Assembly (NCBI GenBank): GCA_902518965.1 | Contig: CABYIQ010000005.1 | Span: 43,041 to 107,040 of the forward strand | Direction: 5' to 3' | Origin: an uncultured SAR116 cluster alpha proteobacterium | GTDB lineage: Bacteria > Pseudomonadota > Alphaproteobacteria > Puniceispirillales > Puniceispirillaceae | DNA: 64,000 nt | In this document: in pieces, positions 1 to 64,000 of the stretch | Layout of the letters: every line of letters begins with the position of its first letter | How positions within the stretch are numbered: the stretch's first letter is position 1 | The notes under the pieces: model-generated | Told to the model about the DNA's origin: nothing | Seen by the model: only the letters and a program-made list of their open reading frames with translations | Database searches by the model: none | Program-made: the position numbers and the translations under genes

Positions 1-1
1 A

Positions 2-1219
2 GAACAGGAAATGCTGGCTGGCAAAGCGGGGCCAGCTGTCAAATGGGCGATGGAACATCAGGTTCAAGTTGGCCGCATGTTTGATGCTGAAGACATGGTC
101 ACAGTCAGCCAAGCGCATATGATGGCTGACCCGGAATCACTTGGTGAATCCGGTGTGCAATTCGCTGAGAAAATGGCAAAAGATGGCGCGCGTGTTTGCA
201 TACCGATGATCACAGACCCGCGCGGTGTGGATCTCGCTTGTTACGAGCCGCTTGGTCAGACCGAACAAATGGCTGACCTCGAGCGCCGCTTCATCGCAGC
301 TTGTCAGACCATGGGTATAATGATGACAAATACCTGCATTAATTATCAGACCATTATGCCACCTGTATTTGGCGACCATGTGGCCTTTGGTGATACAGGT
401 GTCGTTATTTATTCAAACTCAGTTTGCGGCGCCCGGTCCAATTTCGAGGGAGGACCGTCTGCACTCGCTGCCGGACTGACAGGCCGCACCCCGCGTTACG
501 GCCTGCATCTGGATGAAAAAAGACAAGCCACAAAAAGATATGTTGTCTCATCAAACCCTCAGGATTTAATGGAATGGGGTGTTCTGGGAGCAACAATTGG
601 CCGAATGGCTGGCAGTTACTGGGAAGTGCCTGTTATAGAAGGAATTGAAGAGGCCCCCACATCCGATCAGTTGAAACATTTCGGAGCAGCCATGGCCAGC
701 TATGGGTCAACTCCGTTATTCCATATTGTTGGCATCACACCAGAATGCCGCAGGCTGACTGATGTTGGAGGGGAAACGCTAAACTCGACATCTGTTACAG
801 GAGAAATGCTGGATGCGCTTAAACAGCCTTTCACTGCGATCGGGGACCCACTTGATGTTGTGGTATTTGCTGCCCCGCAACTTAGTCTTATTGAGATGGC
901 TGAACTGGCTAACTTATGTGATGGCAGAAAACGGGCAGAAACAACAGATGTTATCGTCTGTACCTCTGCCCAAGTCTATAGCGACGCCGTTTCAATGGGC
1001 TATGTCAAACAAATTGAAAATTTTGGCGGGCGTGTCTTGGTGGGAACGTGTTTTTATCAGCAATATGCCCGCGAAATTGGAGAGGCTAATGGCTGGACAA
1101 GATTGCTTAGCAACTCAGCAAAAATTGTTAATATTCTTGGAGGCTATGGTTATCAACCTGCACTGGGAACAATGCAAGCTTGTGTCGCTTCTGCAGAGAA
1201 GGGGGTAATTCTGTCATGA
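2..1219 (+). CDS. Aconitase X catalytic (large) subunit, 5' partial
   Basis: This is the large subunit of an aconitase X (formerly DUF521) dehydratase. Characterised members dehydrate cis-3-hydroxy-L-proline or mevalonate 5-phosphate using an iron-sulfur cluster. The reading frame is open to the left edge: codons for E-Q-E precede the first ATG at 11, and family members normally carry a few residues before the E-x-x-M-L-x-G motif. The true start therefore lies outside the window. Family landmarks are the SQAHMM segment, the cysteine-bearing NTCINY and SVCGARSNFEGG motifs, and GTCFYQQY near the C-terminus. The stop overlaps the small subunit in an ATGA junction, so the two are translationally coupled. 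The substrate cannot be decided from sequence alone, and no proline racemase or mevalonate-pathway gene is visible next to it. Confidence 0.88.
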   Translation, partial: EQEMLAGKAGPAVKWAMEHQVQVGRMFDAEDMVTVSQAHMMADPESLGESGVQFAEKMAKDGARVCIPMITDPRGVDLACYEPLGQTEQMADLERRFIAACQTMGIMMTNTCINYQTIMPPVFGDHVAFGDTGVVIYSNSVCGARSNFEGGPSALAAGLTGRTPRYGLHLDEKRQATKRYVVSSNPQDLMEWGVLGATIGRMAGSYWEVPVIEGIEEAPTSDQLKHFGAAMASYGSTPLFHIVGITPECRRLTDVGGETLNSTSVTGEMLDALKQPFTAIGDPLDVVVFAAPQLSLIEMAELANLCDGRKRAETTDVIVCTSAQVYSDAVSMGYVKQIENFGGRVLVGTCFYQQYAREIGEANGWTRLLSNSAKIVNILGGYGYQPALGTMQACVASAEKGVILS

Positions 1220-1635
1220 CGATAAAGCTTACCTGTCATGCTGGTATTGGCCCCAAGGTTGAAGGTATAGCGCTAGTGGCAGATGATAATTTTTCTGCCC
1301 GTTATGATCTGGATCGTATCAAAGGGGTATTTTCTCGCCCGCAGCATAAACTTTTTGGCCAAAGTTATAAGGACGTCATTCTGGTGTTGAATACGGCTAA
1401 AGGCGGTGTGGCCACTGCCTGGATGTTATATGAGATGACTTCACGATTAGTGGCGCCAAAAGCCATTCTACTGAACCAGGCTAACACCATTTTGGTCCAA
1501 GGGGCCGCTTTGGCGAATATGGCTATGGTGGACAGGTTCGATGAAGGTGATGTCACCAAACTAATTGAGACAGGCGACCATTTAGTTGTTGATCCTCAGG
1601 CTGGTCAAGTTGACGTTAACAGCCTAAATAGATAA
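1216..1635 (+). CDS. Aconitase X swivel (small) subunit
   Basis: This 139-residue protein (formerly DUF126) supplies the swivel domain of aconitase X, which in many bacteria is a separate subunit that closes over the active site of the large subunit. The chosen start is the ATG at 1216. It overlaps the TGA of the large subunit and is preferred to the upstream in-frame ATG at 1180, which would extend the gene 36 bases into its partner. The family segments for the glycine-rich G-x-A-T-A-W loop and the K-A-I-L-L-N-Q strand are visible. It is the last gene of this short plus-strand operon and converges on glpD. Family assignment is firm; the substrate is unknown. Confidence 0.88.
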   Translation: MTIKLTCHAGIGPKVEGIALVADDNFSARYDLDRIKGVFSRPQHKLFGQSYKDVILVLNTAKGGVATAWMLYEMTSRLVAPKAILLNQANTILVQGAALANMAMVDRFDEGDVTKLIETGDHLVVDPQAGQVDVNSLNR

Positions 1636-1653
1636 GTGCCAAGTGCTTTCAAA

Positions 1654-1670
1654 AGAGCATTGTGTGCTCT
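1654..1670. terminator. Weak hairpin between convergent genes
   Basis: A perfect 6-bp inverted repeat (AGAGCA/TGCTCT) with a 5-base loop lies between the aconitase X stop and the glpD stop. It has no T-tract on either strand. Its position between converging genes suggests a bidirectional terminator, but the stem is short. Confidence 0.3.
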
Positions 1671-1684
1671 CAATGATGTAGACA

Positions 1685-3157
1685 CTACTGCTTTAGATAG
1701 GCATCCAGTTCATTTGTCATATGTTCATCAAAATACAAACCCAGCTTTGTGCGACGGAACAATAAATCCTCTGCAGTACGCGCCCACTCATGATTAACTA
1801 AATAATCAATTTCAGCTTGATAAAGGCCATTTCCAAAATCACGACCAAGCTGGTGCGGCTTGTCGGCAGTGCCAATGATTTTGTATACCCGGCTGCCATA
1901 GGCCGCAGCCATCCGTGCCAGCACTTTTGTCGGCAAGTCAGGAAATTTTTGTGCCAATTCAGCATTAAAAGTTTCAATGTCAGTAGTCTCCAAATTGCCA
2001 CCAGGTAAATGGCGTCCATTTGCTTGCGAAGGATGTGGCGCGGGCAAAACTGCGTCAATCATTGCCGCAACAGCCAATGATAATTTTCTATACGTCGTCA
2101 GCTTTCCACCAAATATATTCAGCCAACTTTGTGCAGACCCCTGTTGCCATTCCAGCACATAATCTCTGGTCACAGACTGAGCCTCTTGTTGTCCGTCATC
2201 ATATAACGGGCGCACACCGGAATAAGTTGACACAATATCAGACTTCGCAAGTGGCCGCTCCATATATCGGCTAAGTTGTGTGCAAATATATTCAATTTCT
2301 TGCTTACTTATCTGCGGGCTATCTGGTGATTCCGGATGGTCTACATCCGTAGTACCAACAAGCGTAAAATCATCCAAATAGGGAATGGCAAATAAAACCC
2401 GACCATCTGAATTCTGAAATATATAAGCCTTATCATGCTCAAAAAGTTTTCTTGTAATCAGATGTGAGCCTCTGACCAATCTTACTCGTTTCACATTCTG
2501 TGGCATCGGATAAAGAGCACATACCTGGTCTGCCCAAGGGCCGCTGGCATTTATAACTAGTTTCGCTTTTACTGGCCCAGTGGTGGTCTGAGCTACCCAG
2601 CCACTTTTGTATTGGTCTAACTTTGTCACCTCACAGTCACGACGAATGTCAGCACCAAACGCTGCCGCCGCAACTGCATTTATAATGGTTAGCCTGCTGT
2701 CATCAACGAAGCAGTCTGAATACTCAAACCCGGTTACAAATTTCGCTTTCAGGCACTTTCCTGCACGGTCAGTTTTCAAACTCACAGCTCTTGATCCCGC
2801 CAGCCTGTTTCGTCCCCCTAGTTTGTCGTATATGAACAGACCCATGCGCAGCAGCCATTTTGGACGCATCCCTGGCAGATGAGGTAAGACGAAACGTAAC
2901 GGCTTTATCAGATGAGGCGCCATCCGCATCAGGACTTCTCGTTCCTTTAACGATTCTCTGATCAGTCTGAATTCATAACGCTCTAGATAACGCAAACCAC
3001 CATGAATCAGCTTTGTTGACCATGAGGAGGTAGCTGAGGCAATGTCGTTCTTTTCAGCAAGACATACTGAATAGCCCCTTGCTGCCAATTCATGGGCAAT
3101 GCCACAGCCATTAATGCCGCCACCAATGACCAGAATATCAAAACTATTATCGTTCAT
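1685..3157 (-). CDS. glpD: FAD-dependent glycerol-3-phosphate dehydrogenase
   Basis: This enzyme oxidises sn-glycerol 3-phosphate to dihydroxyacetone phosphate and passes electrons to the quinone pool at the inner face of the membrane. The 490-residue length is normal for bacterial GlpD. The FAD-binding Rossmann motif GGGINGCG is at about residues 12-19, followed by the family signature STKLIHGGLRYLE. A later FGGKLTTYRKL segment near residue 340 is also typical. The C-terminal alpha-helical domain is complete. It lies 29 bases downstream of a glycerophosphodiesterase on the same strand, which would supply its substrate from glycerophosphodiesters. No glycerol kinase or glycerol facilitator is present in the window. 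The membership is confident. Confidence 0.95.
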   Translation of the reverse strand: MNDNSFDILVIGGGINGCGIAHELAARGYSVCLAEKNDIASATSSWSTKLIHGGLRYLERYEFRLIRESLKEREVLMRMAPHLIKPLRFVLPHLPGMRPKWLLRMGLFIYDKLGGRNRLAGSRAVSLKTDRAGKCLKAKFVTGFEYSDCFVDDSRLTIINAVAAAAFGADIRRDCEVTKLDQYKSGWVAQTTTGPVKAKLVINASGPWADQVCALYPMPQNVKRVRLVRGSHLITRKLFEHDKAYIFQNSDGRVLFAIPYLDDFTLVGTTDVDHPESPDSPQISKQEIEYICTQLSRYMERPLAKSDIVSTYSGVRPLYDDGQQEAQSVTRDYVLEWQQGSAQSWLNIFGGKLTTYRKLSLAVAAMIDAVLPAPHPSQANGRHLPGGNLETTDIETFNAELAQKFPDLPTKVLARMAAAYGSRVYKIIGTADKPHQLGRDFGNGLYQAEIDYLVNHEWARTAEDLLFRRTKLGLYFDEHMTNELDAYLKQ

Positions 3158-3186
3158 TAGTAATAATCTTCCAGCTTAAGAAAGGT

Positions 3187-4125
3187 TTATCGCTCCCAAA
3201 GCCATCCTCTGTCAGATAACCGTCTTTGCACCCGACCGGGGTAGTCAGTGATGATTGCATCCACATGTAAATCAATCATTGCATCAATGTCATCTGGCTC
3301 ATTAACAGTCCAAACAGCCACGCACAGACCCAAATCTTTTGCCCGCATAAGATCAGCCTTCGAAATATCTTTAAAATGAGGGCACCACAACTCTCCACCA
3401 GCCTTCTTTACTTCATCAGGCAAAGATATATCTGGAGGCCTCAAGTCGGGTGTTGAGTGAAGCGAAGTTTCTTCTCCAATGTCTTCAGCATGCTGTTTCA
3501 GTTGAGTTAAATATGAAGTCGGCATATCTGCAACTTGTTTTTTACATTCAGCGAGCAGCGTCCAGTCAAAACTGTGAAGCAATGTCCGATCCTCCATGCC
3601 AGCCTTTTTAATTTCACAGGTAACAACCGAGACCAACTTCTCTTTTGCCGTTCTATCGGCTGAGAATTCAGGGTCAGACTTAAGCTCAAGCATCATACAG
3701 ACACGTTGATGTTTTGGCTGAGACACTAATTCCAAAAGCTCGGACAACTTAGGGACGCGCACACCATCTAACTGGGCTTGTTCGCAAAATCTGCGTCCAT
3801 AATCTGTATGGCCATTCAGACGACCTATATCAAAACACTCTATGTCTTCAAAATAAAGAGAGGCTACCCTCGCCCCTGCTCCGTTGATAAAGCGGCCATC
3901 TGGACCACGGGTAGCGGCACCATTTAATTCATGGTTATGAGTGATTACAGGGACATCATCTCGTGTCAAAAGCACATCAAATTCAAGAAGGTCAACACCA
4001 ATTGAGAGCGCGAAATCAAACCCGATTATGCTGTTTTCAGGCAAAATACCTCTTGCACCACGATGACCAACAATACGGATAGTATTTGCATCGCCTCTAA
4101 ATGACTCTACTTGTGTAAATTTCAT
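3187..4125 (-). CDS. Glycerophosphodiester phosphodiesterase
   Basis: This 312-residue protein belongs to the GDPD (UgpQ/GlpQ) family, which hydrolyses glycerophosphodiesters to glycerol 3-phosphate and an alcohol. The catalytic HRGARG motif is at residues 21-26 with PENS just after it. The metal-binding L-x-E-F-D-V segment and VITHNH follow, and AVWTVNEP and IITDYPG mark the end of the TIM barrel. No signal peptide is visible, so it is probably cytoplasmic. Its ATG overlaps the stop of the upstream Gfo/Idh/MocA gene by four bases, and glpD follows downstream, so the trio looks co-transcribed. The pairing with GlpD implies that a glycerol-linked head group is broken down here. The polar partner is not revealed. 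Confidence 0.92.
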   Translation of the reverse strand: MKFTQVESFRGDANTIRIVGHRGARGILPENSIIGFDFALSIGVDLLEFDVLLTRDDVPVITHNHELNGAATRGPDGRFINGAGARVASLYFEDIECFDIGRLNGHTDYGRRFCEQAQLDGVRVPKLSELLELVSQPKHQRVCMMLELKSDPEFSADRTAKEKLVSVVTCEIKKAGMEDRTLLHSFDWTLLAECKKQVADMPTSYLTQLKQHAEDIGEETSLHSTPDLRPPDISLPDEVKKAGGELWCPHFKDISKADLMRAKDLGLCVAVWTVNEPDDIDAMIDLHVDAIITDYPGRVQRRLSDRGWLWER

Positions 4126-5216
4126 TGCAATGCCAAACGAACTGCCTGTCCGGTCTGCGCAGACTCCTGTGCGGCCATTCCCATCCTAACGGCCCATATC
4201 CCATCAGAAAGGCCAACCTCAACCTGACCTGTGCCACGGACGACATCTAAAAACCGCTGATGCTGGTGAAAGGTTGAACCATTATGATCGCCTGCATCTA
4301 GGATCGTCTTGTCAATCGGGCACTTTATTTGCACCGGTCTGCACACTCCACGCGGACTTTCGATGATCATTGGCACCGGGCGCTTTTCTGCATCACCAGA
4401 CCAGAACCGGGCTGGGCCGGGAAGCTTAACTTCCAGTTTGCCAGAAGGGCCAACCGCGTGGATCATTTCCTGAAATTCAGACCCCTCTGCAAACATGGAC
4501 AACTCCAACATCGCCCGAGAACCATTGGCAAAGTCAACCAGCACATAACCACAGTCCCAGATATCAGCTCGTCGACCATTATAGATTTCATCAAGATGGT
4601 TTACTTCTTGACCAGCACTAGCCATAACCTGTACCGGATCACTTCGCAGGATGAATCGCATCAAATCAAAAAAATGACAGCATTTCTCAACGAATGTTCC
4701 GCCTGAATTTTCATTAAACCGGTTCCAGTTATTGACTTTTTCCAAAAAAGGAAAGCGATGTTCTGTGATGGTCAGCATTTTGATATCGCCCGTTACTCCC
4801 TCCAGTGTATTGATGAACTGCTGCATAGGCGGCATATAGCGATATTCCATTGCAACCCAGATTGGTGCCTTGTAGACAGAGCCCACAGCTTGGGCCCTTG
4901 CCAGATCATCTTCGGCCGTAAACAGAGGCTTTTCAACCAAAATGGGAAGGGTTACCTTCTCACTGATTGCCTCTAATTGTTCAATATGACAATGGTTCGG
5001 ACTAGCAATTACCAAACAGTCCAGCTGCTGATAATCAAGAAGTTCATCAACAGAATTTACAAAAAAAGCATCCGGTGCTAGCTCAGCAGCAGCCTGTGCC
5101 ATGTTAGGATCCGGCTCATAAATGGCGGCTACCATTGTGCCTTGCAATAAGTTGATATTGCGCAGATGTTCGCGCCCCATCATGCCACACCCAATTATAC
5201 CGTAATTTATCGTCAT
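4122..5216 (-). CDS. Gfo/Idh/MocA family NAD(P)-dependent enzyme
   Basis: This 364-residue protein has an N-terminal Rossmann domain with the GIIGCGMMG loop at residues 6-14. The family E-K-P motif sits at about residues 95-97 and a C-terminal alpha/beta domain contains GGTFVEKCCHFFD, whose K and H are candidate catalytic residues. The superfamily includes sugar and inositol dehydrogenases and also NAD-dependent glycosidases (GH109 and GH188). The ATG at 5216 is preferred to the GTG at 5219 because an AGGA motif stands six bases upstream of the ATG. It is coupled to the glycerophosphodiesterase by a four-base overlap and follows a GntR regulator. A glycosidase role in a sulfo-sugar pathway is a hypothesis; a simple sugar or polyol dehydrogenase is equally compatible. 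Confidence 0.85.
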   Translation of the reverse strand: MTINYGIIGCGMMGREHLRNINLLQGTMVAAIYEPDPNMAQAAAELAPDAFFVNSVDELLDYQQLDCLVIASPNHCHIEQLEAISEKVTLPILVEKPLFTAEDDLARAQAVGSVYKAPIWVAMEYRYMPPMQQFINTLEGVTGDIKMLTITEHRFPFLEKVNNWNRFNENSGGTFVEKCCHFFDLMRFILRSDPVQVMASAGQEVNHLDEIYNGRRADIWDCGYVLVDFANGSRAMLELSMFAEGSEFQEMIHAVGPSGKLEVKLPGPARFWSGDAEKRPVPMIIESPRGVCRPVQIKCPIDKTILDAGDHNGSTFHQHQRFLDVVRGTGQVEVGLSDGIWAVRMGMAAQESAQTGQAVRLALQ

Positions 5217-5225
5217 CACTGTTCC

Positions 5226-5966
5226 TTATTTGAGCCGTGAAACATAACGTGCGGCATCAGCATCATACCAAGTACGGGAATATTCAACTTTTTTATTCTC
5301 TTCTGACCAGCCAAATCTCTCAATAAAACCACATCGAATACCGGGTGCTATGGCTAGCAATCCGTCAGCCCATTGCGGGACTTCCGACAGACCAACCCAA
5401 TCTTCGACGCGGACAATCCAGACATCCAGACGCTCTTTATAATATTTATAGAGTGACTGCGAGACCTGTGCCTCGTTCACTTTAGCCGCGCTGTGCTGAT
5501 CTAGCCAGATTTCTTCTGCAGCGACAGGTAGACCATCAAGTAAGCGTTGCCGCCGAAATCTGTGTGCAAAAGAAGAGCCCCCAAAATCAGGCAGGCCTTT
5601 TGGTTTTTTCAGGCTGTCTACACGCACCAAATTTGCTGAGGGCAGACCACCACCTTGTGGTCTTTCAAGCCGAAAAAAAGAATAAATAGAATCTGCATTT
5701 TCATTCTTCTGGATATAATTTCCTGAACCTTGTTTGCGGGCCAAAAGGCCAGTTTCAGTAAGGCGGGCCAGTGATTTGCGTAAGGTGCGGACAGTTACAT
5801 TGTAATCTTTTGCCATTTGCCGTTCGGCAGGCAAGCGCTGACCCTCAGCAAGGAGTCCTGCACTTATTTCTCGGGACAGCTGTTCAGCAATTTGCAGATA
5901 AACAGGCAGTTTCCCTGAATTGTCATTTCTATCACTACCTCTGTTCATCCTAAATTGATACACCAT
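5226..5966 (-). CDS. GntR-family regulator with UTRA ligand domain (HutC type)
   Basis: The protein has a GntR winged helix-turn-helix at about residues 18-85 (with PAERQMAKDYNVTVRTLRKS) and a UTRA ligand-binding domain from about 105 to the end. HutC-type members usually repress a neighbouring catabolic operon until the substrate or its phosphate binds. It lies divergent to the monooxygenase-TRAP operon and 9 bases upstream of the Gfo/Idh/MocA gene, so it probably controls both directions. The start is uncertain: ATGs at 5966 and 5948 are in frame and neither has a good ribosome binding site. The 5966 start codon overlaps the predicted -35 of the opposite promoter. Confidence 0.9.
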   Translation of the reverse strand: MVYQFRMNRGSDRNDNSGKLPVYLQIAEQLSREISAGLLAEGQRLPAERQMAKDYNVTVRTLRKSLARLTETGLLARKQGSGNYIQKNENADSIYSFFRLERPQGGGLPSANLVRVDSLKKPKGLPDFGGSSFAHRFRRQRLLDGLPVAAEEIWLDQHSAAKVNEAQVSQSLYKYYKERLDVWIVRVEDWVGLSEVPQWADGLLAIAPGIRCGFIERFGWSEENKKVEYSRTWYDADAARYVSRLK

Positions 5967-5993
5967 TGATTTACGTCTGGCTATAGCTATAAT
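5966..5993 (+). promoter_or_regulatory. Sigma70-like promoter with overlapping palindrome
   Basis: A -35 box TTGATT (5966-5971) and a -10 box TATAAT (5988-5993) are separated by 16 bases and point toward the flavin monooxygenase gene. The palindrome TATAGCTATA (5982-5991) overlaps the -10 box. That is a good position for a repressor operator, with the adjacent GntR protein as the obvious candidate. A GGAGG ribosome binding site follows at about 6005, before the ATG at 6018. Confidence 0.55.
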
Positions 5994-6017
5994 TAGAGGG
6001 ATGGGGAGGATATAAAG

Positions 6018-7175
6018 ATGACTATTGTGCCGATTACCAGCAACGGGCTGGACGCCGCTGAAGTTAGTTTTTTTTCGGCACTTTGTTCAGATGATTATCA
6101 GTATCTTGGCGTCCCAGAAGGTCATTTAAGATCCAGCTGGTCACATTGTTCTGAAATTGTGAAAACATCAGAAAGAAACGGATTTCGCAACATACTCTGC
6201 CCGTCATCTTACCAGGTTGGTCAGGACACATTGTCCTTTGTTGCTGGTTGCGCACCTGTTACTGAAAAAATCAACTTACTGGCTGCTATACGCTGTGGTG
6301 AGATGCAGCCCATCATGCTGGCGCGAACTGTAGCGACACTTGATCATATGCTGGAAGGCCGGCTCACCATAAATATCATCAGCTCTGATTTTCCAGGGCA
6401 GGTTGAAGACAGCGCCTATCGCTATCAAAGATCACGTGAGGTTGTTGAAATTCTGCGTCAGGCCTGGACTCAGGACGAGATAAACTATCAGGGCAAAATT
6501 TATAATTTTAAAGGCGTGCCAACTGACCCTGCACGTCCTTATCAACAAAACGGAGGACCTTTATTGTATTTCGGGGGCTATTCACCCGCAGCTGTAGATT
6601 TATGCGCCCAACATTGTGATGTGTATCTAATGTGGCCAGAGCGCAGAGAAGAGCTAGAGGGCCGTATGAGAACTGTCCATAAACAAGCAGCTAGCTATGG
6701 TCGCACTCTAGATTATGGTTTGCGCGTCCACATGATTGTGCGCAAAACAGAAGCAGAGGCGCGCGAATATGCAGATGAGCTTGTCTCAAAACTTGATGAG
6801 GACAAAGGTAGGGCGATCAGAGAACGTGCGCTTGATTCAACATCTTTGGGCGTAGCCCGTCAGGCCAGAAATCGTGATCTTGCTGATATGGAGGGGTTTA
6901 TTGAGCCACATTTATGGACAGGGGTTGGACGGGCTAGATCAGGCTGCGGTGCAGCTCTTGTAGGCTCTGCTGATCAAATTCTGTCGGAAATTGAGGCCTA
7001 TCAGAAAATGGGAATGCGGTCCTTTATCTTCTCAGGCTACCCGCATTTGGACGAATGTGATTATATCGGCAAATTAGTATTACCAGAACTCAAGACTTGT
7101 TCACTTCCGCATGAATATGGACGTGTGCCAAACCAGCTGCCAGCCACGCCACTTGGGCATGGAGAAAGACGATAA
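6018..7175 (+). CDS. SsuD-type FMNH2-dependent monooxygenase (LLM family)
   Basis: This 385-residue luciferase-like monooxygenase closely matches the alkanesulfonate monooxygenase (SsuD) type, which uses reduced FMN and O2 to cleave a carbon-sulfur bond and release sulfite plus an aldehyde. The SsuD active-site elements are recognisable: Arg236-x-His238 in GLRVHMIV, Arg307 in TGVGRARSG, and Tyr341 in FSGYPHLDE. A strong GGAGG ribosome binding site precedes the start. It is the first gene of an operon with an aldo/keto reductase, a flavin reductase (the expected reduced-flavin supplier) and a TRAP transporter. The combination of monooxygenase, flavin reductase and aldo/keto reductase matches the SmoC-SmoA-SmoB set of the sulfoquinovose monooxygenase pathway. 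The sulfonate substrate itself is an inference. Confidence 0.88.
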   Translation: MTIVPITSNGLDAAEVSFFSALCSDDYQYLGVPEGHLRSSWSHCSEIVKTSERNGFRNILCPSSYQVGQDTLSFVAGCAPVTEKINLLAAIRCGEMQPIMLARTVATLDHMLEGRLTINIISSDFPGQVEDSAYRYQRSREVVEILRQAWTQDEINYQGKIYNFKGVPTDPARPYQQNGGPLLYFGGYSPAAVDLCAQHCDVYLMWPERREELEGRMRTVHKQAASYGRTLDYGLRVHMIVRKTEAEAREYADELVSKLDEDKGRAIRERALDSTSLGVARQARNRDLADMEGFIEPHLWTGVGRARSGCGAALVGSADQILSEIEAYQKMGMRSFIFSGYPHLDECDYIGKLVLPELKTCSLPHEYGRVPNQLPATPLGHGERR

Positions 7176-8068
7176 TGGAAAAAATTGCGCTCAATGAAAC
7201 ACTGTCTCTGTCTCGTTTAATCTATGGCATGTGGCGTCTTGGTGATGACAACGACACCTCACCTGCCCATATTCAGGCAAAAATTGAAGCCTGTCTTGCG
7301 CAAGGGATAACCACCATGGATCAGGCAGATATCTATGGGGGATATCAGGCAGAGGAAATTTTTGGCCATGCTCTTCTGGCTGCACCACATCTGCGCGAAC
7401 AAGTTGAGATTGTCACCAAATGCGATATTGTGGCGCCAGCAGGACGATACAGTGCAGCACGTCTGAAATATTATGACACCAGCGCTGCTCATATCCGCCA
7501 GTCCGTCGAAGACAGCTTGCGCCTGATGCGCATAGAAACGATTGATCTTTTGCTGATACACAGGCCTGACCCGTTTATGAACCACCATGAAACAGGTTCT
7601 ATTCTTGATCAGTTGATCAGTTCTGGAAAAGTGAAAGCTGTCGGCGTATCAAACTTTAAACCGCATGACTGGACTCTGCTGCAATCTGCTATGGAGAATC
7701 AACTTGTCACCAATCAAATTGAAATATCTGTTCTGGCCAATCAGGCTTTCATAAACGGCGATATTGCTTTTTTGCAGGAACGGGGCATCCCACCAATGGC
7801 CTGGTCACCTCTTGCTGGCGGGATGTTATTTTCAGGGGACAACCCCAACTTGATAGCCACGCTTCAGGCAAAAGCAGATGACGCTGGTGTCGATATCGGA
7901 GCAGTTGCTGTTGGCTGGCTACTTGCGCATCCAGCAAAAATTCTGCCCGTTCTGGGCACGAATAATCTTGAGCGAATCAGTCATATTTCTGATGCACTTA
8001 AATTAGACATGGACCGTACAGACTGGTTTGAAATCTATGAATCTGCAAATGGAACAGAAGTACCGTGA
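7175..8068 (+). CDS. Aldo/keto reductase (YdhF-like)
   Basis: This 297-residue NADPH-dependent oxidoreductase has a (beta/alpha)8 barrel of the aldo/keto reductase superfamily. The catalytic tetrad is visible as Asp49, Tyr54, Lys82 and His129 (motifs DQADIYGG, TKCDI and LIHRPD). The sequence closely resembles E. coli YdhF, including the N-terminal YGMWRL and the WSPLAGG loop. Its start overlaps the stop of the monooxygenase in a TAATG junction. If the monooxygenase releases an aldehyde, this enzyme is the natural candidate to reduce it to the alcohol or sugar. Family membership is certain; the substrate is not. Confidence 0.93.
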   Translation: MEKIALNETLSLSRLIYGMWRLGDDNDTSPAHIQAKIEACLAQGITTMDQADIYGGYQAEEIFGHALLAAPHLREQVEIVTKCDIVAPAGRYSAARLKYYDTSAAHIRQSVEDSLRLMRIETIDLLLIHRPDPFMNHHETGSILDQLISSGKVKAVGVSNFKPHDWTLLQSAMENQLVTNQIEISVLANQAFINGDIAFLQERGIPPMAWSPLAGGMLFSGDNPNLIATLQAKADDAGVDIGAVAVGWLLAHPAKILPVLGTNNLERISHISDALKLDMDRTDWFEIYESANGTEVP

Positions 8069-8598
8069 AAACAGATATGCAGCATGATGTTAGCAAATTC
8101 AATCCAACCAAGGATCGAATGGCAGACTACCGCCGAGCTTTAGGAAATTTTCCAACAGGTGTTACGATCATCACATGCATGAGCCAGAGTGGGCCACTCG
8201 GCATAACCGTGAATAGCTTCACTAGCGTATCGCTAAAGCCACCACTGATAATGTGGTGTCTGAACAAGAAGTCAACGCGGTTCAGTTCTTTTATGGATGC
8301 AGAGAACTTCGCTGTGCATGTGATGCCAGCAAGCTCAAAAAATTTATGTGTCTCTTTTGCACAATCCGCACGAGCTTTCGAACATACCGACTGGTCATTA
8401 AGTGTACAGAAAGTACCGCTTTTGAAAGGGAGTTTAGCTTGCTTTGAATGCAGACAGTTCGCAGATTATGACGGTGGTGACCATTCTATTTTACTGGGAC
8501 TAGTGGATTTAGTGTCCACGTCCAGTGGTGTCCCCCTGACATTTGCGCAAGGACGCTTCATTGACCCAGACCTAGAGCCACATAACGATATATTATGA
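8065..8598 (+). CDS. Flavin reductase family protein (FMN reductase component)
   Basis: This 177-residue protein has the flavin reductase-like domain that binds FMN and NAD(P)H. The N-terminal RRALGNFPTGVTIIT motif and the NSFTSVSLKPPL segment are diagnostic. Such proteins supply reduced flavin to two-component monooxygenases, so it is the expected partner of the SsuD-type enzyme two genes upstream. The GTG start at 8065 overlaps the previous TGA; an ATG at 8077 is an alternative that loses four residues. The stop overlaps the next start (ATGA). The tight coupling with both the reductase and the transporter supports a single pathway. Confidence 0.92.
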   Translation: MKTDMQHDVSKFNPTKDRMADYRRALGNFPTGVTIITCMSQSGPLGITVNSFTSVSLKPPLIMWCLNKKSTRFSSFMDAENFAVHVMPASSKNLCVSFAQSARAFEHTDWSLSVQKVPLLKGSLACFECRQFADYDGGDHSILLGLVDLVSTSSGVPLTFAQGRFIDPDLEPHNDIL

Positions 8599-9185
8599 TA
8601 AATCTTCTTTTGATAATTAACAAACCAATTGAACGAGCCAATGACCTAGCAGGGTATATTGGCCGAAACCTCTCCATTTTTGCAATGGGCTTGATGGTGG
8701 TGGTCATTCTGACACAAGTCTATTTTCGATATGTTTTGAACAGCGCTCTTCCATGGCCTGACGAGGCTGCACGCTTTTTAATGCTATGGCTGGCAGGTTT
8801 AATGGGACCAATCGCCCTAAGACAGGGAAGCATGGTGGCAATACTTGGTGTTCAGTCCTTACTTCCAGGCCTTATATGTAAAGTTTTGATATTCGGTCTG
8901 CTTCTCGTTTCATTTGCCGTCCTAATAGTCGCCGTTAAATTAGGTTGGGCACATGTAAATTCCGGCTGGCTCTTTGCAAGTTCATCGCTAAAGGTGCCAT
9001 TAAACTTAATTGGCATGAAGGCCATAAAGATGAAACTAGCCTGGTCATACATGTCTTTATTTGTTGGGTTTTGCCTAATGTCACTTGTAAACCTTGAGCT
9101 GTTGCTGCGCACAGCCATAAGCATATTTGGAGGTGAGTCTCAGCTTAAACCAATAAATAACACTAAAGAGATGAAGGTGGAGTAA
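8595..9185 (+). CDS. dctQ: TRAP transporter small permease (DctQ type)
   Basis: This 196-residue inner-membrane protein has four predicted transmembrane helices, at about residues 25-48, 60-85, 95-120 and 140-165. The family motif FRYVLNSALPWPDEAARFL follows the first helix. It forms the Q subunit of a sodium-dependent tripartite carrier together with the DctM and DctP proteins encoded next. The ATG overlaps the flavin reductase stop and the gene runs into dctM through a TAATG junction. Its location inside a catabolic operon points to uptake of the organic anion that the upstream enzymes oxidise. Confidence 0.92.
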   Translation: MINLLLIINKPIERANDLAGYIGRNLSIFAMGLMVVVILTQVYFRYVLNSALPWPDEAARFLMLWLAGLMGPIALRQGSMVAILGVQSLLPGLICKVLIFGLLLVSFAVLIVAVKLGWAHVNSGWLFASSSLKVPLNLIGMKAIKMKLAWSYMSLFVGFCLMSLVNLELLLRTAISIFGGESQLKPINNTKEMKVE

Positions 9186-10474
9186 TGCTGATTTGGTTCT
9201 TGCCAATCTTTTTAGTTCTCCTCCTTGTGGGCTTGCCGGTTTTTTTTGCGTTGTTAGCAGCACCTGGCCTGATGCTGTGGATGAATGGACAAGAACGTGA
9301 CATCACCCTCCTTTATCGAAATGTCTATAATGGAATAGACAGCTTCCCCCTCATGGCAATACCATTTTTCATGTTAGCCGGTGAGTTGATGAACCGGGGG
9401 GGCATCACAGCACGCCTTGTCGAATTTGCGCAGGCTATGATGGGGCATCTGCGTGGTGGTCTAGCTCACGTAAATATTCTTTCGTCTATTTTGTTTGCAG
9501 GTTTATCAGGTTCAGCTGTTGCCGATACTTCTGCATTAGGATCCATGCTTGTTCCCGCCATGGTTAAGCAGGGTTACAGCCGCCGGTTTGCTGCTGCCGT
9601 GACCGCTGCCAGTTCAGTGATAGGGCCAATAATTCCCCCGTCAGGCATAATGATTATTTATGCCTATGTTATGGGTGAGAGCGTTGCAGCGTTATTTCTC
9701 GCCGGCATTGCCCCAGGTATTCTTGTTGGAATTGGCTTAATGTTGATGGTCAAATTCATGGCGAACCTCAAAGACTTTCCTCCCGCGAGTAAGCGTTATA
9801 GCTGGTCAGAACGAGGCGATGCATCTTTGAAGGCTTTTTTTCCTTTAATGACACCAGTTATCATACTAGGTGGCATATTATTGGGAATCTTTACACCAAC
9901 TGAGGCTGCCGCAGTGGCCGTTGGCTATGCAATATTCATTGGCTTCTTTGTTATGCGCACGTTAAGGGTCAGAGATTTGCCTGATGTTCTAAATAGGGCA
10001 GCTATGACATCAGCAATTGTTCTTCTTTTAGTTGGTGCTGCGATGGCGTTCAAAACTGTTGTTAGTTTGAGTCATGCTCCAGAACATCTTGCAAGTGCAA
10101 TCCTATCAATTTCAGAAAACCCCCTCATTCTGCTATTCTTAATAAATGTACTTCTTTTTGTTGTAGGGATGTTTTTGGATGCAGGTCCGGCCATCATTAT
10201 ACTAGGTCCAGTCCTGGGCCCAATTTTTCTGGATCTCGGCATCCATCCTGTTCATTTCGCGATTATAATGAGTGTTAATCTTACTGTTGGATTAGCCACC
10301 CCACCGATGGGGCTTGTGCTTTTTGTGGCGTCATCCGTTTCAGGAGAGCGCGTGGAAGAAATCACTCGTGCGATATTACCTTTTCTCTTGGTTGAAATTA
10401 TTGTGATCTTTCTGATTACCTTTTTTCCAGCCATTTCCATGACAATTCCTAGATTGACAGGATTTGTCTCATAG
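9185..10474 (+). CDS. dctM: TRAP transporter large permease (DctM type)
   Basis: This 429-residue protein is the M subunit, the sodium-coupled transport core, of the TRAP system, with about 12 hydrophobic segments. Family signatures include the N-terminal GLPVFFALLAAPG, the first GLSGSAVADTSALGSMLVPAM repeat half with SSVIGPIIPPSG, and the second repeat with VNLTVGLATPPMG. The ATG overlaps the preceding stop, and an AAGGTGGAG ribosome binding site sits just upstream. Together with DctQ and DctP it makes a complete three-gene TRAP set. Confidence 0.95.
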   Translation: MLIWFLPIFLVLLLVGLPVFFALLAAPGLMLWMNGQERDITLLYRNVYNGIDSFPLMAIPFFMLAGELMNRGGITARLVEFAQAMMGHLRGGLAHVNILSSILFAGLSGSAVADTSALGSMLVPAMVKQGYSRRFAAAVTAASSVIGPIIPPSGIMIIYAYVMGESVAALFLAGIAPGILVGIGLMLMVKFMANLKDFPPASKRYSWSERGDASLKAFFPLMTPVIILGGILLGIFTPTEAAAVAVGYAIFIGFFVMRTLRVRDLPDVLNRAAMTSAIVLLLVGAAMAFKTVVSLSHAPEHLASAILSISENPLILLFLINVLLFVVGMFLDAGPAIIILGPVLGPIFLDLGIHPVHFAIIMSVNLTVGLATPPMGLVLFVASSVSGERVEEITRAILPFLLVEIIVIFLITFFPAISMTIPRLTGFVS

Positions 10475-10505
10475 CGTCTTCTGTATTAACCAAAGGGAGG
10501 AAAAT

Positions 10506-11561
10506 ATGAAGAAGATATTGAAACCACTAGTAATGGGAGTCATTATGGCCCTCACTACTGTAGCCGTTCAGGCAGCGGACTATACAATCCGTGCAACCGC
10601 GAACTCAAATGAAAATGATGAAGATTACGACGGCCTTGTTGTTTTCAAGAACTATGTTGAGAGTGCATCCAACGGGGCGATAGCTGTAGAACTCTTTATC
10701 GGAACACAGCTCTGCTCAAAAGGCGCTGAATGCTTGCAAGGCGTCGCTGATGGCTCAATTGATGTTTATATTTCCACGTCCGGAGGTGCAGCAGGAATTT
10801 TCCCATATGTTCAGATTCTCGACGTGCCTTATTTAATGTCAGATGATCGTATTGCCGAGCATGTGCTTTCCGGTGATTTCACCAGAAAACTCCGCGCGAT
10901 GGCACTAAAAGATTCAGGCAACAAAATCAGATTGATGACAGTCGGCAATACAGGTGGTTGGAGAAACTTTGCGAACACGAAGCGCAGAGTGCAGAACCCA
11001 GGCGATATGTCAGGGCTAAAAATCAGAACAGTCGTTGCTGACCTTCCACAGGAATTGGTAAGAGCTCTTGGCGCATCACCTACACCTATCCCTTGGCCAG
11101 AATTGTTCACAAGCTTTCAAACTGGCGTTGTTGAAGGCTCAAAGAACGGCATCACAGATATTATGGGGATGAAATTTCCAGATGCCGGCCTGAAATACGT
11201 AACACTTGATGGCCACGCTTATATGGGTGCACTTTGGTGGATGAACAATGACAAATTCATGTCTATGCCAGAAGGTTTAAGAACAGTTGTGGCAGATGGC
11301 TTTTACCAGCTTCAACAAGCGACATTTGCGTCACCTAAGCGTAAATCTATTCAGGCCTATGCTGATTTCGTAGCTGGTGGCGGTGACCTTTATGTACCCA
11401 CACCTGCTGAAAAAGCTGCATTCAAAAAAGCAGCTGCTCCTGTTTATGACTGGTTCAAGTCAAATGTTGATGGCGGTGAAGAAGTATTCAATGCCTTCAC
11501 TGCTGCAGTCAATAAGGCGGAAGCAGACGTTGGCGGCGGTCGAAGCAAAGATATAAACTAA
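10506..11561 (+). CDS. dctP: TRAP transporter periplasmic solute-binding protein (DctP type)
   Basis: This 351-residue periplasmic protein delivers substrate to the DctQM permease. The start at 10506 is chosen because a strong GGGAGG ribosome binding site stands six bases upstream and a clean signal peptide of about 22 residues (ending VAVQA) follows. An upstream in-frame codon at 10464 would overlap dctM and has no such support. The mid-protein segment with NTGGWRNFANTKR and MSGLKIRTV contains the conserved arginine region that grips the substrate carboxylate or other acid in DctP proteins. The ligand is unknown. A hairpin terminator follows the stop codon. Confidence 0.93.
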   Translation: MKKILKPLVMGVIMALTTVAVQAADYTIRATANSNENDEDYDGLVVFKNYVESASNGAIAVELFIGTQLCSKGAECLQGVADGSIDVYISTSGGAAGIFPYVQILDVPYLMSDDRIAEHVLSGDFTRKLRAMALKDSGNKIRLMTVGNTGGWRNFANTKRRVQNPGDMSGLKIRTVVADLPQELVRALGASPTPIPWPELFTSFQTGVVEGSKNGITDIMGMKFPDAGLKYVTLDGHAYMGALWWMNNDKFMSMPEGLRTVVADGFYQLQQATFASPKRKSIQAYADFVAGGGDLYVPTPAEKAAFKKAAAPVYDWFKSNVDGGEEVFNAFTAAVNKAEADVGGGRSKDIN

Positions 11562-11576
11562 ACTTGCTCAATTTAT

Positions 11577-11607
11577 ACTCTGAGCCTTTGGCGTTAAGGC
11601 TCAGAGT
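11577..11607. terminator. Hairpin terminator after the TRAP operon
   Basis: A perfect 10-bp inverted repeat (ACTCTGAGCC/GGCTCAGAGT) with an 11-base loop lies 16 bases after the dctP stop and before the stop of the converging Sel1 gene. There is no immediate T-tract (a run of T occurs about 20 bases later on the plus strand), so it may act in both directions with modest efficiency. Confidence 0.6.
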
Positions 11608-11642
11608 TACCTTCAATTTAAAATATATTTTTTGCCGTCATG

Positions 11643-12134
11643 TTATCTAAACGGATAAAGCCAAACACGATAATCATCGATCATATCTTCCGCTTGTTTG
11701 ATTTGGTCAACAGTCATTTTCTTAACAACTTCTTCTTGGCTGATCGCAGCATCAGGATCACCACCAATGGCAGACAGAACGTACCACATATAAGCGCGTA
11801 CCAAATCCGGCGCAGGCATGCCCAAGCCAAGTTCATAATACCAACCAACACCAGATTGTGCACCGGGATGACCTTTCAGCGCAGAGCGCAAATACCAGTC
11901 AAAAGCTCTCTGATAGTCCTGCCTAACACCAAGCCCCATGGCATACATAACGCCTATCAATTCTTCTGCATCTGCATTGCCAGAACGGGCTGCTGGCCAC
12001 AATTCTTTATAAGCCGCTTCAAATTCATTTGCTTCCATCAAATCACGCGCATGCTCAATCTCTGCTCTTACAATCGTAGATGCGCTCAGGAACCAAAAAA
12101 GCAAGAGAAAAAAAACAACACTCTGCCTTCGCAT
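11643..12134 (-). CDS. Secreted Sel1-repeat protein
   Basis: This 163-residue protein starts with a signal peptide (two arginines, then a run of F and L, ending near VRA at residue 24). It continues with Sel1-like tetratricopeptide repeats. Repeat motifs include ADAEELIGVMYAMGLGV, GAQSGVGWYYELGLGM and YMWYVLSAIGG. Sel1 repeats form alpha/alpha solenoids used for protein-protein contact, here presumably in the periplasm. The 5' end overlaps or abuts the start region of the divergent dihaem peroxidase gene. It shares the AYMW and QI-x-EA C-terminal pattern with the Sel1 protein at 40487-41101, so the two may be paralogues. No specific function can be assigned. Confidence 0.85.
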   Translation of the reverse strand: MRRQSVVFFLLLFWFLSASTIVRAEIEHARDLMEANEFEAAYKELWPAARSGNADAEELIGVMYAMGLGVRQDYQRAFDWYLRSALKGHPGAQSGVGWYYELGLGMPAPDLVRAYMWYVLSAIGGDPDAAISQEEVVKKMTVDQIKQAEDMIDDYRVWLYPFR

Positions 12135-13457
12135 ATTTACCTCATTTTAATTGTACTTTGCACAGTAACAATTCACACAAAAGTCCTTGCAGATAGCCTT
12201 CCAAGGCAGCTTACGCAATCAGATTACCATGAATTTTCAAAAGAGCGGGCAGAAATTGGGCAATTCCTTTTTTATGATAAAATCCTTTCCGGCAACAGAA
12301 ATATTTCTTGCGGAACTTGTCATCACCCACGATTTGGCGGTGCAGACGGGCTATCATTAGGCATCGGGGAAGGCGGAATTGGTGTAGGTCCTGACCGCGT
12401 GCCCGGAAGTGGTGATGATAAAATAAAGAAACGAATTCCACGTAACGCGACAGCATTATGGAACTTGGCCGCAAAAGATTTTCAAGTTTTATTCCATGAT
12501 GGACGACTTTCGTTGAGTGATGATTACGATAATCGTTTCAACAGTCCTGCAGAGGAGTGGCTTCCAGAAGGGTTGGAAACCGTTCTCGGCACTCAGGCAA
12601 TATTTCCAATGACTGCTCAGTTTGAAATGGCAGGCAACCCCAAGGAAAATGAGGTCGCAGGCGCGCTGCATGACCGTATAGACTATGTTTGGCCTATTCT
12701 TGCAAAGAGAGTCCGCACGATACCCGAGTATGGAAAAATGTTTGTCGAGGTGTTCGACAATATTGATAAGGCTGAGGATGTAACCATTGCTGAAATAGGT
12801 GAGGCTTTAGCTGCATATATAGCTCTGGATTTTGAATCCCGAGATTCGAATTTTGATAAATATTTAGCTGGTCATACATCAGCATTAAATGCAGAGCAAA
12901 AAAGGGGTATGGATCTTTTCTATGGGAAAGCTGCTTGTTCAAGCTGCCATTCAGGCCCTTTACTTACAGATCAAAAATTCCATGCCCTAGCCCTACCACC
13001 TTTTGGCCCAGGGCGCACCCGCCGGTTTGACCCTTATGTGAGGGATGTTGGCCGTATGGCTGAAACAGACAGGATTGAAGATTCCTATCGATTTCGCACA
13101 CCTTCTCTACGTAATGTGGCTTTAACGGCTCCCTACGGACATAACGGTGCATTTCCGGATTTGGATGGAATCATAAGGCATCACCTCAATCCGTCAGAAT
13201 CTCTAAAAGAATGGAAACGAGAATGGGCAAAACTGCCACTAATTCCCTGGCTTGCAGAAATTGATTTTTTGGTGTGGGATGACAGATTTGAAATGGAGAG
13301 ATTTAGAAACAAAATTGATATTCAGCCCATTGCTTTGTCTGATGACGAGATCGCAGATCTTGTATCATTCATGCATGCGTTGACAGGCCAAACAGCTCAA
13401 AAACTCAGATTTGGCATTCCTAAACGCGTCCCTTCAGGGCTGCCAATTGATAAGTAA
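12051..13457 (+). CDS. Dihaem cytochrome c peroxidase / MauG-family protein, start uncertain
   Basis: The protein has two c-type haem motifs, CGTCHH and CSSCHS, spaced by about 210 residues, as in bacterial cytochrome c peroxidases and MauG-like enzymes. A signal sequence (YLILIVLCTVTIHTKVLA) directs it to the periplasm. Other family segments are FHDGRLSLSD, MTAQFEMAGNP and FRTPSLRNVALTAPYGHNG. The start is problematic. The nearest in-frame ATG is at 12051, giving a 29-residue lead before the hydrophobic core and an 84-base antisense overlap with the Sel1 gene. No GTG or TTG occurs between it and the signal peptide. A non-standard start (CTG 12123 or ATT 12135/12144) is possible. Function in peroxide reduction or cofactor maturation is inferred from the family. 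Confidence 0.82.
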   Translation: MLNLCSYNRRCAQEPKKQEKKNNTLPSHIYLILIVLCTVTIHTKVLADSLPRQLTQSDYHEFSKERAEIGQFLFYDKILSGNRNISCGTCHHPRFGGADGLSLGIGEGGIGVGPDRVPGSGDDKIKKRIPRNATALWNLAAKDFQVLFHDGRLSLSDDYDNRFNSPAEEWLPEGLETVLGTQAIFPMTAQFEMAGNPKENEVAGALHDRIDYVWPILAKRVRTIPEYGKMFVEVFDNIDKAEDVTIAEIGEALAAYIALDFESRDSNFDKYLAGHTSALNAEQKRGMDLFYGKAACSSCHSGPLLTDQKFHALALPPFGPGRTRRFDPYVRDVGRMAETDRIEDSYRFRTPSLRNVALTAPYGHNGAFPDLDGIIRHHLNPSESLKEWKREWAKLPLIPWLAEIDFLVWDDRFEMERFRNKIDIQPIALSDDEIADLVSFMHALTGQTAQKLRFGIPKRVPSGLPIDK

Positions 13458-13644
13458 AATCCTGTTTGGATTGCAAATCCTGATCAAATTTCTCCTCACC
13501 TAAAAATAGTTTAATCCTCATTTCAACTTAGACGCTACTGGGCCACTAAAAACAGGTCCATCACTTTTACGCCCATAAATCCCCAGAAAACACAGGATTA
13601 TTGAGCATTAAAACTGATAAAAGGTAACCTGTAAAAGAAAAGTA

Positions 13645-13734
13645 TGGCGGAGGGAGGGGGATTCGAACCCCCGAGGGGCTTGCACCCCAACACGCTTTCC
13701 AGGCGTGCGCCTTAAACCGCTCGGCCATCCCTCC
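13645..13734 (-). tRNA. tRNA-Ser (anticodon GGA)
   Basis: The reverse complement gives a class II tRNA with acceptor stem GGAGGGA/TCCCTCC, discriminator G and encoded CCA. The anticodon arm CACGC-CTGGAAA-GCGTG gives anticodon GGA for serine UCC/UCU codons. It has a long variable arm and the T-loop GGTTCGAATCC. Total length is 90 bases including CCA. Confidence 0.97.
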
Positions 13735-13853
13735 AATGCGACAGTGCGAATTTCCGGCAATATAGCGGCCCTGCTATGTATATGCAATCATATTGCTGGC
13801 AGGCCGCAGAAAACACAGTTGCAAAGTAAACTTAATTCAGACATGATCTTGCG

Positions 13854-14216
13854 ATGATGCGTTTGATTTTGAGACTTTTAGCAGTAGCATTTTTACTACT
13901 GGGTGGTTGGGTGATGTTTGGTGATATCACTAACGATGATTCAGCATCAATTATACTTGGCGAGTATATGCGTGAAAACGCACCCTCATTTCTACTCCAA
14001 GCAGAGGTGGTAGTTGATCGCTATATCGACCCTTGTAGCCTGATAATCGCTCTGGGCTGCTCACCTTTCATATGGCACCCCGTCATCTCAAGTCTGTTAC
14101 AATGGCCAGCTGCAATTGTATTTTTAGTTATGGGTGGGGCATTCTTGCTTCTATCTAGACTATTCCGCAGCTTTCAAGGTAGGCGGAAGCGATCTTATCA
14201 CAGAGATGGCCGCTGA
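13854..14216 (+). CDS. Small membrane protein of unknown function
   Basis: I do not recognise a named family. The 120-residue product has an N-terminal hydrophobic segment (residues about 3-22), which could be a signal anchor. A second hydrophobic pair lies at about 60-105 and the C-terminal tail is strongly basic (RRKRSYHRDGR), expected to face the cytoplasm. There is no clear ribosome binding site. Tandem ATGs at 13854 and 13857 are both possible starts. It lies between tRNA-Ser and lepA, convergent with lepA, and is isolated from other genes on its strand. The membrane-protein composition makes it credible as a gene. Confidence 0.6.
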   Translation: MMRLILRLLAVAFLLLGGWVMFGDITNDDSASIILGEYMRENAPSFLLQAEVVVDRYIDPCSLIIALGCSPFIWHPVISSLLQWPAAIVFLVMGGAFLLLSRLFRSFQGRRKRSYHRDGR

Positions 14217-14244
14217 TAGTTCAAGCTGTATTACTTTGCTAATC

Positions 14245-16047
14245 TTAGTTATCACCCATTTTCAGGGCCTCTAGAAAGGCATTCTGGGGAATATCTACGC
14301 GTCCAAACTGGCGCATGCGCTTCTTGCCTTCTTTCTGCTTTTCAAGAAGCTTGCGTTTCCGGCTGACATCACCCCCGTAACATTTGGCTGTGACATCTTT
14401 TCTCAGGGCAGAAATTGTTTCACGCGCAATAACTTTGCCACCAATTGCTGCCTGCAGGGCAACTTTGAACATCTGGCGCGGTATCAAATCTTTTAGTCGA
14501 GCGCAAATCGCACGACCACGATATTCTGACTGTTCGCGATGAACAATCATTGCTAGAGCATCAACAGGGTCTCCATTCACCAGAATGGAAACTTTTACTA
14601 AATCGCCTGAGATATAACTGTCCATCTGGTAATCAAAACTGGCATAGCCCCTGGTCACTGATTTCAACCTATCATAAAAATCAAAAACAACCTCATTTAG
14701 TGGCAAACGATAAACTACCATGGCACGGCTTCCGGCATAGGTCAGATCTATCTGTTCCCCCCGCCTTTCCACACATAATGACAAGACCTGCCCCAAATAT
14801 TCGTCAGGTGTCATAATGGTCGCCTTGATCCACGGCTCTTCAATTGATTGAATGCGGGTAACCTCAGGCATATCTGCTGGGTTATGCATATCCATCTTGC
14901 TGCCATCTGTCATTGTCAACTGATAAACAACCGATGGGGCAGTTGAAATCAGTTCAAGATTAAACTCACGAGTCAGCCGCTCACGAATAACCTCCATATG
15001 CAATAAACCTAAGAAGCCGCAACGGAAACCAAAACCTAAGGCAGCAGATGTTTCAGCTTCAAATGAAAATGAGCTGTCATTTAATGACAATTTTTCAAGA
15101 GCCTCACGCAATCCTGAAAAATCTGCGGCATCAATTGGAAACAAACCACAGAATACGACAGGCACAGATGGCTTGAATCCCTCAAGTGGTTCTGCACAGG
15201 GGCGGCGGTCATCTGTGATCGTGTCACCAACCTTCGCGTCAGATACAGTCTTTACTCCTGCATTTATAAAGCCAATCTCACCTGGACCAAGCTGATCGAC
15301 AGCCACAGGTTTCGGGCCGAAAATACCAACACGCTCGACGGTATGCACAGCACCACTTGCCATCATGCGGATCTTCATGCCCTTTTTGATGGTTCCATCA
15401 CGCACTCTTATCAAAGTCATAACGCCCAGATACGCATCATACCAGCTATCAACAAGGAGGGCCTGCAGAGGTGAAGCCACAGCACCCGTAGGCGCAGGTA
15501 GTTCTGTAACAACAGCTTCTAGAACATCTTCAATTCCAAGTCCTGTTTTTGCAGACACAGCAAGAGCATTATCTGCCGGCAAGCCAATCACATCTTCAAT
15601 CTGGGCCTTCACCCTGTCTGGCTCAGCAGCTGGCAAATCTATTTTATTCAGGACTGTGACCATCTCATGATCAGCATCTAGAGCCTGATAAACATTTGCC
15701 AGCGTCTGCGCTTCAACTCCTTGTGAGGCGTCAACAACAAGAAGCGAGCCTTCGCATGCAGACAGGGAACGAGACACTTCATAGCCGAAATCAACATGAC
15801 CTGGAGTATCCATAAGGTTCAGAACATAGTATTCGCCAGACTTTGCGGTATAGGACAAGCGCACCGTTTGAGCCTTGATTGTAATACCGCGTTCACGTTC
15901 AATGTCCATATTATCAAGAACCTGCTCGGACATCTCACGTTCACTTAGGCCACCACAAAACTGAATCAATCTGTCAGCGAGAGTTGACTTGCCATGGTCT
16001 ATATGAGCCACTATGGAAAAATTTCTGATTTTTGCTATGTCTGTCAT
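14245..16047 (-). CDS. lepA: Elongation factor 4 (LepA) GTPase
   Basis: This 600-residue ribosome-associated GTPase back-translocates or remodels stalled ribosomes. G1 AHIDHGKST (about 14-22), G2 RERGIT, G3 DTPGHVDF and G4 NKID are all intact. The LepA-specific C-terminal domain follows, ending with [18 protein letters not shown]. The length matches the usual 595-605 residues. It is monocistronic, with 170 bases separating it from the divergent leuA. Confidence 0.98.
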
Positions 16048-16217
16048 GGGCTGATAAATAACGCAATTCGGAACGGCTTTCCAGCTATACCATCATGATT
16101 TTCCGCCCTTTAGCTGATTAAATTGGTAATATGGCACAAATCGGCAAACCCTTGACCCGGTTACCGTTCATGGTACAACATCACTCTAAATATTAAGACC
16201 CACAGCCTGGACCTGTC

Positions 16218-17888
16218 ATGCCTACTATGAACCACGCGAAATACAGTGCCTACCCGCCTGTCGATTTGCCTGACAGACAGTGGCCAAGCAAGGTTATTTC
16301 CACTGCACCTGTCTGGTGTTCTGTAGATTTGCGTGATGGCAATCAAGCTTTAATCGAGCCAATGGACAGCATTCGTAAAATGCGTATGTTCAAAACGCTG
16401 GTTGGTATGGGTTTTAAGGAAATTGAGGTCGGTTTCCCTTCAGCCTCTGATACAGATTTCAACTTCTTGCGAGAATTAATTATCGGAGGGCACATTCCAG
16501 CGGATGTAACAATACAAGTTCTCACACAAGCAAGAGAACATCTAATAGATAGAACAATAGAATCTCTTCGAGGCGCGCCAAGTGCAATCCTGCATCTTTA
16601 CAATTCAACTTCTACCCTTCAGCGGCGAGTGGTGTTTAAATCTGACCGTGATGGCGTAAAACAAATTGCCATAGACGGGGCGAAAATGGTTGCTGACCGG
16701 GTAAGCAAACTGGGGTCTGATACTGATCTGCGGCTGCAATATTCACCTGAGAGCTTTACAGGAACCGAGCTGGATTATGCCTTAGACGTCTGTGAATCAG
16801 TTATGGATATCTGGAGCCCTACACCCAAAAATAAGACAATTATTAACCTGCCGGCGACTGTTGAGATGTCTACACCAAACATTTATGCAGATCAGATAGA
16901 GTGGATGCATCGTCACTTTACGCGGCGTGATAGCATGATTTTGTCGTTACACCCTCACAATGATCGCGGCTGCGGCGTTGCCGCAACTGAGTTAGGGCTG
17001 ATGGCTGGCGCCGACCGCGTTGAAGGTACCCTATTTGGTAATGGTGAGCGGACAGGTAATGTCGATATAATTACGCTGGGACTTAACCTGTTCACACAAG
17101 GTGTTGACCCAAAGCTGGATATGTCTGATATCACGAGCTTGGTCGAAACAGCTGAATTCTGCAACCAGCTGCCTGTTCATCAGCGACATCCTTATGCTGG
17201 CCAACTGGTTCATACTGCGTTTTCAGGCTCACATCAGGACGCCATCCGAAAAGGGATGGAAGCAATACAGAGCGCCAACGCTCTGCAATGGGAAGTGCCA
17301 TATCTACCTATCGACCCGGCGGATATTGGCTGTACATATGAAGCAATAATTCGGGTGAACTCACAATCAGGTAAGGCAGGTTCTGCCTGGCTGTTGGAAA
17401 CTGAACATAATATCCGCCTTCCACGGGGGATGGAAATAGAATTCAGCCAGATTGTCCAAAAGCAGGCAGATAAAAGCGGTCAGGAAATCACAGCTGACAT
17501 GATTTGGACGATTTATCAATCTGAATATCTAGATAGGACCGCTCCATTTAAGCTGGTTTCTGTTGAGACAAAACCTGCATCTTTGGCCTCAGAAAAAGAA
17601 CGTATCACAGCGACGATTCAGCATAATGGCCAGGAGAAAACCATTTCTGCAACCGGAAACGGTCCCATTTCTGCGATGGTGAATGCCTTGCGGGAAAATT
17701 TTGATGTCGATTTCACACTTGCTGATTTTGGCCAAAATACACGTTCTTCAACTTCCAAGGCTGAAGCTGCTGCCTATGTTGAACTGAAAACAGAAAAAGA
17801 TGAGCGTTCTGTCTATGGTGCAGGCATTCATACGTCGATCACACTCGCCCCACTTTACGCGCTGGTGTCTGCGGTCAATCGGCTTTAG
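16218..17888 (+). CDS. leuA: 2-isopropylmalate synthase, type II
   Basis: This enzyme condenses acetyl-CoA with 2-oxoisovalerate, the first committed step of leucine synthesis. The 556-residue length and N-terminal region (with WCSVDLRDGNQALIEPM) mark the longer LeuA type found in Corynebacterium and many alphaproteobacteria. The HMGL-like barrel carries the metal ligands in DLRDGNQ and in HPHNDRGCG with FGNGERTGN downstream. The C-terminal LeuA allosteric domain (about residues 430-556) is present, so leucine feedback is expected. The gene stands alone. No leader peptide rich in leucine is evident upstream. Confidence 0.96.
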   Translation: MPTMNHAKYSAYPPVDLPDRQWPSKVISTAPVWCSVDLRDGNQALIEPMDSIRKMRMFKTLVGMGFKEIEVGFPSASDTDFNFLRELIIGGHIPADVTIQVLTQAREHLIDRTIESLRGAPSAILHLYNSTSTLQRRVVFKSDRDGVKQIAIDGAKMVADRVSKLGSDTDLRLQYSPESFTGTELDYALDVCESVMDIWSPTPKNKTIINLPATVEMSTPNIYADQIEWMHRHFTRRDSMILSLHPHNDRGCGVAATELGLMAGADRVEGTLFGNGERTGNVDIITLGLNLFTQGVDPKLDMSDITSLVETAEFCNQLPVHQRHPYAGQLVHTAFSGSHQDAIRKGMEAIQSANALQWEVPYLPIDPADIGCTYEAIIRVNSQSGKAGSAWLLETEHNIRLPRGMEIEFSQIVQKQADKSGQEITADMIWTIYQSEYLDRTAPFKLVSVETKPASLASEKERITATIQHNGQEKTISATGNGPISAMVNALRENFDVDFTLADFGQNTRSSTSKAEAAAYVELKTEKDERSVYGAGIHTSITLAPLYALVSAVNRL

Positions 17889-17915
17889 GCCGTAATAGTA
17901 AAGTAAAGCTGTTGG

Positions 17916-20333
17916 TTATGCTCCACGCAGAACACCACCACAGTTTTTACCGACTGTAGCTGTGATTTGATCTGAAAGAACAATTAAATCACTTTCGCTG
18001 AAGGTAGCATCCTTTGGCTGAAGCGTAACTGTAAGGGCAACAGATTTTCGCCCGTCTTCAATGCCTTTACCCTGATAGACATCAAACACAGATATATCTG
18101 TGACTACATCGCGTGAAGCACGGCGTATAGCGTCAATAAGCGACTGAGCAGGAACGGTCTCATCAACAATAAAGGCAAAGTCACGTGTAACAGGCTGAAG
18201 TGGAGACAATTTCAACAATGGTTTTGCTGGTCCTTTATGCCGAGGAAGCGGTATGTTATCTAGCCACAATTCAAATCCGACAGCACCAGCAGGCAAATCA
18301 TAATCTACACAAATCTGCGGGTGCAGTTCACCAAAACAGCCCAACATTGTTTTTCCCAACATGAACTGTCCTGAACGGCCAGGATGCATCCAATCAGGCA
18401 CCTCAGTCGATACCATCAGATTTTGCGTACGCACGCCAAGGCAATCCAACACAGCAAGCAAGTCAGATTTTGCGTCGAATAAATCAGCAGCGCGGCCAGC
18501 ATCCTGCCAATCTTTTCTGTGCGTTGCCCCAACCCGGACACCACCAATAGCGGTTCTCTGACCTGTTTCACTTGGGTCCAGAAACACAGGGCCAACTTCA
18601 AACAATCTAATATCAGATTCAGCTCGGTTCAGATTTCGCCCTGCAGCTGACAGCAGGTTGGGCAGCAAGGATGGACGCATCATGCTTAGCTCGGTGCTGA
18701 TTGGGTTTGCCAGACCAAGAGCTTCTTTACCCCCGCCAAACATCTGCGCCTCTTCTGGACGCAGGAAGGAAAACGTCACCGCCTCTGTCAGACCACGACT
18801 AGCCAACAGGCGACGCACCAATACAGGGCGCAGCTGCAAAGATGAAAACGCCGGACGGGCAATGTAATGGTCACGCGGAAGAGCAGTCATCTCCAGATTA
18901 TCATAACCATGGATTCGGATAACTTCTTCAACCAGATCAGCCGGACCATCTATATCATTGCGCCATAACGGAACTGCCACCTGCCAACTCTCTGGCTGAC
19001 GCTTGTCGATACTGAAGCCTAAATCAGTCAAAATCTTTTCCTGCCTGTCATCAGGGCAGTCAATGCCTGTCAGGGCCTTTGTGCGGGCAGGAGGAAAGGT
19101 GACCATCTTAGGCCGGACGTCAGCTGTCCCATTAACAATGAGTTGGCTGAAACGGCCGCCACATACAGACTGAACTAGACGGGCAACATAGCCCGCCATC
19201 TGCACGGGTGAAGTCGCGTCGAGGCCCCGTTCAAAGCGATAGCGCGCATCTGAATGAATATTCAGCTTGCGTCCCGTTGTAGCTACATTGGTCGCATTAA
19301 AAATAGCTATTTCAAGAAACATTCGCGTTGTTGTATCACTCACACCAGTGCGTTCGCCACCCATGATACCAGCTAAGTCATCAGGCCCATCAGCATCACT
19401 GATCACCAACATGTCTGAACTACAATGATATGTCTTCTCATTTAGAGCTAGCACCTGTTCACCTTCCTGGGCGAGCCGAACTGTCAGTTTTTGGCCTGAC
19501 ACCTTATCCGCATCATAAGCATGTAATGGGCGGCCTAAATCGATCATCACATAATTTGTAATGTCAACAAGGGCTGAAATCGGTCGCTGACCAACAGCCG
19601 TCAGACGCTGCGCCATCCATGCAGGGGAACTGCCATTTGATACGCCTTCAAAGAGCCGGCCTGAAATCAAAGGCACAAGAGACGAAACCTCTTCATCAAT
19701 ATGCCATGTCAGAGATGAGGTAAATTCTCCATCTTCAGCCGAAAAATCAATATCTTTGAGAGTGCCGCAACCTGCCGCTGCCAAATCACGGGCAATACCG
19801 CGCACTCCAAGACAATCACCTCTGTTTGGCGTAATCGCAATCTCAATCACGGGATCCACAAGCCCTGCATATTCTGTTTGAGCAAAACCTGTAAAACCTG
19901 TTCCTACCGGCGCATCAAAAGGTAATTCAATAATGCCCTCATGATCTTCTCCAATGCCTAATTCAGAAACAGAACACAGCATTCCTTCTGATGTTTGCCC
20001 GCGAATTTTGCCCTGCTTGATTACCGTGCCTAGTCCGGGGACATGCGTGCCGACGGGGGCAAGTACTGTCCGTAAGCCTGCACGTGCGTTTTCCGCGCCA
20101 CACACAATCTGCAGCTCGCCTTCACCTGTGCTCACACGGCATACTCTCAGCCGATCTGCATCGGGGTGCTGATTGGCTTCGACAATCTCAACAATACGAA
20201 ACTGGGCAAGGGCATCAAGCGGGTTATACAAATCTTCAACCTCTAGCCCCAACATAGGCAGGACATCACAAATCTCATTAAGGGATTTATTTGTATCCAA
20301 ATGATCGCACAGCCAGGAAAAGGTAAATTTCAT
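17916..20333 (-). CDS. pheT: Phenylalanine--tRNA ligase beta subunit
   Basis: This 805-residue subunit forms the alpha2-beta2 synthetase with PheS. Domains in order are an N-terminal tRNA-binding OB fold (about 40-150), B3/B4 editing domain (about 210-390), B5 (about 400-475), a catalytic-like core and a C-terminal ferredoxin-fold anticodon-binding domain (about 710-805). The ATG at 20333 is preferred to the GTG at 20336 because the GGAGGA ribosome binding site is five bases before the ATG. The start overlaps the stop of pheS, so the two subunits are translationally coupled. Confidence 0.97.
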   Translation of the reverse strand: MKFTFSWLCDHLDTNKSLNEICDVLPMLGLEVEDLYNPLDALAQFRIVEIVEANQHPDADRLRVCRVSTGEGELQIVCGAENARAGLRTVLAPVGTHVPGLGTVIKQGKIRGQTSEGMLCSVSELGIGEDHEGIIELPFDAPVGTGFTGFAQTEYAGLVDPVIEIAITPNRGDCLGVRGIARDLAAAGCGTLKDIDFSAEDGEFTSSLTWHIDEEVSSLVPLISGRLFEGVSNGSSPAWMAQRLTAVGQRPISALVDITNYVMIDLGRPLHAYDADKVSGQKLTVRLAQEGEQVLALNEKTYHCSSDMLVISDADGPDDLAGIMGGERTGVSDTTTRMFLEIAIFNATNVATTGRKLNIHSDARYRFERGLDATSPVQMAGYVARLVQSVCGGRFSQLIVNGTADVRPKMVTFPPARTKALTGIDCPDDRQEKILTDLGFSIDKRQPESWQVAVPLWRNDIDGPADLVEEVIRIHGYDNLEMTALPRDHYIARPAFSSLQLRPVLVRRLLASRGLTEAVTFSFLRPEEAQMFGGGKEALGLANPISTELSMMRPSLLPNLLSAAGRNLNRAESDIRLFEVGPVFLDPSETGQRTAIGGVRVGATHRKDWQDAGRAADLFDAKSDLLAVLDCLGVRTQNLMVSTEVPDWMHPGRSGQFMLGKTMLGCFGELHPQICVDYDLPAGAVGFELWLDNIPLPRHKGPAKPLLKLSPLQPVTRDFAFIVDETVPAQSLIDAIRRASRDVVTDISVFDVYQGKGIEDGRKSVALTVTLQPKDATFSESDLIVLSDQITATVGKNCGGVLRGA

Positions 20334-21418
20334 CACGCTCCTCCTGTGCCCAAACCTGTATGCAAGCCCGGCACATCAACAGGCATAAACCCGTAATGTT
20401 TCAGCCAGCGCAAATCACTCTCGTAGAATGTGCGTAAATCTGGAATTCCATACTTCAGCATGGCAAGCCGTTCAACGCCCATACCGAAGGCGAAGCCCTG
20501 AACCTCATCTGAATTAAGTCCACAATTTTCAAGCACCTTTGGGTTCACCATTCCAGAGCCCAGGATTTCAAGCCAGTCGTCACCGGCACCAATTTCAAGG
20601 CCGCCATCAACACGCCGGCAACCGATATCCACCTCAGCGGAGGGTTCAGTGAACGGAAAAAAGCTGGGGCGAAAACGAACAGGTAAATCCTTCACGCCAA
20701 AAAAAGCTCGGCAGAAATCTATTAAGCAACCCTTCAGATGACCCATGTGAATACCCTCCCCAATAACCAGGCCTTCACACTGATGAAACATCGGGCTGTG
20801 AGTGGCATCGTGGTCAGAACGATAGGTGCGTCCAGGTACAATAATTCTGATGGGTGGCGGTGTGTTTAGCATCGTTCTGATTTGAACAGGCGAGGTATGC
20901 GTCCGCAACACCGGCCGCGTGCCTGTCTTATCAGGATTCAAATAGAATGTATCATGTTCTTGACGCGCAGGATGCTCCGGCGGAATATTCAGTGCTGTAA
21001 AATTGTAAAAGTCAGTCTCGATATCTGGCCCTTCAGCAATGGAAAAACCCATATCTGAAAAAATAGCGGAAATCTCTTCAATTGTGCGAGATAGAGGATG
21101 AGTCCGTCCGTTTGTCGTTGCTCGTGCTGGAAGAGATACATCAATGGTCTCGCTTGCTAGCTTATCCGCAAGTTCGGCACGCTTTAAAACAGCTTGCCGT
21201 TCTGCCAGAGCCACACCTATTTCTTCTTTTACAACATTAAGAGCCTGGCCAGCTTGACGGCGCTCATCAGGTGCAAGGCCACCCAGCGCTTTCAACTGTG
21301 TGGAAATAAGTCCTTTTTTCCCCAATGCATTGAGGCGCACTGCTTCAAGCTGTTCAAGCGTTTCTGTGGCTGCGATAGCAGCTATAAGTTCAGCTTTAAG
21401 AGGTCCTGTGTCTGTCAT
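20333..21418 (-). CDS. pheS: Phenylalanine--tRNA ligase alpha subunit
   Basis: This 361-residue catalytic subunit charges tRNA-Phe. The N-terminal coiled coil (about 1-90) precedes the class II core. Motif 2 is around [13 protein letters not shown] and motif 3 around [18 protein letters not shown], which also places the ATP-binding arginine. The AMINOACYL core segment [15 protein letters not shown] is intact. It lies 85 bases downstream of rplT and overlaps pheT, the common infC-rpmI-rplT-pheS-pheT order. Confidence 0.97.
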
Positions 21419-21485
21419 TACCTGCCTGCTTTATTCAAATAGGCGTCTGCGCCCTTTGCCTGTACTCTGCTATCGACAATAGAAC

Positions 21486-21505
21486 AAGGGCTCAGGACTG
21501 CCCTT
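21486..21505 (-). terminator. Hairpin at the end of rplT
   Basis: A 6-bp stem (AAGGGC/GCCCTT) with an 8-base loop begins at the rplT stop codon, in the gap before pheS. It is followed by a short T-containing run (TTGTTCT) on the minus strand. It could be a weak terminator or attenuator that lowers pheST expression relative to the ribosomal proteins. Confidence 0.35.
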
Positions 21506-21857
21506 AGCTGGCCTGTTTTGAACGGTCTACCAAAGCAGCAAATGCCTGAGGCTGATGAACAGCTAAATCAGCAAGCATCTTTCGGTCAACCTCTACCCCT
21601 GCTTTTGCCAATCCGCCCAGTAATGCGGAATAGGTCATTCCATGTACACGGGCAGCCGCATTAATCCGTTGGATCCACAAGGCCCGAAATTCGCGCTTGC
21701 GCACACGCCGGTCACGATATGCGTATTGACGCGCTTTATCAACAGCCTGTTTTGCTGTTTTGAATGTGTTCTTACGCCGACCATAATAGCCTTTTGCGGC
21801 TTTTATGACTTTTTTGTGACGGGCATGTGCCGTCACTCCACGACTTACTCTTGCCAT
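21504..21857 (-). CDS. rplT: 50S ribosomal protein L20
   Basis: This 117-residue protein binds 23S rRNA early in large-subunit assembly. The sequence is strongly basic throughout the N-terminal half, with the family segments [19 protein letters not shown] and [12 protein letters not shown]. Length is standard. It lies 22 bases after rpmI in the same transcription unit. Confidence 0.99.
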
Positions 21858-21879
21858 AACTCGCTCTCCTTAAGTTTTA

Positions 21880-22077
21880 TCAGGCGTAGGGCAGAAATTT
21901 ACGCACGATGCGCGCGTCTGCATCATGCAAAATCATTGTCCCACGTGCCTGACGTTTCATTTTCTGAGAACGGCGACGAAGATTGTGGCTTAGGAACGCA
22001 GCTGAACCGCTGATTTTGCCACTAGCCGTCACGCGGAAGCGTTTTTTTGCTCCGCTTTTTGTTTTCATCTTGGGCAT
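21880..22077 (-). CDS. rpmI: 50S ribosomal protein L35
   Basis: This 65-residue basic protein begins MPKMKTKSGAKKRFR, the canonical L35 start, and has the standard length. It is the first gene of the rpmI-rplT unit. A predicted promoter lies about 130 bases upstream, and infC ends 204 bases upstream. Confidence 0.99.
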   Translation of the reverse strand: MPKMKTKSGAKKRFRVTASGKISGSAAFLSHNLRRRSQKMKRQARGTMILHDADARIVRKFLPYA

Positions 22078-22202
22078 TTCGACCTCTTTTCTTTTTTTAA
22101 GGACCAGAACAAACCCGTTCTAAAGTTCCTTGTCTCTCTTGCCGGCTAGGCAGCCCTTGAAAAGGCCCAGTCGCGACGTTCAGCGATCTAATCGGATGCG
22201 GT

Positions 22203-22231
22203 GTTATAATTAATTTGAAGCTAAAGATCAA
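22203..22231 (-). promoter_or_regulatory. Predicted promoter of rpmI-rplT
   Basis: On the minus strand a -35 box TTGATC (22226-22231) and a -10 box TATAAC (22203-22208) are separated by exactly 17 bases. This lies in the 204-base gap between infC and rpmI and would give a leader of about 120 bases. The leader is long enough for ribosomal-protein autoregulation, though I cannot identify a specific L20 site. Confidence 0.55.
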
Positions 22232-22281
22232 CCAGATAAGCAGCTGAATATCAAACGGTATTAGAAGAGTTGAAAGACATC

Positions 22282-22818
22282 TTATTTCGGCGCAAGCACC
22301 ATTATCATCTGCCGACCCTCCATTTTTGGCAATGACTCGATTTTTGCTTCTTCTTCTATATCTTCGCGCACTCGCTCCAGAAGCTGACTACCCAATTCAA
22401 CATGAGCCATTTCACGCCCCCTGAACCTCAGTGTTATCTTAACCTTATCACCAGATTCCAGAAACTTGCGGACAGAGCGCATCTTCACGTCATAATCATG
22501 GCTGTCAATGTTAGGACGCAGCTTTATTTCCTTCACATCAATAACTTTTTGCTTTTTTCGAGCCTCCGAAGCACGTTTCTGCGCCTGGTATTTATATTTT
22601 CCGTAATCTAAAATTTTAACAACAGGTGGTTCTGCATTAGGCTGCAACTCAACCAAATCTAGACCGAATTCATCTGCTTTGTGTAATGCATCATCGATTG
22701 TCAGAATCCCCATCTGTTCACCTTCAGGATCGATGCACCGGACAGTTGCGGACCGGATCTCTGTATTAATACGCGGACCGTCAGCGGCGGGCGGCGCATC
22801 GTTGCGTGGACGTACTAT
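22282..22818 (-). CDS. infC: Translation initiation factor IF-3 with AUA start
   Basis: IF-3 binds the 30S subunit and discriminates against non-canonical start codons and initiator mismatches. The conserved frame extends upstream of the first ATG (22713) through typical IF-3 N-terminal sequence, including [10 protein letters not shown]. It reaches an in-frame TAA six codons before position 22818. No ATG, GTG or TTG occurs in that interval. The ATA codon at 22816-22818 has a GGAG motif six bases upstream and gives a 178-residue protein, the normal length. This is the same logic as the autoregulatory AUU start of E. coli infC. The N-domain, linker ([18 protein letters not shown]) and C-domain are complete. 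ATA is inferred as the start; an ATG-only annotation would lose 35 residues. Confidence 0.93.
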
Positions 22819-22933
22819 GTAACTCTCCGTTATCTGTTATAGATGTTTGTTCCAATCTAGGGATGTGCCTGACAAGCACCATCCAAAGATTCATGTCTCT
22901 GGTGGTTGTAAATAGTCTTTTTTACAGTAAAAT

Positions 22934-24868
22934 TCAAGTTTTTGAACGTCTTTGGTCAGGAGGCAGTGACTCATTAGCCAATATGGCCATCACCTCGTCA
23001 AGTTGGATAATTTCCTGCTTGTCTGAGCCCAGACGGCGCAGAGCTACTGTGCCTGCCTCTGCCTCCCGCCCACCAACAGCCAAAATGAAAGGCACTTTTG
23101 CTGTTGAATGTTCTCTAATTTTATAGCCAATTTTTTCGTTGCGAGTATCCAGTTCAGCGCGCATCCCTGCCACTAGGGCAGCAGTGTGGACCTGTTTAGC
23201 ATAATCATGAGCGCTGTCTGTGATTGCCGCAACAACTAGCTGGACAGGTGACAACCAGGCAGGCATCCGTCCTGAATACTGTTCTATCAGAATACCAATC
23301 CAACGTTCCAGCGACCCTAGGATAGCGCGATGAAGCATCACGGGTCGATATCGATTACCATCTTCTGCAACATACTCTGCGTCAAGCCTCTCAGGCAGAA
23401 CAAAATCAACCTGAAGAGTTCCACATTGCCAGTCACGTCCAATTGCGTCCCGCAAGACAAATTCAAGTTTTGGTCCATAAAACGCACCCTCACCTGGGTT
23501 CAGCAGCGTTTCAAGCCCCGCTGCATTAGTCGCATCCCGCAAGGCAGCCTCGGCCTTATTCCAAGTGGCATCATCGCCTGCCCGAACCTCAGGCCGATCT
23601 GAAAATTTCACATGAATATCTTCAAAACCAAAATCCTTGTAAATATCTTGAAGCAAATTACAAAATTCAACTGATTCTGAATTGATTTGTTCTTCTGTAC
23701 AAAAAATATGTGCATCGTCCTGAGTGAATGCCCGAACCCGCATAATCCCGTGCAAAGCCCCGGACGGCTCATTCCGATGACACGACCCAAACTCGGCCAT
23801 GCGGAGCGGCAAATCCCTATAAGATTTCACGCCCTGTCGATATATCTGGACATGACCGGGGCAGTTCATTGGTTTTAATGCCAATGTTCTGTCCTCTGTG
23901 GTTGCGGCTGTAAACATATTTTCACCGAATTTATCCCAGTGGCCAGAAGCTTCCCACAGGCTACGGTCAACAAGCTGAGGTGTTTTTACCTCACTATAGT
24001 GCGCGTCAGATAACCTCCTACGCATATACATTTCGATCTCACGATAAAGGGTCCATCCTTTTGGATGCCAGAACACCGAACCCGCTGCTTCTTCCTGAAG
24101 ATGAAAGAAGTCAAGCTGACGCCCCAATTTACGATGGTCACGCTTTTCGGCTTCCTCCAGCATGGTCAAATACTGGCCAAGGTCTTTTTCTGTCAGCCAG
24201 GCCGTTCCATAGATCCGTTGAAGCATTGGACGGTTTGAATCCCCCCGCCAATAAGCCCCAGCTACCTTCATTAATTTGAACGCATGACCAGCACGCCCTG
24301 TTGAGGGCAAATGGGGGCCACGGCACAAATCTATAAACCCACCTTGAGTATAGTAGGACACTGTTTCACCTTCAGGTATGGCTTCAACCAGCTCAATTTT
24401 AAAAGGCTCGTCTTTCGCACGGTAAAACGCAATCGCTTCATCTCTGGTCCACACCCCGCGTTCTATAGGCTCATCTCTGTCAACAATTTCATGCATCCGA
24501 GCCTCAATGGCAGACAGCTCATCTGTTATGAAAGGCTCTTCGCGATGAAAATCATAGTAAAACCCATTTTCAATAGATGGACCTATGGTGACTTGCACAT
24601 CAGGATATAGTTCCAGCACGGCTTCAGCCATGATATGCGCACAGTCATGACGAACCAGTTCCAGCGCGGCATCTGTATTTTTAGCTGTTATCAGAGACAA
24701 TTTACTGTCATCGTTGATTGGTCTGCTTAAATCCCATTCAGTCCCATTGACGACAGCTGCCATTGCAGCTTTTGAAAGACCAGGTCCGATATCGCTAGCA
24801 ACCTGAGCTGGAGTCACTGCGTCATCATATTGGCGTGTAGACCCATCCGGGAGTGAAATGGTCGGCAT
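22934..24868 (-). CDS. thrS: Threonine--tRNA ligase
   Basis: This 644-residue class II synthetase contains a TGS domain (about 1-62), a second additional (SAD) editing domain (about 170-220), the catalytic core and a C-terminal anticodon-binding domain. The zinc ligands are visible: Cys in [12 protein letters not shown], and His in GALHGIMR... and [13 protein letters not shown]. It is 115 bases upstream of infC on the same strand, a common gene order. Length and motifs are fully standard. Confidence 0.98.
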
Positions 24869-24907
24869 TCTCTTTAATCCTACTGTTTATCGAGTAATAT
24901 TGTCAGA

Positions 24908-26074
24908 TCATCTTGCTCTGTTTTGCAAAAGTCCATCATAAATTTCCAACGTTTTTTGGCACATTTTTTCCTTTGAGAAGGATTTTATGATGTGAGCGCG
25001 CGACGTTTTTGCCAGCTCTGCCCTTTTCTCCTTCGACAAATCAAGTGCTGTGCCTAATGCGCGCGAAAGGTCAGATATGTCACCTGGTTCAGCCAACCAC
25101 CCTGTCTGGCCGTTAAGAACAGATTCAACAGCACCACCATGGTTAAAAGCAACGATCGGTCTGCCCATTGCCCCAGCCTCCACAGCAACACGGCCAAAGG
25201 GCTCTGGAACAGTAGATGGCATTGCAATCACATCTGCAAGCATAAGGGCGGATGGCATGTCATCACTTCCTGCGGCAATCCGCAAACGACCATCCAATCC
25301 TGTCTTTCGTGCAAGTTGTTCAAGGCCAGCCACAAATCGGGGAGCACCATCACCTGCACCAAGCAACAAAAGTGTAACATCCGGGCGATTGAGCGCAGCA
25401 ACCGCTTTTATGAGCACTTCGTGACCTTTCCAGCTTGTCGGGCGGGCAGGTAACATGATAACGAAGCCTTCTTCAGGTAAGTTCAACCGCTCAGCCTCAC
25501 GGATAATCCGATGTTGGGTCACACTTGACGGATCAAAAATAGCTGTATCGACACCACGATGAATAACGGTAACCGAATCCGCTGGCCTGTGTTGCCCATA
25601 ATGTTTGACGATAATGGATTTGATAAAATCAGAGATAGCTATCACAGAATCTGCTTTTAGCATCTTTCTGTTATATATATGTTTGATTGCATTCTGAGGC
25701 ACAAATTTACTGTGTATGGTAGCTACAGTGGCCATCGACAAACGCGTAGCAACAGGAAGGGCAATCCAGGCTGGCGCTCGGGATCTTACATGGACGATGT
25801 CCGCGCCTTCGGACTGAAGAATGGTTGCTAACCTTGATCTAATCAACGGCCATCTAAATGGATTTTTTGAATGAACCGGCAAGCGATGAACTGTTACTCC
25901 CAGCCTGACCAATTGTGTTTCAAACAAACCACCATTGCTGACCACCACAGCTTTATAGCCGCGGTCAATAATTGCTCTAGCAATCTCTACCGTCCCACGC
26001 TCAACCCCGCCCCTGTTCAAGGCGGGCAGAATCTGAACAATAACAGGGCGAGTAATAGTGTGGTGTTCGGACAT
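24908..26074 (-). CDS. Glycosyltransferase family 4 (GT-B fold)
   Basis: This protein of about 388 residues is a retaining GT-B glycosyltransferase. The N-terminal half carries the LPALNRGGVERGTVEIA acceptor-side loop. The C-terminal half has the donor-binding R-x-x-x-x-K motif (RPTSWKGHEVLI) and the E-x7-E motif in PEPFGRVAVEAGAMGRP. It probably transfers a sugar from a nucleotide donor to a lipid or surface polysaccharide at the cytoplasmic membrane face. The ATG at 26074 is preferred; an upstream in-frame ATG at 26143 adds 23 residues unlike the family N-terminus. It follows thrS by 40 bases upstream and diverges from the hydrolase gene. Confidence 0.9.
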   Translation of the reverse strand: MSEHHTITRPVIVQILPALNRGGVERGTVEIARAIIDRGYKAVVVSNGGLFETQLVRLGVTVHRLPVHSKNPFRWPLIRSRLATILQSEGADIVHVRSRAPAWIALPVATRLSMATVATIHSKFVPQNAIKHIYNRKMLKADSVIAISDFIKSIIVKHYGQHRPADSVTVIHRGVDTAIFDPSSVTQHRIIREAERLNLPEEGFVIMLPARPTSWKGHEVLIKAVAALNRPDVTLLLLGAGDGAPRFVAGLEQLARKTGLDGRLRIAAGSDDMPSALMLADVIAMPSTVPEPFGRVAVEAGAMGRPIVAFNHGGAVESVLNGQTGWLAEPGDISDLSRALGTALDLSKEKRAELAKTSRAHIIKSFSKEKMCQKTLEIYDGLLQNRAR

Positions 26075-26229
26075 AAATTTCTTAATAATTCTCAGATAAA
26101 TTGGTACAAAGTTAGAGGTAAACTGTATGCCCATCTTTGGCAACGGGCGAATTGGGTTTTAATCTCATCATAAGATATGTGACCATTGTGGTAACAACTC
26201 AAATACACAGACAAAGGACCAGTAAGATT

Positions 26230-27024
26230 ATGCAAAATAGCGGCCAGTTAGACTCTGTATCCTATCTGACCTGCCCAGATGGTTCAAAACGCGCCTATTT
26301 GCGTCATGAAGGCCTCAAAGAGGGTCCTGGATTAGTATTCCTTGCTGGGCATGGATCAGACATGTTTGGAACTAAAGCAGATGCACTTCACCAAATGGCG
26401 TGCAGCCGCAATATATCTTTCCTGAGATTTGATTACTTTGGACATGGCCTGTCTGATGGTGCATTTCTAGACGGAACTATTACGAAATGGGTAAATGATT
26501 GTGTAATGATGCTCGATCAGTTGACCACTGGGCCACAAATTTTAGTAGGCTCCTCGCTCGGTGGGTGGCTGATGATTCGAACAGCACAGGAACGTCGTGA
26601 CCGCATTGTCGGACTAGTTGGTATTGCTGCCGCACCTGATTTTACCGAGACATTGATTTGGGAAGGCCTAACTAGCGAGCAAAAACAACAGATGGAGGCG
26701 AATGGGCAAATAGCCCTTCCAAACCCATATGCCCCCGAGGATGTGATCTATCCCTATCACCTAGTCCTTGACGGGCGGAGTAATCTAGTGATGAACAAAC
26801 CAATTAATCTGGATATTCCCTTGACCCTGTTTCAGGGTATGGCCGATCAAGAAGTGCCCTGGCAAACAGCAATTCAAATTGCTGAAAAATGGTATGGTGA
26901 ACAAGTTGATGTAATTTTGGATAAACAGGCTGGCCACCGGTTTTCTGAAGACCACCACTTGAAGCAAATTTGTGCAGCCACATACAGGCTTTACGCGGCC
27001 GAGGCAAAGATAGGAAAGTGCTGA
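26230..27024 (+). CDS. Alpha/beta hydrolase
   Basis: This 264-residue serine hydrolase has the canonical fold. The oxyanion region is FLAGHGSD near residue 40, the nucleophile elbow is GSSLG with Ser109, the acid is Asp in MADQEVPW and the catalytic His is in QAGHRFSED. The order and spacing suit a small esterase or acylprotein hydrolase of the ABHD10 type. The ATG at 26230 is chosen because the upstream in-frame start at 26137 would run into the divergent gene's 5' end and adds non-conserved residues. The substrate is unknown. It stands alone, converging on the fzlA-like gene. Confidence 0.87.
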   Translation: MQNSGQLDSVSYLTCPDGSKRAYLRHEGLKEGPGLVFLAGHGSDMFGTKADALHQMACSRNISFLRFDYFGHGLSDGAFLDGTITKWVNDCVMMLDQLTTGPQILVGSSLGGWLMIRTAQERRDRIVGLVGIAAAPDFTETLIWEGLTSEQKQQMEANGQIALPNPYAPEDVIYPYHLVLDGRSNLVMNKPINLDIPLTLFQGMADQEVPWQTAIQIAEKWYGEQVDVILDKQAGHRFSEDHHLKQICAATYRLYAAEAKIGKC

Positions 27025-27028
27025 AGTT

Positions 27029-27697
27029 TTAGAAATCCAGTTCGCTATAATGAGCTGACGGCGGCATGCCAACTACTATATCGGAAAGCAAGGGCCGGAA
27101 ACTGGGCCGACTTTTGAGTTTCATGTACCACATTTTAGCTTCCTCAAATCTACCCCAGTCAATATCACCAAAATAGTCAAGAACAGATAAATGCGAGGCA
27201 GCAACCAAATCAGCTAGAGTCATGTCAGGCCCGGCCAGCCATGGATTCTGTGCCGACAGCCACTCAATATAATTCATATGGATTTGCGCATTGGTTAGCG
27301 CTGCCCGCATGATAGTTGATGACGCAGGCTGACCAGAAACAAATCTTTTGATGATCCGCTCCTTGATCAGGGGACGGGATACCTCCAACATAAATTTTGT
27401 TTCAAACCAATCTATCAGCCGTCTGACCTCAGCACGTTGACCGGCATTTTTAGGCATCAGCTTATTCAGTTCAACAATTTCTTCCAGCCATTCACTTATC
27501 ACTCGCGCCCCACAAACAACCCCCAGACTTTCATCCTCAAGAACGGGCACTTCACCGGCAGGGTTGAGGGCTAAAAACGCATCATCACGAAGCCACGGGA
27601 CTTGTGTCCGTAAGGTGATGTCAAATCCATATTCGCTGCACTGTAGCCTGATAAATCGGCTGGACGGGGATAAAGGATAATGATGTAGAACAGCCAT
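27029..27697 (-). CDS. fzlA: GST-fold protein, probable FtsZ-binding FzlA
   Basis: This 222-residue protein has a thioredoxin-like N-domain and an all-helical C-domain of the glutathione S-transferase fold. The C-terminal end PPSAHYSELDF resembles the conserved tail of alphaproteobacterial FzlA, the essential FtsZ-filament curving protein that activates septal wall synthesis in Caulobacter. Its location near gltBD, uppP and an NDUFA9-like gene fits the alphaproteobacterial neighbourhood as I recall it. No obvious catalytic Ser or Cys for glutathione activation is visible in the first 20 residues. A plain GST is the alternative. Confidence 0.75.
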   Translation of the reverse strand: MAVLHHYPLSPSSRFIRLQCSEYGFDITLRTQVPWLRDDAFLALNPAGEVPVLEDESLGVVCGARVISEWLEEIVELNKLMPKNAGQRAEVRRLIDWFETKFMLEVSRPLIKERIIKRFVSGQPASSTIMRAALTNAQIHMNYIEWLSAQNPWLAGPDMTLADLVAASHLSVLDYFGDIDWGRFEEAKMWYMKLKSRPSFRPLLSDIVVGMPPSAHYSELDF

Positions 27698-27699
27698 TA

Positions 27700-28212
27700 T
27701 TAGTGTCCAGTTTTTCTAACAGCAAGAGGCAAAACAGCCATTGGACCGACGGGCAAGTTATCCAGGCCGACTTCATGTAACGCACGTATCTGCAAAACAT
27801 TAGGCAGCAGAGCGCCTGGCCAGATAAACTGACCATCTTCTATGTGGACGAAGCCAAATTTTGGGTAATAATCAGGATCTCCTGATACTAACACAAAATC
27901 CCACTTATTATGTTGCTGCGCACGCCTAAGCCCATCAATCACTAAGGCGCGCCCAAAACCTTTACCACGAAGGTCAGGCTGCACGGCTAACGGACCCAGC
28001 AAAAGCTGGCAATGGCCACCGACTATCACTTCCCAAAAACGAAGACTACCGCAGATTTTATTATTCTGTGACGCAACCAAGCACAAACTACTAACGGGCT
28101 CGGCTGGGCGCAAATACCAGACTGCCCGATTATTGCGTTCAGCACCGAATGCGGCTTTCATCAAACCGGCAACATCTTGGTTGTCTGCATTTGCCTGAAG
28201 TCTGATATCCAC
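27700..28212 (-). CDS. GNAT-family N-acetyltransferase
   Basis: This 170-residue protein is a GCN5-type acetyltransferase. The acetyl-CoA binding motif A is seen as VQPDLRGKGFGRALV (the R-x-x-G-x-G/A core), preceded by the LLLGPLAV strand. The DFVLVSGDPDYYPKFGF segment is typical of the YhbS-like subgroup. It lies two bases upstream of the fzlA-like gene on the same strand. The substrate (small molecule or protein N-terminus) is unknown. Confidence 0.9.
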   Translation of the reverse strand: MDIRLQANADNQDVAGLMKAAFGAERNNRAVWYLRPAEPVSSLCLVASQNNKICGSLRFWEVIVGGHCQLLLGPLAVQPDLRGKGFGRALVIDGLRRAQQHNKWDFVLVSGDPDYYPKFGFVHIEDGQFIWPGALLPNVLQIRALHEVGLDNLPVGPMAVLPLAVRKTGH

Positions 28213-28249
28213 TAGTGATACCCCCTATCATTAGATAAACGGGTATAGC

Positions 28250-31200
28250 CTATGCGGTCTGGCTTGACAATTCGGCTTCTGCAATTGGATGAGATAAAAC
28301 AGGCAAAATTTCAGTTGGCACAATATGCCAAAAATTGTTCACTTCACTGGTCCAGTTGTTTAAAAGCCGCTTTGCAATGGCAGAGTCGGTCTCACGGGCA
28401 TGCCGCGTTACAAATTCGCGAAGCTGCTTTTGCCAATGGCCTTCGTTCACTCTTCTTATCTCTAATGTTTCAGGGTTCACGTTTTCCAGAAAAACGTTTT
28501 CAGGATCATAGATGAAAGCCATACCACCAGTCATACCCGCACCAAAATTATCGCCTGTCGGCCCAAGAATGACAACCGTACCACCTGTCATATATTCACA
28601 GCCATTGGACCCGCAACCTTCAACCACAGCTGTTGCGCCAGAATTGCGGACACATAGGCGTTCTCCAGCCTGGCCATTTGCCAGAAGCATTCCAGATGTC
28701 GCCCCATAAAGCACTGTGTTCCCAATGATGGTGTTTTTATCAGCAGCAAACCGTGCTGAGGGGCCGGGACGCACCGTGATCATACCGCCCGATAGGCCTT
28801 TGCCAACATAATCATTTGCATCACCTACAACGTCAAGACGGAGGCCCTGAACGGCAAATGCCCCTAATGACTGACCTGCAGATCCGCGCAAACTGGCTGT
28901 AATCTGACCTTCACGCAGACCTGTCATACCAAAGCGGCGCACAATATGAGACGATAATCTTGTTCCAATTGCGCGTGCAGTATTCTCAATATTGTAAGAC
29001 AACTGCATCTTGCCGCCATTTTCAAGTGCGTTGTGTGCATCGCTGACCATCAGAGCATCAAGCGTATCAGCAACATCAACGCGACCCTTACCACCAGTAT
29101 AGCCAGCAGCGCCATTACCATCTGCCTGAATAAGAATCGGATTTAGGTCAAGATCATCAAGGGCTGCATCTCCGCGTGAGACCTGTTTCAGCAGGTCCGT
29201 TCTGCCAGTTACCTCACTAAGGCTAGAAAACCCAAGTGTAGCCAAAATTTCTCGCACTTCCTCAGCAATATGTGTGAACAACTGCACAACTTTTTCCGGG
29301 TTACCTTCAAATTTCGCGCGCAAATCATCACGTTGAGTGCACACCCCGACAGGACAGGTATTCGAATGGCACTGACGCACCATAATACAGCCCATCGCCA
29401 CGAGTGAGGATGTGCCAATCCCAAATTCATCCGCACCCAACATAGCTGCCATGACAATATCACGGCCCGTTTTTAGCCCCCCATCTGTCCGCAGAACAAC
29501 CTTGTCCCGTAAACTGTTCATAGTCAGCACCTGGTGTACTTCTGAAAGGCCCATTTCCCATGGCATACCAGCATGTTTTATTGAAGATTGCGGGCTGGCG
29601 CCTGTACCTCCGCCGTGACCCGATATCAAAATAGTATCCGCCTTTGCTTTTGCAACACCGGCAGCGATCGTGCCAATTCCTGTTGATGCCACAAGTTTAA
29701 CGCACACACGGGCCTCAGGGTTGATCTGCTTAAGATCATAAATCAACTGGGCTAGATCCTCGATCGAGTAGATATCATGGTGAGGCGGTGGTGAAATGAG
29801 TGTTACGCCTGGCGTTGAATGACGCAATTTAGCAATCAGGCTATTAACCTTAATTCCTGGGAGCTGTCCACCTTCACCAGGCTTTGCACCTTGTGCAACC
29901 TTGATTTCCAGCTCGTCGCAATGATTCAAATATTCAGCTGTTACACCAAAGCGGCCAGATGCCACTTGCTTAATCGCACTGGAGGGGTTGTCGCCATTTT
30001 CACGAAGATTAAACCGTTCCGGATCCTCACCGCCTTCGCCAGAGTCTGACTTTGCGCCAATCCGATTCATAGCAATTGAAAGCGTTTCGTGCGCCTCAGG
30101 GCTCAAAGCCCCGAGCGAAATACCCGGCGATACCAGACGTTTGCGTATATTGGTGACGCTTTCAACAGAATCAACATCCACTCTTGTATTTTTATGTTCA
30201 AAGTCCAACAGATCACGCAGATTTACAGGCCCTTGCCGACCAACCAGTTCAACATATTTTTTCCAGCTAGCATAAGATCCGCTTTCACAAGCATGCTGCA
30301 TTGCATGAATAATCTGACCATCAAACGCATGACGCTCCCCTGTTTTGCGATAACGGAATAATCCGCCAACAGGCAGATAGGATAGATTATCTAAATATGC
30401 TGTTTTGTGAAGACCCATTAAACGAGCCTGGATACCATTCAAGCCAAGACCAGAAATCCTTGACGTCATAGGCGGAAAAAATTCAGCAACCAAGGCACGA
30501 GATAAACCCAAAGCCTCAAAATTGTAACCACCACGATAAGACGCAATCACTGAAATGCCCATCTTCGACATTATTTTCAGCAACCCATCTTCAATGGCCT
30601 TACGATAATTCGCTACGGCCTGAATATGGTTAAGTCCCTTTAACAGGCCTTTTTCAAGACGCTCTGCAATTGTCCACTCCGCTGCATAGGCATTAATCGT
30701 CGTTGCCCCGACACCTATCAAAACAGCAAAATGGTGTACATCAAGACATTCACCAGAAGCCACATTTACCGATGCAAATGTGCGCAGTTGATGCCTCACC
30801 AGATGTGAATGGACCGCACCTGTTGCCAATATCATAGGTAGCGGCACATGATTTTTCGAAGCCGCTCTGTCTGTCAGCATGACATGTTCACACCCTCCAC
30901 GAACAGCCTGCTCAGCTTCAGCCCGTATTCGGTCGAGCGAATTACGCATACCATCGGGTCCTGAGGAAGCTGGAAAGCTACAGTCAATTTCAACAGCTTT
31001 ATCACCTAGATAATGTTTCAGCGCATACCATTCAGAATTGCTGACAACCGGTGATTGCAGCACGAGGTGATCACATTGTTCTGGACTTTCATCCAAAATA
31101 TTACCCAAATTGCCCAGGCGGGTCCGCAAGGTCATCACATGACGCTCACGAAGGCTGTCAATTGGCGGGTTAGTAACTTGTGAAAAATTTTGACGGAAGA

Positions 31201-32806
31201 AATGATGTAATCCGCGATAACGGCCAGACAAAACGGCCAAAGGTGCATCATCGCCCATTGAACCAACAGCTTCTTTTCCCATGCTGGCCATTGGAGCCAG
31301 AATCAGCTCCATATCTTCCATTGACCAGCCTGACATAAGTTGGCGCCGGCGGCGCAACTCATCGTCAGGGCGATCTTCAACTGCTAGCTTAGTATTCGCC
31401 AACAGGCTGTCCATTTGTTTAGCTTTGCTGGTCCATTTAGCCCAATCTTGGCGCCCAGCCAGTTCTTTCTTTAGCTCATCATCGTATACAACATGGCCAT
31501 TAGCCAGGTTGACCCCGATCATCTCTCCTGGCCCTAATCGACCACGCTCGATAATCCGAGCCTCATCAATATGCACCATCCCTGTTTCAGAACCTGCTAC
31601 TATTAGCCCGTCATCAGTCAGAGTGTACCGCATGGGCCGCAGACCATTTCTGTCCATACCTCCAATCACCCAATCACCTGAGAAGGCTGCTATTGCAGCC
31701 GGTCCATCCCATGGTTCCATAACCGAGTTACAATAAGCATACAACTTTGCAAGCTCATCATCTCCGCTTACATCAACGGCTTGCGGAATCATCATTGTTT
31801 TTACCATAGGCAGGTCTCGTCCTGCTTGCAGTAGCAATTCGAATACAGAATCTAAAGCAGCTGAATCAGAACTGCCTTTGGCAATGACTGGTTTAATATC
31901 TTCAACAGCGCCGGCAAACATATCTGTGCTCATCCGGTCTTCATGACAGGACATCCAATTCATATTCCCCCTGACAGTGTTAATCTCGCCATTATGTGCA
32001 AGTACCCGGAATGGCTGCGCAAGACGCCAAGTTGGAAATGTATTGGTAGAATAACGTTGGTGGTAAACAGCAAAGTTTGAAATAAACAGGTCATCAAGCA
32101 AATCAGGGTAAAAGGCTGTTACCTGTTCTGCCAAAAACATACCCTTATATATAATCGACCGTGTTGACAGAGAGCAGATGTAAAAATCAGTAACCAGTTC
32201 TGCCAAAACAGCTTTTTCAATCCGCCGCCTTATAAGATATAACTGACATTCTGCTTCTTGTTCCGACATATCCTGAGGCATAGAAAACATGATTTGCTCG
32301 ATCTCGGGACGGGTTGCCATCGCCTTTTCACCAAGAGCGGTAATGTCTACAGGGACCTGACGCCAGCCATAGATGAAATGGCCCATATTCAGAATTTCCC
32401 GCTCAACAATACAGCGGCAGGTTTCCTGTGCTCCCAGATCATTGCGAGGAAGAAACACCATACCAACAGCCAATTTTCCGCCATCATCCTCGTGGCCGGT
32501 GCGGGCAATATGTTTAATAAAGAATTCACGTGGTATCGCCAGATGAATCCCGGCACCATCGCCAGTCATGCCATCTGCGTCAACCGCACCACGATGCCAA
32601 ATTGACTGCAGAGCTTCAATAGCCGCATTCACCACTGATCGACGGGGTGAGCCATCTACTGAAGCCACAAATCCAACACCACAAGCATCATGTTCCTGAG
32701 ACGCATTCCAGACACCCGCTTCCTCCAGCTTTTGTTCATTTGCCCTGCGTGTTTGAAGCCAGTTTTCAGTCTCTGGTAAAAAAGTATCGTTTTTTGAATT
32801 AGTCAT
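28250..32806 (-). CDS. gltB: Glutamate synthase (NADPH) large subunit
   Basis: This 1518-residue subunit makes two glutamates from glutamine and 2-oxoglutarate. An N-terminal propeptide ends at Cys42 (HDA|CGVGF), the nucleophile of the class II glutaminase domain. The central domain, the FMN-binding synthase domain (with GHGGGTGASP) and the 3Fe-4S cysteine cluster CHSNTCPVGVC follow. The C-terminal beta-helix GXGXG domain completes it. It lies 35 bases downstream of gltD. Together they form the standard alpha-beta enzyme for ammonium assimilation. Confidence 0.98.
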   Translation of the reverse strand: MTNSKNDTFLPETENWLQTRRANEQKLEEAGVWNASQEHDACGVGFVASVDGSPRRSVVNAAIEALQSIWHRGAVDADGMTGDGAGIHLAIPREFFIKHIARTGHEDDGGKLAVGMVFLPRNDLGAQETCRCIVEREILNMGHFIYGWRQVPVDITALGEKAMATRPEIEQIMFSMPQDMSEQEAECQLYLIRRRIEKAVLAELVTDFYICSLSTRSIIYKGMFLAEQVTAFYPDLLDDLFISNFAVYHQRYSTNTFPTWRLAQPFRVLAHNGEINTVRGNMNWMSCHEDRMSTDMFAGAVEDIKPVIAKGSSDSAALDSVFELLLQAGRDLPMVKTMMIPQAVDVSGDDELAKLYAYCNSVMEPWDGPAAIAAFSGDWVIGGMDRNGLRPMRYTLTDDGLIVAGSETGMVHIDEARIIERGRLGPGEMIGVNLANGHVVYDDELKKELAGRQDWAKWTSKAKQMDSLLANTKLAVEDRPDDELRRRRQLMSGWSMEDMELILAPMASMGKEAVGSMGDDAPLAVLSGRYRGLHHFFRQNFSQVTNPPIDSLRERHVMTLRTRLGNLGNILDESPEQCDHLVLQSPVVSNSEWYALKHYLGDKAVEIDCSFPASSGPDGMRNSLDRIRAEAEQAVRGGCEHVMLTDRAASKNHVPLPMILATGAVHSHLVRHQLRTFASVNVASGECLDVHHFAVLIGVGATTINAYAAEWTIAERLEKGLLKGLNHIQAVANYRKAIEDGLLKIMSKMGISVIASYRGGYNFEALGLSRALVAEFFPPMTSRISGLGLNGIQARLMGLHKTAYLDNLSYLPVGGLFRYRKTGERHAFDGQIIHAMQHACESGSYASWKKYVELVGRQGPVNLRDLLDFEHKNTRVDVDSVESVTNIRKRLVSPGISLGALSPEAHETLSIAMNRIGAKSDSGEGGEDPERFNLRENGDNPSSAIKQVASGRFGVTAEYLNHCDELEIKVAQGAKPGEGGQLPGIKVNSLIAKLRHSTPGVTLISPPPHHDIYSIEDLAQLIYDLKQINPEARVCVKLVASTGIGTIAAGVAKAKADTILISGHGGGTGASPQSSIKHAGMPWEMGLSEVHQVLTMNSLRDKVVLRTDGGLKTGRDIVMAAMLGADEFGIGTSSLVAMGCIMVRQCHSNTCPVGVCTQRDDLRAKFEGNPEKVVQLFTHIAEEVREILATLGFSSLSEVTGRTDLLKQVSRGDAALDDLDLNPILIQADGNGAAGYTGGKGRVDVADTLDALMVSDAHNALENGGKMQLSYNIENTARAIGTRLSSHIVRRFGMTGLREGQITASLRGSAGQSLGAFAVQGLRLDVVGDANDYVGKGLSGGMITVRPGPSARFAADKNTIIGNTVLYGATSGMLLANGQAGERLCVRNSGATAVVEGCGSNGCEYMTGGTVVILGPTGDNFGAGMTGGMAFIYDPENVFLENVNPETLEIRRVNEGHWQKQLREFVTRHARETDSAIAKRLLNNWTSEVNNFWHIVPTEILPVLSHPIAEAELSSQTA

Positions 32807-32841
32807 TATCTAAATCCTGATCTTTGATCTTAGTGCGCGCT

Positions 32842-34281
32842 TCAACCGGCTGCGAGAGACTCACCGCGCTGCTCGGCTTGAATATATTTATCCATTTGTT
32901 CAGCAGCATCGCGGCCATCACGAATGCCCCACACCACAAGCGAAGCACCACGCACAATATCACCAGCGGCGAATACCCCTGGCGAAGAGGTCATCATTGT
33001 TTTCCAGTCAATTTGGATTGTTCCCCATTTGCTCACACCCAGTTCAGGTTGGTCAAACATGTCAGGCAAGTCTTCTGGGTCAAAGCCAAGAGCCTTAATC
33101 ACAAGATCAGCATCAACATCGAAATCAGAGTTTTCAATGATCTGTGGAACCTGGCGGCCTGTTTCATCAGGCTGGCCAAGATGAATTCTGCGTGCCCGAA
33201 CAGCCTGGACGGAGCCATCGCCTAATAAGGCATGAGGGGATGACAGCCACTGAAACTTGATCCCTTCTTCCTCCGCATTCTGCACTTCGCGCTGACTTCC
33301 AGGCATATTAACTCTATCCCGTCGATAAAGACAGGTGACGGATTTTGCATTCTGGCGAATGGCTGTTCGTACACAATCCATTGCCGTGTCACCACCACCA
33401 ATTACAACAACATTTTTGTTTCCAGCGTTTAGCACACCACTATCGAATTCAGCGACGTCATCGCCAAGAGATTTACGGTTGCTGGCAGTCAGAAAATCAA
33501 GCGCTGGAACAACACCATTGAGTCCAATGCCTGGCACCTGGATATCACGAGCCTTGTAAACACCTGTCGCAATAAGAACTGCATCATGTTTCTCACGCAA
33601 TTCAGAAAAACTGACATCGCGACCAATCTCACAATTCAAAACGAAATCGATACCACCATTGGTCAATAATTCAGCTCGGCGCAGCACCACATCCTTTTCA
33701 AGTTTGAAACCCGGAATACCATAAATAAGAAGACCGCCTACGCGATCATAGCGATCATATACCGTCACCTTATAACCTTTGCGGCGCAGCACATCAGCCG
33801 CAGCCAAACCAGCTGGCCCTGCCCCAATTATACCTGCAGACAGTCCATTTTCCGCAGTCACATGGATGGGCTTCACCCAACCTTCTTCAAATGCAGTCTC
33901 AGTTATATGTTTTTCAACTGCCCCAATAGTGACAGATTCGAATCCCTTTTCAATTACACAATTGCCCTCGCATAAACGGTCTTGAGGGCAAATCCGGCCA
34001 CAAATCTCAGGGAAAGTGTTAGTAGCTGAAGACAGCTCATATGCCTCCTGCATCCGGTTTTCTGCTGTCAGCATCAACCAGTCTGGGATGTTGTTATGTA
34101 AGGGGCAATTTACCTGACAGAAGGGTACGCCACATTGCGAACATCGGCCGGCTTGTTCTTCTGCACTGGCAAAGTCAAAGTCAGCGTAAATCTCGTCAAA
34201 GTCACCAATACGATCCTGTGCCGTCCTCTTTTTTGGCATCGCTTTCGCCTGATTTATAAATTGTAGCATTTTGCCTGACAT
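32842..34281 (-). CDS. gltD: Glutamate synthase (NADPH) small subunit
   Basis: This 479-residue beta subunit transfers electrons from NADPH through FAD to the large subunit. The N-terminal iron-sulfur cysteines CSQCGVPFC and CGRICPQDRLC are present, followed by FAD-binding (GAGPAG) and NADPH-binding (VIGGGDTAMD) motifs. The ATG at 34281 is chosen for its GGAG ribosome binding site six bases upstream. An earlier in-frame ATG at 34314 adds 11 residues and lacks such a site. Unusually gltD precedes gltB in transcription here. Confidence 0.96.
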   Translation of the reverse strand: MSGKMLQFINQAKAMPKKRTAQDRIGDFDEIYADFDFASAEEQAGRCSQCGVPFCQVNCPLHNNIPDWLMLTAENRMQEAYELSSATNTFPEICGRICPQDRLCEGNCVIEKGFESVTIGAVEKHITETAFEEGWVKPIHVTAENGLSAGIIGAGPAGLAAADVLRRKGYKVTVYDRYDRVGGLLIYGIPGFKLEKDVVLRRAELLTNGGIDFVLNCEIGRDVSFSELREKHDAVLIATGVYKARDIQVPGIGLNGVVPALDFLTASNRKSLGDDVAEFDSGVLNAGNKNVVVIGGGDTAMDCVRTAIRQNAKSVTCLYRRDRVNMPGSQREVQNAEEEGIKFQWLSSPHALLGDGSVQAVRARRIHLGQPDETGRQVPQIIENSDFDVDADLVIKALGFDPEDLPDMFDQPELGVSKWGTIQIDWKTMMTSSPGVFAAGDIVRGASLVVWGIRDGRDAAEQMDKYIQAEQRGESLAAG

Positions 34282-34415
34282 GTCCTTCTCCAACTTGAAT
34301 ACTTTTTCCGGCAACTATCTGAACTCAACTGGGTCAACTACTATTACCTATTTTGCCTAAAATAGCAAGTGCTATACCCTCATATCTGCATTATCCATAG
34401 TATTGCCCATTATTT

Positions 34416-34434
34416 TAGTTCCGTTTCGGAACTA
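34416..34434. promoter_or_regulatory. Perfect inverted repeat between gltD and uppP
   Basis: The sequence TAGTTCCGTTTCGGAACTA is an 8-bp perfect inverted repeat around a TTT centre. It lies about 135 bases upstream of gltD and 120 bases upstream of uppP, which diverge. It resembles a dimeric repressor operator more than a terminator because no gene ends here. The binding protein is unknown. Confidence 0.45.
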
Positions 34435-34553
34435 TTTTAATCATGGTCCTTTAGGTGTTTTGAGAGCAAAAGACAAAACGACAGGGTGACAGACAGCCCC
34501 ATTACTGGCAGGATGGGTTCCTTTTATCTTACTTTTTTGGAATCAGGCCAGCT

Positions 34554-35384
34554 ATGACAGCCTTAAGTATTTTTCTCATCTCTCTCATTCAAGGCATAAC
34601 AGAATTTCTGCCAATATCATCTTCAGGGCATTTGATTCTTATACCAGCATTAACGGGCCTTGCCGATCAGGGCCAAATAGCGGATGTGGCTGCCCATTTT
34701 GGCACATTGGCTGCTGTCGTGCTGTATCTGCACCGCGATATTGCTAAGATGATTAACTCTATTCTGCCTGTGACCACAACAGATAAAGCTAGCCTGCGTC
34801 TGATTGGCTTACTTATTCTTTCCAGCCTGCCTATTATTTTGGTCGGGCTGATAATTGAAGTTTTATCCCCGTCAGTTTTGCGGCTAGCCATGACCGTAGC
34901 TATAGCCAACATCTTCTTTGCTGGATGGCTATATTGGGCAGATAAGCAGCCTGTGAAGCACATACTTTATAGAAATGGCGCAGAATATGACTGGTCAAAT
35001 CTGACTGCTAGGCAAGCTATATTTATCGGAGTTGCCCAGGTAGCCGCGCTTATTCCAGGGGCCTCGCGAAGCGGTGTGACAATGACCATGGCCCGGCAAC
35101 TGGGCCTTGACAGACTTTCTGCTGCCCGGTTTTCACTACTGCTGTCTGTGCCAGTGATTGGAGGGGCGGTAGTTCTGAAAACAATTAATATGTTCACAGC
35201 AGAAGTACAGCCTGATATGCCAGCCCTAGCAGCTATTACCGGCCTGTCCTTTATCTGCGCTCTTGGGGCTATCCGCTGGATGATGGGCTGGCTGACCACG
35301 GCCAACTTTACGATTTTTGTTCTCTACAGGCTGGCCCTGGGCACATTACTGATTAGCTTGATTATGGCGGGTATCATCAACTGA
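34554..35384 (+). CDS. uppP: Undecaprenyl-diphosphatase (UppP/BacA)
   Basis: This 276-residue membrane enzyme recycles undecaprenyl diphosphate to the monophosphate lipid carrier for wall synthesis and confers bacitracin tolerance. The two catalytic signatures are present: GITEFLPISSSGHL near residue 14 (Glu and Ser) and PGASRSGVTM near residue 170 (Arg). About eight transmembrane helices are predicted. The length is standard. It diverges from gltD and converges on the NDUFA9-like gene with only a four-base gap. Confidence 0.97.
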   Translation: MTALSIFLISLIQGITEFLPISSSGHLILIPALTGLADQGQIADVAAHFGTLAAVVLYLHRDIAKMINSILPVTTTDKASLRLIGLLILSSLPIILVGLIIEVLSPSVLRLAMTVAIANIFFAGWLYWADKQPVKHILYRNGAEYDWSNLTARQAIFIGVAQVAALIPGASRSGVTMTMARQLGLDRLSAARFSLLLSVPVIGGAVVLKTINMFTAEVQPDMPALAAITGLSFICALGAIRWMMGWLTTANFTIFVLYRLALGTLLISLIMAGIIN

Positions 35385-35388
35385 TCTG

Positions 35389-36348
35389 TTAAGAAAAACT
35401 ATTGGGAGCAAACCGGCCCCCGGGACGAAACTGCATCAGATAATCTGGCACAACACTCTCTATAGCTGTTGGCATGATGCCCAATTCGTTAAGGCCTAGT
35501 GCCGATTTCTGGCAAACATTATCGGCTTTGAGCAATTTCAACTGGTCGAGCGTTAATGGCGGATTTGGCAGCAAGCTAAAAAGTGCGGCTGGCAAGCGGG
35601 CAACTGAAAAGGGGACTGGCACAAGCAATCGGCGGCGACCAACACATTTCAGTGTGAAGCGCATTAGCTCAGCAAAACTATAGGTCTGCGGGCCCCCAAG
35701 CTGATAAATCTTACCTTTAGCCTCTTCCATGTTTAGGGCGGCCAGTACCGCATCAGCAACATCACCTACATAGACAGGTTGCATCAAACTTGCCCCGCCT
35801 CCAATAAGTGGCAAGGCAGGTGAGAACATGGCCATTTGCCCAAACCGGTTAAAGAAATTATCACCTGGTCCAAAAATTATCGATGGCTGCATAATCACCG
35901 CATCCGGAAACTGGCGCAGCAGGCTCCGATCGCCTTCAGCTTTTGTGCGCGCATATGTAGATTGCGATTTCAACTTTGCCCCTAGCGCGGACACATGCAC
36001 GACCTGATGACATCCGGTTTCTTTTGCCATCCGACCAATTCGCGCAGGCAATTCTGCCTGAAGCGCAGGAAAAGTCTGCTGTCCAGAGGGGGCCAAAATA
36101 CCAACAAGATTAATTACAATTTCCGCAGGTGAGATCACAGACAGCAAATTTGTATCATCCTGTGCATCGCCTGCAACAGCAGTCAACTGACCAATTGCTC
36201 CACCAGTCTTCAGCCGCTTTGCGCGCTCAGCATTTCGAGCCAATATTATCACACGAGCGCCAGCATTGAGCAATTTTTCAGTCAGCGCACGACCAACAAA
36301 TCCTGTGCCACCAATCAAACTTACGGTTTTTCCAGACAGATAACTCAT
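35389..36348 (-). CDS. Complex I NDUFA9-like NAD(P)-binding protein
   Basis: This protein of about 319 residues is an atypical short-chain dehydrogenase with an N-terminal Rossmann loop VSLIGGTGFVGRAL. In alphaproteobacteria this family is annotated as complex I NDUFA9 subunit-like and may stabilise respiratory complex I or act as a quinone-linked reductase. Segments such as VHVSALGAKLKSQSTYARTK carry the Y-x-x-x-K-like pair. The ATG at 36348 is chosen because it directly precedes the Rossmann strand and has GAGGAAA upstream. A 36453 start would add 35 residues with no homology look. Function is inferred from family. Confidence 0.88.
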   Translation of the reverse strand: MSYLSGKTVSLIGGTGFVGRALTEKLLNAGARVIILARNAERAKRLKTGGAIGQLTAVAGDAQDDTNLLSVISPAEIVINLVGILAPSGQQTFPALQAELPARIGRMAKETGCHQVVHVSALGAKLKSQSTYARTKAEGDRSLLRQFPDAVIMQPSIIFGPGDNFFNRFGQMAMFSPALPLIGGGASLMQPVYVGDVADAVLAALNMEEAKGKIYQLGGPQTYSFAELMRFTLKCVGRRRLLVPVPFSVARLPAALFSLLPNPPLTLDQLKLLKADNVCQKSALGLNELGIMPTAIESVVPDYLMQFRPGGRFAPNSFS

Positions 36349-36538
36349 TACTAAACAGTTTCCTCTTAGCGTCGCTGAACGGCCATTTGAATAGCTGGAC
36401 CAAAGGTTACACGAAAGCCCCCGAAATAACAGACTAAATGAAATATTTTCCATTAGGAAAAGATTGACACGTTGAAGCGTTTGATTATTGTGAGCGCAAT
36501 CAGAGTACGAACGGTTAAACTTCGCAGATCGCCTCTGT

Positions 36539-36626
<88 letters not shown>

Positions 36627-36733
36627 AGTAATGCCAGTTTCAAGGTCCAAGCTCGTGATTTTCAAGCAATCTAACGTTTGATGTCAGGAAGTATATACCT
36701 AACTGTGATCCAAATTAAGCATCATACCATCTC

Positions 36734-36955
36734 TCAACCACTAACATAAATCTCGTCCAGTGGTCGATACCAATTCTTTTGGTGATGAATGCGAGCTAGC
36801 AATTCAGACATCTCTCGTATTTCGGCTCTCAAGTCCCCTGATTCACCCTTACCATCGATTAATTTTTGAGATAACTCTGCAACTTTTTTGCGTAATGCCA
36901 TTTCGATGGTATCAATATCTCTCATATCAAATTCAAAATTCTTGTTAAGCTTCAT
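36734..36955 (-). CDS. Small helical protein of unknown function
   Basis: This 73-residue protein is charged, has no membrane segment and carries heptad-like spacing (residues about 12-60) that suggests a coiled coil or helical hairpin. The end NWYRPLDEIYVSG is less polar. I do not recognise a family. The ribosome binding site is weak (AAAAG just upstream). It follows tRNA-Leu on the opposite strand and precedes the aminotransferase gene by 45 bases on the same strand. Its even composition and proper start suggest a real gene. Confidence 0.5.
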   Translation of the reverse strand: MKLNKNFEFDMRDIDTIEMALRKKVAELSQKLIDGKGESGDLRAEIREMSELLARIHHQKNWYRPLDEIYVSG

Positions 36956-37000
36956 CTTTTTAGTTCTTTTCTGTTTCCAATTTCATCAATTTGGTTTAAT

Positions 37001-38200
37001 TTAGGCCGCTTGCAAAACCAACCTTTTCGTCCCTGAATAATGTTGTATGGCAGCTCCTACACCCGCACCTGGCTCGAAAAGAAATCCACTTTTTAACATT
37101 GCTAGTTCTACTCCACCAAGAGCTTGCAATATCATTGTTTCATTCGTCCACCCAAGGTGTCCTATCCGAAAAACATCTCCATTAAGTATGCTCAGACCAC
37201 CTCCCAAAGAAACTTTGAAATCGTAATAAGCGTGCTTGATTATTTCATTAGCATCAATGCCTGGCTTTACTTTGACAGCTGTCACCGTGTCTGAAGAGAA
37301 TTCTGGTCTTTCAGCACAGGTGGACAATCCCCAAGCGGCCACTGCTCTCCTTACGCCTTCTGCAAGCCTAAAATGCCTTTTGTGCACGTTATCCAACCCT
37401 TCTTTCAAAAGCATATCCACTGATGCTCGAAGCCCACGTAAAAGATTTGTGGCTGGGGTGTATGGAAAATATCCATCATCATTCATTCTGGCCATTTCGG
37501 AAAAATCAAAAAAGCATCTTGGCAAATCCGCTTTGTCACACAATGACAGAGCTTTTTTACTCACTCCTACAATTGCAAGACCTGTAGGCATCATAAAGCC
37601 TTTTTGGGAAGCGCTAACTGCAACGTCAATTCCCCAATAATCCATGTGAAATTCTAGACTACCGATGGAGCTTACTCCATCAACAAGTAGCAGTGCAGGA
37701 TGGGATAATTCATCTAGTATGTGACGCACTCCCATTACATCACTCGTTACACCAGTAGCTGTTTCGTTGTGACAAACAAGAACAGCTTTGATCGAATGGT
37801 TTTTGTCTTTTTCTAACAATTCTCGATACTTTTCGAGTGGAACACCTTTACCCCAATTTTGATTAATAATATCAACATTCAATTTGAAACGTTTGCACAT
37901 ATCAGCCCACAAATGAGAGAAATGTCCATACACCGACGTCAAGATTCTATCTCCCTCGCTCAGCGTATTTGCAATAGCAGATTCCCATCCACCGGTGCCG
38001 GAACCAGGAAAAACAAACACTCGGCCGGTTTGTGTTCTAAATATTTTCTTCAAGTCATCTAAAAGCGGCAATGTAAATTCACCAAAATCCGGTGCACGAT
38101 GGTCTTCCAATGGAAGTTCCATAGCTTGTCTAATCTCAAATGGCATGTTTGTTGGGCCAGGAATGGCAAGGCAATGATAACCAGTCAAATTTTCCTCCAT
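37001..38200 (-). CDS. Class V aminotransferase, aspartate/serine--glyoxylate type (BhcA-like)
   Basis: This PLP enzyme of about 399 residues belongs to the alanine/serine/aspartate:glyoxylate aminotransferase group. The N-terminal AIPGPTNMP, the LVDGVSSIGS segment with Asp174 and the PLP lysine in SASQKGFMMP (Lys200) are clear. The overall pattern (FVFPGSGTGGWESAI, HNETATGV) is especially like BhcA, the aspartate-glyoxylate aminotransferase of the beta-hydroxyaspartate cycle. BhcB, BhcC and BhcD are not nearby, so it may instead act in photorespiratory-type glyoxylate disposal. The ATG at 38200 is preferred by alignment; 38248 is an alternative. It diverges from a ScfR/PccR-type regulator. 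Confidence 0.88.
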   Translation of the reverse strand: MEENLTGYHCLAIPGPTNMPFEIRQAMELPLEDHRAPDFGEFTLPLLDDLKKIFRTQTGRVFVFPGSGTGGWESAIANTLSEGDRILTSVYGHFSHLWADMCKRFKLNVDIINQNWGKGVPLEKYRELLEKDKNHSIKAVLVCHNETATGVTSDVMGVRHILDELSHPALLLVDGVSSIGSLEFHMDYWGIDVAVSASQKGFMMPTGLAIVGVSKKALSLCDKADLPRCFFDFSEMARMNDDGYFPYTPATNLLRGLRASVDMLLKEGLDNVHKRHFRLAEGVRRAVAAWGLSTCAERPEFSSDTVTAVKVKPGIDANEIIKHAYYDFKVSLGGGLSILNGDVFRIGHLGWTNETMILQALGGVELAMLKSGFLFEPGAGVGAAIQHYSGTKRLVLQAA

Positions 38201-38325
38201 CAATAATCTAGATGATGCATATAAGAAAAAATTAGAAAAAAAAACCAAAATAATGTTAATGTGTATATTGCTTACATAACATTTATTTTTATTGTTAATT
38301 TGTTAAAATTTGAGGAGAGCCCTCA

Positions 38326-39729
38326 TTGAAAACTTTTGTGGGAAATAAACTGCGTCTGCTTAGACGTGAGCATGGCCATACACAAGCTCAAATGGCTAAG
38401 AGTTTGGGTGTGAGCCCTGCCTATATAAATCAAATAGAAAATAATCAGAGGACATTATCTTTACGAATTCTCATAGGGCTTCTGGAGGAATATGGAGTTG
38501 ACTGGCACGACATTCTTAACGATGACGATGAACGAACTCTAATAGAGTTGAAATCAGCGCTTAATGACCCGATTTTCGATGACAATTCAATAAGCGCTCG
38601 CGAATTACAAACTGTTGCCGACAGCGCGCCACAGTTCGCCTCAAGTTTTATCAAACTCTTGAATGATCACAGGCAATTAGTGGATGTCATGACACGCCTT
38701 GGCAGCGAAGGCATGCCTACATCAGTCATCAAAGTTTCCAGCGAGGCGCTTATCCACGATTTTTTTCGCGATAATCTTAATCACTTTCCAAAACTGGAGC
38801 ATGCAGCGGAGACACTAACTCAATCATTTCCTTCAGAAACAGAAAGCCAATACCTATTCATTTGTGAACGGTTGAAGAGGAAACACAACATTAAGGTAAA
38901 AATTAAACAAGTCGAAATGATGGGTGACACCCTTAGAATTTTCAACCGTGAAAAAAAAGAGATTTGGCTTTCTGAGGCCTTCGATAGCATTAACCGAAAA
39001 TTTCAGCTGCTGCATTTAATTTGTCTGATTGAAGAAGAAACACTCCTCGATAAAATTATCTTAGACATGGGTGAGCAAAGCCCCTTAACAATAAATCGTT
39101 GCAAAGTCGAACTAGCAAATTACTTCGCAGCAGCAGCGTTAATGCCCTACGAAGCGTTTTTATCTATGGCTGAAAACGTAGCCTACGATATCGACCGACT
39201 CGCAATACGGTTTGGAGTTTCAGTTGAGCAAGTTTGTCACCGATTAACCACTCTTCAAAGGAATGGGCGTCGCGGTATACCTTTCTTTTTCCTTCGCATC
39301 GATAAAGCGGGTAACGTGACCAAACGCTTCAATGCTACTGCTTTTCAAATTGCTCAATACGGCGGCGCATGCCCAGTGTGGAACTTGCATACTGCATTTA
39401 GGACACCAGGAGTTATTATTCCACAGTTTGTAGAAATGACCGACGGCGAGAGGTTTTTTACCTTGAGCAGAACTACTGAAAGACCAACCCATAGCAGCGA
39501 AACACAGGACCGCCGCCTAGTGATGTCACTGGGCTGTAAGGTAGAACATGCTGAAAAACTCTCGTATGCAAATCCCCTTGCTCCTCGAGAAAAAAGAGTT
39601 TTTGCTAAGATTGGGATTAACTGTCATCTATGCCCACGAGAAGGCTGCTCTCAAAGAGCACATCAACCAATGGTCAAAGAATTAAATTTTGATCCTTCTA
39701 AACGTGGGAATACTCGATATGATGCATGA
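38326..39729 (+). CDS. XRE-family regulator with DUF2083 domain (ScfR/PccR/RamB type)
   Basis: This 467-residue regulator has an N-terminal XRE helix-turn-helix (about 5-60: LRRLRREHG... with QMAKSLGVSPAYINQIE). A middle segment (about 150-290) carries the IrrE-like region. The C-terminal DUF2083 domain has cysteine-rich CHLCPREGC. Related proteins sense short-chain acyl-CoAs and control propionyl-CoA, acetate or glyoxylate metabolism. The start is TTG at 38326 with GAGGAGAG eight to fourteen bases upstream. Divergence from the BhcA-like aminotransferase suggests that it regulates glyoxylate use. The DUF1684 gene follows 21 bases later. Confidence 0.9.
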   Translation: MKTFVGNKLRLLRREHGHTQAQMAKSLGVSPAYINQIENNQRTLSLRILIGLLEEYGVDWHDILNDDDERTLIELKSALNDPIFDDNSISARELQTVADSAPQFASSFIKLLNDHRQLVDVMTRLGSEGMPTSVIKVSSEALIHDFFRDNLNHFPKLEHAAETLTQSFPSETESQYLFICERLKRKHNIKVKIKQVEMMGDTLRIFNREKKEIWLSEAFDSINRKFQLLHLICLIEEETLLDKIILDMGEQSPLTINRCKVELANYFAAAALMPYEAFLSMAENVAYDIDRLAIRFGVSVEQVCHRLTTLQRNGRRGIPFFFLRIDKAGNVTKRFNATAFQIAQYGGACPVWNLHTAFRTPGVIIPQFVEMTDGERFFTLSRTTERPTHSSETQDRRLVMSLGCKVEHAEKLSYANPLAPREKRVFAKIGINCHLCPREGCSQRAHQPMVKELNFDPSKRGNTRYDA

Positions 39730-39750
39730 CAAAACATCAAAGGAACGTGT

Positions 39751-40383
39751 TTGATTAAAAATAGTAATATGTCTTGTGATAGTATTTTATCTTTAATAAA
39801 TTGGCGGTTTGAAATGGCTGCCTTATATCAACGCGTTAGCTCAAGTGAGTCACTCAAGGATATTTGGCCAAGCTTTATTGCAGAACGGAAACGACTTTAT
39901 CAAACTCATAAACAAAGTCCGCTGCAGAGAGGCAAATCAATTGCATTTTTTGACTATGACCCTGCCTTCTCCTTTGAGGTTTCATTGAGGCCTCTGTCTG
40001 CCATTAATTCTCAAACGGTGGACGGTGGAAAGGATGGTCTAATACACCTTAATGCAGTGGCGATTACATCAGGTTTGGCGCCATCGCTTGGTGTGGAACT
40101 CACAATTTATCAATTAGCTCACTATGGTGGTGGATTGTTTTTACCATTTCGTGATGAAACAAATGGGGGCTTAAGCTATGGAGGCGGCCGCTATGTAATT
40201 GATACCGCAAAATCTGCTTGGTTAGGTTTCAAATCAGACAGGCTTAGGCTTGATTTTAATTTTTCCTACTTCCCCTCGTGCGCACATAACAACAGCTATG
40301 TATGTCCACTTAGCCCACCAGAAAACAGACTACCAATTGCCATCAAAGCTGGCGAAAGATGGGAACCTAATGACCCTGGATAG
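39751..40383 (+). CDS. DUF1684 family protein
   Basis: This 210-residue protein has the conserved DUF1684 C-terminal pattern, F-P-S-C-A-H-N...Y-V-C-P-L-S-P-P-E-N-R-L-P, with GERW following. Two cysteines and the PENRLP motif suggest a ligand or metal site, but no biochemical role is known to me. The predicted start is TTG at 39751 with AAGGA six bases upstream; an ATG at 39769 is the alternative. It follows the ScfR-type regulator closely and may be co-transcribed. No signal peptide or membrane segment is visible. Confidence 0.8.
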   Translation: MIKNSNMSCDSILSLINWRFEMAALYQRVSSSESLKDIWPSFIAERKRLYQTHKQSPLQRGKSIAFFDYDPAFSFEVSLRPLSAINSQTVDGGKDGLIHLNAVAITSGLAPSLGVELTIYQLAHYGGGLFLPFRDETNGGLSYGGGRYVIDTAKSAWLGFKSDRLRLDFNFSYFPSCAHNNSYVCPLSPPENRLPIAIKAGERWEPNDPG

Positions 40384-40486
40384 CGAGGTGAATTTAAAAA
40401 CACATTCTCCATACATACCCTGTAGCTTAGAGGTGTGGTTTTTAGCTTTATATATCGGTTCAGAAATGGATTGGGAGGTCTGATTC

Positions 40487-41101
40487 TCAACAACCATTAA
40501 AGTTTTTATCTTTACATTTTCTTGTCAATAAATGTGCTTCATCAATTTGGGAGGCAGTCATTTGTTCTGTCAGAACCTGACGAAGTTGGTCAGCCATCTC
40601 AAATCCACTTAGGGAAGCTAGGTTAGCCCACATGTAAGCGTACTTTTTATCTTCCGGCACTCCATTTCCAAAATAATAAAGCAAAGATAGATGATTCTGA
40701 GCGAAAGCATTACCTTGTTCAGCGGACTTTAGATACCATTTCAATGCGATTTCGTAGTCTGGAACAACTCCGAGACCAAAACTATATGCGACCCCTAAAT
40801 GATACTGGGCTACAGCATTGCCTTGTGCTGCCGAGAGGTTAAACCATTTTACAGCAGCCTTGTAATCTTTGGAAACACCTCTTCCTTCACGATACATCTT
40901 TGCCAAGTTAAGTTGTGCAACTAAGTCTCCCTTTTCTGCTAAAGGTATAATTATCTGCAAAGCAGTATCATAGTCACCTTTTTCGTATGCAAGCCTATCT
41001 TGTTGAACAGATTTTCCACCTGAATGATCCCATTTAACCGAACTAACAGCCTGTGAGCTCAAAGCAAGTGACATCAACAATATAAAAGCAAATCTAATCA
41101 T
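40487..41101 (-). CDS. Secreted Sel1-repeat protein
   Basis: This 204-residue protein has a short signal peptide (MIRFAFILLMSLALSSQA) and four or five Sel1-type TPR repeats. Each repeat contains an A-x-x-x-L-G/A-x-x-Y-x-x-G pattern, for example AVAQYHLGVAYSFGLGV and AFAQNHLSLLYYFGNGV. The C-terminus KYAYMWANLASLSG resembles the final repeat of the Sel1 protein at 11643-12134. Periplasmic scaffold function is inferred from the fold. It converges on the DUF1684 gene and no partner gene is coupled to it. Confidence 0.88.
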   Translation of the reverse strand: MIRFAFILLMSLALSSQAVSSVKWDHSGGKSVQQDRLAYEKGDYDTALQIIIPLAEKGDLVAQLNLAKMYREGRGVSKDYKAAVKWFNLSAAQGNAVAQYHLGVAYSFGLGVVPDYEIALKWYLKSAEQGNAFAQNHLSLLYYFGNGVPEDKKYAYMWANLASLSGFEMADQLRQVLTEQMTASQIDEAHLLTRKCKDKNFNGC

Positions 41102-41341
41102 AAAAGATTCCAGTTAGCCTAACCTCTGCACCTCAAAGTCACAGAGATTATCTAATCAACTTAAATATCTTCTCGTAGGAATGCCACAATCCACAAAGTT
41201 GCCTGCCAAGACTTACAAAACAAGAACTTTGAACTCTCATCACCTCAAAACCTAGCCAATCACCATACTCAGAACTAATGTGCCCAAAAACTAAATTTAT
41301 GTTTTATCTCTGACGAAGTAACACAGGTTTTTTAATAAAAG

Positions 41342-41779
41342 TTAAGAATTTATAAAAGACCTCAGCTGCTCTGCTTCGCCTTCAAGCTTTTCCATAAGCC
41401 TTTTTACAACATCTCCAATCGAGACAATTCCAAGTAACTCTTTATCCTCGATTATAACAACGTGCCTGATTTTATTTTCTGTCATTATTTCCATCAAATC
41501 TGAAGAGCTGACAGCTTTTGGAACTGAGATTACGGATTTGGTCATTATCGCAGCAACCTTTTCATTGGTTACATCAAAGTCAGGATTATTGAGATTTCTG
41601 ACGATGTCACGCTCCGACACAATCCCTATGACTTCCTCATTCTCATTAGTTACAGGCACAGCCCCAATTGATTTTTTAGCTAATAGAGCTGCAACTTCTT
41701 TTATCGTTGCTTCATAAGACACTGTGATGCAATCACGTTTTAACAGCTTTTTGATAAATGGTTTCAATTTACCCTCCAT
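41342..41779 (-). CDS. Tandem CBS-domain protein
   Basis: This 145-residue protein consists almost entirely of two CBS domains (about 12-70 and 77-135). Landmarks are AVPVTNENEEVIGIVSERDIVR and the second IVSIGDVVKRLME. Such stand-alone pairs bind adenosine nucleotides or NAD and act as energy sensors for partner proteins. The gene is isolated with gaps of about 120 and 240 bases and gives no hint about a partner. A ribosome binding site is not strong. Confidence 0.9.
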   Translation of the reverse strand: MEGKLKPFIKKLLKRDCITVSYEATIKEVAALLAKKSIGAVPVTNENEEVIGIVSERDIVRNLNNPDFDVTNEKVAAIMTKSVISVPKAVSSSDLMEIMTENKIRHVVIIEDKELLGIVSIGDVVKRLMEKLEGEAEQLRSFINS

Positions 41780-41899
41780 TTCAAAAACCGGCGATGCATG
41801 ATCACTCCAAAAACATTATTGGCACTTATAACGAATAACAGCCTATAACCTAACTCCCCATCATATAACCCACGCCTCACGTCACCAATGTGCTGCTCT

Positions 41900-42121
41900 C
41901 TAAACTCGCAAGCCTGGGTTTAATATGGTCGCCACTTCCTTAGGAACGCGCCAATCCGATGTATTTGGATAGAAATGCCCATAAGCTTCACAAGTAACCA
42001 TAAACGCTCGCTGTGCTGATTTGTTCTGCACCTTCACCAAGTATCTATGATAATGTCTTATTGCTTCGTCTGTAAACTCTTCTGATGAACACGTTTTCGT
42101 AATTCCACAGCCTTCAAACAT
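41900..42121 (-). CDS. Small soluble protein of unknown function
   Basis: This 73-residue protein has an unusually strong ribosome binding site (AGGAGG nine bases before the ATG at 42121), which makes it credible. It is soluble, rich in charged and aromatic residues (YHRYLVKV, YGHFYPNTSDWRVP) and has four cysteines, three of them in the first 12 residues or the middle (CGITKTC, ...TCEAYG). I do not recognise a family. It lies between the CBS gene and the iron-binding protein gene on the same strand. No motif fixes a function. Confidence 0.55.
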   Translation of the reverse strand: MFEGCGITKTCSSEEFTDEAIRHYHRYLVKVQNKSAQRAFMVTCEAYGHFYPNTSDWRVPKEVATILNPGLRV

Positions 42122-42188
42122 GTCTCTTCCTCCTAGCCTTATGAAAGATATCCTAAAACTTAAGAAACAATCTCGGAGCAGATCTTAA

Positions 42189-43202
42189 TCACCATCCAGT
42201 TTCATTAATAATTCTTTGCGCTATTGGAGAATTATCAGCGATCACATTCATAGATAGACTATCCATTTTGAATTTACCCCAAGAAGCCACCTCATTGCTT
42301 AATTTTGCTCTTGGATTAACCGGGTATTCAAAATTGACTTCCGTATAAATCTGCTGGGCCTCTTCTGAGGTTAGCCATTCCAAAAAGGCCCTTGCCTGGT
42401 CTTTTTTCTTTGACCCTTTGATAATACCCGCTGCTGAGATATTCACATGTTGGCCTCTGTCAGCCTGATTAAAAAACGCTAATTCAATGGCGTCGGCCCA
42501 ATTTTTCTGTTCTGGCTTATCATTGTTGAATTTCATCTTACCAAAATAATAGGTGTTCATAAGCGCTACATCACACTCACCTGAATAAATAGCCTTTGCT
42601 TGAGCTCTGTCGTTGCCTTGCGGACGACGAGCCAAGTTATTGACAAGACCTAATGTCCATTTTTTTGCTGCCTCTTCGCCATGATGGGCAATAATGGACG
42701 CTAGTAAGGCACGGTTATAGACATGACTGCCTTTCCGGGAACAAACCTTGCCCTCCCATTTTGGTGATGCCAAATCTTCGATTGTAGTAACAGCTTCTTT
42801 CCCAACACGGTCTCTAGAAACAGCGATAATTCGTGCCCTTAGAGACAATGCTGTCCATTTATCATTGCTATCACGCAGATGTGCAGGCACATTTTGATTT
42901 AACGCATTGGAGCCTAAAGGGGCCAACAATTCTGTATCTGCTAACTCTTTAATCCGACTTATATCAACTGTTAGAACAATATCTGCCTTGGTGCGGTCTC
43001 CTTCAGCCTTAAGGCGGGCAGCCAAACCTTTTGGGGCATAGACCGTTTCGAATGTCACCGCTGTTTTTTTGGTGTAGGCTTCTAGAATGGGTTCCAGCAA
43101 GAAGGGCTGGCGGTGCGTATAAATTCCTAAGCTTTCTGCCGATGCTAAACCTGCCCAAAATGCCCCAGTTAATGCGATTGCTGCTAACTTTACATACTTC
43201 AT
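42189..43202 (-). CDS. Ferric-iron ABC transporter periplasmic binding protein (FbpA/FutA type)
   Basis: This 337-residue protein has a signal peptide (ending GLASAES at about residue 24) and the type II periplasmic binding fold of the iron(III) binders. The conserved Fe-binding tyrosine pair is visible in NTYYFGKM, with NRALLAS and RRPQGNDRAQ upstream. The ATG at 43202 has the good ribosome binding site AGGAGAG; an upstream in-frame start at 43244 is rejected. Two Fur-like boxes precede it. No permease or ATPase gene for it is present in this window, so the rest of the transporter must be elsewhere. Confidence 0.92.
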   Translation of the reverse strand: MKYVKLAAIALTGAFWAGLASAESLGIYTHRQPFLLEPILEAYTKKTAVTFETVYAPKGLAARLKAEGDRTKADIVLTVDISRIKELADTELLAPLGSNALNQNVPAHLRDSNDKWTALSLRARIIAVSRDRVGKEAVTTIEDLASPKWEGKVCSRKGSHVYNRALLASIIAHHGEEAAKKWTLGLVNNLARRPQGNDRAQAKAIYSGECDVALMNTYYFGKMKFNNDKPEQKNWADAIELAFFNQADRGQHVNISAAGIIKGSKKKDQARAFLEWLTSEEAQQIYTEVNFEYPVNPRAKLSNEVASWGKFKMDSLSMNVIADNSPIAQRIINETGW

Positions 43203-43228
43203 TGGATCTCTCCTAAGTGACCTTTTAT

Positions 43229-43243
43229 TGAGAATCATTATCA
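43229..43243. promoter_or_regulatory. Fur box 1 upstream of the iron-binding protein
   Basis: On the minus strand the sequence TGATAATGATTCTCA matches the 7-1-7 Fur consensus TGATAATnATTATCA at 13 of 14 defined positions. It lies about 27 bases before the predicted start at 43202, suitable for blocking transcription under iron-replete conditions. Confidence 0.7.
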
Positions 43244-43259
43244 TAAATCAAGTTAGTAA

Positions 43260-43274
43260 TGAGAACTATTATCA
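43260..43274. promoter_or_regulatory. Fur box 2 upstream of the iron-binding protein
   Basis: The minus-strand sequence TGATAATAGTTCTCA is a second, weaker Fur-like site. It starts exactly 31 bases (about three helical turns) from the first, placing both dimers on the same face of the DNA. Confidence 0.6.
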
Positions 43275-43412
43275 ATGTCAACAAAAATAGGACTAATTTC
43301 ATCCTCTTTTTGAATTGCGGAAAGTTTTGAAGAAAATTAACGAGAAGAAATCAAACTTTTTCCCAATTTTAAGGAGAGCGCAAAGCTAGAAGTAGCTCGG
43401 GGATTACTTCAC

Positions 43413-43853
43413 CTAATAGACATTAATCTGGATACAGCCACATTCTGTATCGCCACGCTTTTTGCCAACGACTTCGACGCGGGCATTCACAATATCATAT
43501 CCCATTTCACCAGCTATTTTTGCAATGAGATTATTTAGCTCGTCATTCTTGAATTCATGGATACGCCCATTTTCTTTATCAACAAGATGGTTGTGGTCTT
43601 CACGTTCAATTTCAAAGCGTGCCTTACCATCTTGCATGTTAAGCTTACGCAGAATGCCAGCCTCTTCTAACAAGCTAAGTGTTCTATAAGTTGTAGCTAC
43701 TGAGACTGAACTATCTTTTTTTAATGCTCTGCGATAAATCGCATCAGCGTCAGGGTGGTCTGTCGATTCTGCCAATGTTTCAACAATCAAAGCACGTTGA
43801 GGGGTAAGTCGGATATTCGCATTTTGAAATTTTTCTTCAATTGTTAAAGACAA
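43413..43853 (-). CDS. fur: Fur-family metal-responsive regulator
   Basis: This 146-residue protein has the winged helix of the Fur family (LTPQRALIVETLAE through SVATTYRTLSLLEEAGILRK) and the metal-binding dimerisation domain with DHNHLVDKENGRIHEF. The usual C-x-x-C of E. coli Fur is replaced here, as in several alphaproteobacterial Fur/Mur proteins; a CGC motif occurs near the C-terminus. The start is TTG at 43853, because an in-frame TGA lies five codons upstream and no ATG is available. It sits beside the Fur-boxed iron-binding gene. Whether it senses iron or manganese cannot be told from sequence. Confidence 0.9.
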   Translation of the reverse strand: MSLTIEEKFQNANIRLTPQRALIVETLAESTDHPDADAIYRRALKKDSSVSVATTYRTLSLLEEAGILRKLNMQDGKARFEIEREDHNHLVDKENGRIHEFKNDELNNLIAKIAGEMGYDIVNARVEVVGKKRGDTECGCIQINVY

Positions 43854-44093
43854 TGTCTCAGTCCGGATTCAATGAAAAGTTTATTGAAATATTCATCATT
43901 CTTTTTCTTAAAATTATCAACCACTCCTCAGGTCGTCAATCCAAGCAATCCATTTAAGCAGTGTTAGGATTTTCACCCTTTGAGATTGACCAAACCCCTA
44001 ATTTTGACCAGACTCTTCGATGCTACCAACTTCTTTTTTGAATATACTTGCGACCTGCTGCATTAGTTGGAGGTCACTTGAGTTAGACCAGAC

Positions 44094-45392
44094 GTGTATA
44101 TATCTAAAATGACTGAAGATAATAAAATGAGCTGTTATTGGTGGTATGAAGCACCACCCAGACCAGCACCAAAAGCGAGTTGGGCCTCCGCCACGGATGT
44201 GGCAATAATTGGCTGTGGCTTTACTGGCTTGTCTGCAGCATTAACGTTAGCTCGCGCAGGGCGTGAAGTTGTGATTCTAGAGAAAAATTTAATTGGAGAG
44301 GGCGCCTCAACTCGCAATGGAGGAATTACTAGCGGAAATATTAGATTATCTTCGAGGCAACTAGCCAGAAGATTTGGTCCAGAACGAGCACAAACATTCA
44401 TTGATGAATCTGTTGCTGCGCGTGCTGATCTTGAACGATTTATCGAAGAAAACAAAATCAATTGTGATTACCAACCTGTTGGCCGAATTGTGGGGCTAAT
44501 GGGCTCTTTTTCATCAAAAACTATTGAGCGAGACCATAATAAGTTCGCAGACCGTTATAATATAGAACCGCGCTTAATTTCAAAATCAGAGATGGCTGAA
44601 TATACCAGCTCAAAAAAATATGAGGCTGGCATCTATAGACCAGACATAGGCGGCATCCAACCGGCAAAGTTACTTCATGAAATGGCGCGATTAGCTGTAG
44701 ATGCTGGTGTCAAAATCTTTTCAGAAACAGCCGTCACAAAAATTGAAAATCACAAAACAACATTCACCTTAACAACAACTCAAGGGAAAATTACAGCACA
44801 GCATCTTATATCAGCAACAAATGCATATACCGACCAAGCTCAACCTTGGCTGCGGCGGCGCCTCATACCCGTCATTTCAGAGATGATTGCAACTGAGAAA
44901 CTGGGAACTAACCGGGTGCGTGCACTCACACCTAAATTGAATATGTTCGGCGAGTCAAAGCAACTTGGACATTACTATCGCCCCTCTCCTGACGGCCAGC
45001 GTATACTTTTGGGTGGCCGTCGTATGCATAAACAAGAAAGCTCTGCAAAGCAGAGACTTCACGATGCACTGGCAGAGATTTTTCCAGAACTTAAAGACAC
45101 AAAAATAGATTCATATTGGCGCGGCTTCGTCGCATTTCCCTTTGATCAGTTGCCAAAACTTGCAGTTCATAAGGGCATTATTTATCCCTCAGGATTTTGT
45201 GGTTCTGGAACTGTATGGGCCAGGTGGCTTGGGCAGAAGGCAGCTTTTATGATTTTGGGCGAAGCAGCTGAGAGTGCATTCAAAAATTTGCCGATGATGA
45301 CCCTTCCGCTGTATTCTGGCGACCCATGGTTTTTACCTTTGGCAATGAGTTACTACAGACTAAGGGACCGACTGTCAGTTAGCACTAAATAA
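44094..45392 (+). CDS. FAD-dependent oxidoreductase (DAO family, PuuB-like)
   Basis: This protein of about 425-432 residues belongs to the D-amino-acid oxidase (DAO) superfamily, near gamma-glutamylputrescine oxidase. The dinucleotide-binding motif AIIGCGFTGLSAALTLARAG is at about residues 33-52, followed by GASTRNGGITSG. The C-terminal YWRGFVAFPFDQLPKL and SGFCGSG segments complete the FAD site. Start choice is unclear: GTG 44094, ATG 44109 or ATG 44127, with WWYEAPPRP following the last. It converges on the oxidoreductase operon at 45401. Probable substrates are secondary amines such as gamma-glutamylated or N-substituted amines; this is an inference. Confidence 0.88.
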   Translation: MYISKMTEDNKMSCYWWYEAPPRPAPKASWASATDVAIIGCGFTGLSAALTLARAGREVVILEKNLIGEGASTRNGGITSGNIRLSSRQLARRFGPERAQTFIDESVAARADLERFIEENKINCDYQPVGRIVGLMGSFSSKTIERDHNKFADRYNIEPRLISKSEMAEYTSSKKYEAGIYRPDIGGIQPAKLLHEMARLAVDAGVKIFSETAVTKIENHKTTFTLTTTQGKITAQHLISATNAYTDQAQPWLRRRLIPVISEMIATEKLGTNRVRALTPKLNMFGESKQLGHYYRPSPDGQRILLGGRRMHKQESSAKQRLHDALAEIFPELKDTKIDSYWRGFVAFPFDQLPKLAVHKGIIYPSGFCGSGTVWARWLGQKAAFMILGEAAESAFKNLPMMTLPLYSGDPWFLPLAMSYYRLRDRLSVSTK

Positions 45393-45400
45393 CTGGGTTC

Positions 45401-46519
45401 TTAATTTATAAATCTGTCAGGCCGAAAAGCTTCAAGAGAAACTCTTGGTTGCTGCCCCATAACAAGGTCGGCCAATGCTTCACCAACACCCGGCCCCAAT
45501 TGAAAGCCATGGGCTGAAAAACCAAAGCCATGAAAAAGGCCATTCCGCCTGCCACGTCCAATAATTGGGAGCTCGTCTGGCATATAACCTTCTATGCCCG
45601 ACCAACAGCGGATGACTTGCGCGTTTCCGATTTCAGAAAACAATTTAGCTGCCAACTTGATTGATGAAGAAAGTTTTTGCAATGACACGTCACTCTGATT
45701 GATTAAATGATTTGCTTTTGACCTAACCCCACCTCCAATGACAAACTGGCCATTTTCAAGTTGTTTTAATGATAAAGTGTGGGAAAGCACACCCATAACA
45801 GCAGGCAGTATTTTAGGACGCCTTTCTGTCACAACAAGCATGGGCGCAAAAGACTCAAGCGGAAAAATATAATCGTCTGCTGAGCGAGCAATATCTGCTG
45901 CCCATGCACCTGCACAATTAACTACAGTTCCTGCTTCGAATAGCCCTTTTAGTGTTTGAATTTGCCATAAACCCTGGGATTGAGTTAAGGAGTTGACATA
46001 ACAATCTTCAATGATCTTTGCACCATTCTTTTTAGCTGCATTGGCAAAACCCTGCACGATTCGCCAAGGGGTTGCCCATCCGTCACCCTCAACTATGAGG
46101 CCTCCATGTGTGGGAATTGAAAGATGGGGCAACCTTGTTTGAATAACATCATCTTCTACCCAGACCTCATGCGTAAATCCTGCCTCTCTAAGGTTCGCTG
46201 CACGCATCAAACCAAGTTCACGGCCAGCCTCATCAACCGCAACTTTCAGGTAAAAACAGGGGTGGAAGTCTTCTGCATATTCACCAATCTCTTGATACAG
46301 ATTTTGCCAGATATCCATTGCCGCCAAGCTAAGTGGAATTTCGAGGATATTACGGCCTAGCCGACGTACGCCTCCTGCATTTACTCCAGATGCATGGCGT
46401 CCAATTCGATCTTTTTCAATTAGTGTTACCTTTTGTCCACGTTTGGCCAGAAAAAAAGCGGTTGCGCAACCCTGGATGCCACCGCCAATGACAACCACCT
46501 TGTTACCTTGCGAGGACAT
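45401..46519 (-). CDS. FAD-dependent oxidoreductase (DAO family, sarcosine/glycine-oxidase-like)
   Basis: This 372-residue protein has the Rossmann motif VIGGGIQGCATAFFLAKRG at about residues 10-28 and the FAD-site segment HASGVNAGG. The C-terminal GFSAHGFQLGPGVGEALADL is typical of the beta-subunit-like DAO proteins (sarcosine oxidase, D-hydroxyproline dehydrogenase). It is the last gene of a tight minus-strand operon, one base after the alpha-like subunit. It may be a second or alternative beta subunit. Oxidation of a secondary amine or amino acid is the expected chemistry. Confidence 0.9.
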   Translation of the reverse strand: MSSQGNKVVVIGGGIQGCATAFFLAKRGQKVTLIEKDRIGRHASGVNAGGVRRLGRNILEIPLSLAAMDIWQNLYQEIGEYAEDFHPCFYLKVAVDEAGRELGLMRAANLREAGFTHEVWVEDDVIQTRLPHLSIPTHGGLIVEGDGWATPWRIVQGFANAAKKNGAKIIEDCYVNSLTQSQGLWQIQTLKGLFEAGTVVNCAGAWAADIARSADDYIFPLESFAPMLVVTERRPKILPAVMGVLSHTLSLKQLENGQFVIGGGVRSKANHLINQSDVSLQKLSSSIKLAAKLFSEIGNAQVIRCWSGIEGYMPDELPIIGRGRRNGLFHGFGFSAHGFQLGPGVGEALADLVMGQQPRVSLEAFRPDRFIN

Positions 46520-46520
46520 T

Positions 46521-47903
46521 TCAATCCTCCGCCAGAGAGGCCAACTCGCCTAATGTGAGAGGGCGAATGGGTGGACGTAATCTATAGTATCCTGCGTCCT
46601 TTTCGGAGATATTATTGTATTCAGCAATCATTTTTTGAATGGTGAGCCCGCACATTCTGCCCTGACATCGACCCATACCAGCACGGCAAAAACTCTTCAA
46701 CTGATTTGGGCCTGCAACGCCTAGGGAGATAGCAGATGAAATATCTGCTTTTTTTAGTGCCTCACATCGACACACTATAGTTTCATCCTCGAAAGGCACC
46801 CGCCATTCTTTCGGGGGGCAAAATAAAATATCCAAAAATGGCCTTGCTGCTACATGCTTGTATCTTTTTAACTTTGAAAGGAAGGTGATAAAAATCGAGG
46901 GTCTGCGGCTATATTGAACAATATGTTTAGCTGCTGTTTTACCTGCCAATATAGCCGCACTCGCGCCTGCTATACCGCTCCCATCACCAGCAACGTAAAT
47001 ACCTTTCAAACTACTTTCGCCATATATATTTGTCTCTGGGTGCCAACAAAGCTGGCGAGGGCACCAATAGTGTTTTAGGCCTGTTGCCATCGTCAAATTG
47101 ACATTTGGGACAACCCCCTGATGAAGGAAGACATGAGATGCGTATAATTTTTTCTTTTCTCCGTACTTATCCAGAAAGCTCACACTCTCAGCGGTAGACT
47201 GACCTGAAATCGAGACACTTCTAACTTCTGAAAAATATTTTGTGTTTTTGCGGATATGTGACCTCCACCGCAAACCCTTTAAAAGAAGGTTCAACTGTAA
47301 AAGCGCTGGTAGAGCCCAAAGATAATGACTCCAAGACAACCGTCCTGGCGCGGTATCAATAACTGCACCTACCTTAAATCCAGCGTTTAAATACTGCCAA
47401 ATCGTTAGATAAAATAATGGCCCCGAGCCCGCAAACACAGCCCCGTCTGCTCCTGAGTTATTTGATTTTAGTAGAGTTTGAGCACCACCTACACTCATTA
47501 CACCTGGTAATGTCCAACCTAGAATTGGCATCGGACGTTCCGTAGCTCCCGTTGATATGAGAATAAAGTTTGCTTCGACTTGGTAAGCTCGGCCTTTCCG
47601 ACTAAAAAATACGTGCTTGTCCTGTGTTATTTGCCAGACGCGACTTTCTGGAAAAAATTCTGCTGATGAGTGCTTAAAGTCTTCAACTTGCTTTTTGCCC
47701 AGCCAGTAGTCTTCTCCTAAAAAGAAAAGCTTATCATTTTTATGATAATTTCGGTCAATTTGTCTGTAGACCTGACCACCTGCTGCCGTCTGGTCATCCA
47801 GAACAAGTACCTTCATATTATTCCTTGAAGCCTCTATTGCGGCCGCCATGCCCGCAGGACCGGCACCTATAACAGCCAAATCATAATGGTGATTTAAATT
47901 CAT
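46521..47903 (-). CDS. Alpha subunit of amino-acid dehydrogenase (FAD/NAD-binding with BFD-like domain)
   Basis: This 460-residue protein has an N-terminal FAD motif (VIGAGPAGMAAAIEA), a second nucleotide-binding stretch (FAGSGPLFYL) and GIYVAGDGSGIAGA. A C-terminal bacterioferritin-associated-ferredoxin-like region carries VCRCEALKK and CRAGMGRCQGRMC. This is the alpha subunit of the HcnB/OoxA/NoxA/LhpF group that works with a 2Fe-2S gamma subunit and a DAO beta subunit. It starts in an overlap with the gamma gene. The whole complex transfers electrons from the amine to the respiratory chain. Confidence 0.92.
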   Translation of the reverse strand: MNLNHHYDLAVIGAGPAGMAAAIEASRNNMKVLVLDDQTAAGGQVYRQIDRNYHKNDKLFFLGEDYWLGKKQVEDFKHSSAEFFPESRVWQITQDKHVFFSRKGRAYQVEANFILISTGATERPMPILGWTLPGVMSVGGAQTLLKSNNSGADGAVFAGSGPLFYLTIWQYLNAGFKVGAVIDTAPGRLSWSHYLWALPALLQLNLLLKGLRWRSHIRKNTKYFSEVRSVSISGQSTAESVSFLDKYGEKKKLYASHVFLHQGVVPNVNLTMATGLKHYWCPRQLCWHPETNIYGESSLKGIYVAGDGSGIAGASAAILAGKTAAKHIVQYSRRPSIFITFLSKLKRYKHVAARPFLDILFCPPKEWRVPFEDETIVCRCEALKKADISSAISLGVAGPNQLKSFCRAGMGRCQGRMCGLTIQKMIAEYNNISEKDAGYYRLRPPIRPLTLGELASLAED

Positions 47904-48193
47904 TCGCCAACCTTATATCTATCTGAAATTGGTAAATAAATTTTAAGACCTTCTGTCGCTTCAATCTGACAGGCCTGCTCATTCTGTCCATCTTCTAGAG
48001 TGACCATACAATCAAAACAGACCCCCATCATGCAATAAGGGCCTCTAGCCTCACCATTTGGCGCAGTGTGAACTGCATAAATATTTTCACGCAGCAAAAC
48101 AGCCGCTACTGTTTCCCCACTCGACGCATTTGTGGGCTTCTCATCTATAAATATAGTGATATCTGTTTTATGACCGTTAATGTGTCGAAACAT
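47900..48193 (-). CDS. 2Fe-2S ferredoxin-like gamma subunit of amino-acid dehydrogenase
   Basis: This 97-residue protein is a plant-type 2Fe-2S ferredoxin domain with the cysteine pattern C-x4-C-x2-C (CMMGVCFDC) followed about 12 residues later by another Cys. It corresponds to HcnA, the LhpE-like gamma subunit and the N-terminal domain of sarcosine oxidase alpha. The ATG at 48193 is preferred; an upstream in-frame start at 48226 would lengthen the overlap with the preceding gene. It lies between the beta and alpha subunit genes. Confidence 0.92.
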   Translation of the reverse strand: MFRHINGHKTDITIFIDEKPTNASSGETVAAVLLRENIYAVHTAPNGEARGPYCMMGVCFDCMVTLEDGQNEQACQIEATEGLKIYLPISDRYKVGE

Positions 48194-49289
48194 CAAAGCG
48201 CCTTTCCGTAAAAGCTTGAAGGCCAACGCCTAAATTTCCCGCCTCAATATCCGCAGCCATATCAAAGCAATGAGCTGCTGCTAGAGTTACACCGCTATGG
48301 CATGTTATTGCAAAGCCGCCCGGACAACTCTCTGATTGGTCATACATAGGATAACCATCGGGTGACATTACTCGAAGGGCTGCCCAGCTACGCAGGACTT
48401 GCTGTTTTTCTAGAATTGGCAGAGTTCTTCTGGCGCGATTTGCAATTTGAGCCATAATGTCGATTGATGAACTTACATCAAAACCTACTTCTTCTTTACT
48501 ATCACCTATCATGATGCTCCCTTCTGCTGTTTGTCTCAACAGTGTCATCGGAACCTCAATAAGCTTATCAATTTTTTGCGTAACTAAAATTTGCCCTTTC
48601 TGCGGCCTTACAGGCTGTTTTAGTCCAATGAGAGGAGCGAGCTTGCGATTGCCCAATCCGGCTGCAAGAACTAAGCAAGGCGCTTGAAATTTTCCTTTTC
48701 TGCTAAACACATCGAAAACACCCTCTCCATGATTGATGTCAAACACTTCTGCATCATGAAGCAATTGACCGTTGCGTTTTAAAAAACAATTGTGAAGACT
48801 TCTCAAAAGATAAAGCGGGTTTACATGGCCATCGTGTGGGCACCAAGAGCCGCCAGCCACATCTGGCCCAAGACCTGGCTGAATCTCAAGTAGGGCTTTT
48901 CTATCAAGCATTTCATATTTGAATTTACCATTTTGATGCGAATAGAGAGTTTCAAGTTGAGCTTTACGAGCTTCAAATTCCTCTTCACTCAAGCAAATGT
49001 GGATCCCTCCATCTTGCTCTAGTGCAAGAGAGCGGTCATTGCGTTCCTGCAACTCATCACGTAATTCAGGCCAAAGTTCTGATGAACGCATTGTCCAATC
49101 TGCATATGCAGGAAACCCTGCACCCTTGCCTTGAACCCAAACGAGGCCGAAATTACCCCTCGCGGCTTTAAAATCTGTGTCTGAGGAGCCCAAGAGAAGA
49201 CAGTCATGTCCACGACGTGCAAGGCCGTATGCGACACTTAGGCCGATCAATCCTCCTCCGACAATAATTGCGTCAAAATTTGTTTTCAC
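48177..49289 (-). CDS. Beta subunit of amino-acid dehydrogenase (FAD, DAO family)
   Basis: This 370-residue protein has the Rossmann motif IIVGGGLIGLSVAYGLARRG at about residues 8-27. It has the FGLVWVQGKG segment and C-terminal ITCHSGVTLAAAHCFDMA characteristic of HcnC, OoxB and D-hydroxyproline dehydrogenase beta subunits. It binds the amine substrate and oxidises it via FAD. Its stop overlaps the gamma gene by 16 bases and its start overlaps the DadA-like gene by four. With the gamma and alpha genes it forms a complete three-subunit enzyme. The actual amine is unknown. Confidence 0.9.
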   Translation of the reverse strand: MKTNFDAIIVGGGLIGLSVAYGLARRGHDCLLLGSSDTDFKAARGNFGLVWVQGKGAGFPAYADWTMRSSELWPELRDELQERNDRSLALEQDGGIHICLSEEEFEARKAQLETLYSHQNGKFKYEMLDRKALLEIQPGLGPDVAGGSWCPHDGHVNPLYLLRSLHNCFLKRNGQLLHDAEVFDINHGEGVFDVFSRKGKFQAPCLVLAAGLGNRKLAPLIGLKQPVRPQKGQILVTQKIDKLIEVPMTLLRQTAEGSIMIGDSKEEVGFDVSSSIDIMAQIANRARRTLPILEKQQVLRSWAALRVMSPDGYPMYDQSESCPGGFAITCHSGVTLAAAHCFDMAADIEAGNLGVGLQAFTERRFDVSTH

Positions 49290-50545
49290 TTGAACCTATC
49301 TATTCTGTAAGGGGACATATCCACGTTAGATTTTTTGTCCATTATACAATCAGCAACAATCTGCCCGGTGTTTGGGGCCTGACCCAATCCGTAATGAGAA
49401 TGCCCAAAGGCTGCGAATAGTCCTTTTAGATTTGGAACGGGCCCAATGCATGGCAAGCTATCAGGAAAAGTGGGGCGCCGCCCCATCCATGGTTCAGCGT
49501 GATCTACGTTAATTGATGGAAACAAATTCTTTAATGCTTTTTTAAAAACAAAAGCGCGGCGATGGTCTGGCTTCGCCTCAATGCCCGCAAATTCTGCTGT
49601 TCCAGCTATGCGAATGCCGCTCTGCATCTGACTTGCAACGCACATATGTTCAACATCCATGACGGAATGATTTATAACTATATTTGGTTTATGGCATAAG
49701 AGATGATAGCCACGCTCAGCCTGCAAGGGCAAAAAATAGCCAAACGGTCTTATTAATGCAGCAGACCAAACACCAGCTGCAAGGACTAATTTGTTAGAAA
49801 AATATTTATTTTCTTCACAATTGGTAGACCAAATATTTTCATCTGTTTGTATAGACTTAACTTCAGATTGTATAAATTGAACACCCAAAGCCTTTGCCTT
49901 TGTCACCAAAGCTTTTCCAATCGCATAAGGATTCAATGCGCGCGCTTGCTCATGTATTAAAATTGCTGCCTCAAATTTTTTGGATATGGCAGGCTCTAGT
50001 TCCTGCAGTTGTTCTGCATTTATTAAGCTAAGAGGCACCTTACGTTTTTTCCTCATTTGCCAGCCAAAATGATCGAAGCTAGCCTGCTCAGCTTTCTTAT
50101 ATGCAAAAATATAATATGAATCTTTTACCAGTTCTAATTCAGAAGTTCCTGAGAGAAGTTCACGGTAATGTGATGGAGAACGATTGCTGAGCACCATCAT
50201 CGCATCGCCAATTCGCTCAACCTTTTCTGCTTTTCCTGCTTGCAGAAATTTGAACGCCCAAGGAAGAAAAGAGGCTAAATAACGTTTTCGGATAAAAATA
50301 GGGCCTTCTGGGTCAATGACCCACCTTGGCAACTTTTTCCACAAACCTGGAACAGATTGAGGTACACAACTCCAAGGTGATATCACACCGGCATTTCCAA
50401 AACTCGCTCCCTCACAGGGTGCCTCTCTATCAACTAAAACTACAGAAAGCCCACGTTCGGCCAATTTGAGCGCGCAACAAACGCCAATTATTCCAGCGCC
50501 AACAATTACAACATCACTTTTCTTCACATTTCGAGAGAAGCCCAT
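49286..50545 (-). CDS. FAD-dependent D-amino-acid dehydrogenase-like protein (DadA type)
   Basis: This 419-residue protein has VIVGAGIIGVCCALKLAERG at about residues 12-31, followed by GASFGNAGVISPWS. It has GRRPTFPDSLPCIGPVP and FAAFGHSHYGLGQAPNTG near the end, all typical of DadA. Such enzymes deaminate D-amino acids oxidatively, feeding electrons to the membrane. It heads the five-gene oxidoreductase operon. The immediate 4-base overlap with the beta subunit suggests joint function. A role in D-amino acid or N-alkylated amino acid breakdown is likely. Confidence 0.92.
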   Translation of the reverse strand: MGFSRNVKKSDVVIVGAGIIGVCCALKLAERGLSVVLVDREAPCEGASFGNAGVISPWSCVPQSVPGLWKKLPRWVIDPEGPIFIRKRYLASFLPWAFKFLQAGKAEKVERIGDAMMVLSNRSPSHYRELLSGTSELELVKDSYYIFAYKKAEQASFDHFGWQMRKKRKVPLSLINAEQLQELEPAISKKFEAAILIHEQARALNPYAIGKALVTKAKALGVQFIQSEVKSIQTDENIWSTNCEENKYFSNKLVLAAGVWSAALIRPFGYFLPLQAERGYHLLCHKPNIVINHSVMDVEHMCVASQMQSGIRIAGTAEFAGIEAKPDHRRAFVFKKALKNLFPSINVDHAEPWMGRRPTFPDSLPCIGPVPNLKGLFAAFGHSHYGLGQAPNTGQIVADCIMDKKSNVDMSPYRIDRFK

Positions 50546-50683
50546 AACCTCTAATCCATTCCAACCCGCGTGGTTTCAACCTTCAACACAAAAATTGCTC
50601 GGGTTGACAAGCTTTTGGGCTACTTCTTTGACCTCTTGCTCTCTGCCCAAAACTTCGAAGTGCAAAAGTAATTTAATAACCTT

Positions 50684-52774
50684 TCAAACTCTTTGTTTAG
50701 TGGGTTGGGAACGCATATATTGAACGATTTGTAAAAAGAGAACTGGGGATGCAAAAATTAATGCGTAAACAGTTGATGTCCAAGAAGGCGCAACTAAGAA
50801 AATACCTGCTAGCCCAAATAACAGGCGACTTGGACCATTCATTGAAACAAGGAAATATCCCGCTACTGAGGCAGACAAAAGAAAAACACCGAGACCACAA
50901 GTGATAACTGTATGAAGAAATTCCTGCCAGGTAAAATAGTCGTCCAGAACAATTAGCATCGCCGGTGAATAAACAAACACCATAGGGACAAGAAGCTTGC
51001 CTATGCCAAGCGAGAAGGCAGAAAGTCCTGTTTTAAATGGATTGGACCCAGCAATACCAGCAGCGGCATAAGCGGATGCGCAAACCGGAGGTGTTATTTC
51101 GGAAATAACTCCATAATAGAGCACGAAAAGATGTGATGCGAGCGGAGGGATGCCCAAATTACCAAGTGCTGGCTGAGCAACAGTCGCGAGCATTACATAA
51201 AGCGCTGTGGTTGGTAGGCCCGCCCCCATCAATATACACGTCACTGCAATCAAAAGCAGGGAAATAAATAAGGTAAGCTGGTCTAATTCAAAATTAATTA
51301 ACGGAATATAAAGCAAGATACTTTGAAGAGATTCGCCCATTCCAAGAGCACTGTTTGTAACCATAAAGCCAAGTCTGAAACCTAAGCCAGTAGCGTTGAC
51401 AACGCCAACAACAATACCGATTGCCGCGCAGACGGCTCCCACTGACAAAGCATACTTAACACCTTGCGATGCTCCAGCGATTAAGTCGCCCAGAGTTATT
51501 CTGTGATTGGGATTAATGAATCCAACCACCAGAACAGCAGTGATTCCCCAGAAAGCAGCCATATGAGGTGAATAGCCAGAAAACAAAACATAAATCAGAA
51601 CAATGAGAGGGATTGCAGTCATCCACCCTCGTTTAAGAACTTCCAAGATTAGCGGTATTTGGTCAGAGGAAAGCCCTTTTAACCCTAACCGCTTTGCTTT
51701 AAAATGCACGATCGACATTACGCCGATGTAATGCATAGCAGCGGGAATTGCTGCAGCAATCACGACAGTACTGTAAGGTATCTCCAAAAATTCTGCTAAA
51801 ACAAATGCAGCAGCACCCATGATTGGAGGAGTGATTTGCCCACCAGCACTTGCAGCAGCCTCAACACCTCCAGCAAAATGCCCTGGATAACCGCTCTTTT
51901 TCATATTGGGGATAGTAAGTGAGCCAGTGGATACAGTATTTGCTATTGATGAGCCTGATATTGTTCCAAATAGGGCTGAAGAGACAACTGATACCTTCGC
52001 CAAGCCACCTGTATAACGGCCTGCAGCTACAGTAGCTAAATCAACAAAAAATTGACCCAAACCTATACGCTGAGCAAGGACACCAAACAAAACAAAGTGG
52101 AAAACAACAGTTGAAACAATCCAAAGGGTAACACCGTAGATGCCCAAGTCTGGGAAATACATGTTATTGACGAACAATGACCAACTCAAACCTGGGTGCT
52201 TCAGTATTTGGATGGGTATGTAAGGGCCTAAAACAGCATAACCGATGAAAATAGAAATTATAATTGGAACCACAATACCAATCGTTCTGCGAACAGCTTC
52301 TAAAAGAACGATGATAAGTAAAGTGCCAAAAACCACATCTATTGGTAGAGGTACGCCCATACGGAGAACTTGTTCTGGAATTGAATAACTTAACCCAAGA
52401 AATTCAAAATCTAAGCCATACCAGGTGACCCCAACATAAAGAGAGGCGGCTACCCCAATGATGATGAAGATCCAGTCATAAACTGGTACACCAGATAACT
52501 TCCCGTTCGACCCAGTTTTTTCGGCCGTGTAATTTCTTTTTTTTAATGCAGGGAAGGAAATAAATATTAAAATTATGACACCAGACATGTGTGCGCCCAT
52601 GTGCCAAAAATCTACCGGCACACCAATACCAGCAGTCACATAATGATAAAGTGCGAAGAAAACACTAAAAAAAAGAACGAATTTAGCTAACCAAGAGCCA
52701 ATGGGGCGTGTTTGCAGTGAATCATCATATTTACTCTCGAGAGAAAGAGCTCTCTCTAGACTAAATTTTTCCAT
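50684..52774 (-). CDS. TRAP transporter fused permease, TAXI type
   Basis: This 696-residue protein is the fused DctQ-DctM permease of a TAXI-type TRAP system. The N-terminal third has about six hydrophobic segments (Q-like and linker) and the remainder carries the DctM repeats, with VSSALFGTISGSSIANTVSTG and SAGGQITPPIMGAAAF in one half. LMGAGLPTTALYVMLATVAQPAL and VISEITPPVCASAYAAAG are in the other. It probably carries a small organic acid or amino acid driven by a cation gradient. It follows the TAXI binding protein with a strong terminator hairpin in between, and precedes the oxidoreductase operon by 138 bases. Confidence 0.94.
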   Translation of the reverse strand: MEKFSLERALSLESKYDDSLQTRPIGSWLAKFVLFFSVFFALYHYVTAGIGVPVDFWHMGAHMSGVIILIFISFPALKKRNYTAEKTGSNGKLSGVPVYDWIFIIIGVAASLYVGVTWYGLDFEFLGLSYSIPEQVLRMGVPLPIDVVFGTLLIIVLLEAVRRTIGIVVPIIISIFIGYAVLGPYIPIQILKHPGLSWSLFVNNMYFPDLGIYGVTLWIVSTVVFHFVLFGVLAQRIGLGQFFVDLATVAAGRYTGGLAKVSVVSSALFGTISGSSIANTVSTGSLTIPNMKKSGYPGHFAGGVEAAASAGGQITPPIMGAAAFVLAEFLEIPYSTVVIAAAIPAAMHYIGVMSIVHFKAKRLGLKGLSSDQIPLILEVLKRGWMTAIPLIVLIYVLFSGYSPHMAAFWGITAVLVVGFINPNHRITLGDLIAGASQGVKYALSVGAVCAAIGIVVGVVNATGLGFRLGFMVTNSALGMGESLQSILLYIPLINFELDQLTLFISLLLIAVTCILMGAGLPTTALYVMLATVAQPALGNLGIPPLASHLFVLYYGVISEITPPVCASAYAAAGIAGSNPFKTGLSAFSLGIGKLLVPMVFVYSPAMLIVLDDYFTWQEFLHTVITCGLGVFLLSASVAGYFLVSMNGPSRLLFGLAGIFLVAPSWTSTVYALIFASPVLFLQIVQYMRSQPTKQRV

Positions 52775-52795
52775 TTACACCCCCTAAAGCTAAAA

Positions 52796-52821
52796 AGGGC
52801 GATGCATAAATGCACCGCCCT
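52796..52821 (-). terminator. Strong intrinsic terminator between binding protein and permease
   Basis: A 12-bp stem with one mismatch (arms AGGGCGGTGCAT and ATGCATCGCCCT on the minus strand) has a two-base loop and is followed by a TTTTT run. It lies 10 bases after the TAXI binding protein stop and 22 bases before the permease start. It should let most transcripts end after the binding protein, giving more binding protein than permease. Confidence 0.8.
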
Positions 52822-52831
52822 AATAAGTGAT

Positions 52832-53824
52832 TTACATCAAGCCCGCTTCTTTGTAGAAACGCTCTGCCCCAGGGTGCAGAGGTATCAACACTCCCTTGAG
52901 TGCAGTAGATGGCTGGATAGCCTTACCTTTAGGATGACCTTTATCTAGAAGCTTGCGTGTGTTTTTGTTCCACAACGCTTTGGTGATTTCATAAATTAGG
53001 TCTTCAGGCTGATCTATTGAAGTGATAAGTTGTCCGTTAACGGCAACTGTATTCACATCGTAGCCAATATTTTCATAAACGCCTGTTTCAATCACATCCT
53101 GAACATAATAAGGGATTATCTTGTTGATAGCTTTTTGCTCGTCTGAAGAGAAGCTATATAAATCAAAGCCCTTCGTTGAACCTAGCTGGATCAGAGCTGA
53201 CAAGGGTGTGCCTGCTGCATAAAAGAATGCATCGATTTGACCGTCAGCAAGACGCTGAGCACTTTGACCTACGTTTAGCTCATATTCATCAGCCTTAATG
53301 TTGTAATGCTTGAGTATCATGCGAACAGAGACTTGCGTTCCTGATCCAGCTGCTGCAACACCAACTTTCATTCCATTCAGATCTTTAAGGCTATTTAGCT
53401 TGGTGCCTTTTTTGAGAACCAAATGCATACTTTCAGGATAAAGATTTGCAATTACACGAATCTTGTCCTTCTTGTTGTTCACAAATTTACCTTCACCATT
53501 GTAGCTCTGAACAACTGTTTGTGCTCCTGCTAAACCTGCATCCAGCGAACCTTCCTGAATTGCATTAGCGTTGAAGACTGAGGCTGTCGTAGAAACTGCA
53601 ATCGCTACCAAACCTGGGACTCCGCAGCTACCACCTTTGTCACAAGGACGCGAGCCTGGCGGGTTTGAAATAGCATTAGCAATCAATCCACCAATTGGAT
53701 AATAGGTGCCACCTGTTCCACCTGTACCAATTTTGAAGAATTTCATTTCCTGCGCTGTGGCAACACCAGCAAACGCAAAACTTGCTACAACAAAGGTAGC
53801 TATTGCTTTCATCCATCTACTCAT
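52832..53824 (-). CDS. TAXI-family TRAP solute-binding protein
   Basis: This 330-residue periplasmic protein has a signal peptide (ending FAGVATAQE at about residue 25) followed by the TAXI signature GTGGTGGTYYPIGGLIANAI. The TAXI fold binds small acids such as glutamate or other amino acids. The mid-region GSGTQVSVRMILKHYNI contains a conserved ligand-contact arginine. It starts 30 bases before the beginning of the LysR intergenic region, on the opposite strand, with GAGGAAGAT upstream. It is likely the most highly expressed gene of the locus. Confidence 0.95.
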   Translation of the reverse strand: MSRWMKAIATFVVASFAFAGVATAQEMKFFKIGTGGTGGTYYPIGGLIANAISNPPGSRPCDKGGSCGVPGLVAIAVSTTASVFNANAIQEGSLDAGLAGAQTVVQSYNGEGKFVNNKKDKIRVIANLYPESMHLVLKKGTKLNSLKDLNGMKVGVAAAGSGTQVSVRMILKHYNIKADEYELNVGQSAQRLADGQIDAFFYAAGTPLSALIQLGSTKGFDLYSFSSDEQKAINKIIPYYVQDVIETGVYENIGYDVNTVAVNGQLITSIDQPEDLIYEITKALWNKNTRKLLDKGHPKGKAIQPSTALKGVLIPLHPGAERFYKEAGLM

Positions 53825-53924
53825 ATCTTCCTCCTAAACTTTGGGATTAAATTTAATTACCCCGTGATTTTTTTGAATGAAAAGTAGACAACCGAACGAC
53901 TATTTAAACAAATTATAAAAACTG

Positions 53925-53956
53925 TTATAATTATAAGAAATACTTATAGTTATAAC
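53925..53956. promoter_or_regulatory. Inverted repeat in the LysR/TAXI intergenic region
   Basis: Two 14-base arms, GTTATAATTATAAG and CTTATAGTTATAAC, are inverted and separated by the four bases AATA, with 13 of 14 positions pairing. It lies about 40 bases before the LysR start and about 100 bases before the TAXI binding protein start. LysR-type proteins usually bind such AT-rich dyads between divergent genes, so it is the probable operator of the local regulator. Confidence 0.6.
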
Positions 53957-53995
53957 CCCATCAATGGCTTTAATTTTATAGTTTTGGAGATTAGC

Positions 53996-54949
53996 GTGCT
54001 CAAGTTATGGCACCTTGCAGTAATTAGAGAAGTGATAAATACAGGCTCAATTTCCAAAGCAGCTCAGGCTTTAGGTCGGTCTCAACCAGCATTAAGCCTA
54101 GTGATTGCTGATGCAGAAACACAAATCGGCTACAAATTATTCAAACGTCTAAATGGTCGCCTCCAACCAGTTCCTGAAGCAAAATATTTTTTGGAACGCG
54201 CCGAAGAAATACTTGAAAAAATGAGGAGTCTTGAACAATTCATGTTTCAAAACTCGAATCAATCTTTTCAAATTCGAATTGCCTGCATGCCAGTCTTATC
54301 AGAAATATTCCTGCCAAACATTATAGCTGACTTCGCAAAAGAGAATAAAGAGGCTCAGTTCTACCTTAAAACTCAATCATCTGAGCGAGTACGCGAGAGC
54401 ATAGCCTCGCAACAATTCGACGTAGGATTTGCAGAAAATCCAGAAAGTTCGGAACTTTATTTAAGTAAGGATTTTTCGCTACGGACGATGATAGCGCTCC
54501 CAGACGGCCACCCACTCTCTAAGCATAAATCGCTCACACCAAACGATTTAGACGGCGTTCCACTTTGTACCTTTTTGCCGGAACATTCCCTAACCATCAA
54601 ATTAAGGGCAGCCTTTGAAAGCGTCGATGCAAAGCTGAATACTCCATTTTCTCTACAAAATTCTTCGGCACAATATGCAATTGTCGAAAATGGGCTTGCT
54701 GCAGGTTTCATGAGCTTGCTTAGTGTATGGTTGTATCAGCAAAATTCAGAAAGAAGCTCCGAAAAAAAAATCATATTCCGACCTTTTTTGCCACTAATAC
54801 ATCAAAATATCAGCCTAATTATCCCGAAACATCGTTCCCTTCCTCAAATTAGCCAATTATTTGCAGAAAAATTGGAAGGTTCAGTGCGCAACATAATCAA
54901 TTTAACAAACTCGGAATTTCAACTTGGCGAGGCTGAGGAATTAAGCTGA
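53996..54949 (+). CDS. LysR-family transcriptional regulator
   Basis: This 317-residue regulator has an N-terminal helix-turn-helix (about 1-60: LWHLAVIREVINTGSISKAA and LGRSQPALSLVI) and a substrate-binding C-domain. The GTG at 53996 is chosen because GGAG lies six bases upstream; a TTG at 53984 would place the start before that site. It diverges from the TAXI operon and its 3' end overlaps the ureohydrolase stop region by 31 bases in convergent orientation. It probably activates the transporter and oxidoreductase genes in response to their substrate. Confidence 0.93.
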   Translation: MLKLWHLAVIREVINTGSISKAAQALGRSQPALSLVIADAETQIGYKLFKRLNGRLQPVPEAKYFLERAEEILEKMRSLEQFMFQNSNQSFQIRIACMPVLSEIFLPNIIADFAKENKEAQFYLKTQSSERVRESIASQQFDVGFAENPESSELYLSKDFSLRTMIALPDGHPLSKHKSLTPNDLDGVPLCTFLPEHSLTIKLRAAFESVDAKLNTPFSLQNSSAQYAIVENGLAAGFMSLLSVWLYQQNSERSSEKKIIFRPFLPLIHQNISLIIPKHRSLPQISQLFAEKLEGSVRNIINLTNSEFQLGEAEELS

Positions 54950-55869
54950 AGCATGAGTAATTTCAGTATGAGTCGACCGGCAGTGATCATCGAAATTTGA
55001 TTAAGGTCATTTTGTGGAGCTAACTCAACTAAGTTTAAACCCACGACATTACCTTTTTTAGTTAACCCTTCAAATAATTCGACTAATTCCCACCAGACGA
55101 TTCCACCAGGAGCTAGAGCTATCGTGCCAGGAATAACTGATGGGTCTAGCCCATCAACATCCAAAGACACAAAAAATTGTCCACCAACTGGCAAGTCGTC
55201 AATTACTGACTTCATCCCATTGGAGTGAATTTTTTGGGCGCTATGAATTTTTGATCCCCACTTTTTAGCTTGTTCGAGATCTGTTTTTCTAGAACTCCCA
55301 AATGACCTGATCCCAACCTGGTGAATTGCAGATATATGATCCAACTCAGATGCGCGGCGCATAGGACTAGAATAACCATCCTTTTCGCCAAATCTCTCAT
55401 CTCGCCAATCAAGATGGGCATCGATCTGAATAATCGTAATATCGTTTAAGCCATCAAGCCCCCTGATGACAGGGTTTGTAATGCCATCATCCCCTCCAAT
55501 TGAGACAGGCATTACACCCTTTTTTATGGCGTAACGCACAGCTCTTTCTGCATCATCATAATGCCGCTGTATATCGTTTTCTATAAGTGGAACATTGCCT
55601 CCATCAAAAATTTTAAATTGGGAAACAGAATTCTTCCCTGACATATCTGTATCAATAACCTCGTGGTCGATTAGAATACGTGAAGAGGCTGCTCGAAAAG
55701 CATTTGGGGCGCGTGATTGATCGTTAGGAAACTGAGAAATTTGGTATGGCTTACCGTAAGGCACTCCAAATATTACAGCTTGCGCGTCAAGTTCCTTCCA
55801 ATCTGTAACAATAGGTAAATTGACAAAACTGCACGGAGTTGGTGGTTCAGTTTTTAATATTTCTTTCAT
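54919..55869 (-). CDS. Arginase/agmatinase-family ureohydrolase with an altered metal ligand
   Basis: This 316-residue enzyme belongs to the binuclear-manganese ureohydrolases that cleave guanidino compounds to urea. Metal ligands Asp150, His152 and Asp154 (DAHLDW) and Asp237, Asp239 (SLDVDGLDP) are present. However, the first motif is GGDDG at 125-129 instead of GGDHS, so Asp128 replaces the usual His. The SRAPNAFR loop is agmatinase-like. The gene is coupled by two bases to the downstream desulfhydrase-family enzyme (in transcription order the latter is upstream). The substrate may be arginine, a guanidino acid or a non-guanidino amide. Confidence 0.85.
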   Translation of the reverse strand: MKEILKTEPPTPCSFVNLPIVTDWKELDAQAVIFGVPYGKPYQISQFPNDQSRAPNAFRAASSRILIDHEVIDTDMSGKNSVSQFKIFDGGNVPLIENDIQRHYDDAERAVRYAIKKGVMPVSIGGDDGITNPVIRGLDGLNDITIIQIDAHLDWRDERFGEKDGYSSPMRRASELDHISAIHQVGIRSFGSSRKTDLEQAKKWGSKIHSAQKIHSNGMKSVIDDLPVGGQFFVSLDVDGLDPSVIPGTIALAPGGIVWWELVELFEGLTKKGNVVGLNLVELAPQNDLNQISMITAGRLILKLLMLQLNSSASPS

Positions 55870-55871
55870 CT

Positions 55872-56912
55872 TTATTTTTTCATTATTTTTTGTATCTCAT
55901 TTTGGTAAGCAAAGATTGCCGCATTCCCTCCTGTGTGTACATACAAAACACGGCTCCCCGCACCGATTATGCCATCAGAAATAAGGCCTGGAACCGCAGC
56001 AAAAGATTTTGCTGTATATACTGGATCCAAGAGATGTCCTTCATTCTGAGCCATTAGTTTCATGGCATTTTGTGCCAATGGCCCTATTTGCCCATAACCC
56101 GGTTCAAGAGCTTTGTCCCACAAAAATATATCTTGCTCTGTCAAAAAATTTGGGCAACCTGAAAAGGAGTTTATTAACTCGCATAACAGCCTAAATCTCT
56201 CGGTCTGCATTTCCTCATCACGGCGCACGCAAGACCCTATAACTTTTGTTGAGGGGCTTAAAAGGCTCATTCCTGCCACCAAACCAAGATGTGTGGCTCC
56301 ACTGCCTGAGGCTACAATTAAGTAGTCAAATGTTGAGTCTTGTTGACCAACAATTTCTTCAGCGCACCGATAGTATCCCAATGCACCAAGAGGAGGCTTA
56401 TTTCTAGACAAAGGAATGACATATGGATTTTTACCCTCCTTTTTCAATTTTTCAGCCAAAACATATAGCGCTCTATCTGCTCCCTCCTCATCTTCCCCTT
56501 CGGGATAATGAATGATCTCTGCTCCAAGAAGATTGTTAAGCAAAACGTTCCCAGAATGGTTATAATTGTTATCCTGCTTTGAAACCCGTTGTTCGAGCTG
56601 AACAATAGACTTCATTCCAAACCGAACAGCGCTAGCTGCAGCTAAACGCACGAAATTTGATTGAACAGCTCCAGTAATTAAAATTGTGTCTGCATTTTGG
56701 GAACAAGCCTCACCTAAATAATACTCTAACTGCCTTACTTTATTTCCGCCAAAAGATGGGCCGGCCAAGTCATCTCGCTTCATCCAAAGGTCAATATTGA
56801 GTTTCTTTGAGAGCGTTTCTAGGCGAACCAATGGTGTTTCAAAATCAAGAATGGTTTTGCGCGGCTTAGACAACACAAATTCAGCGAATTGATTTTTAAT
56901 TTGATTAAACAT
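55872..56912 (-). CDS. PLP-dependent D-cysteine desulfhydrase / ACC deaminase-family enzyme
   Basis: This 346-residue fold-type II PLP enzyme has the Schiff-base Lys58 in GGNK, the preceding MKRDDLAGP and the phosphate-binding SGSGATH loop. Family members act on D-cysteine, 1-aminocyclopropane carboxylate or L-cysteate. The usual QSNH-x-R motif near residue 84 reads QSNFVR, so the histidine is replaced by Phe. This may alter substrate choice. It starts the short minus-strand unit with the ureohydrolase. Its role alongside the amine-oxidising cluster is undefined. Confidence 0.86.
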   Translation of the reverse strand: MFNQIKNQFAEFVLSKPRKTILDFETPLVRLETLSKKLNIDLWMKRDDLAGPSFGGNKVRQLEYYLGEACSQNADTILITGAVQSNFVRLAAASAVRFGMKSIVQLEQRVSKQDNNYNHSGNVLLNNLLGAEIIHYPEGEDEEGADRALYVLAEKLKKEGKNPYVIPLSRNKPPLGALGYYRCAEEIVGQQDSTFDYLIVASGSGATHLGLVAGMSLLSPSTKVIGSCVRRDEEMQTERFRLLCELINSFSGCPNFLTEQDIFLWDKALEPGYGQIGPLAQNAMKLMAQNEGHLLDPVYTAKSFAAVPGLISDGIIGAGSRVLYVHTGGNAAIFAYQNEIQKIMKK

Positions 56913-57129
56913 TCACAAATCGTAGGCTGATATTTCTGAGCAAACAATCCAAATTGGTTACAGGCATAATTAAACAAGCTTTTTCATGACCCACAAAATA
57001 CAGTGCATTTTTGAAGTCAGAAATCCGAAATAAAAGAAGTTTGATTCACCAAATACTTAAGATTTGTCAGGCAGCAATTTACAAAAATGGTGCTCTAGAG
57101 AAACAAGTAGCCATTCAAGATAGAGGACC

Positions 57130-58311
57130 TCAGCCATTTTCCACAAAAAAGTACCAACCATACGCTAGTAGAAGTGCTGGCAACGCGGAATAGATGGTAG
57201 CTACAATTGCAGCTCGAGGTGCCATTGCTATTGCAGGAAAAAGAGCGTCACCGTCATTGCTAATAGCATTTCCAATTTGGGCAGATAGAGGAATCAGCCC
57301 AGACAAATACATTGTTGTAACGAGAATTTGAGGCCCACACCCTGGCAAAAATCCGATTAAGATGGCTATAAGGGGCGTTAGGAACGCGACCGATGAAAAT
57401 ATTGATGAAAGGTCGAATTGAAAAAAATGAACAGTTAACTCAAATAACAAAAAAGCAAATATCACCCAACTAGTCACAAAATTTGTATCTGAGATCGTTC
57501 GTCTGATTACACCTGAATGGCTCACGCTATTCATTGGTAGAACAGGTATAAGGCGAGGAAGTGCCCACATTGTCAGACATAATAGCCCACCGACAAAACC
57601 CCATAAGGTTGCAGGTGACTCAATGCCGCCAAAACGGATTAACTCATCAATCTCATATTGGAAAGCAAGCGCAATCCCCATGACAATGCCAGGCAAAATT
57701 AAAATCATCCAAAACTTATCTAGTAATTTACTGGACAAATCACTGCTCTCATCTGGTGTCTCGGAAGTTTCATCGAGCAGCGGAACATCCTTTGATTTAG
57801 GCCGCATAAAATCAGGACCATGCAGCCAATCAACAAATAAGCCAGTGGCCATGCCAACGCTAAAACCTAAAATGATGATGAACAATCCTGTCGTAGGTTC
57901 TTTCGCAATCAACAAAAATGCCGCGTCTCCCATTGTAGCTGTAAGAGTTGCAAGAACAGAACCAAAGCTAAGCTTTCCTGAGACATATCTGGTCACAACA
58001 ATAATCGCTCCGCCACAGCCCGGCAGTGCACCAAGCGCTGCTGCCAAAGGAACCTGTAAGCGGCCTGCTTTTGCCAAGACTTCGGTTAAATCAAATTTAA
58101 AAAGTCGTTCAAGCGAGAAAAATACTAATAATGTAGCTGCAACAAATGTTGCCACGGCAAGATACGCCTCGGATATTGAAGCAACCACAACATCAAGGGC
58201 CGATGGATCTACCATCACCGCCAGACACACAGATAAAACAATAAGAGCTAACGGCCTATTAACCTTACGCCCTCGCCCAACAGTAGGAGCTGTTTGTGTC
58301 TGAGTAGTCAT
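57130..58311 (-). CDS. Putative 10-TM heavy-metal/manganese exporter (ArsP_2 type)
   Basis: This 393-residue membrane protein has about ten hydrophobic helices in two homologous halves. Both halves carry a PGCG motif (residues 97-100 and 323-326) followed by a Y-x-S-G and a G-D-A block. A long hydrophilic loop lies at about 168-198. The family is annotated as putative 10TM heavy-metal exporter; related MneA-type proteins export manganese. The gene is single and flanked by gaps of about 200 bases, with no metal-dependent leader that I can recognise. Metal specificity is inferred. Confidence 0.8.
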   Translation of the reverse strand: MTTQTQTAPTVGRGRKVNRPLALIVLSVCLAVMVDPSALDVVVASISEAYLAVATFVAATLLVFFSLERLFKFDLTEVLAKAGRLQVPLAAALGALPGCGGAIIVVTRYVSGKLSFGSVLATLTATMGDAAFLLIAKEPTTGLFIIILGFSVGMATGLFVDWLHGPDFMRPKSKDVPLLDETSETPDESSDLSSKLLDKFWMILILPGIVMGIALAFQYEIDELIRFGGIESPATLWGFVGGLLCLTMWALPRLIPVLPMNSVSHSGVIRRTISDTNFVTSWVIFAFLLFELTVHFFQFDLSSIFSSVAFLTPLIAILIGFLPGCGPQILVTTMYLSGLIPLSAQIGNAISNDGDALFPAIAMAPRAAIVATIYSALPALLLAYGWYFFVENG

Positions 58312-58542
58312 CGTTTGTTTTGCCTGTTTGCCTTATCCATACCTATACGCAGCTACGGTGGACGATGGCTCATGTAGACAAAAAATTCTGTCTTTGCACT
58401 GCATCATTTAGATATGACATGCTTATCAAGTTAGTCAATGCTAATCTAAAAAGAAAATTGCCAAATTTTTAGAAAACCAGACTTAACTTTTTACGAAAAA
58501 TTCACAGTAAAAAGAACGATCATACACTTTTGGTCTGATCGC

Positions 58543-59751
58543 TTATTTGTTTCCAATCTGCGCAGGCAAGCCAAATTCTGCCTGGCAAATCTCTGCTAGC
58601 CTTTTGACACCTTCATCAATTGTAGCCGCATTCGGATAGCCAAAGCACAGCCGCATATGCTGGCTAGCATCCGATGCAGATGACCATTCCACGCCAGGAT
58701 TGATCGCCACACCCTGTGCGCCTGCGACTTCAGCAAGCCGCGTTGTATCAATAGCAGAAGGCAGCTTTACCCATATAAAAATACCCCCCATAGGCCGAGC
58801 ATAATCAGCAGACGCCCCAAAATATTTATCAAATGCCGCACAAATCAGATCAGCCTTTCCAGCTAAATGTGCAGATAGTTTTTTCACATGACTATCAAAT
58901 TGCCGGACACAGAATTCAGCTAAAACCAACTGCTCCAAAGCCCCGGAGCCAGCGTCTGTCTTGTAGCTAACTGCCCGCGCTAAAAAGTCCTGTTTAGCGA
59001 CTAGATAACCTACCCGCAAAGCCGGAGCCACTGTCTTCGAAAACGAGCCACAATAGATTACCCGCCCATCCTCATCCAGGGCATGAAGGGCAGGCGGACG
59101 CTTGCCATCAAAGGTCAAGTCCGCATAACAATCATCTTCGAATACGGGCACATCAAATTCTCTAGCCAACGCCAGAAGACCCCGTCTCCGGTCTTCTGGC
59201 ATAACTGAACCAGTAGGATTCTGGACAGTTGGAATTGTGTATATATAACGTGGCATTGTGCCTTTTTGTCTTAACTCAGACAGCACCTGTTCAAGGGCAT
59301 CTACACGCATGCCATGGGAGTCAGTAGGCACACCGACAAAACTCACGTCCAGCCTGTTAAAGCGTGTGTAAACACCACCATAATTTGATTCCTCAATCAC
59401 CACTGTATCACCAGCGCGCAGCAAAGTCTGATTGACAAGATCAAGTGCCTGAAGCGAACCAGAAAGAAGCAGAATCTCTTCAGTATCAACATGCATGCCC
59501 GCGCGACTTTTTAAGCTGCCAGCCAGAAACTGGCGCAATCCCGAGTAACCCAGCGGCCCATCACCCAGCCCATAAGTGGCCAGCCGCTTGCCATCAGCAG
59601 CCATCACAGCCAGCATACAATCTGTTAATTCATCTACTGGAATCAGAGCTTCATCATTATGTCCACCGACAAAGTTATAGGCGGGGAAGCCTGTCCATGG
59701 TCCAGCTGCGGGAAGTGTATCTGCAGGCAGGCTGTTCGCAAAATCAAACAT
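58543..59751 (-). CDS. PLP-dependent aminotransferase (class I/II, LysN/2-aminoadipate-like)
   Basis: This 402-residue protein is a fold-type I aminotransferase. The segments SGSLQALDLVNQTLL, YTIPTVQNPTGSVMP, DDCYADL and the PLP lysine in CGSFSKTVAPALRVGY are present. It resembles the aminotransferase domain of MocR-type regulators but lacks the GntR DNA-binding domain, as do LysN and related 2-aminoadipate transaminases. It follows a homocysteine methyltransferase gene on the same strand by about 30 bases. The amino donor and acceptor are not known. Confidence 0.9.
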   Translation of the reverse strand: MFDFANSLPADTLPAAGPWTGFPAYNFVGGHNDEALIPVDELTDCMLAVMAADGKRLATYGLGDGPLGYSGLRQFLAGSLKSRAGMHVDTEEILLLSGSLQALDLVNQTLLRAGDTVVIEESNYGGVYTRFNRLDVSFVGVPTDSHGMRVDALEQVLSELRQKGTMPRYIYTIPTVQNPTGSVMPEDRRRGLLALAREFDVPVFEDDCYADLTFDGKRPPALHALDEDGRVIYCGSFSKTVAPALRVGYLVAKQDFLARAVSYKTDAGSGALEQLVLAEFCVRQFDSHVKKLSAHLAGKADLICAAFDKYFGASADYARPMGGIFIWVKLPSAIDTTRLAEVAGAQGVAINPGVEWSSASDASQHMRLCFGYPNAATIDEGVKRLAEICQAEFGLPAQIGNK

Positions 59752-59781
59752 CTTTACAGCTCCTTTAAATATTGGATCAGC

Positions 59782-60690
59782 TTAAACAGACAGCCCGGTC
59801 AGATGATGCCCATCCTGTTGTAATCTTTTTGCCAGATGCGCGATATGAGCAGGCCCTACCTCACAACAACCGCCAATAATGCGGGCGCCTTTATCAATCC
59901 ACGAACAAGCAAAATCAGCATACGCATCAGGGCTGAGATCTGAACGGGCGTTGAGACTAGCAACTGTTCCGCCAGGTCGCAGCGCATCAATTGAGGTGAA
60001 TCCGTTTGCGTAACCACCAAAAGGAATGGACAGACCTTTTAATTGGCCCATTGCCGCGCTGACAGCCTCAGGCATAGAACAATTTATCATCAGGCCAGCA
60101 GGGCCAAGCGGCAGCAATTGTTCTATCGCCTGCTCCAATGTCTCACCCGATCGCAGCGTGTTTGTGCCATTATCCGTTATCGTCAGCCCAACATATCCAG
60201 GCACAGCTGTTTCCTTGACCGCGGAAAGGGCTGCTTTTGCTTCTGTAATGTTGGACATGGTTTCGATTAGAAAGACATCCACATGCGGCGCCTGGAGACT
60301 GACCAGCTGCCTGTAATCAGCAAGGGACTCTTCATAATCCATGCTTACCTCAGCAACATAGGAACCGACCAATGGCGGCAAACATCCGGCGATCTGAAGA
60401 GCGTCGTCACCCGCTTCAACAATCGCATTATGGACCAGCTGTAATGCGGTATTATGAATTTCCGCAATCTGGCTTACATCACCATCTCTGCGCAGTCGCG
60501 GTGGTGAGGCTGTATATGTATTGGCTGTAATTACCCGTGCACCAGCAGCAATAAAATCACGATGTACCGCGCTGACCAGCTCAGGTTCATCATACATGAC
60601 TTTCACAGACCATAAAGGGTGCGGGTCTGCTCTTGCCCGGTTCTGTATTTCCTGACCCAGACCGCCATCAAGAAACGCAATTTCAGCCAT
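59782..60690 (-). CDS. Homocysteine S-methyltransferase family protein
   Basis: This protein of about 302 residues is a zinc-dependent methyltransferase barrel (MmuM/BHMT type) that moves a methyl group from S-methylmethionine, betaine or a related donor to homocysteine. The DGGLGQEIQ start, the INCSMPEAV cysteine and the GGCCEVGP zinc cysteine pair are present. The ATG at 60690 is chosen because GAGGG lies eight bases upstream; an in-frame start at 60708 precedes that site. It overlaps the VOC-family gene by eight bases. Methyl donor is unknown. Confidence 0.9.
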   Translation of the reverse strand: MAEIAFLDGGLGQEIQNRARADPHPLWSVKVMYDEPELVSAVHRDFIAAGARVITANTYTASPPRLRRDGDVSQIAEIHNTALQLVHNAIVEAGDDALQIAGCLPPLVGSYVAEVSMDYEESLADYRQLVSLQAPHVDVFLIETMSNITEAKAALSAVKETAVPGYVGLTITDNGTNTLRSGETLEQAIEQLLPLGPAGLMINCSMPEAVSAAMGQLKGLSIPFGGYANGFTSIDALRPGGTVASLNARSDLSPDAYADFACSWIDKGARIIGGCCEVGPAHIAHLAKRLQQDGHHLTGLSV

Positions 60691-61105
60691 CAGATGCACC
60701 CTCAACAATCTGGTGCACCTCTATCACATTGCCATCCGGATCATAAAAGAAAATCTGATGCCAGCCTGCAACTGCACGATCGCCCCAGTCGGAATAGGGA
60801 ACACCTAGGCTATCAAGATGGGTCATAAAAGCGTGAATATCATCTGTACGGTAAGCGATATGGCCATGTGCAACGGGATTGACAATATGACCTGTTTTGA
60901 AACCAGCTTTTATGTCCTGCGCCGCCAGATGCATCTGAATTTGGCCATCTGTAACAAAGGCCACATCGCCAGAATATCCTTTTTTCTTTTCCAGGACAGG
61001 CAGGCCCTCTGTTTCCGTATGCAAGCCGATCACATCACGATAAAATTCATCCATGACCTCTACCTGCTGGGTAGATAAATTGATATGATGTAAGGTCAAT
61101 TTCAC
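60683..61105 (-). CDS. VOC-family (glyoxalase-like) protein
   Basis: This 140-residue protein has paired beta-alpha-beta-beta-beta modules of the vicinal oxygen chelate family. Conserved metal residues are His5 (LTLHHINL), the mid-region His in GHIAYRTDD and the C-terminal Glu in DPDGNVIEVHQ. It could be a glyoxalase, a dioxygenase or an antibiotic-binding fold. It is the first gene of the unit with the homocysteine methyltransferase and aminotransferase genes. Function cannot be fixed further. Confidence 0.9.
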   Translation of the reverse strand: MKLTLHHINLSTQQVEVMDEFYRDVIGLHTETEGLPVLEKKKGYSGDVAFVTDGQIQMHLAAQDIKAGFKTGHIVNPVAHGHIAYRTDDIHAFMTHLDSLGVPYSDWGDRAVAGWHQIFFYDPDGNVIEVHQIVEGASDG

Positions 61106-61277
61106 AGGTCAGATCTCCACTTAGAATTCAGTTCATCCCAAGACAGGCTAGACTGAACCAGAAGAAACACCAAGTCTTCAATTGTATGTCAGGCTGGTTT
61201 TGTGTTGCTATGACCTTATTCTGCTTTTACGTTTCTGGTTATGCTTAAAATGATGATTGACAAAATTACATGAGTCT

Positions 61278-61709
61278 ATGCAGATGACCTCCGAGCAACT
61301 TATGTCCTTTCTAAAACAGCAATTTCCACAGATTGCTGAAAGTTTCATTGCATGTATCAGCGATGAAGGCAGACTGTCCGTCGAAATGCCCGTGAATGAT
61401 AAGCATCTGCGTCCAGGCGGCACGGTATCTGGCCCATCCATGTTCGCATTGGCTGATGTTGCTTTTTATTTAGCAATTCTGCAAAAAATAGGGCCAGAAG
61501 GACTGACTGTAACAACTAGTGCAACGATAAATTTCATGCGTAAACCCGGGTTGGAACCGCTGGTGGCCATCCCGCAGATTCATAAGCTTGGCCGGCATCT
61601 GGTTGTGGGAAATGTGCTGATCTATGCTGCATCTGATCCGATGTTCGAAAAGCCGGTTGCCCTTGCCAGCCTCACATATTCGATCCCACCAAAACAGGAG
61701 ACATTATAA
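61278..61709 (+). CDS. PaaI-family hotdog thioesterase
   Basis: This protein of about 143 residues has the hotdog fold of PaaI-like thioesterases: LRPGGTVSGPSMFALADVAF with the catalytic acid in ALAD, and TVTTSATINFMRKPG. It hydrolyses acyl-CoA thioesters. The start is uncertain; ATG 61278 and 61284, or TTG 61257, are all in frame with weak ribosome sites. The stop overlaps the next ATG (TAATG), so it is co-translated with the short-chain dehydrogenase. Confidence 0.86.
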   Translation: MQMTSEQLMSFLKQQFPQIAESFIACISDEGRLSVEMPVNDKHLRPGGTVSGPSMFALADVAFYLAILQKIGPEGLTVTTSATINFMRKPGLEPLVAIPQIHKLGRHLVVGNVLIYAASDPMFEKPVALASLTYSIPPKQETL

Positions 61710-62461
61710 TGCGCTACAAAACAGCGCTGATAACAGGAGCCGCGCGCGGAATCGGACTGGCGACAGCGCAGCTAATGACTGCAAGGGGCTATAGGGTGGC
61801 GATGGTTGACCGGGATGTTGATGAGCTGAATGCAGTTGTGACCAACCTCGACCAGGCTGAGGCGTTTTTCTGTGATGTTTCTGTGCCTGAGGAAACAGCA
61901 AAAATGGTCAAAAGTGTTCTGGACTGGACCGGACAGATTGATGTGGTGGTCAATAATGCTGGGATTGCTGATTTTGGACCTATTGAGGAAACAGACTTTG
62001 CTTGCTGGCGTAGGGTCATGGCAACGAATCTGGACGGTGTATTTCTGGTTTCGCAAGCCTGTATAAGCGCGCTGAAACAAACAAAGGGGACGATTGTAAA
62101 TATCGCGTCTATTTCTGGGCTTCGGGCATCAACCCTCAGGGTGGCCTATGGCACTTCAAAAGCTGCGGTCATCCAACTGACGCTGCAGCAGGCTGCGGAG
62201 CTGGGTGAACATGGCATACGGGCAAATTGTGTCTGTCCAGGGCCTGTGCGCACCAAACTGGCCATGGCTGTACACACACAGGATATCATAGATGCCTATC
62301 ATGACGCCCTGCCGCTTAACCGCTATGGCAATGAAAGCGAAATCGCTGAGGCGATCGGCTTTCTCGCTTCAGATAAAGCCAGCTATATCACAGGACAGGT
62401 TCTGGCGGCTGATGGTGGCTTTGAGGCCACAGGCGTTGGTCTACCAGCTTTACGGAAATGA
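61709..62461 (+). CDS. Short-chain dehydrogenase/reductase (FabG-like)
   Basis: This 250-residue classical SDR has the N-terminal GAARGIG cofactor loop (TGAARGIGLATAQL, about 10-23), NNAG near residue 88 and the catalytic Ser-Tyr-Lys set. ASISG contains the Ser, and YGTSK gives Tyr149 and Lys153. It ends with the SYITGQVLAADGGF segment. It is coupled to the thioesterase by a one-base overlap and might reduce or oxidise a 3-hydroxyacyl intermediate, but the substrate is unproven. EamA gene follows after about 100 bases. Confidence 0.93.
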   Translation: MRYKTALITGAARGIGLATAQLMTARGYRVAMVDRDVDELNAVVTNLDQAEAFFCDVSVPEETAKMVKSVLDWTGQIDVVVNNAGIADFGPIEETDFACWRRVMATNLDGVFLVSQACISALKQTKGTIVNIASISGLRASTLRVAYGTSKAAVIQLTLQQAAELGEHGIRANCVCPGPVRTKLAMAVHTQDIIDAYHDALPLNRYGNESEIAEAIGFLASDKASYITGQVLAADGGFEATGVGLPALRK

Positions 62462-62564
62462 AAGGGGTATTCCCCGGTTCTTAAGCTGATGCAGCACATA
62501 TTTAGTACTGGACTGCCTTATTTTTCTACTGGACAAAAAAAGCCAGCTACCGGTTTAATAACTT

Positions 62565-63452
62565 ATGTCTGCTCGGGTTTTTGCTACCTCACCACAATTG
62601 TTAGCTGTTTTATGGATGCTATTGGCTTGCTTTGCTTTATCCATGATTGCTGCAATTGGGAGGCATGCAGCTCTGGAGGGTCTACACCCGTTTCAGACTG
62701 TTTTTTTAAGACTCTTAATCGCTCTTGTGCTCTTGCTGCCCTTTGTGTTTCATACTGGGTTGGAAAAATTTGAAACGTCTGTTTTTAAACTGCACCTTTT
62801 CCGCGCTGCAAATGGCATTTGTGCGATGTGGCTTTGGTTTTATGCAGTCGCTTATATACCTATTGATGAGCAAACTGCACTTAGCTTTTTGGCTCCAATT
62901 TTTACGACAATAGGCGCTTTCGTGTTTCTAGGAGAAATTGTTAGAATTCGGAGAGTTACTGCGATTATCGTAAGTATTTGCGGTGCGCTTTTAATTCTTC
63001 GGCCTGGATTTTCTGAGTTCAGTGTCGGGCATAATATTTCAGTTGCATCCGCTCTGGCTATGGGTGTTTCGATGCTTTTAGTGAAAAGCCTGACTGCTCA
63101 TGACAACGCTTTGAAAATTGTTTTCTTTTCTAATCTATTGATGACCCCAGTTGCGCTCATTCCAGCAATTCATGTTTGGCAATGGCCCGGACTGGAGCTA
63201 TGGCTTTGGCTTTTAGGTTTTGGGCCATGCGCTATCATCGGTCACTTTGCTCTTGCCCGAGCCTATGGCCTTGCTGATGCCTCATTTGTGTCAGCAGTTG
63301 ATTATGCCCGCCTACCCTTTGCTGCTCTCATTGGCTGGATTTTATTCTCTGAGCTTAGCGACGTCTGGACATGGATAGGCGCTAGCATTATTTTCACAGC
63401 AACGCTTTATATAACGAGACGTGAGCTGATACTGGCCAAAAAAAACAGATAA
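62565..63452 (+). CDS. EamA-family (DMT superfamily) transporter
   Basis: This 295-residue membrane protein has ten hydrophobic helices arranged as two EamA repeats. The first begins at the N-terminus with LLACFALSMIAAIGRHA and the second starts around SALAMGVSMLLVKSL. Such proteins usually export amino acids or metabolites, sometimes import riboflavin or sugars. The start ATG at 62565 lies about 104 bases after the SDR stop with no clear ribosome site. No partner gene identifies the cargo. Confidence 0.9.
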   Translation: MSARVFATSPQLLAVLWMLLACFALSMIAAIGRHAALEGLHPFQTVFLRLLIALVLLLPFVFHTGLEKFETSVFKLHLFRAANGICAMWLWFYAVAYIPIDEQTALSFLAPIFTTIGAFVFLGEIVRIRRVTAIIVSICGALLILRPGFSEFSVGHNISVASALAMGVSMLLVKSLTAHDNALKIVFFSNLLMTPVALIPAIHVWQWPGLELWLWLLGFGPCAIIGHFALARAYGLADASFVSAVDYARLPFAALIGWILFSELSDVWTWIGASIIFTATLYITRRELILAKKNR

Positions 63453-63480
63453 AGAATTCTCGCCGTTTAAAGGAAACATG

Positions 63481-64000
63481 ATGGATATCGTTGCGGATAT
63501 TGGTGGAACAAATGCACGGTTTGCCTGTTACACAGCTGATCCATCAAGACAGAGTGCGGGAAAGCTATTTAATTCGGCACGCTATATCTGCGCTGATTTT
63601 CCCAGCATGGCAGATGCGCTGACGAGCTATTTTGAGGACTTTCAAATCAAGCCGAAGCGCATGTCACTTGCTGTTGCGGGTCCTGTTGATGGACCAAGCG
63701 TAAATTTCACAAACAACCACTGGTCTTTTTTAAAACGTGAAGTAAAATCGAGATTTAGCCTGTCATCTCTGACTGTTGTAAATGATTTCACTGCACAAGC
63801 CCTTGTACCTCCTTACCTTGCGAAGAAAAAACTGATATCTGTGCGAGATGGAACACCTTACTCTGACACGCCTATTCTTGTCTTAGGCGCGGGAACAGGA
63901 CTTGGTTTTGCTGCACTCATGCCCGTAGCAGATGACTGGCGGCCTCTGGAAACAGAAGGTGGGAACGCTCTTTTGTCTCTGCAGGCAGATGACCCGGAAA
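63481..64000 (+). CDS. glk: Glucokinase, 3' partial at the window edge
   Basis: The frame continues past the right edge. The visible 173 residues start MDIVADIGGTNARF, the ATP phosphate motif of bacterial glucokinase. They continue through VAGPVDG, NDFTAQ and GAGTGLGFA, all typical. The enzyme phosphorylates glucose to glucose 6-phosphate. The ATG at 63481 is chosen over the adjacent ATG at 63478 because AGGA lies six bases before it. The glucose-binding HAEGGN-type motif appears as ETEGGNALL just before the edge. Confidence 0.92.
   Translation, partial: MDIVADIGGTNARFACYTADPSRQSAGKLFNSARYICADFPSMADALTSYFEDFQIKPKRMSLAVAGPVDGPSVNFTNNHWSFLKREVKSRFSLSSLTVVNDFTAQALVPPYLAKKKLISVRDGTPYSDTPILVLGAGTGLGFAALMPVADDWRPLETEGGNALLSLQADDPE

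Follow-up and report, generated by a model that had tools for sequence, protein, structure and literature searches.

The SAR116 locus described here very probably encodes a GH188-type sulfoquinovosidase together with a SmoC, SmoB and SmoA enzyme set that would desulfonate sulfoquinovosyl glycerol (SQGro) imported by the adjoining DctQMP TRAP transporter. It lies in the window, by which we mean the whole 64,000-nucleotide stretch of contig CABYIQ010000005.1 (assembly GCA_902518965.1) that was analysed. The core of the original prediction, namely sulfo-SMO enzymes, a GH188 enzyme, TRAP uptake and SQGro as the likely substrate, is supported by clade placement, ligand-binding residues and TRAP linkage, with function predicted. 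What we read directly from the data is which genes are present and in what order, their residues, their placement in trees and their linkage across genomes.

Organization of the locus

The features, by position in the window, are as follows.

1685..3157, minus strand: GlpD, glycerol-3-phosphate dehydrogenase (NCBIfam PRK12266.1, 661 bits, cut-off 360)
3187..4125, minus strand: GDPD, glycerophosphodiester phosphodiesterase (PF03009, 108 bits; 4-base overlap with its neighbour)
4122..5219, minus strand: SqgA, GH188-type NAD-dependent sulfoquinovosidase of the Gfo/Idh/MocA family (matches to 8zn9 and 8qc2/8qc3, ligand residues)
5226..5966, minus strand: GntR/UTRA regulator (PF00392 and PF07702)
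5953..5973, plus strand: predicted GntR operator, direct repeat ATTGAT-n5-ATTGAT, core ATTGATnCACnATTGAT (recurrence upstream of SmoC)
6018..7175, plus strand: SmoC-type FMNH2-dependent sulfoquinovose monooxygenase (7olf/7oh2 matches, tree)
7175..8068, plus strand: SmoB-type aldo/keto reductase, predicted to convert 6-oxo-glucose to glucose (7bby/7bbz matches)
8065..8598, plus strand: SmoA-type flavin reductase (PF01613, 117 bits)
8595..9185, plus strand: DctQ, TRAP small permease (PF04290)
9185..10474, plus strand: DctM, TRAP large permease (PF06808; TIGR00786, 439 bits, cut-off 268)
10506..11561, plus strand: DctP, predicted sulfoquinovoside-binding TRAP protein
11643..12134, minus strand: Sel1-repeat protein with a signal-peptide-like start, judged by eye (PF08238)
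12051..13457, plus strand: MauG/CCP-like di-haem cytochrome, start uncertain (PF03150, 114 bits)
13645..13734, minus strand: tRNA-Ser(gga), at the edge of a block missing in a same-genus genome (ARAGORN)

All the genes originally named in the two divergent arms are present. The forward genes had been described as all translationally coupled, which holds from SmoC to DctM (overlaps of 1, 4, 4 and 1 bases, the second between the SmoB and flavin reductase genes); DctP is the exception, being separated from DctM by 31 bases. GDPD and GlpD are on the minus strand as claimed but outside the interval 4122..11561 to which the prediction was assigned. That interval also ended before the conserved Sel1/di-haem pair at 11643-13457.

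A profile search placed the DctP, DctQ and DctM domains together in a single operon, and a domain scan of the ten proteins encoded by 1685-11561 detected TRAP parts only and no ABC part. SmoF-type binding protein and ABC genes, which mark the SmoEFGH type of the pathway, were not found beside the enzymes in this interval. In the window tblastn gave no match to any of seven ABC references, which represent the three types that adjoin SmoC elsewhere. The reported lack of a sulfite exporter at the locus is borne out, in that tblastn found no PF03601-type exporter in the window; six TauE-family matches occur elsewhere in the genome.

Predicted desulfonation enzymes and sulfoquinovosidase

The monooxygenase gives 676 and 674 bits against 7olf and 7oh2, which we take to be SmoC, compared with 194 bits against SsuD/MsuD. 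Placing the protein in a tree had been proposed as a check, and among 23 rows it falls not with SsuD or MsuD but in the 7olf/7oh2 clade; the split between this clade and the SsuD and MsuD rows, one of each, has support 100/100. The residues R236, H238, R307 and Y341, noted originally, are present and invariant in a six-row alignment. The aldo/keto reductase matches 7bby/7bbz, presumably SmoB, with 430 bits as opposed to 213 bits for the next match. The flavin reductase carries PF01613 (117 bits) and its best NCBIfam model, FerA, scores 162 bits, below the cut-off of 260. In the accessible text of PMC13372026 the sulfo-SMO pathway is recognized by homologues of SmoC and SmoB occurring together; here the two genes are adjacent, and their products score 676 bits against 7olf and 430 bits against 7bby, respectively.

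SqgA matches 8zn9 with 487 bits and 8qc2/8qc3 with 368 and 367 bits; the next match, an inositol dehydrogenase, scores 67 bits. With the SQ-contact and catalytic residues of ArSqgA numbered as in the available text of PMC10755693, all eight ligand residues are retained (K97, Y126, R155, L159, K161, E178, H182 and H312). A ninth, printed as E163, is valine in the ArSqgA row itself and was therefore left unscored; the glutamate neighbouring that position is kept as E153 in the window SqgA. In a tree SqgA groups with the solved GH188 enzymes, 100/100 apart from two other Gfo/Idh proteins, and the suggestion that the Gfo/Idh/MocA protein belongs to GH188 is thereby upheld. Judged by its N-terminus, which has no signal-peptide-like start, SqgA looks cytoplasmic.

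For the source organism we infer every substrate and reaction. DctP would capture SQGro, or free sulfoquinovose (SQ), in the periplasm for import by DctQM, and SqgA with NAD+ would convert SQGro to SQ and glycerol. SmoC, using reduced flavin from SmoA, would oxidize SQ at C6 to yield 6-oxo-glucose and sulfite, SmoB would convert 6-oxo-glucose to glucose, and the sulfite would likely leave through one of the TauE-type proteins of the genome. Outside the locus the genome has a GlpK gene, one PF00174 match in a search for sulfite oxidase and, on the same contig, a partial glucokinase match. Absences from this genome mean little because it is 76% complete.

The TRAP transporter and its linkage to SQ genes

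DctP residues R153 and R174 align with arginine in five PDB rows and are invariant in 34 DctP rows; these positions we take to be those of the arginines that bind the acid group of the ligand in TRAP binding proteins. Cys70 and Cys76 are also invariant. An AlphaFold2 model confirms the fold (pLDDT 77.5, with residues 207-223 under 50), and we make no claim about the pocket since the ligand region of the model is weak.

The comparison covers 103 non-redundant SmoC loci, counted after five duplicates had been removed; one search contributed its 80 best matches out of at least 576, and 28 SmoC loci were taken from the order to which the window belongs. Among the matches listed, this TRAP transporter is downstream of SmoC in 50 of the 103, a neighbourhood beyond chance; 29 loci have one of three ABC types, 24 have none or are cut, and none combines TRAP with an ABC type. 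Wherever a TRAP locus extends 1 kb or more upstream, SqgA is present (47 of 47, again among the matches listed). A DctP orthologue occurs in eight of the 28 loci from the window's order.

A class-wide search found SmoC in nine of 387 genomes, too thin for a test of context, and was replaced by one of 296 genomes from a single family centred on genome G413, assigned to Rhodobacterales by matching coordinates. Of these 109 have a DctP orthologue, 124 have SmoC and 81 have both, within 8 kb of each other in 79. Among the 28 DctP loci without SmoC, SqgA is present in 23, and a full kinase-aldolase-isomerase set in 20 of those 23. Were SmoA or SmoB alone accepted, 26 of the 28 would be marked as SQ loci, and we used SqgA instead. 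In the five that lack SqgA the assignment rests on SmoB (L207 and L214) or a SmoA-like reductase alone (L219), or there is only a PhyH dioxygenase (L216 and L218). A sugar-ABC ATPase is near four of the SmoC-less loci (L199, L200, L206 and L208). All ten plasmid DctP matches of at least 68% identity have SmoC 2.1-3.6 kb away, a test that overlaps with the preceding one since at least three plasmid records match those genomes by coordinates. These co-occurrence figures are raw counts that ignore shared ancestry.

In a second and unrelated context, a Photobacterium DctP homologue (40-44% identity) adjoins a YihS-type SQ isomerase (701 bits to 7ag4) in a cluster that also has a sulfolactaldehyde 3-reductase (509 bits, cut-off 348) and no SqgA match within 27.9 kb. 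No SQ gene was found near a Pacificitalea DctP (45-49%) or near two homologues at 36%. By gene neighbourhood the TRAP family appears tied to SQ whatever the downstream pathway, and because it follows SQ genes into other pathways the reading of TRAP-fed SQ use is stronger than first thought. It is one option among several, as 43 of the 124 SmoC genomes have no DctP orthologue and ABC transporters occur at other loci.

The GntR regulator and its putative operator

An operator-like repeat between the regulator and SmoC, absent from the original prediction, is predicted from its recurrence to be the GntR operator, from which GntR would control both divergent arms. Allowing one mismatch at most, 89 of 102 loci carry the core in the 260 bp that precede SmoC, one locus of the 103 with fewer than 260 bases upstream being left out; the counts are 49 of 49 for TRAP loci and seven of 16 for Agl-ABC loci (all among the matches listed). 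Outside the SmoC upstream regions there was no match to the core in 1.84 Mb. The 21-base form with three mismatches is expected 0.04 times in the window. In the source genome one site matches perfectly and three more differ at two positions; the reversed control gave one. As the annotated GntR start is inside the repeat, the true start is likely Met7 at 5948.

The Sel1-repeat and di-haem proteins

The pair that follows DctP is found in 32 of 45 TRAP loci and in none of 39 non-TRAP loci, and of 88 genomes with the di-haem protein 85 also have a DctP orthologue (both among the matches listed). Of the 28 DctP loci that have no SmoC, 21 carry the same DctP-Sel1-CCP module. The di-haem protein has a CCP_MauG domain (PF03150) and two CXXCH haem motifs, CGTCHH and CSSCHS. 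It scores below cut-off against the NCBIfam models for TTQ MauG, MbnH and the His-Xaa-Ser MauG-like protein; the last, TIGR03981, is the nearest (277 bits, cut-off 340), but the partner here is a Sel1-repeat protein and not a His-Xaa-Ser peptide. The pair probably belongs to the uptake cassette and probably acts in the periplasm. We suggest, tentatively and with more doubt than conviction, that DctQMP of this type is a dedicated sulfoquinovoside TRAP family and that with this pair it forms a portable uptake cassette serving different SQ pathways in marine bacteria, the di-haem protein acting on a periplasmic partner, for example by oxidative maturation of the Sel1 protein or of DctP with its invariant Cys70/Cys76. 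We know of no solute importer that undergoes maturation of this kind.

GDPD, GlpD and the locus boundary

The glycerol-linked products had been assigned to GDPD and GlpD. Among the matches listed, GDPD is near none of the 103 SmoC loci and GlpD or GlpK near nine, and a GDPD-GlpD block occurs without an adjoining SmoC in two same-genus genomes, G066 and G070; as these are 76% and 64% complete, the absence of SmoC elsewhere in them is unproven. GDPD was therefore ruled out as a core SQ gene and GlpD set aside as being near too few loci; both look like lineage-specific neighbours. The proposal thus fails for GDPD, while GlpD may still burn the released glycerol. In two of three genus-g9 loci (L239 and L240) GDPD follows a sugar-ABC-type ATPase.

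The segment 4282-13643 of the window is missing from G070 (locus L237), with tRNA-Ser(gga) at the boundary. Within 60 bases of each of the two block ends no shared word exceeds seven bases and so we do not describe the block as a mobile element.

Alternative explanations

The TRAP transporter might carry free SQ only, SqgA then serving a glycoside that enters another way, and the Photobacterium TRAP cluster with no SqgA match in 27.9 kb is consistent with this. It seems unlikely, however, when SqgA looks cytoplasmic and is present at every TRAP locus that includes the upstream region (47 of 47, matches listed), and when the genes at 1685-11561 include no second transporter. It is decidedly improbable that the transporter imports some other compound that accompanies SQ use, such as an organic acid or a C2 or C3 sulfonate, with SQ entering otherwise and the enzymes still a sulfo-SMO set. 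Among the matches listed, not one TRAP locus of the 50 carries any of the three ABC types that adjoin SmoC elsewhere, no ABC reference of these types matches the window, and in two further gene sets, both sulfoglycolytic, the TRAP genes again accompany SQ genes. Since the sulfonate products of those routes would differ from those of sulfo-SMO, a C3 sulfonate is an unlikely common substrate.

Very hard to sustain is the view that an SsuD-like monooxygenase scavenges sulfur from small alkanesulfonates beside a plain Gfo/Idh/MocA dehydrogenase. The closest NCBIfam model is indeed alkanesulfonate monooxygenase (246 bits, under the cut-off of 518) and in the PDB the two nearest chains, 7olf and 7oh2, are named as methanesulfonate/alkanesulfonate enzymes, just as 7bby and 7bbz are named as aryl-alcohol enzymes. 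Against this are the clade apart from SsuD and MsuD, the eight SQ-contact residues kept in SqgA, and the lack of an evident role in alkanesulfonate use for a partner aldo/keto reductase and a GH188-type glycosidase. Desulfonation of TRAP-imported SQGro is the reading we prefer.

Relationship to known systems and implications

The sulfoquinovosidase of Agrobacterium tumefaciens belongs to GH31, whereas the window has a GH188 enzyme and a GntR regulator with an operator-like repeat. As far as the accessible text of PMC12890257 and PMC9594981 goes, the sulfo-SMO (sulfo-ASMO) systems of A. tumefaciens and Novosphingobium combine enzymes of the SmoC, SmoB and SmoA classes in a single operon, as here, but with an SQGro ABC transporter in place of TRAP. 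Of the kind outlined for sulfo-EMP/EMP2 clusters in the available parts of PMC12890257 are the kinase, aldolase and isomerase genes that relatives of this TRAP adjoin in our data, and Sel1/CCP relatives are also present at such loci in the 296-genome family; the window operon has no glycolytic genes and is predicted to cleave the C-S bond instead. GH188 SqgA beside sulfo-SMO genes is known from Roseobacter clusters, with the same residues as the window SqgA (PMC10755693, text available). The main text of that paper, whose supplement may draw transporter genes, contains none of the terms TRAP, transporter, cytochrome or SAR116. Mesorhizobium sp. SCN 65-20, named in a figure legend there, is also in our set of loci (L051).

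The isethionate TRAP binding protein IseP (8t9t) has the TRAP fold, a sulfonate ligand and arginines aligned with R153 and R174, but shares 25% identity with DctP, and its ligand is a C2 sulfonate and not a sulfosugar. In the open-licence literature we found neither a TRAP importer for SQ, on which the principal papers about SMO and about SQ in Roseobacter may carry a remark, nor SQ use by SAR116.

Annual production of SQ is of the order of 10 billion tons, according to the accessible text of PMC10755693. If our reading is correct, many marine bacteria that use SQ would take it up through this TRAP family, which goes unscored in enzyme-keyed surveys such as PMC13372026, as its available text describes them. 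The family would then be a marker that spans several SQ pathways and comes with a predicted operator, and a di-haem module hitherto unexplained would gain a metabolic context. Ruegeria sp. TM1040 is a named strain that offers a direct test of TRAP uptake.

The enzymes and their arrangement

The locus lies in a genome of 1.94 Mb, in 70 contigs and 76% complete. The host is taken as SAR116-like since the monooxygenase (SmoC) gives a 94% match to a protein from a SAR116 cluster bacterium and DctP gives 93-98% matches to SAR116 or Puniceispirillaceae proteins. The genes form two divergent arms.

5967-6017, meeting point of the arms
minus strand, minus arm: GntR, Gfo/Idh/MocA protein, GDPD, GlpD
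plus strand, plus arm: monooxygenase, aldo/keto reductase, flavin reductase, DctQ, DctM, DctP

Convergent with GlpD, at 11-1635, are aconitase-X-like large and small subunits, which score 206 bits against a cis-3-hydroxyproline dehydratase model with a cut-off of 700.

Against chains 7olf and 7oh2 the monooxygenase reaches 676 and 674 bits, compared with 194 against SsuD/MsuD. A 23-row tree joins it to these two chains and separates it (100/100) from a single row each of SsuD and MsuD. The residues noted in the original prediction, R236, H238, R307 and Y341, are all there and do not vary across a six-row alignment. The best score of the aldo/keto reductase is 430 bits, to 7bby/7bbz, with 213 for the chain after them. 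We take 7olf/7oh2 to be SmoC and 7bby/7bbz to be SmoB, although the molecule names in the structure records do not state so.

The proposal that the Gfo/Idh/MocA protein is a GH188 enzyme (SqgA) is supported by its scores: 8zn9 matches at 487 bits and 8qc2/8qc3 at 368/367, against 67 for an inositol dehydrogenase. The chains 8qc2/8qc3 are the GH188 enzymes described in PMC10755693, and all eight scored sulfoquinovose (SQ) contacts printed there are kept (K97, Y126, R155, L159, K161, E178, H182 and H312). The ninth, E163, was left unscored because the row of the reference enzyme, ArSqgA, itself has Val at this position; the adjoining Glu is conserved in 14 of 14 SqgA rows. The same three sulfonate contacts are given in PMC11465081. 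As far as sequence can test, the locus belongs with the SmoC/SmoB/SmoA desulfonation pathway (sulfo-SMO) and GH188.

Gene neighbourhood and predicted operator

SmoC occurs in 29 of 136 genomes of the window's own order, the host included, and in 13 of the 43 good ones. From a SmoC-alignment scan of the genome collection the best 80 of at least 576 relatives were taken; with 28 loci from the own order, and 5 duplicates dropped, these gave 103 loci. The intergenic region holds the predicted operator, the repeat AATTGATACACCATTGATTTA, at 5953-5973, and its core, ATTGATnCACnATTGAT, was searched with one mismatch allowed.

Transporter beside SmoC (103 loci; best 80 of at least 576, plus 28 own-order) and loci with the core
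TRAP of the window type: 50; core 49/49
alpha-glucoside-type (Agl) ABC: 16; core 7/16
SmoF-type ABC: 8; core 8/8
another ABC: 5; core 5/5
none or cut off: 24; core 20/24

Overall, 89 of 102 loci of this set (best 80 of at least 576, plus 28) have the core in the 260 bases ahead of SmoC. The rest of the 1.84 Mb of locus DNA has no further match, searches with 20 shuffled patterns found zero matches, and the host genome has one perfect copy, at this locus. The annotated GntR start falls within the repeat, which makes Met7 at 5948 more likely to be the true start.

In the same best-80-plus-28 set SqgA is found at 96 of 103 SmoC loci, and at every one of the 47 TRAP loci whose upstream sequence reaches 1 kb or more. 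The 16 clusters with an alpha-glucoside-type ABC in place of the TRAP, among them L010, are SmoC-SmoB clusters from SAR116-like, Planktomarina and other genomes, 15 of them with GH188; here the ABC would be an alternative importer. A minimal version on a Qingshengfaniella alkalisoli plasmid (L150) comprises GntR, SmoC and TRAP, with SmoB, SmoA and GH188 absent among the annotated neighbours.

The original prediction also had GDPD and GlpD handling glycerol-linked products. GDPD is near none of the 103 SmoC loci (best 80 of at least 576, plus 28), which argues against it as a pathway partner. G066 and G070, two genomes of the same genus in which SmoC had no match, retain the GDPD-GlpD-AcnX block; no sqgA match was found beside it in G066, and in G070 (L237) the last 52 codons of sqgA are left there. 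G070 lacks window 4282-13643 as a single block of 9.4 kb, with one edge within sqgA and the other at the end of a tRNA-Ser, so at this site the SQ cassette, with the Sel1 and di-haem genes, is present or absent as one block. An assembly fault could possibly produce such a gap; the sqgA remnant points to loss of the block. The host genome carries a GlpK gene, six TauE matches and one PF00174 match, and a glucokinase match at window 63487-63984 covers model positions 1-164 of 314.

A TRAP transporter linked to sulfoquinovose genes

Thirteen records of a plasmid collection have a DctP match at E 1e-40, and all ten matches of at least 68% identity have SmoC at 2.1-3.6 kb. Among 296 genomes of one family, a DctP orthologue (at least 66% identity; next matches 49, 47 and 36%) occurs in 109 and SmoC in 124. 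The two occur together in 81, and in 79 they are no more than 8 kb apart; these and the other counts of this section are uncorrected for shared ancestry. Three of these matches coincide by coordinates with named Rhodobacterales plasmids (Qingshengfaniella, Roseicitreum, Pacificitalea); the family is therefore taken as Rhodobacterales, and the plasmid and the family test partly share their data.

The strongest test is the 28 genomes with DctP and without SmoC. SqgA lies beside the TRAP in 23, of which 20 have a complete kinase-aldolase-isomerase set with the aldolase of DeoC/LacD type. Sulfoglycolysis-like clusters of these three enzymes and GH188, often with DeoR and a mutarotase, make up L194 and 19 similar loci, with the same TRAP as their predicted importer. 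Five of the 28 lack SqgA: SmoB is present in L207 and L214, a SmoA-like reductase is all that L219 shows, and L216 and L218 show a PhyH-family dioxygenase alone, possibly an SQ dioxygenase, with SmoC and GH188 not found there.

L216 7993-8757, PhyH-family dioxygenase beside the SQ TRAP
L218 2632-3378, PhyH-family dioxygenase beside the SQ TRAP

Of the more distant homologues, a 47% DctP (L223) is also near SqgA; SqgA is not near the 45-49% Pacificitalea homologue or two 36% homologues. A 42-row tree places the SMO, Photobacterium and Pacificitalea DctPs, with a 36% Paracoccus protein that has no SQ context outside them, apart from five solved TRAP proteins, its deep joins being unsure because of long branches.

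In Photobacterium sp. DA100 (L146 264-10936) the DctP homologue has 40-44% identity and stands, with its DctQM, behind a YihS-type SQ isomerase scoring 701-704 bits against 7ag4 and 2afa, a sulfolactaldehyde 3-reductase above cut-off (509 vs 348), a class II aldolase, a TauE protein, a mutarotase, a PfkB kinase and a DeoR regulator. SqgA had no match in the 27.9 kb examined. This is a sulfo-EMP-type cluster that carries a TRAP transporter.

Comparison gives good support to a TRAP family that would be dedicated to sulfoquinovosides and is the predicted importer for the window operon.

A conserved downstream module

The locus as originally drawn was right in its plus-strand genes to DctP but missed a conserved pair directly downstream (11643-13457), a Sel1-repeat protein (minus) then a MauG/CCP-type di-haem protein (plus). 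Of the 45 TRAP loci that extend 6.3 kb or more downstream, 32 have the pair, as against 0 of 39 non-TRAP loci (set of the best 80 of at least 576, plus 28); among the 28 SmoC-less DctP loci it is present in 21. It accompanies the SQ TRAP into different pathways.

Among the matches listed, the di-haem protein (at least 51%) occurs in 88 of the 296 genomes, 85 of them with the DctP orthologue (within 9 kb in 68, apart in 17); of the three without, G640 and G688 have the gene about 3 kb or less from SmoC. Distant paralogues are common, and the nearest NCBIfam model, a MauG-like protein of a peptide-modification system, scores below cut-off. On Phaeobacter inhibens pPGA1_262 (L149) a 46% paralogue adjoins a mutarotase-like gene and a xylose-type ABC transporter, with no SQ gene found among 15 annotated features.

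Relation to known pathways

Sulfo-SMO with GH188 in Roseobacters was reported previously in PMC10755693. Our literature search, which covered open-licence papers, found no TRAP as a sulfo-SMO importer, and the main texts of PMC10755693 and an ISME J 2026 survey (PMC13372026) do not mention one. Substrates of the window proteins are predicted throughout. Sequence, synteny and co-occurrence uphold the reading of a sulfo-SMO operon opened by GH188 and predicted to be TRAP-fed, which differs from the described type in its transporter and in the added, conserved di-haem/Sel1 module.
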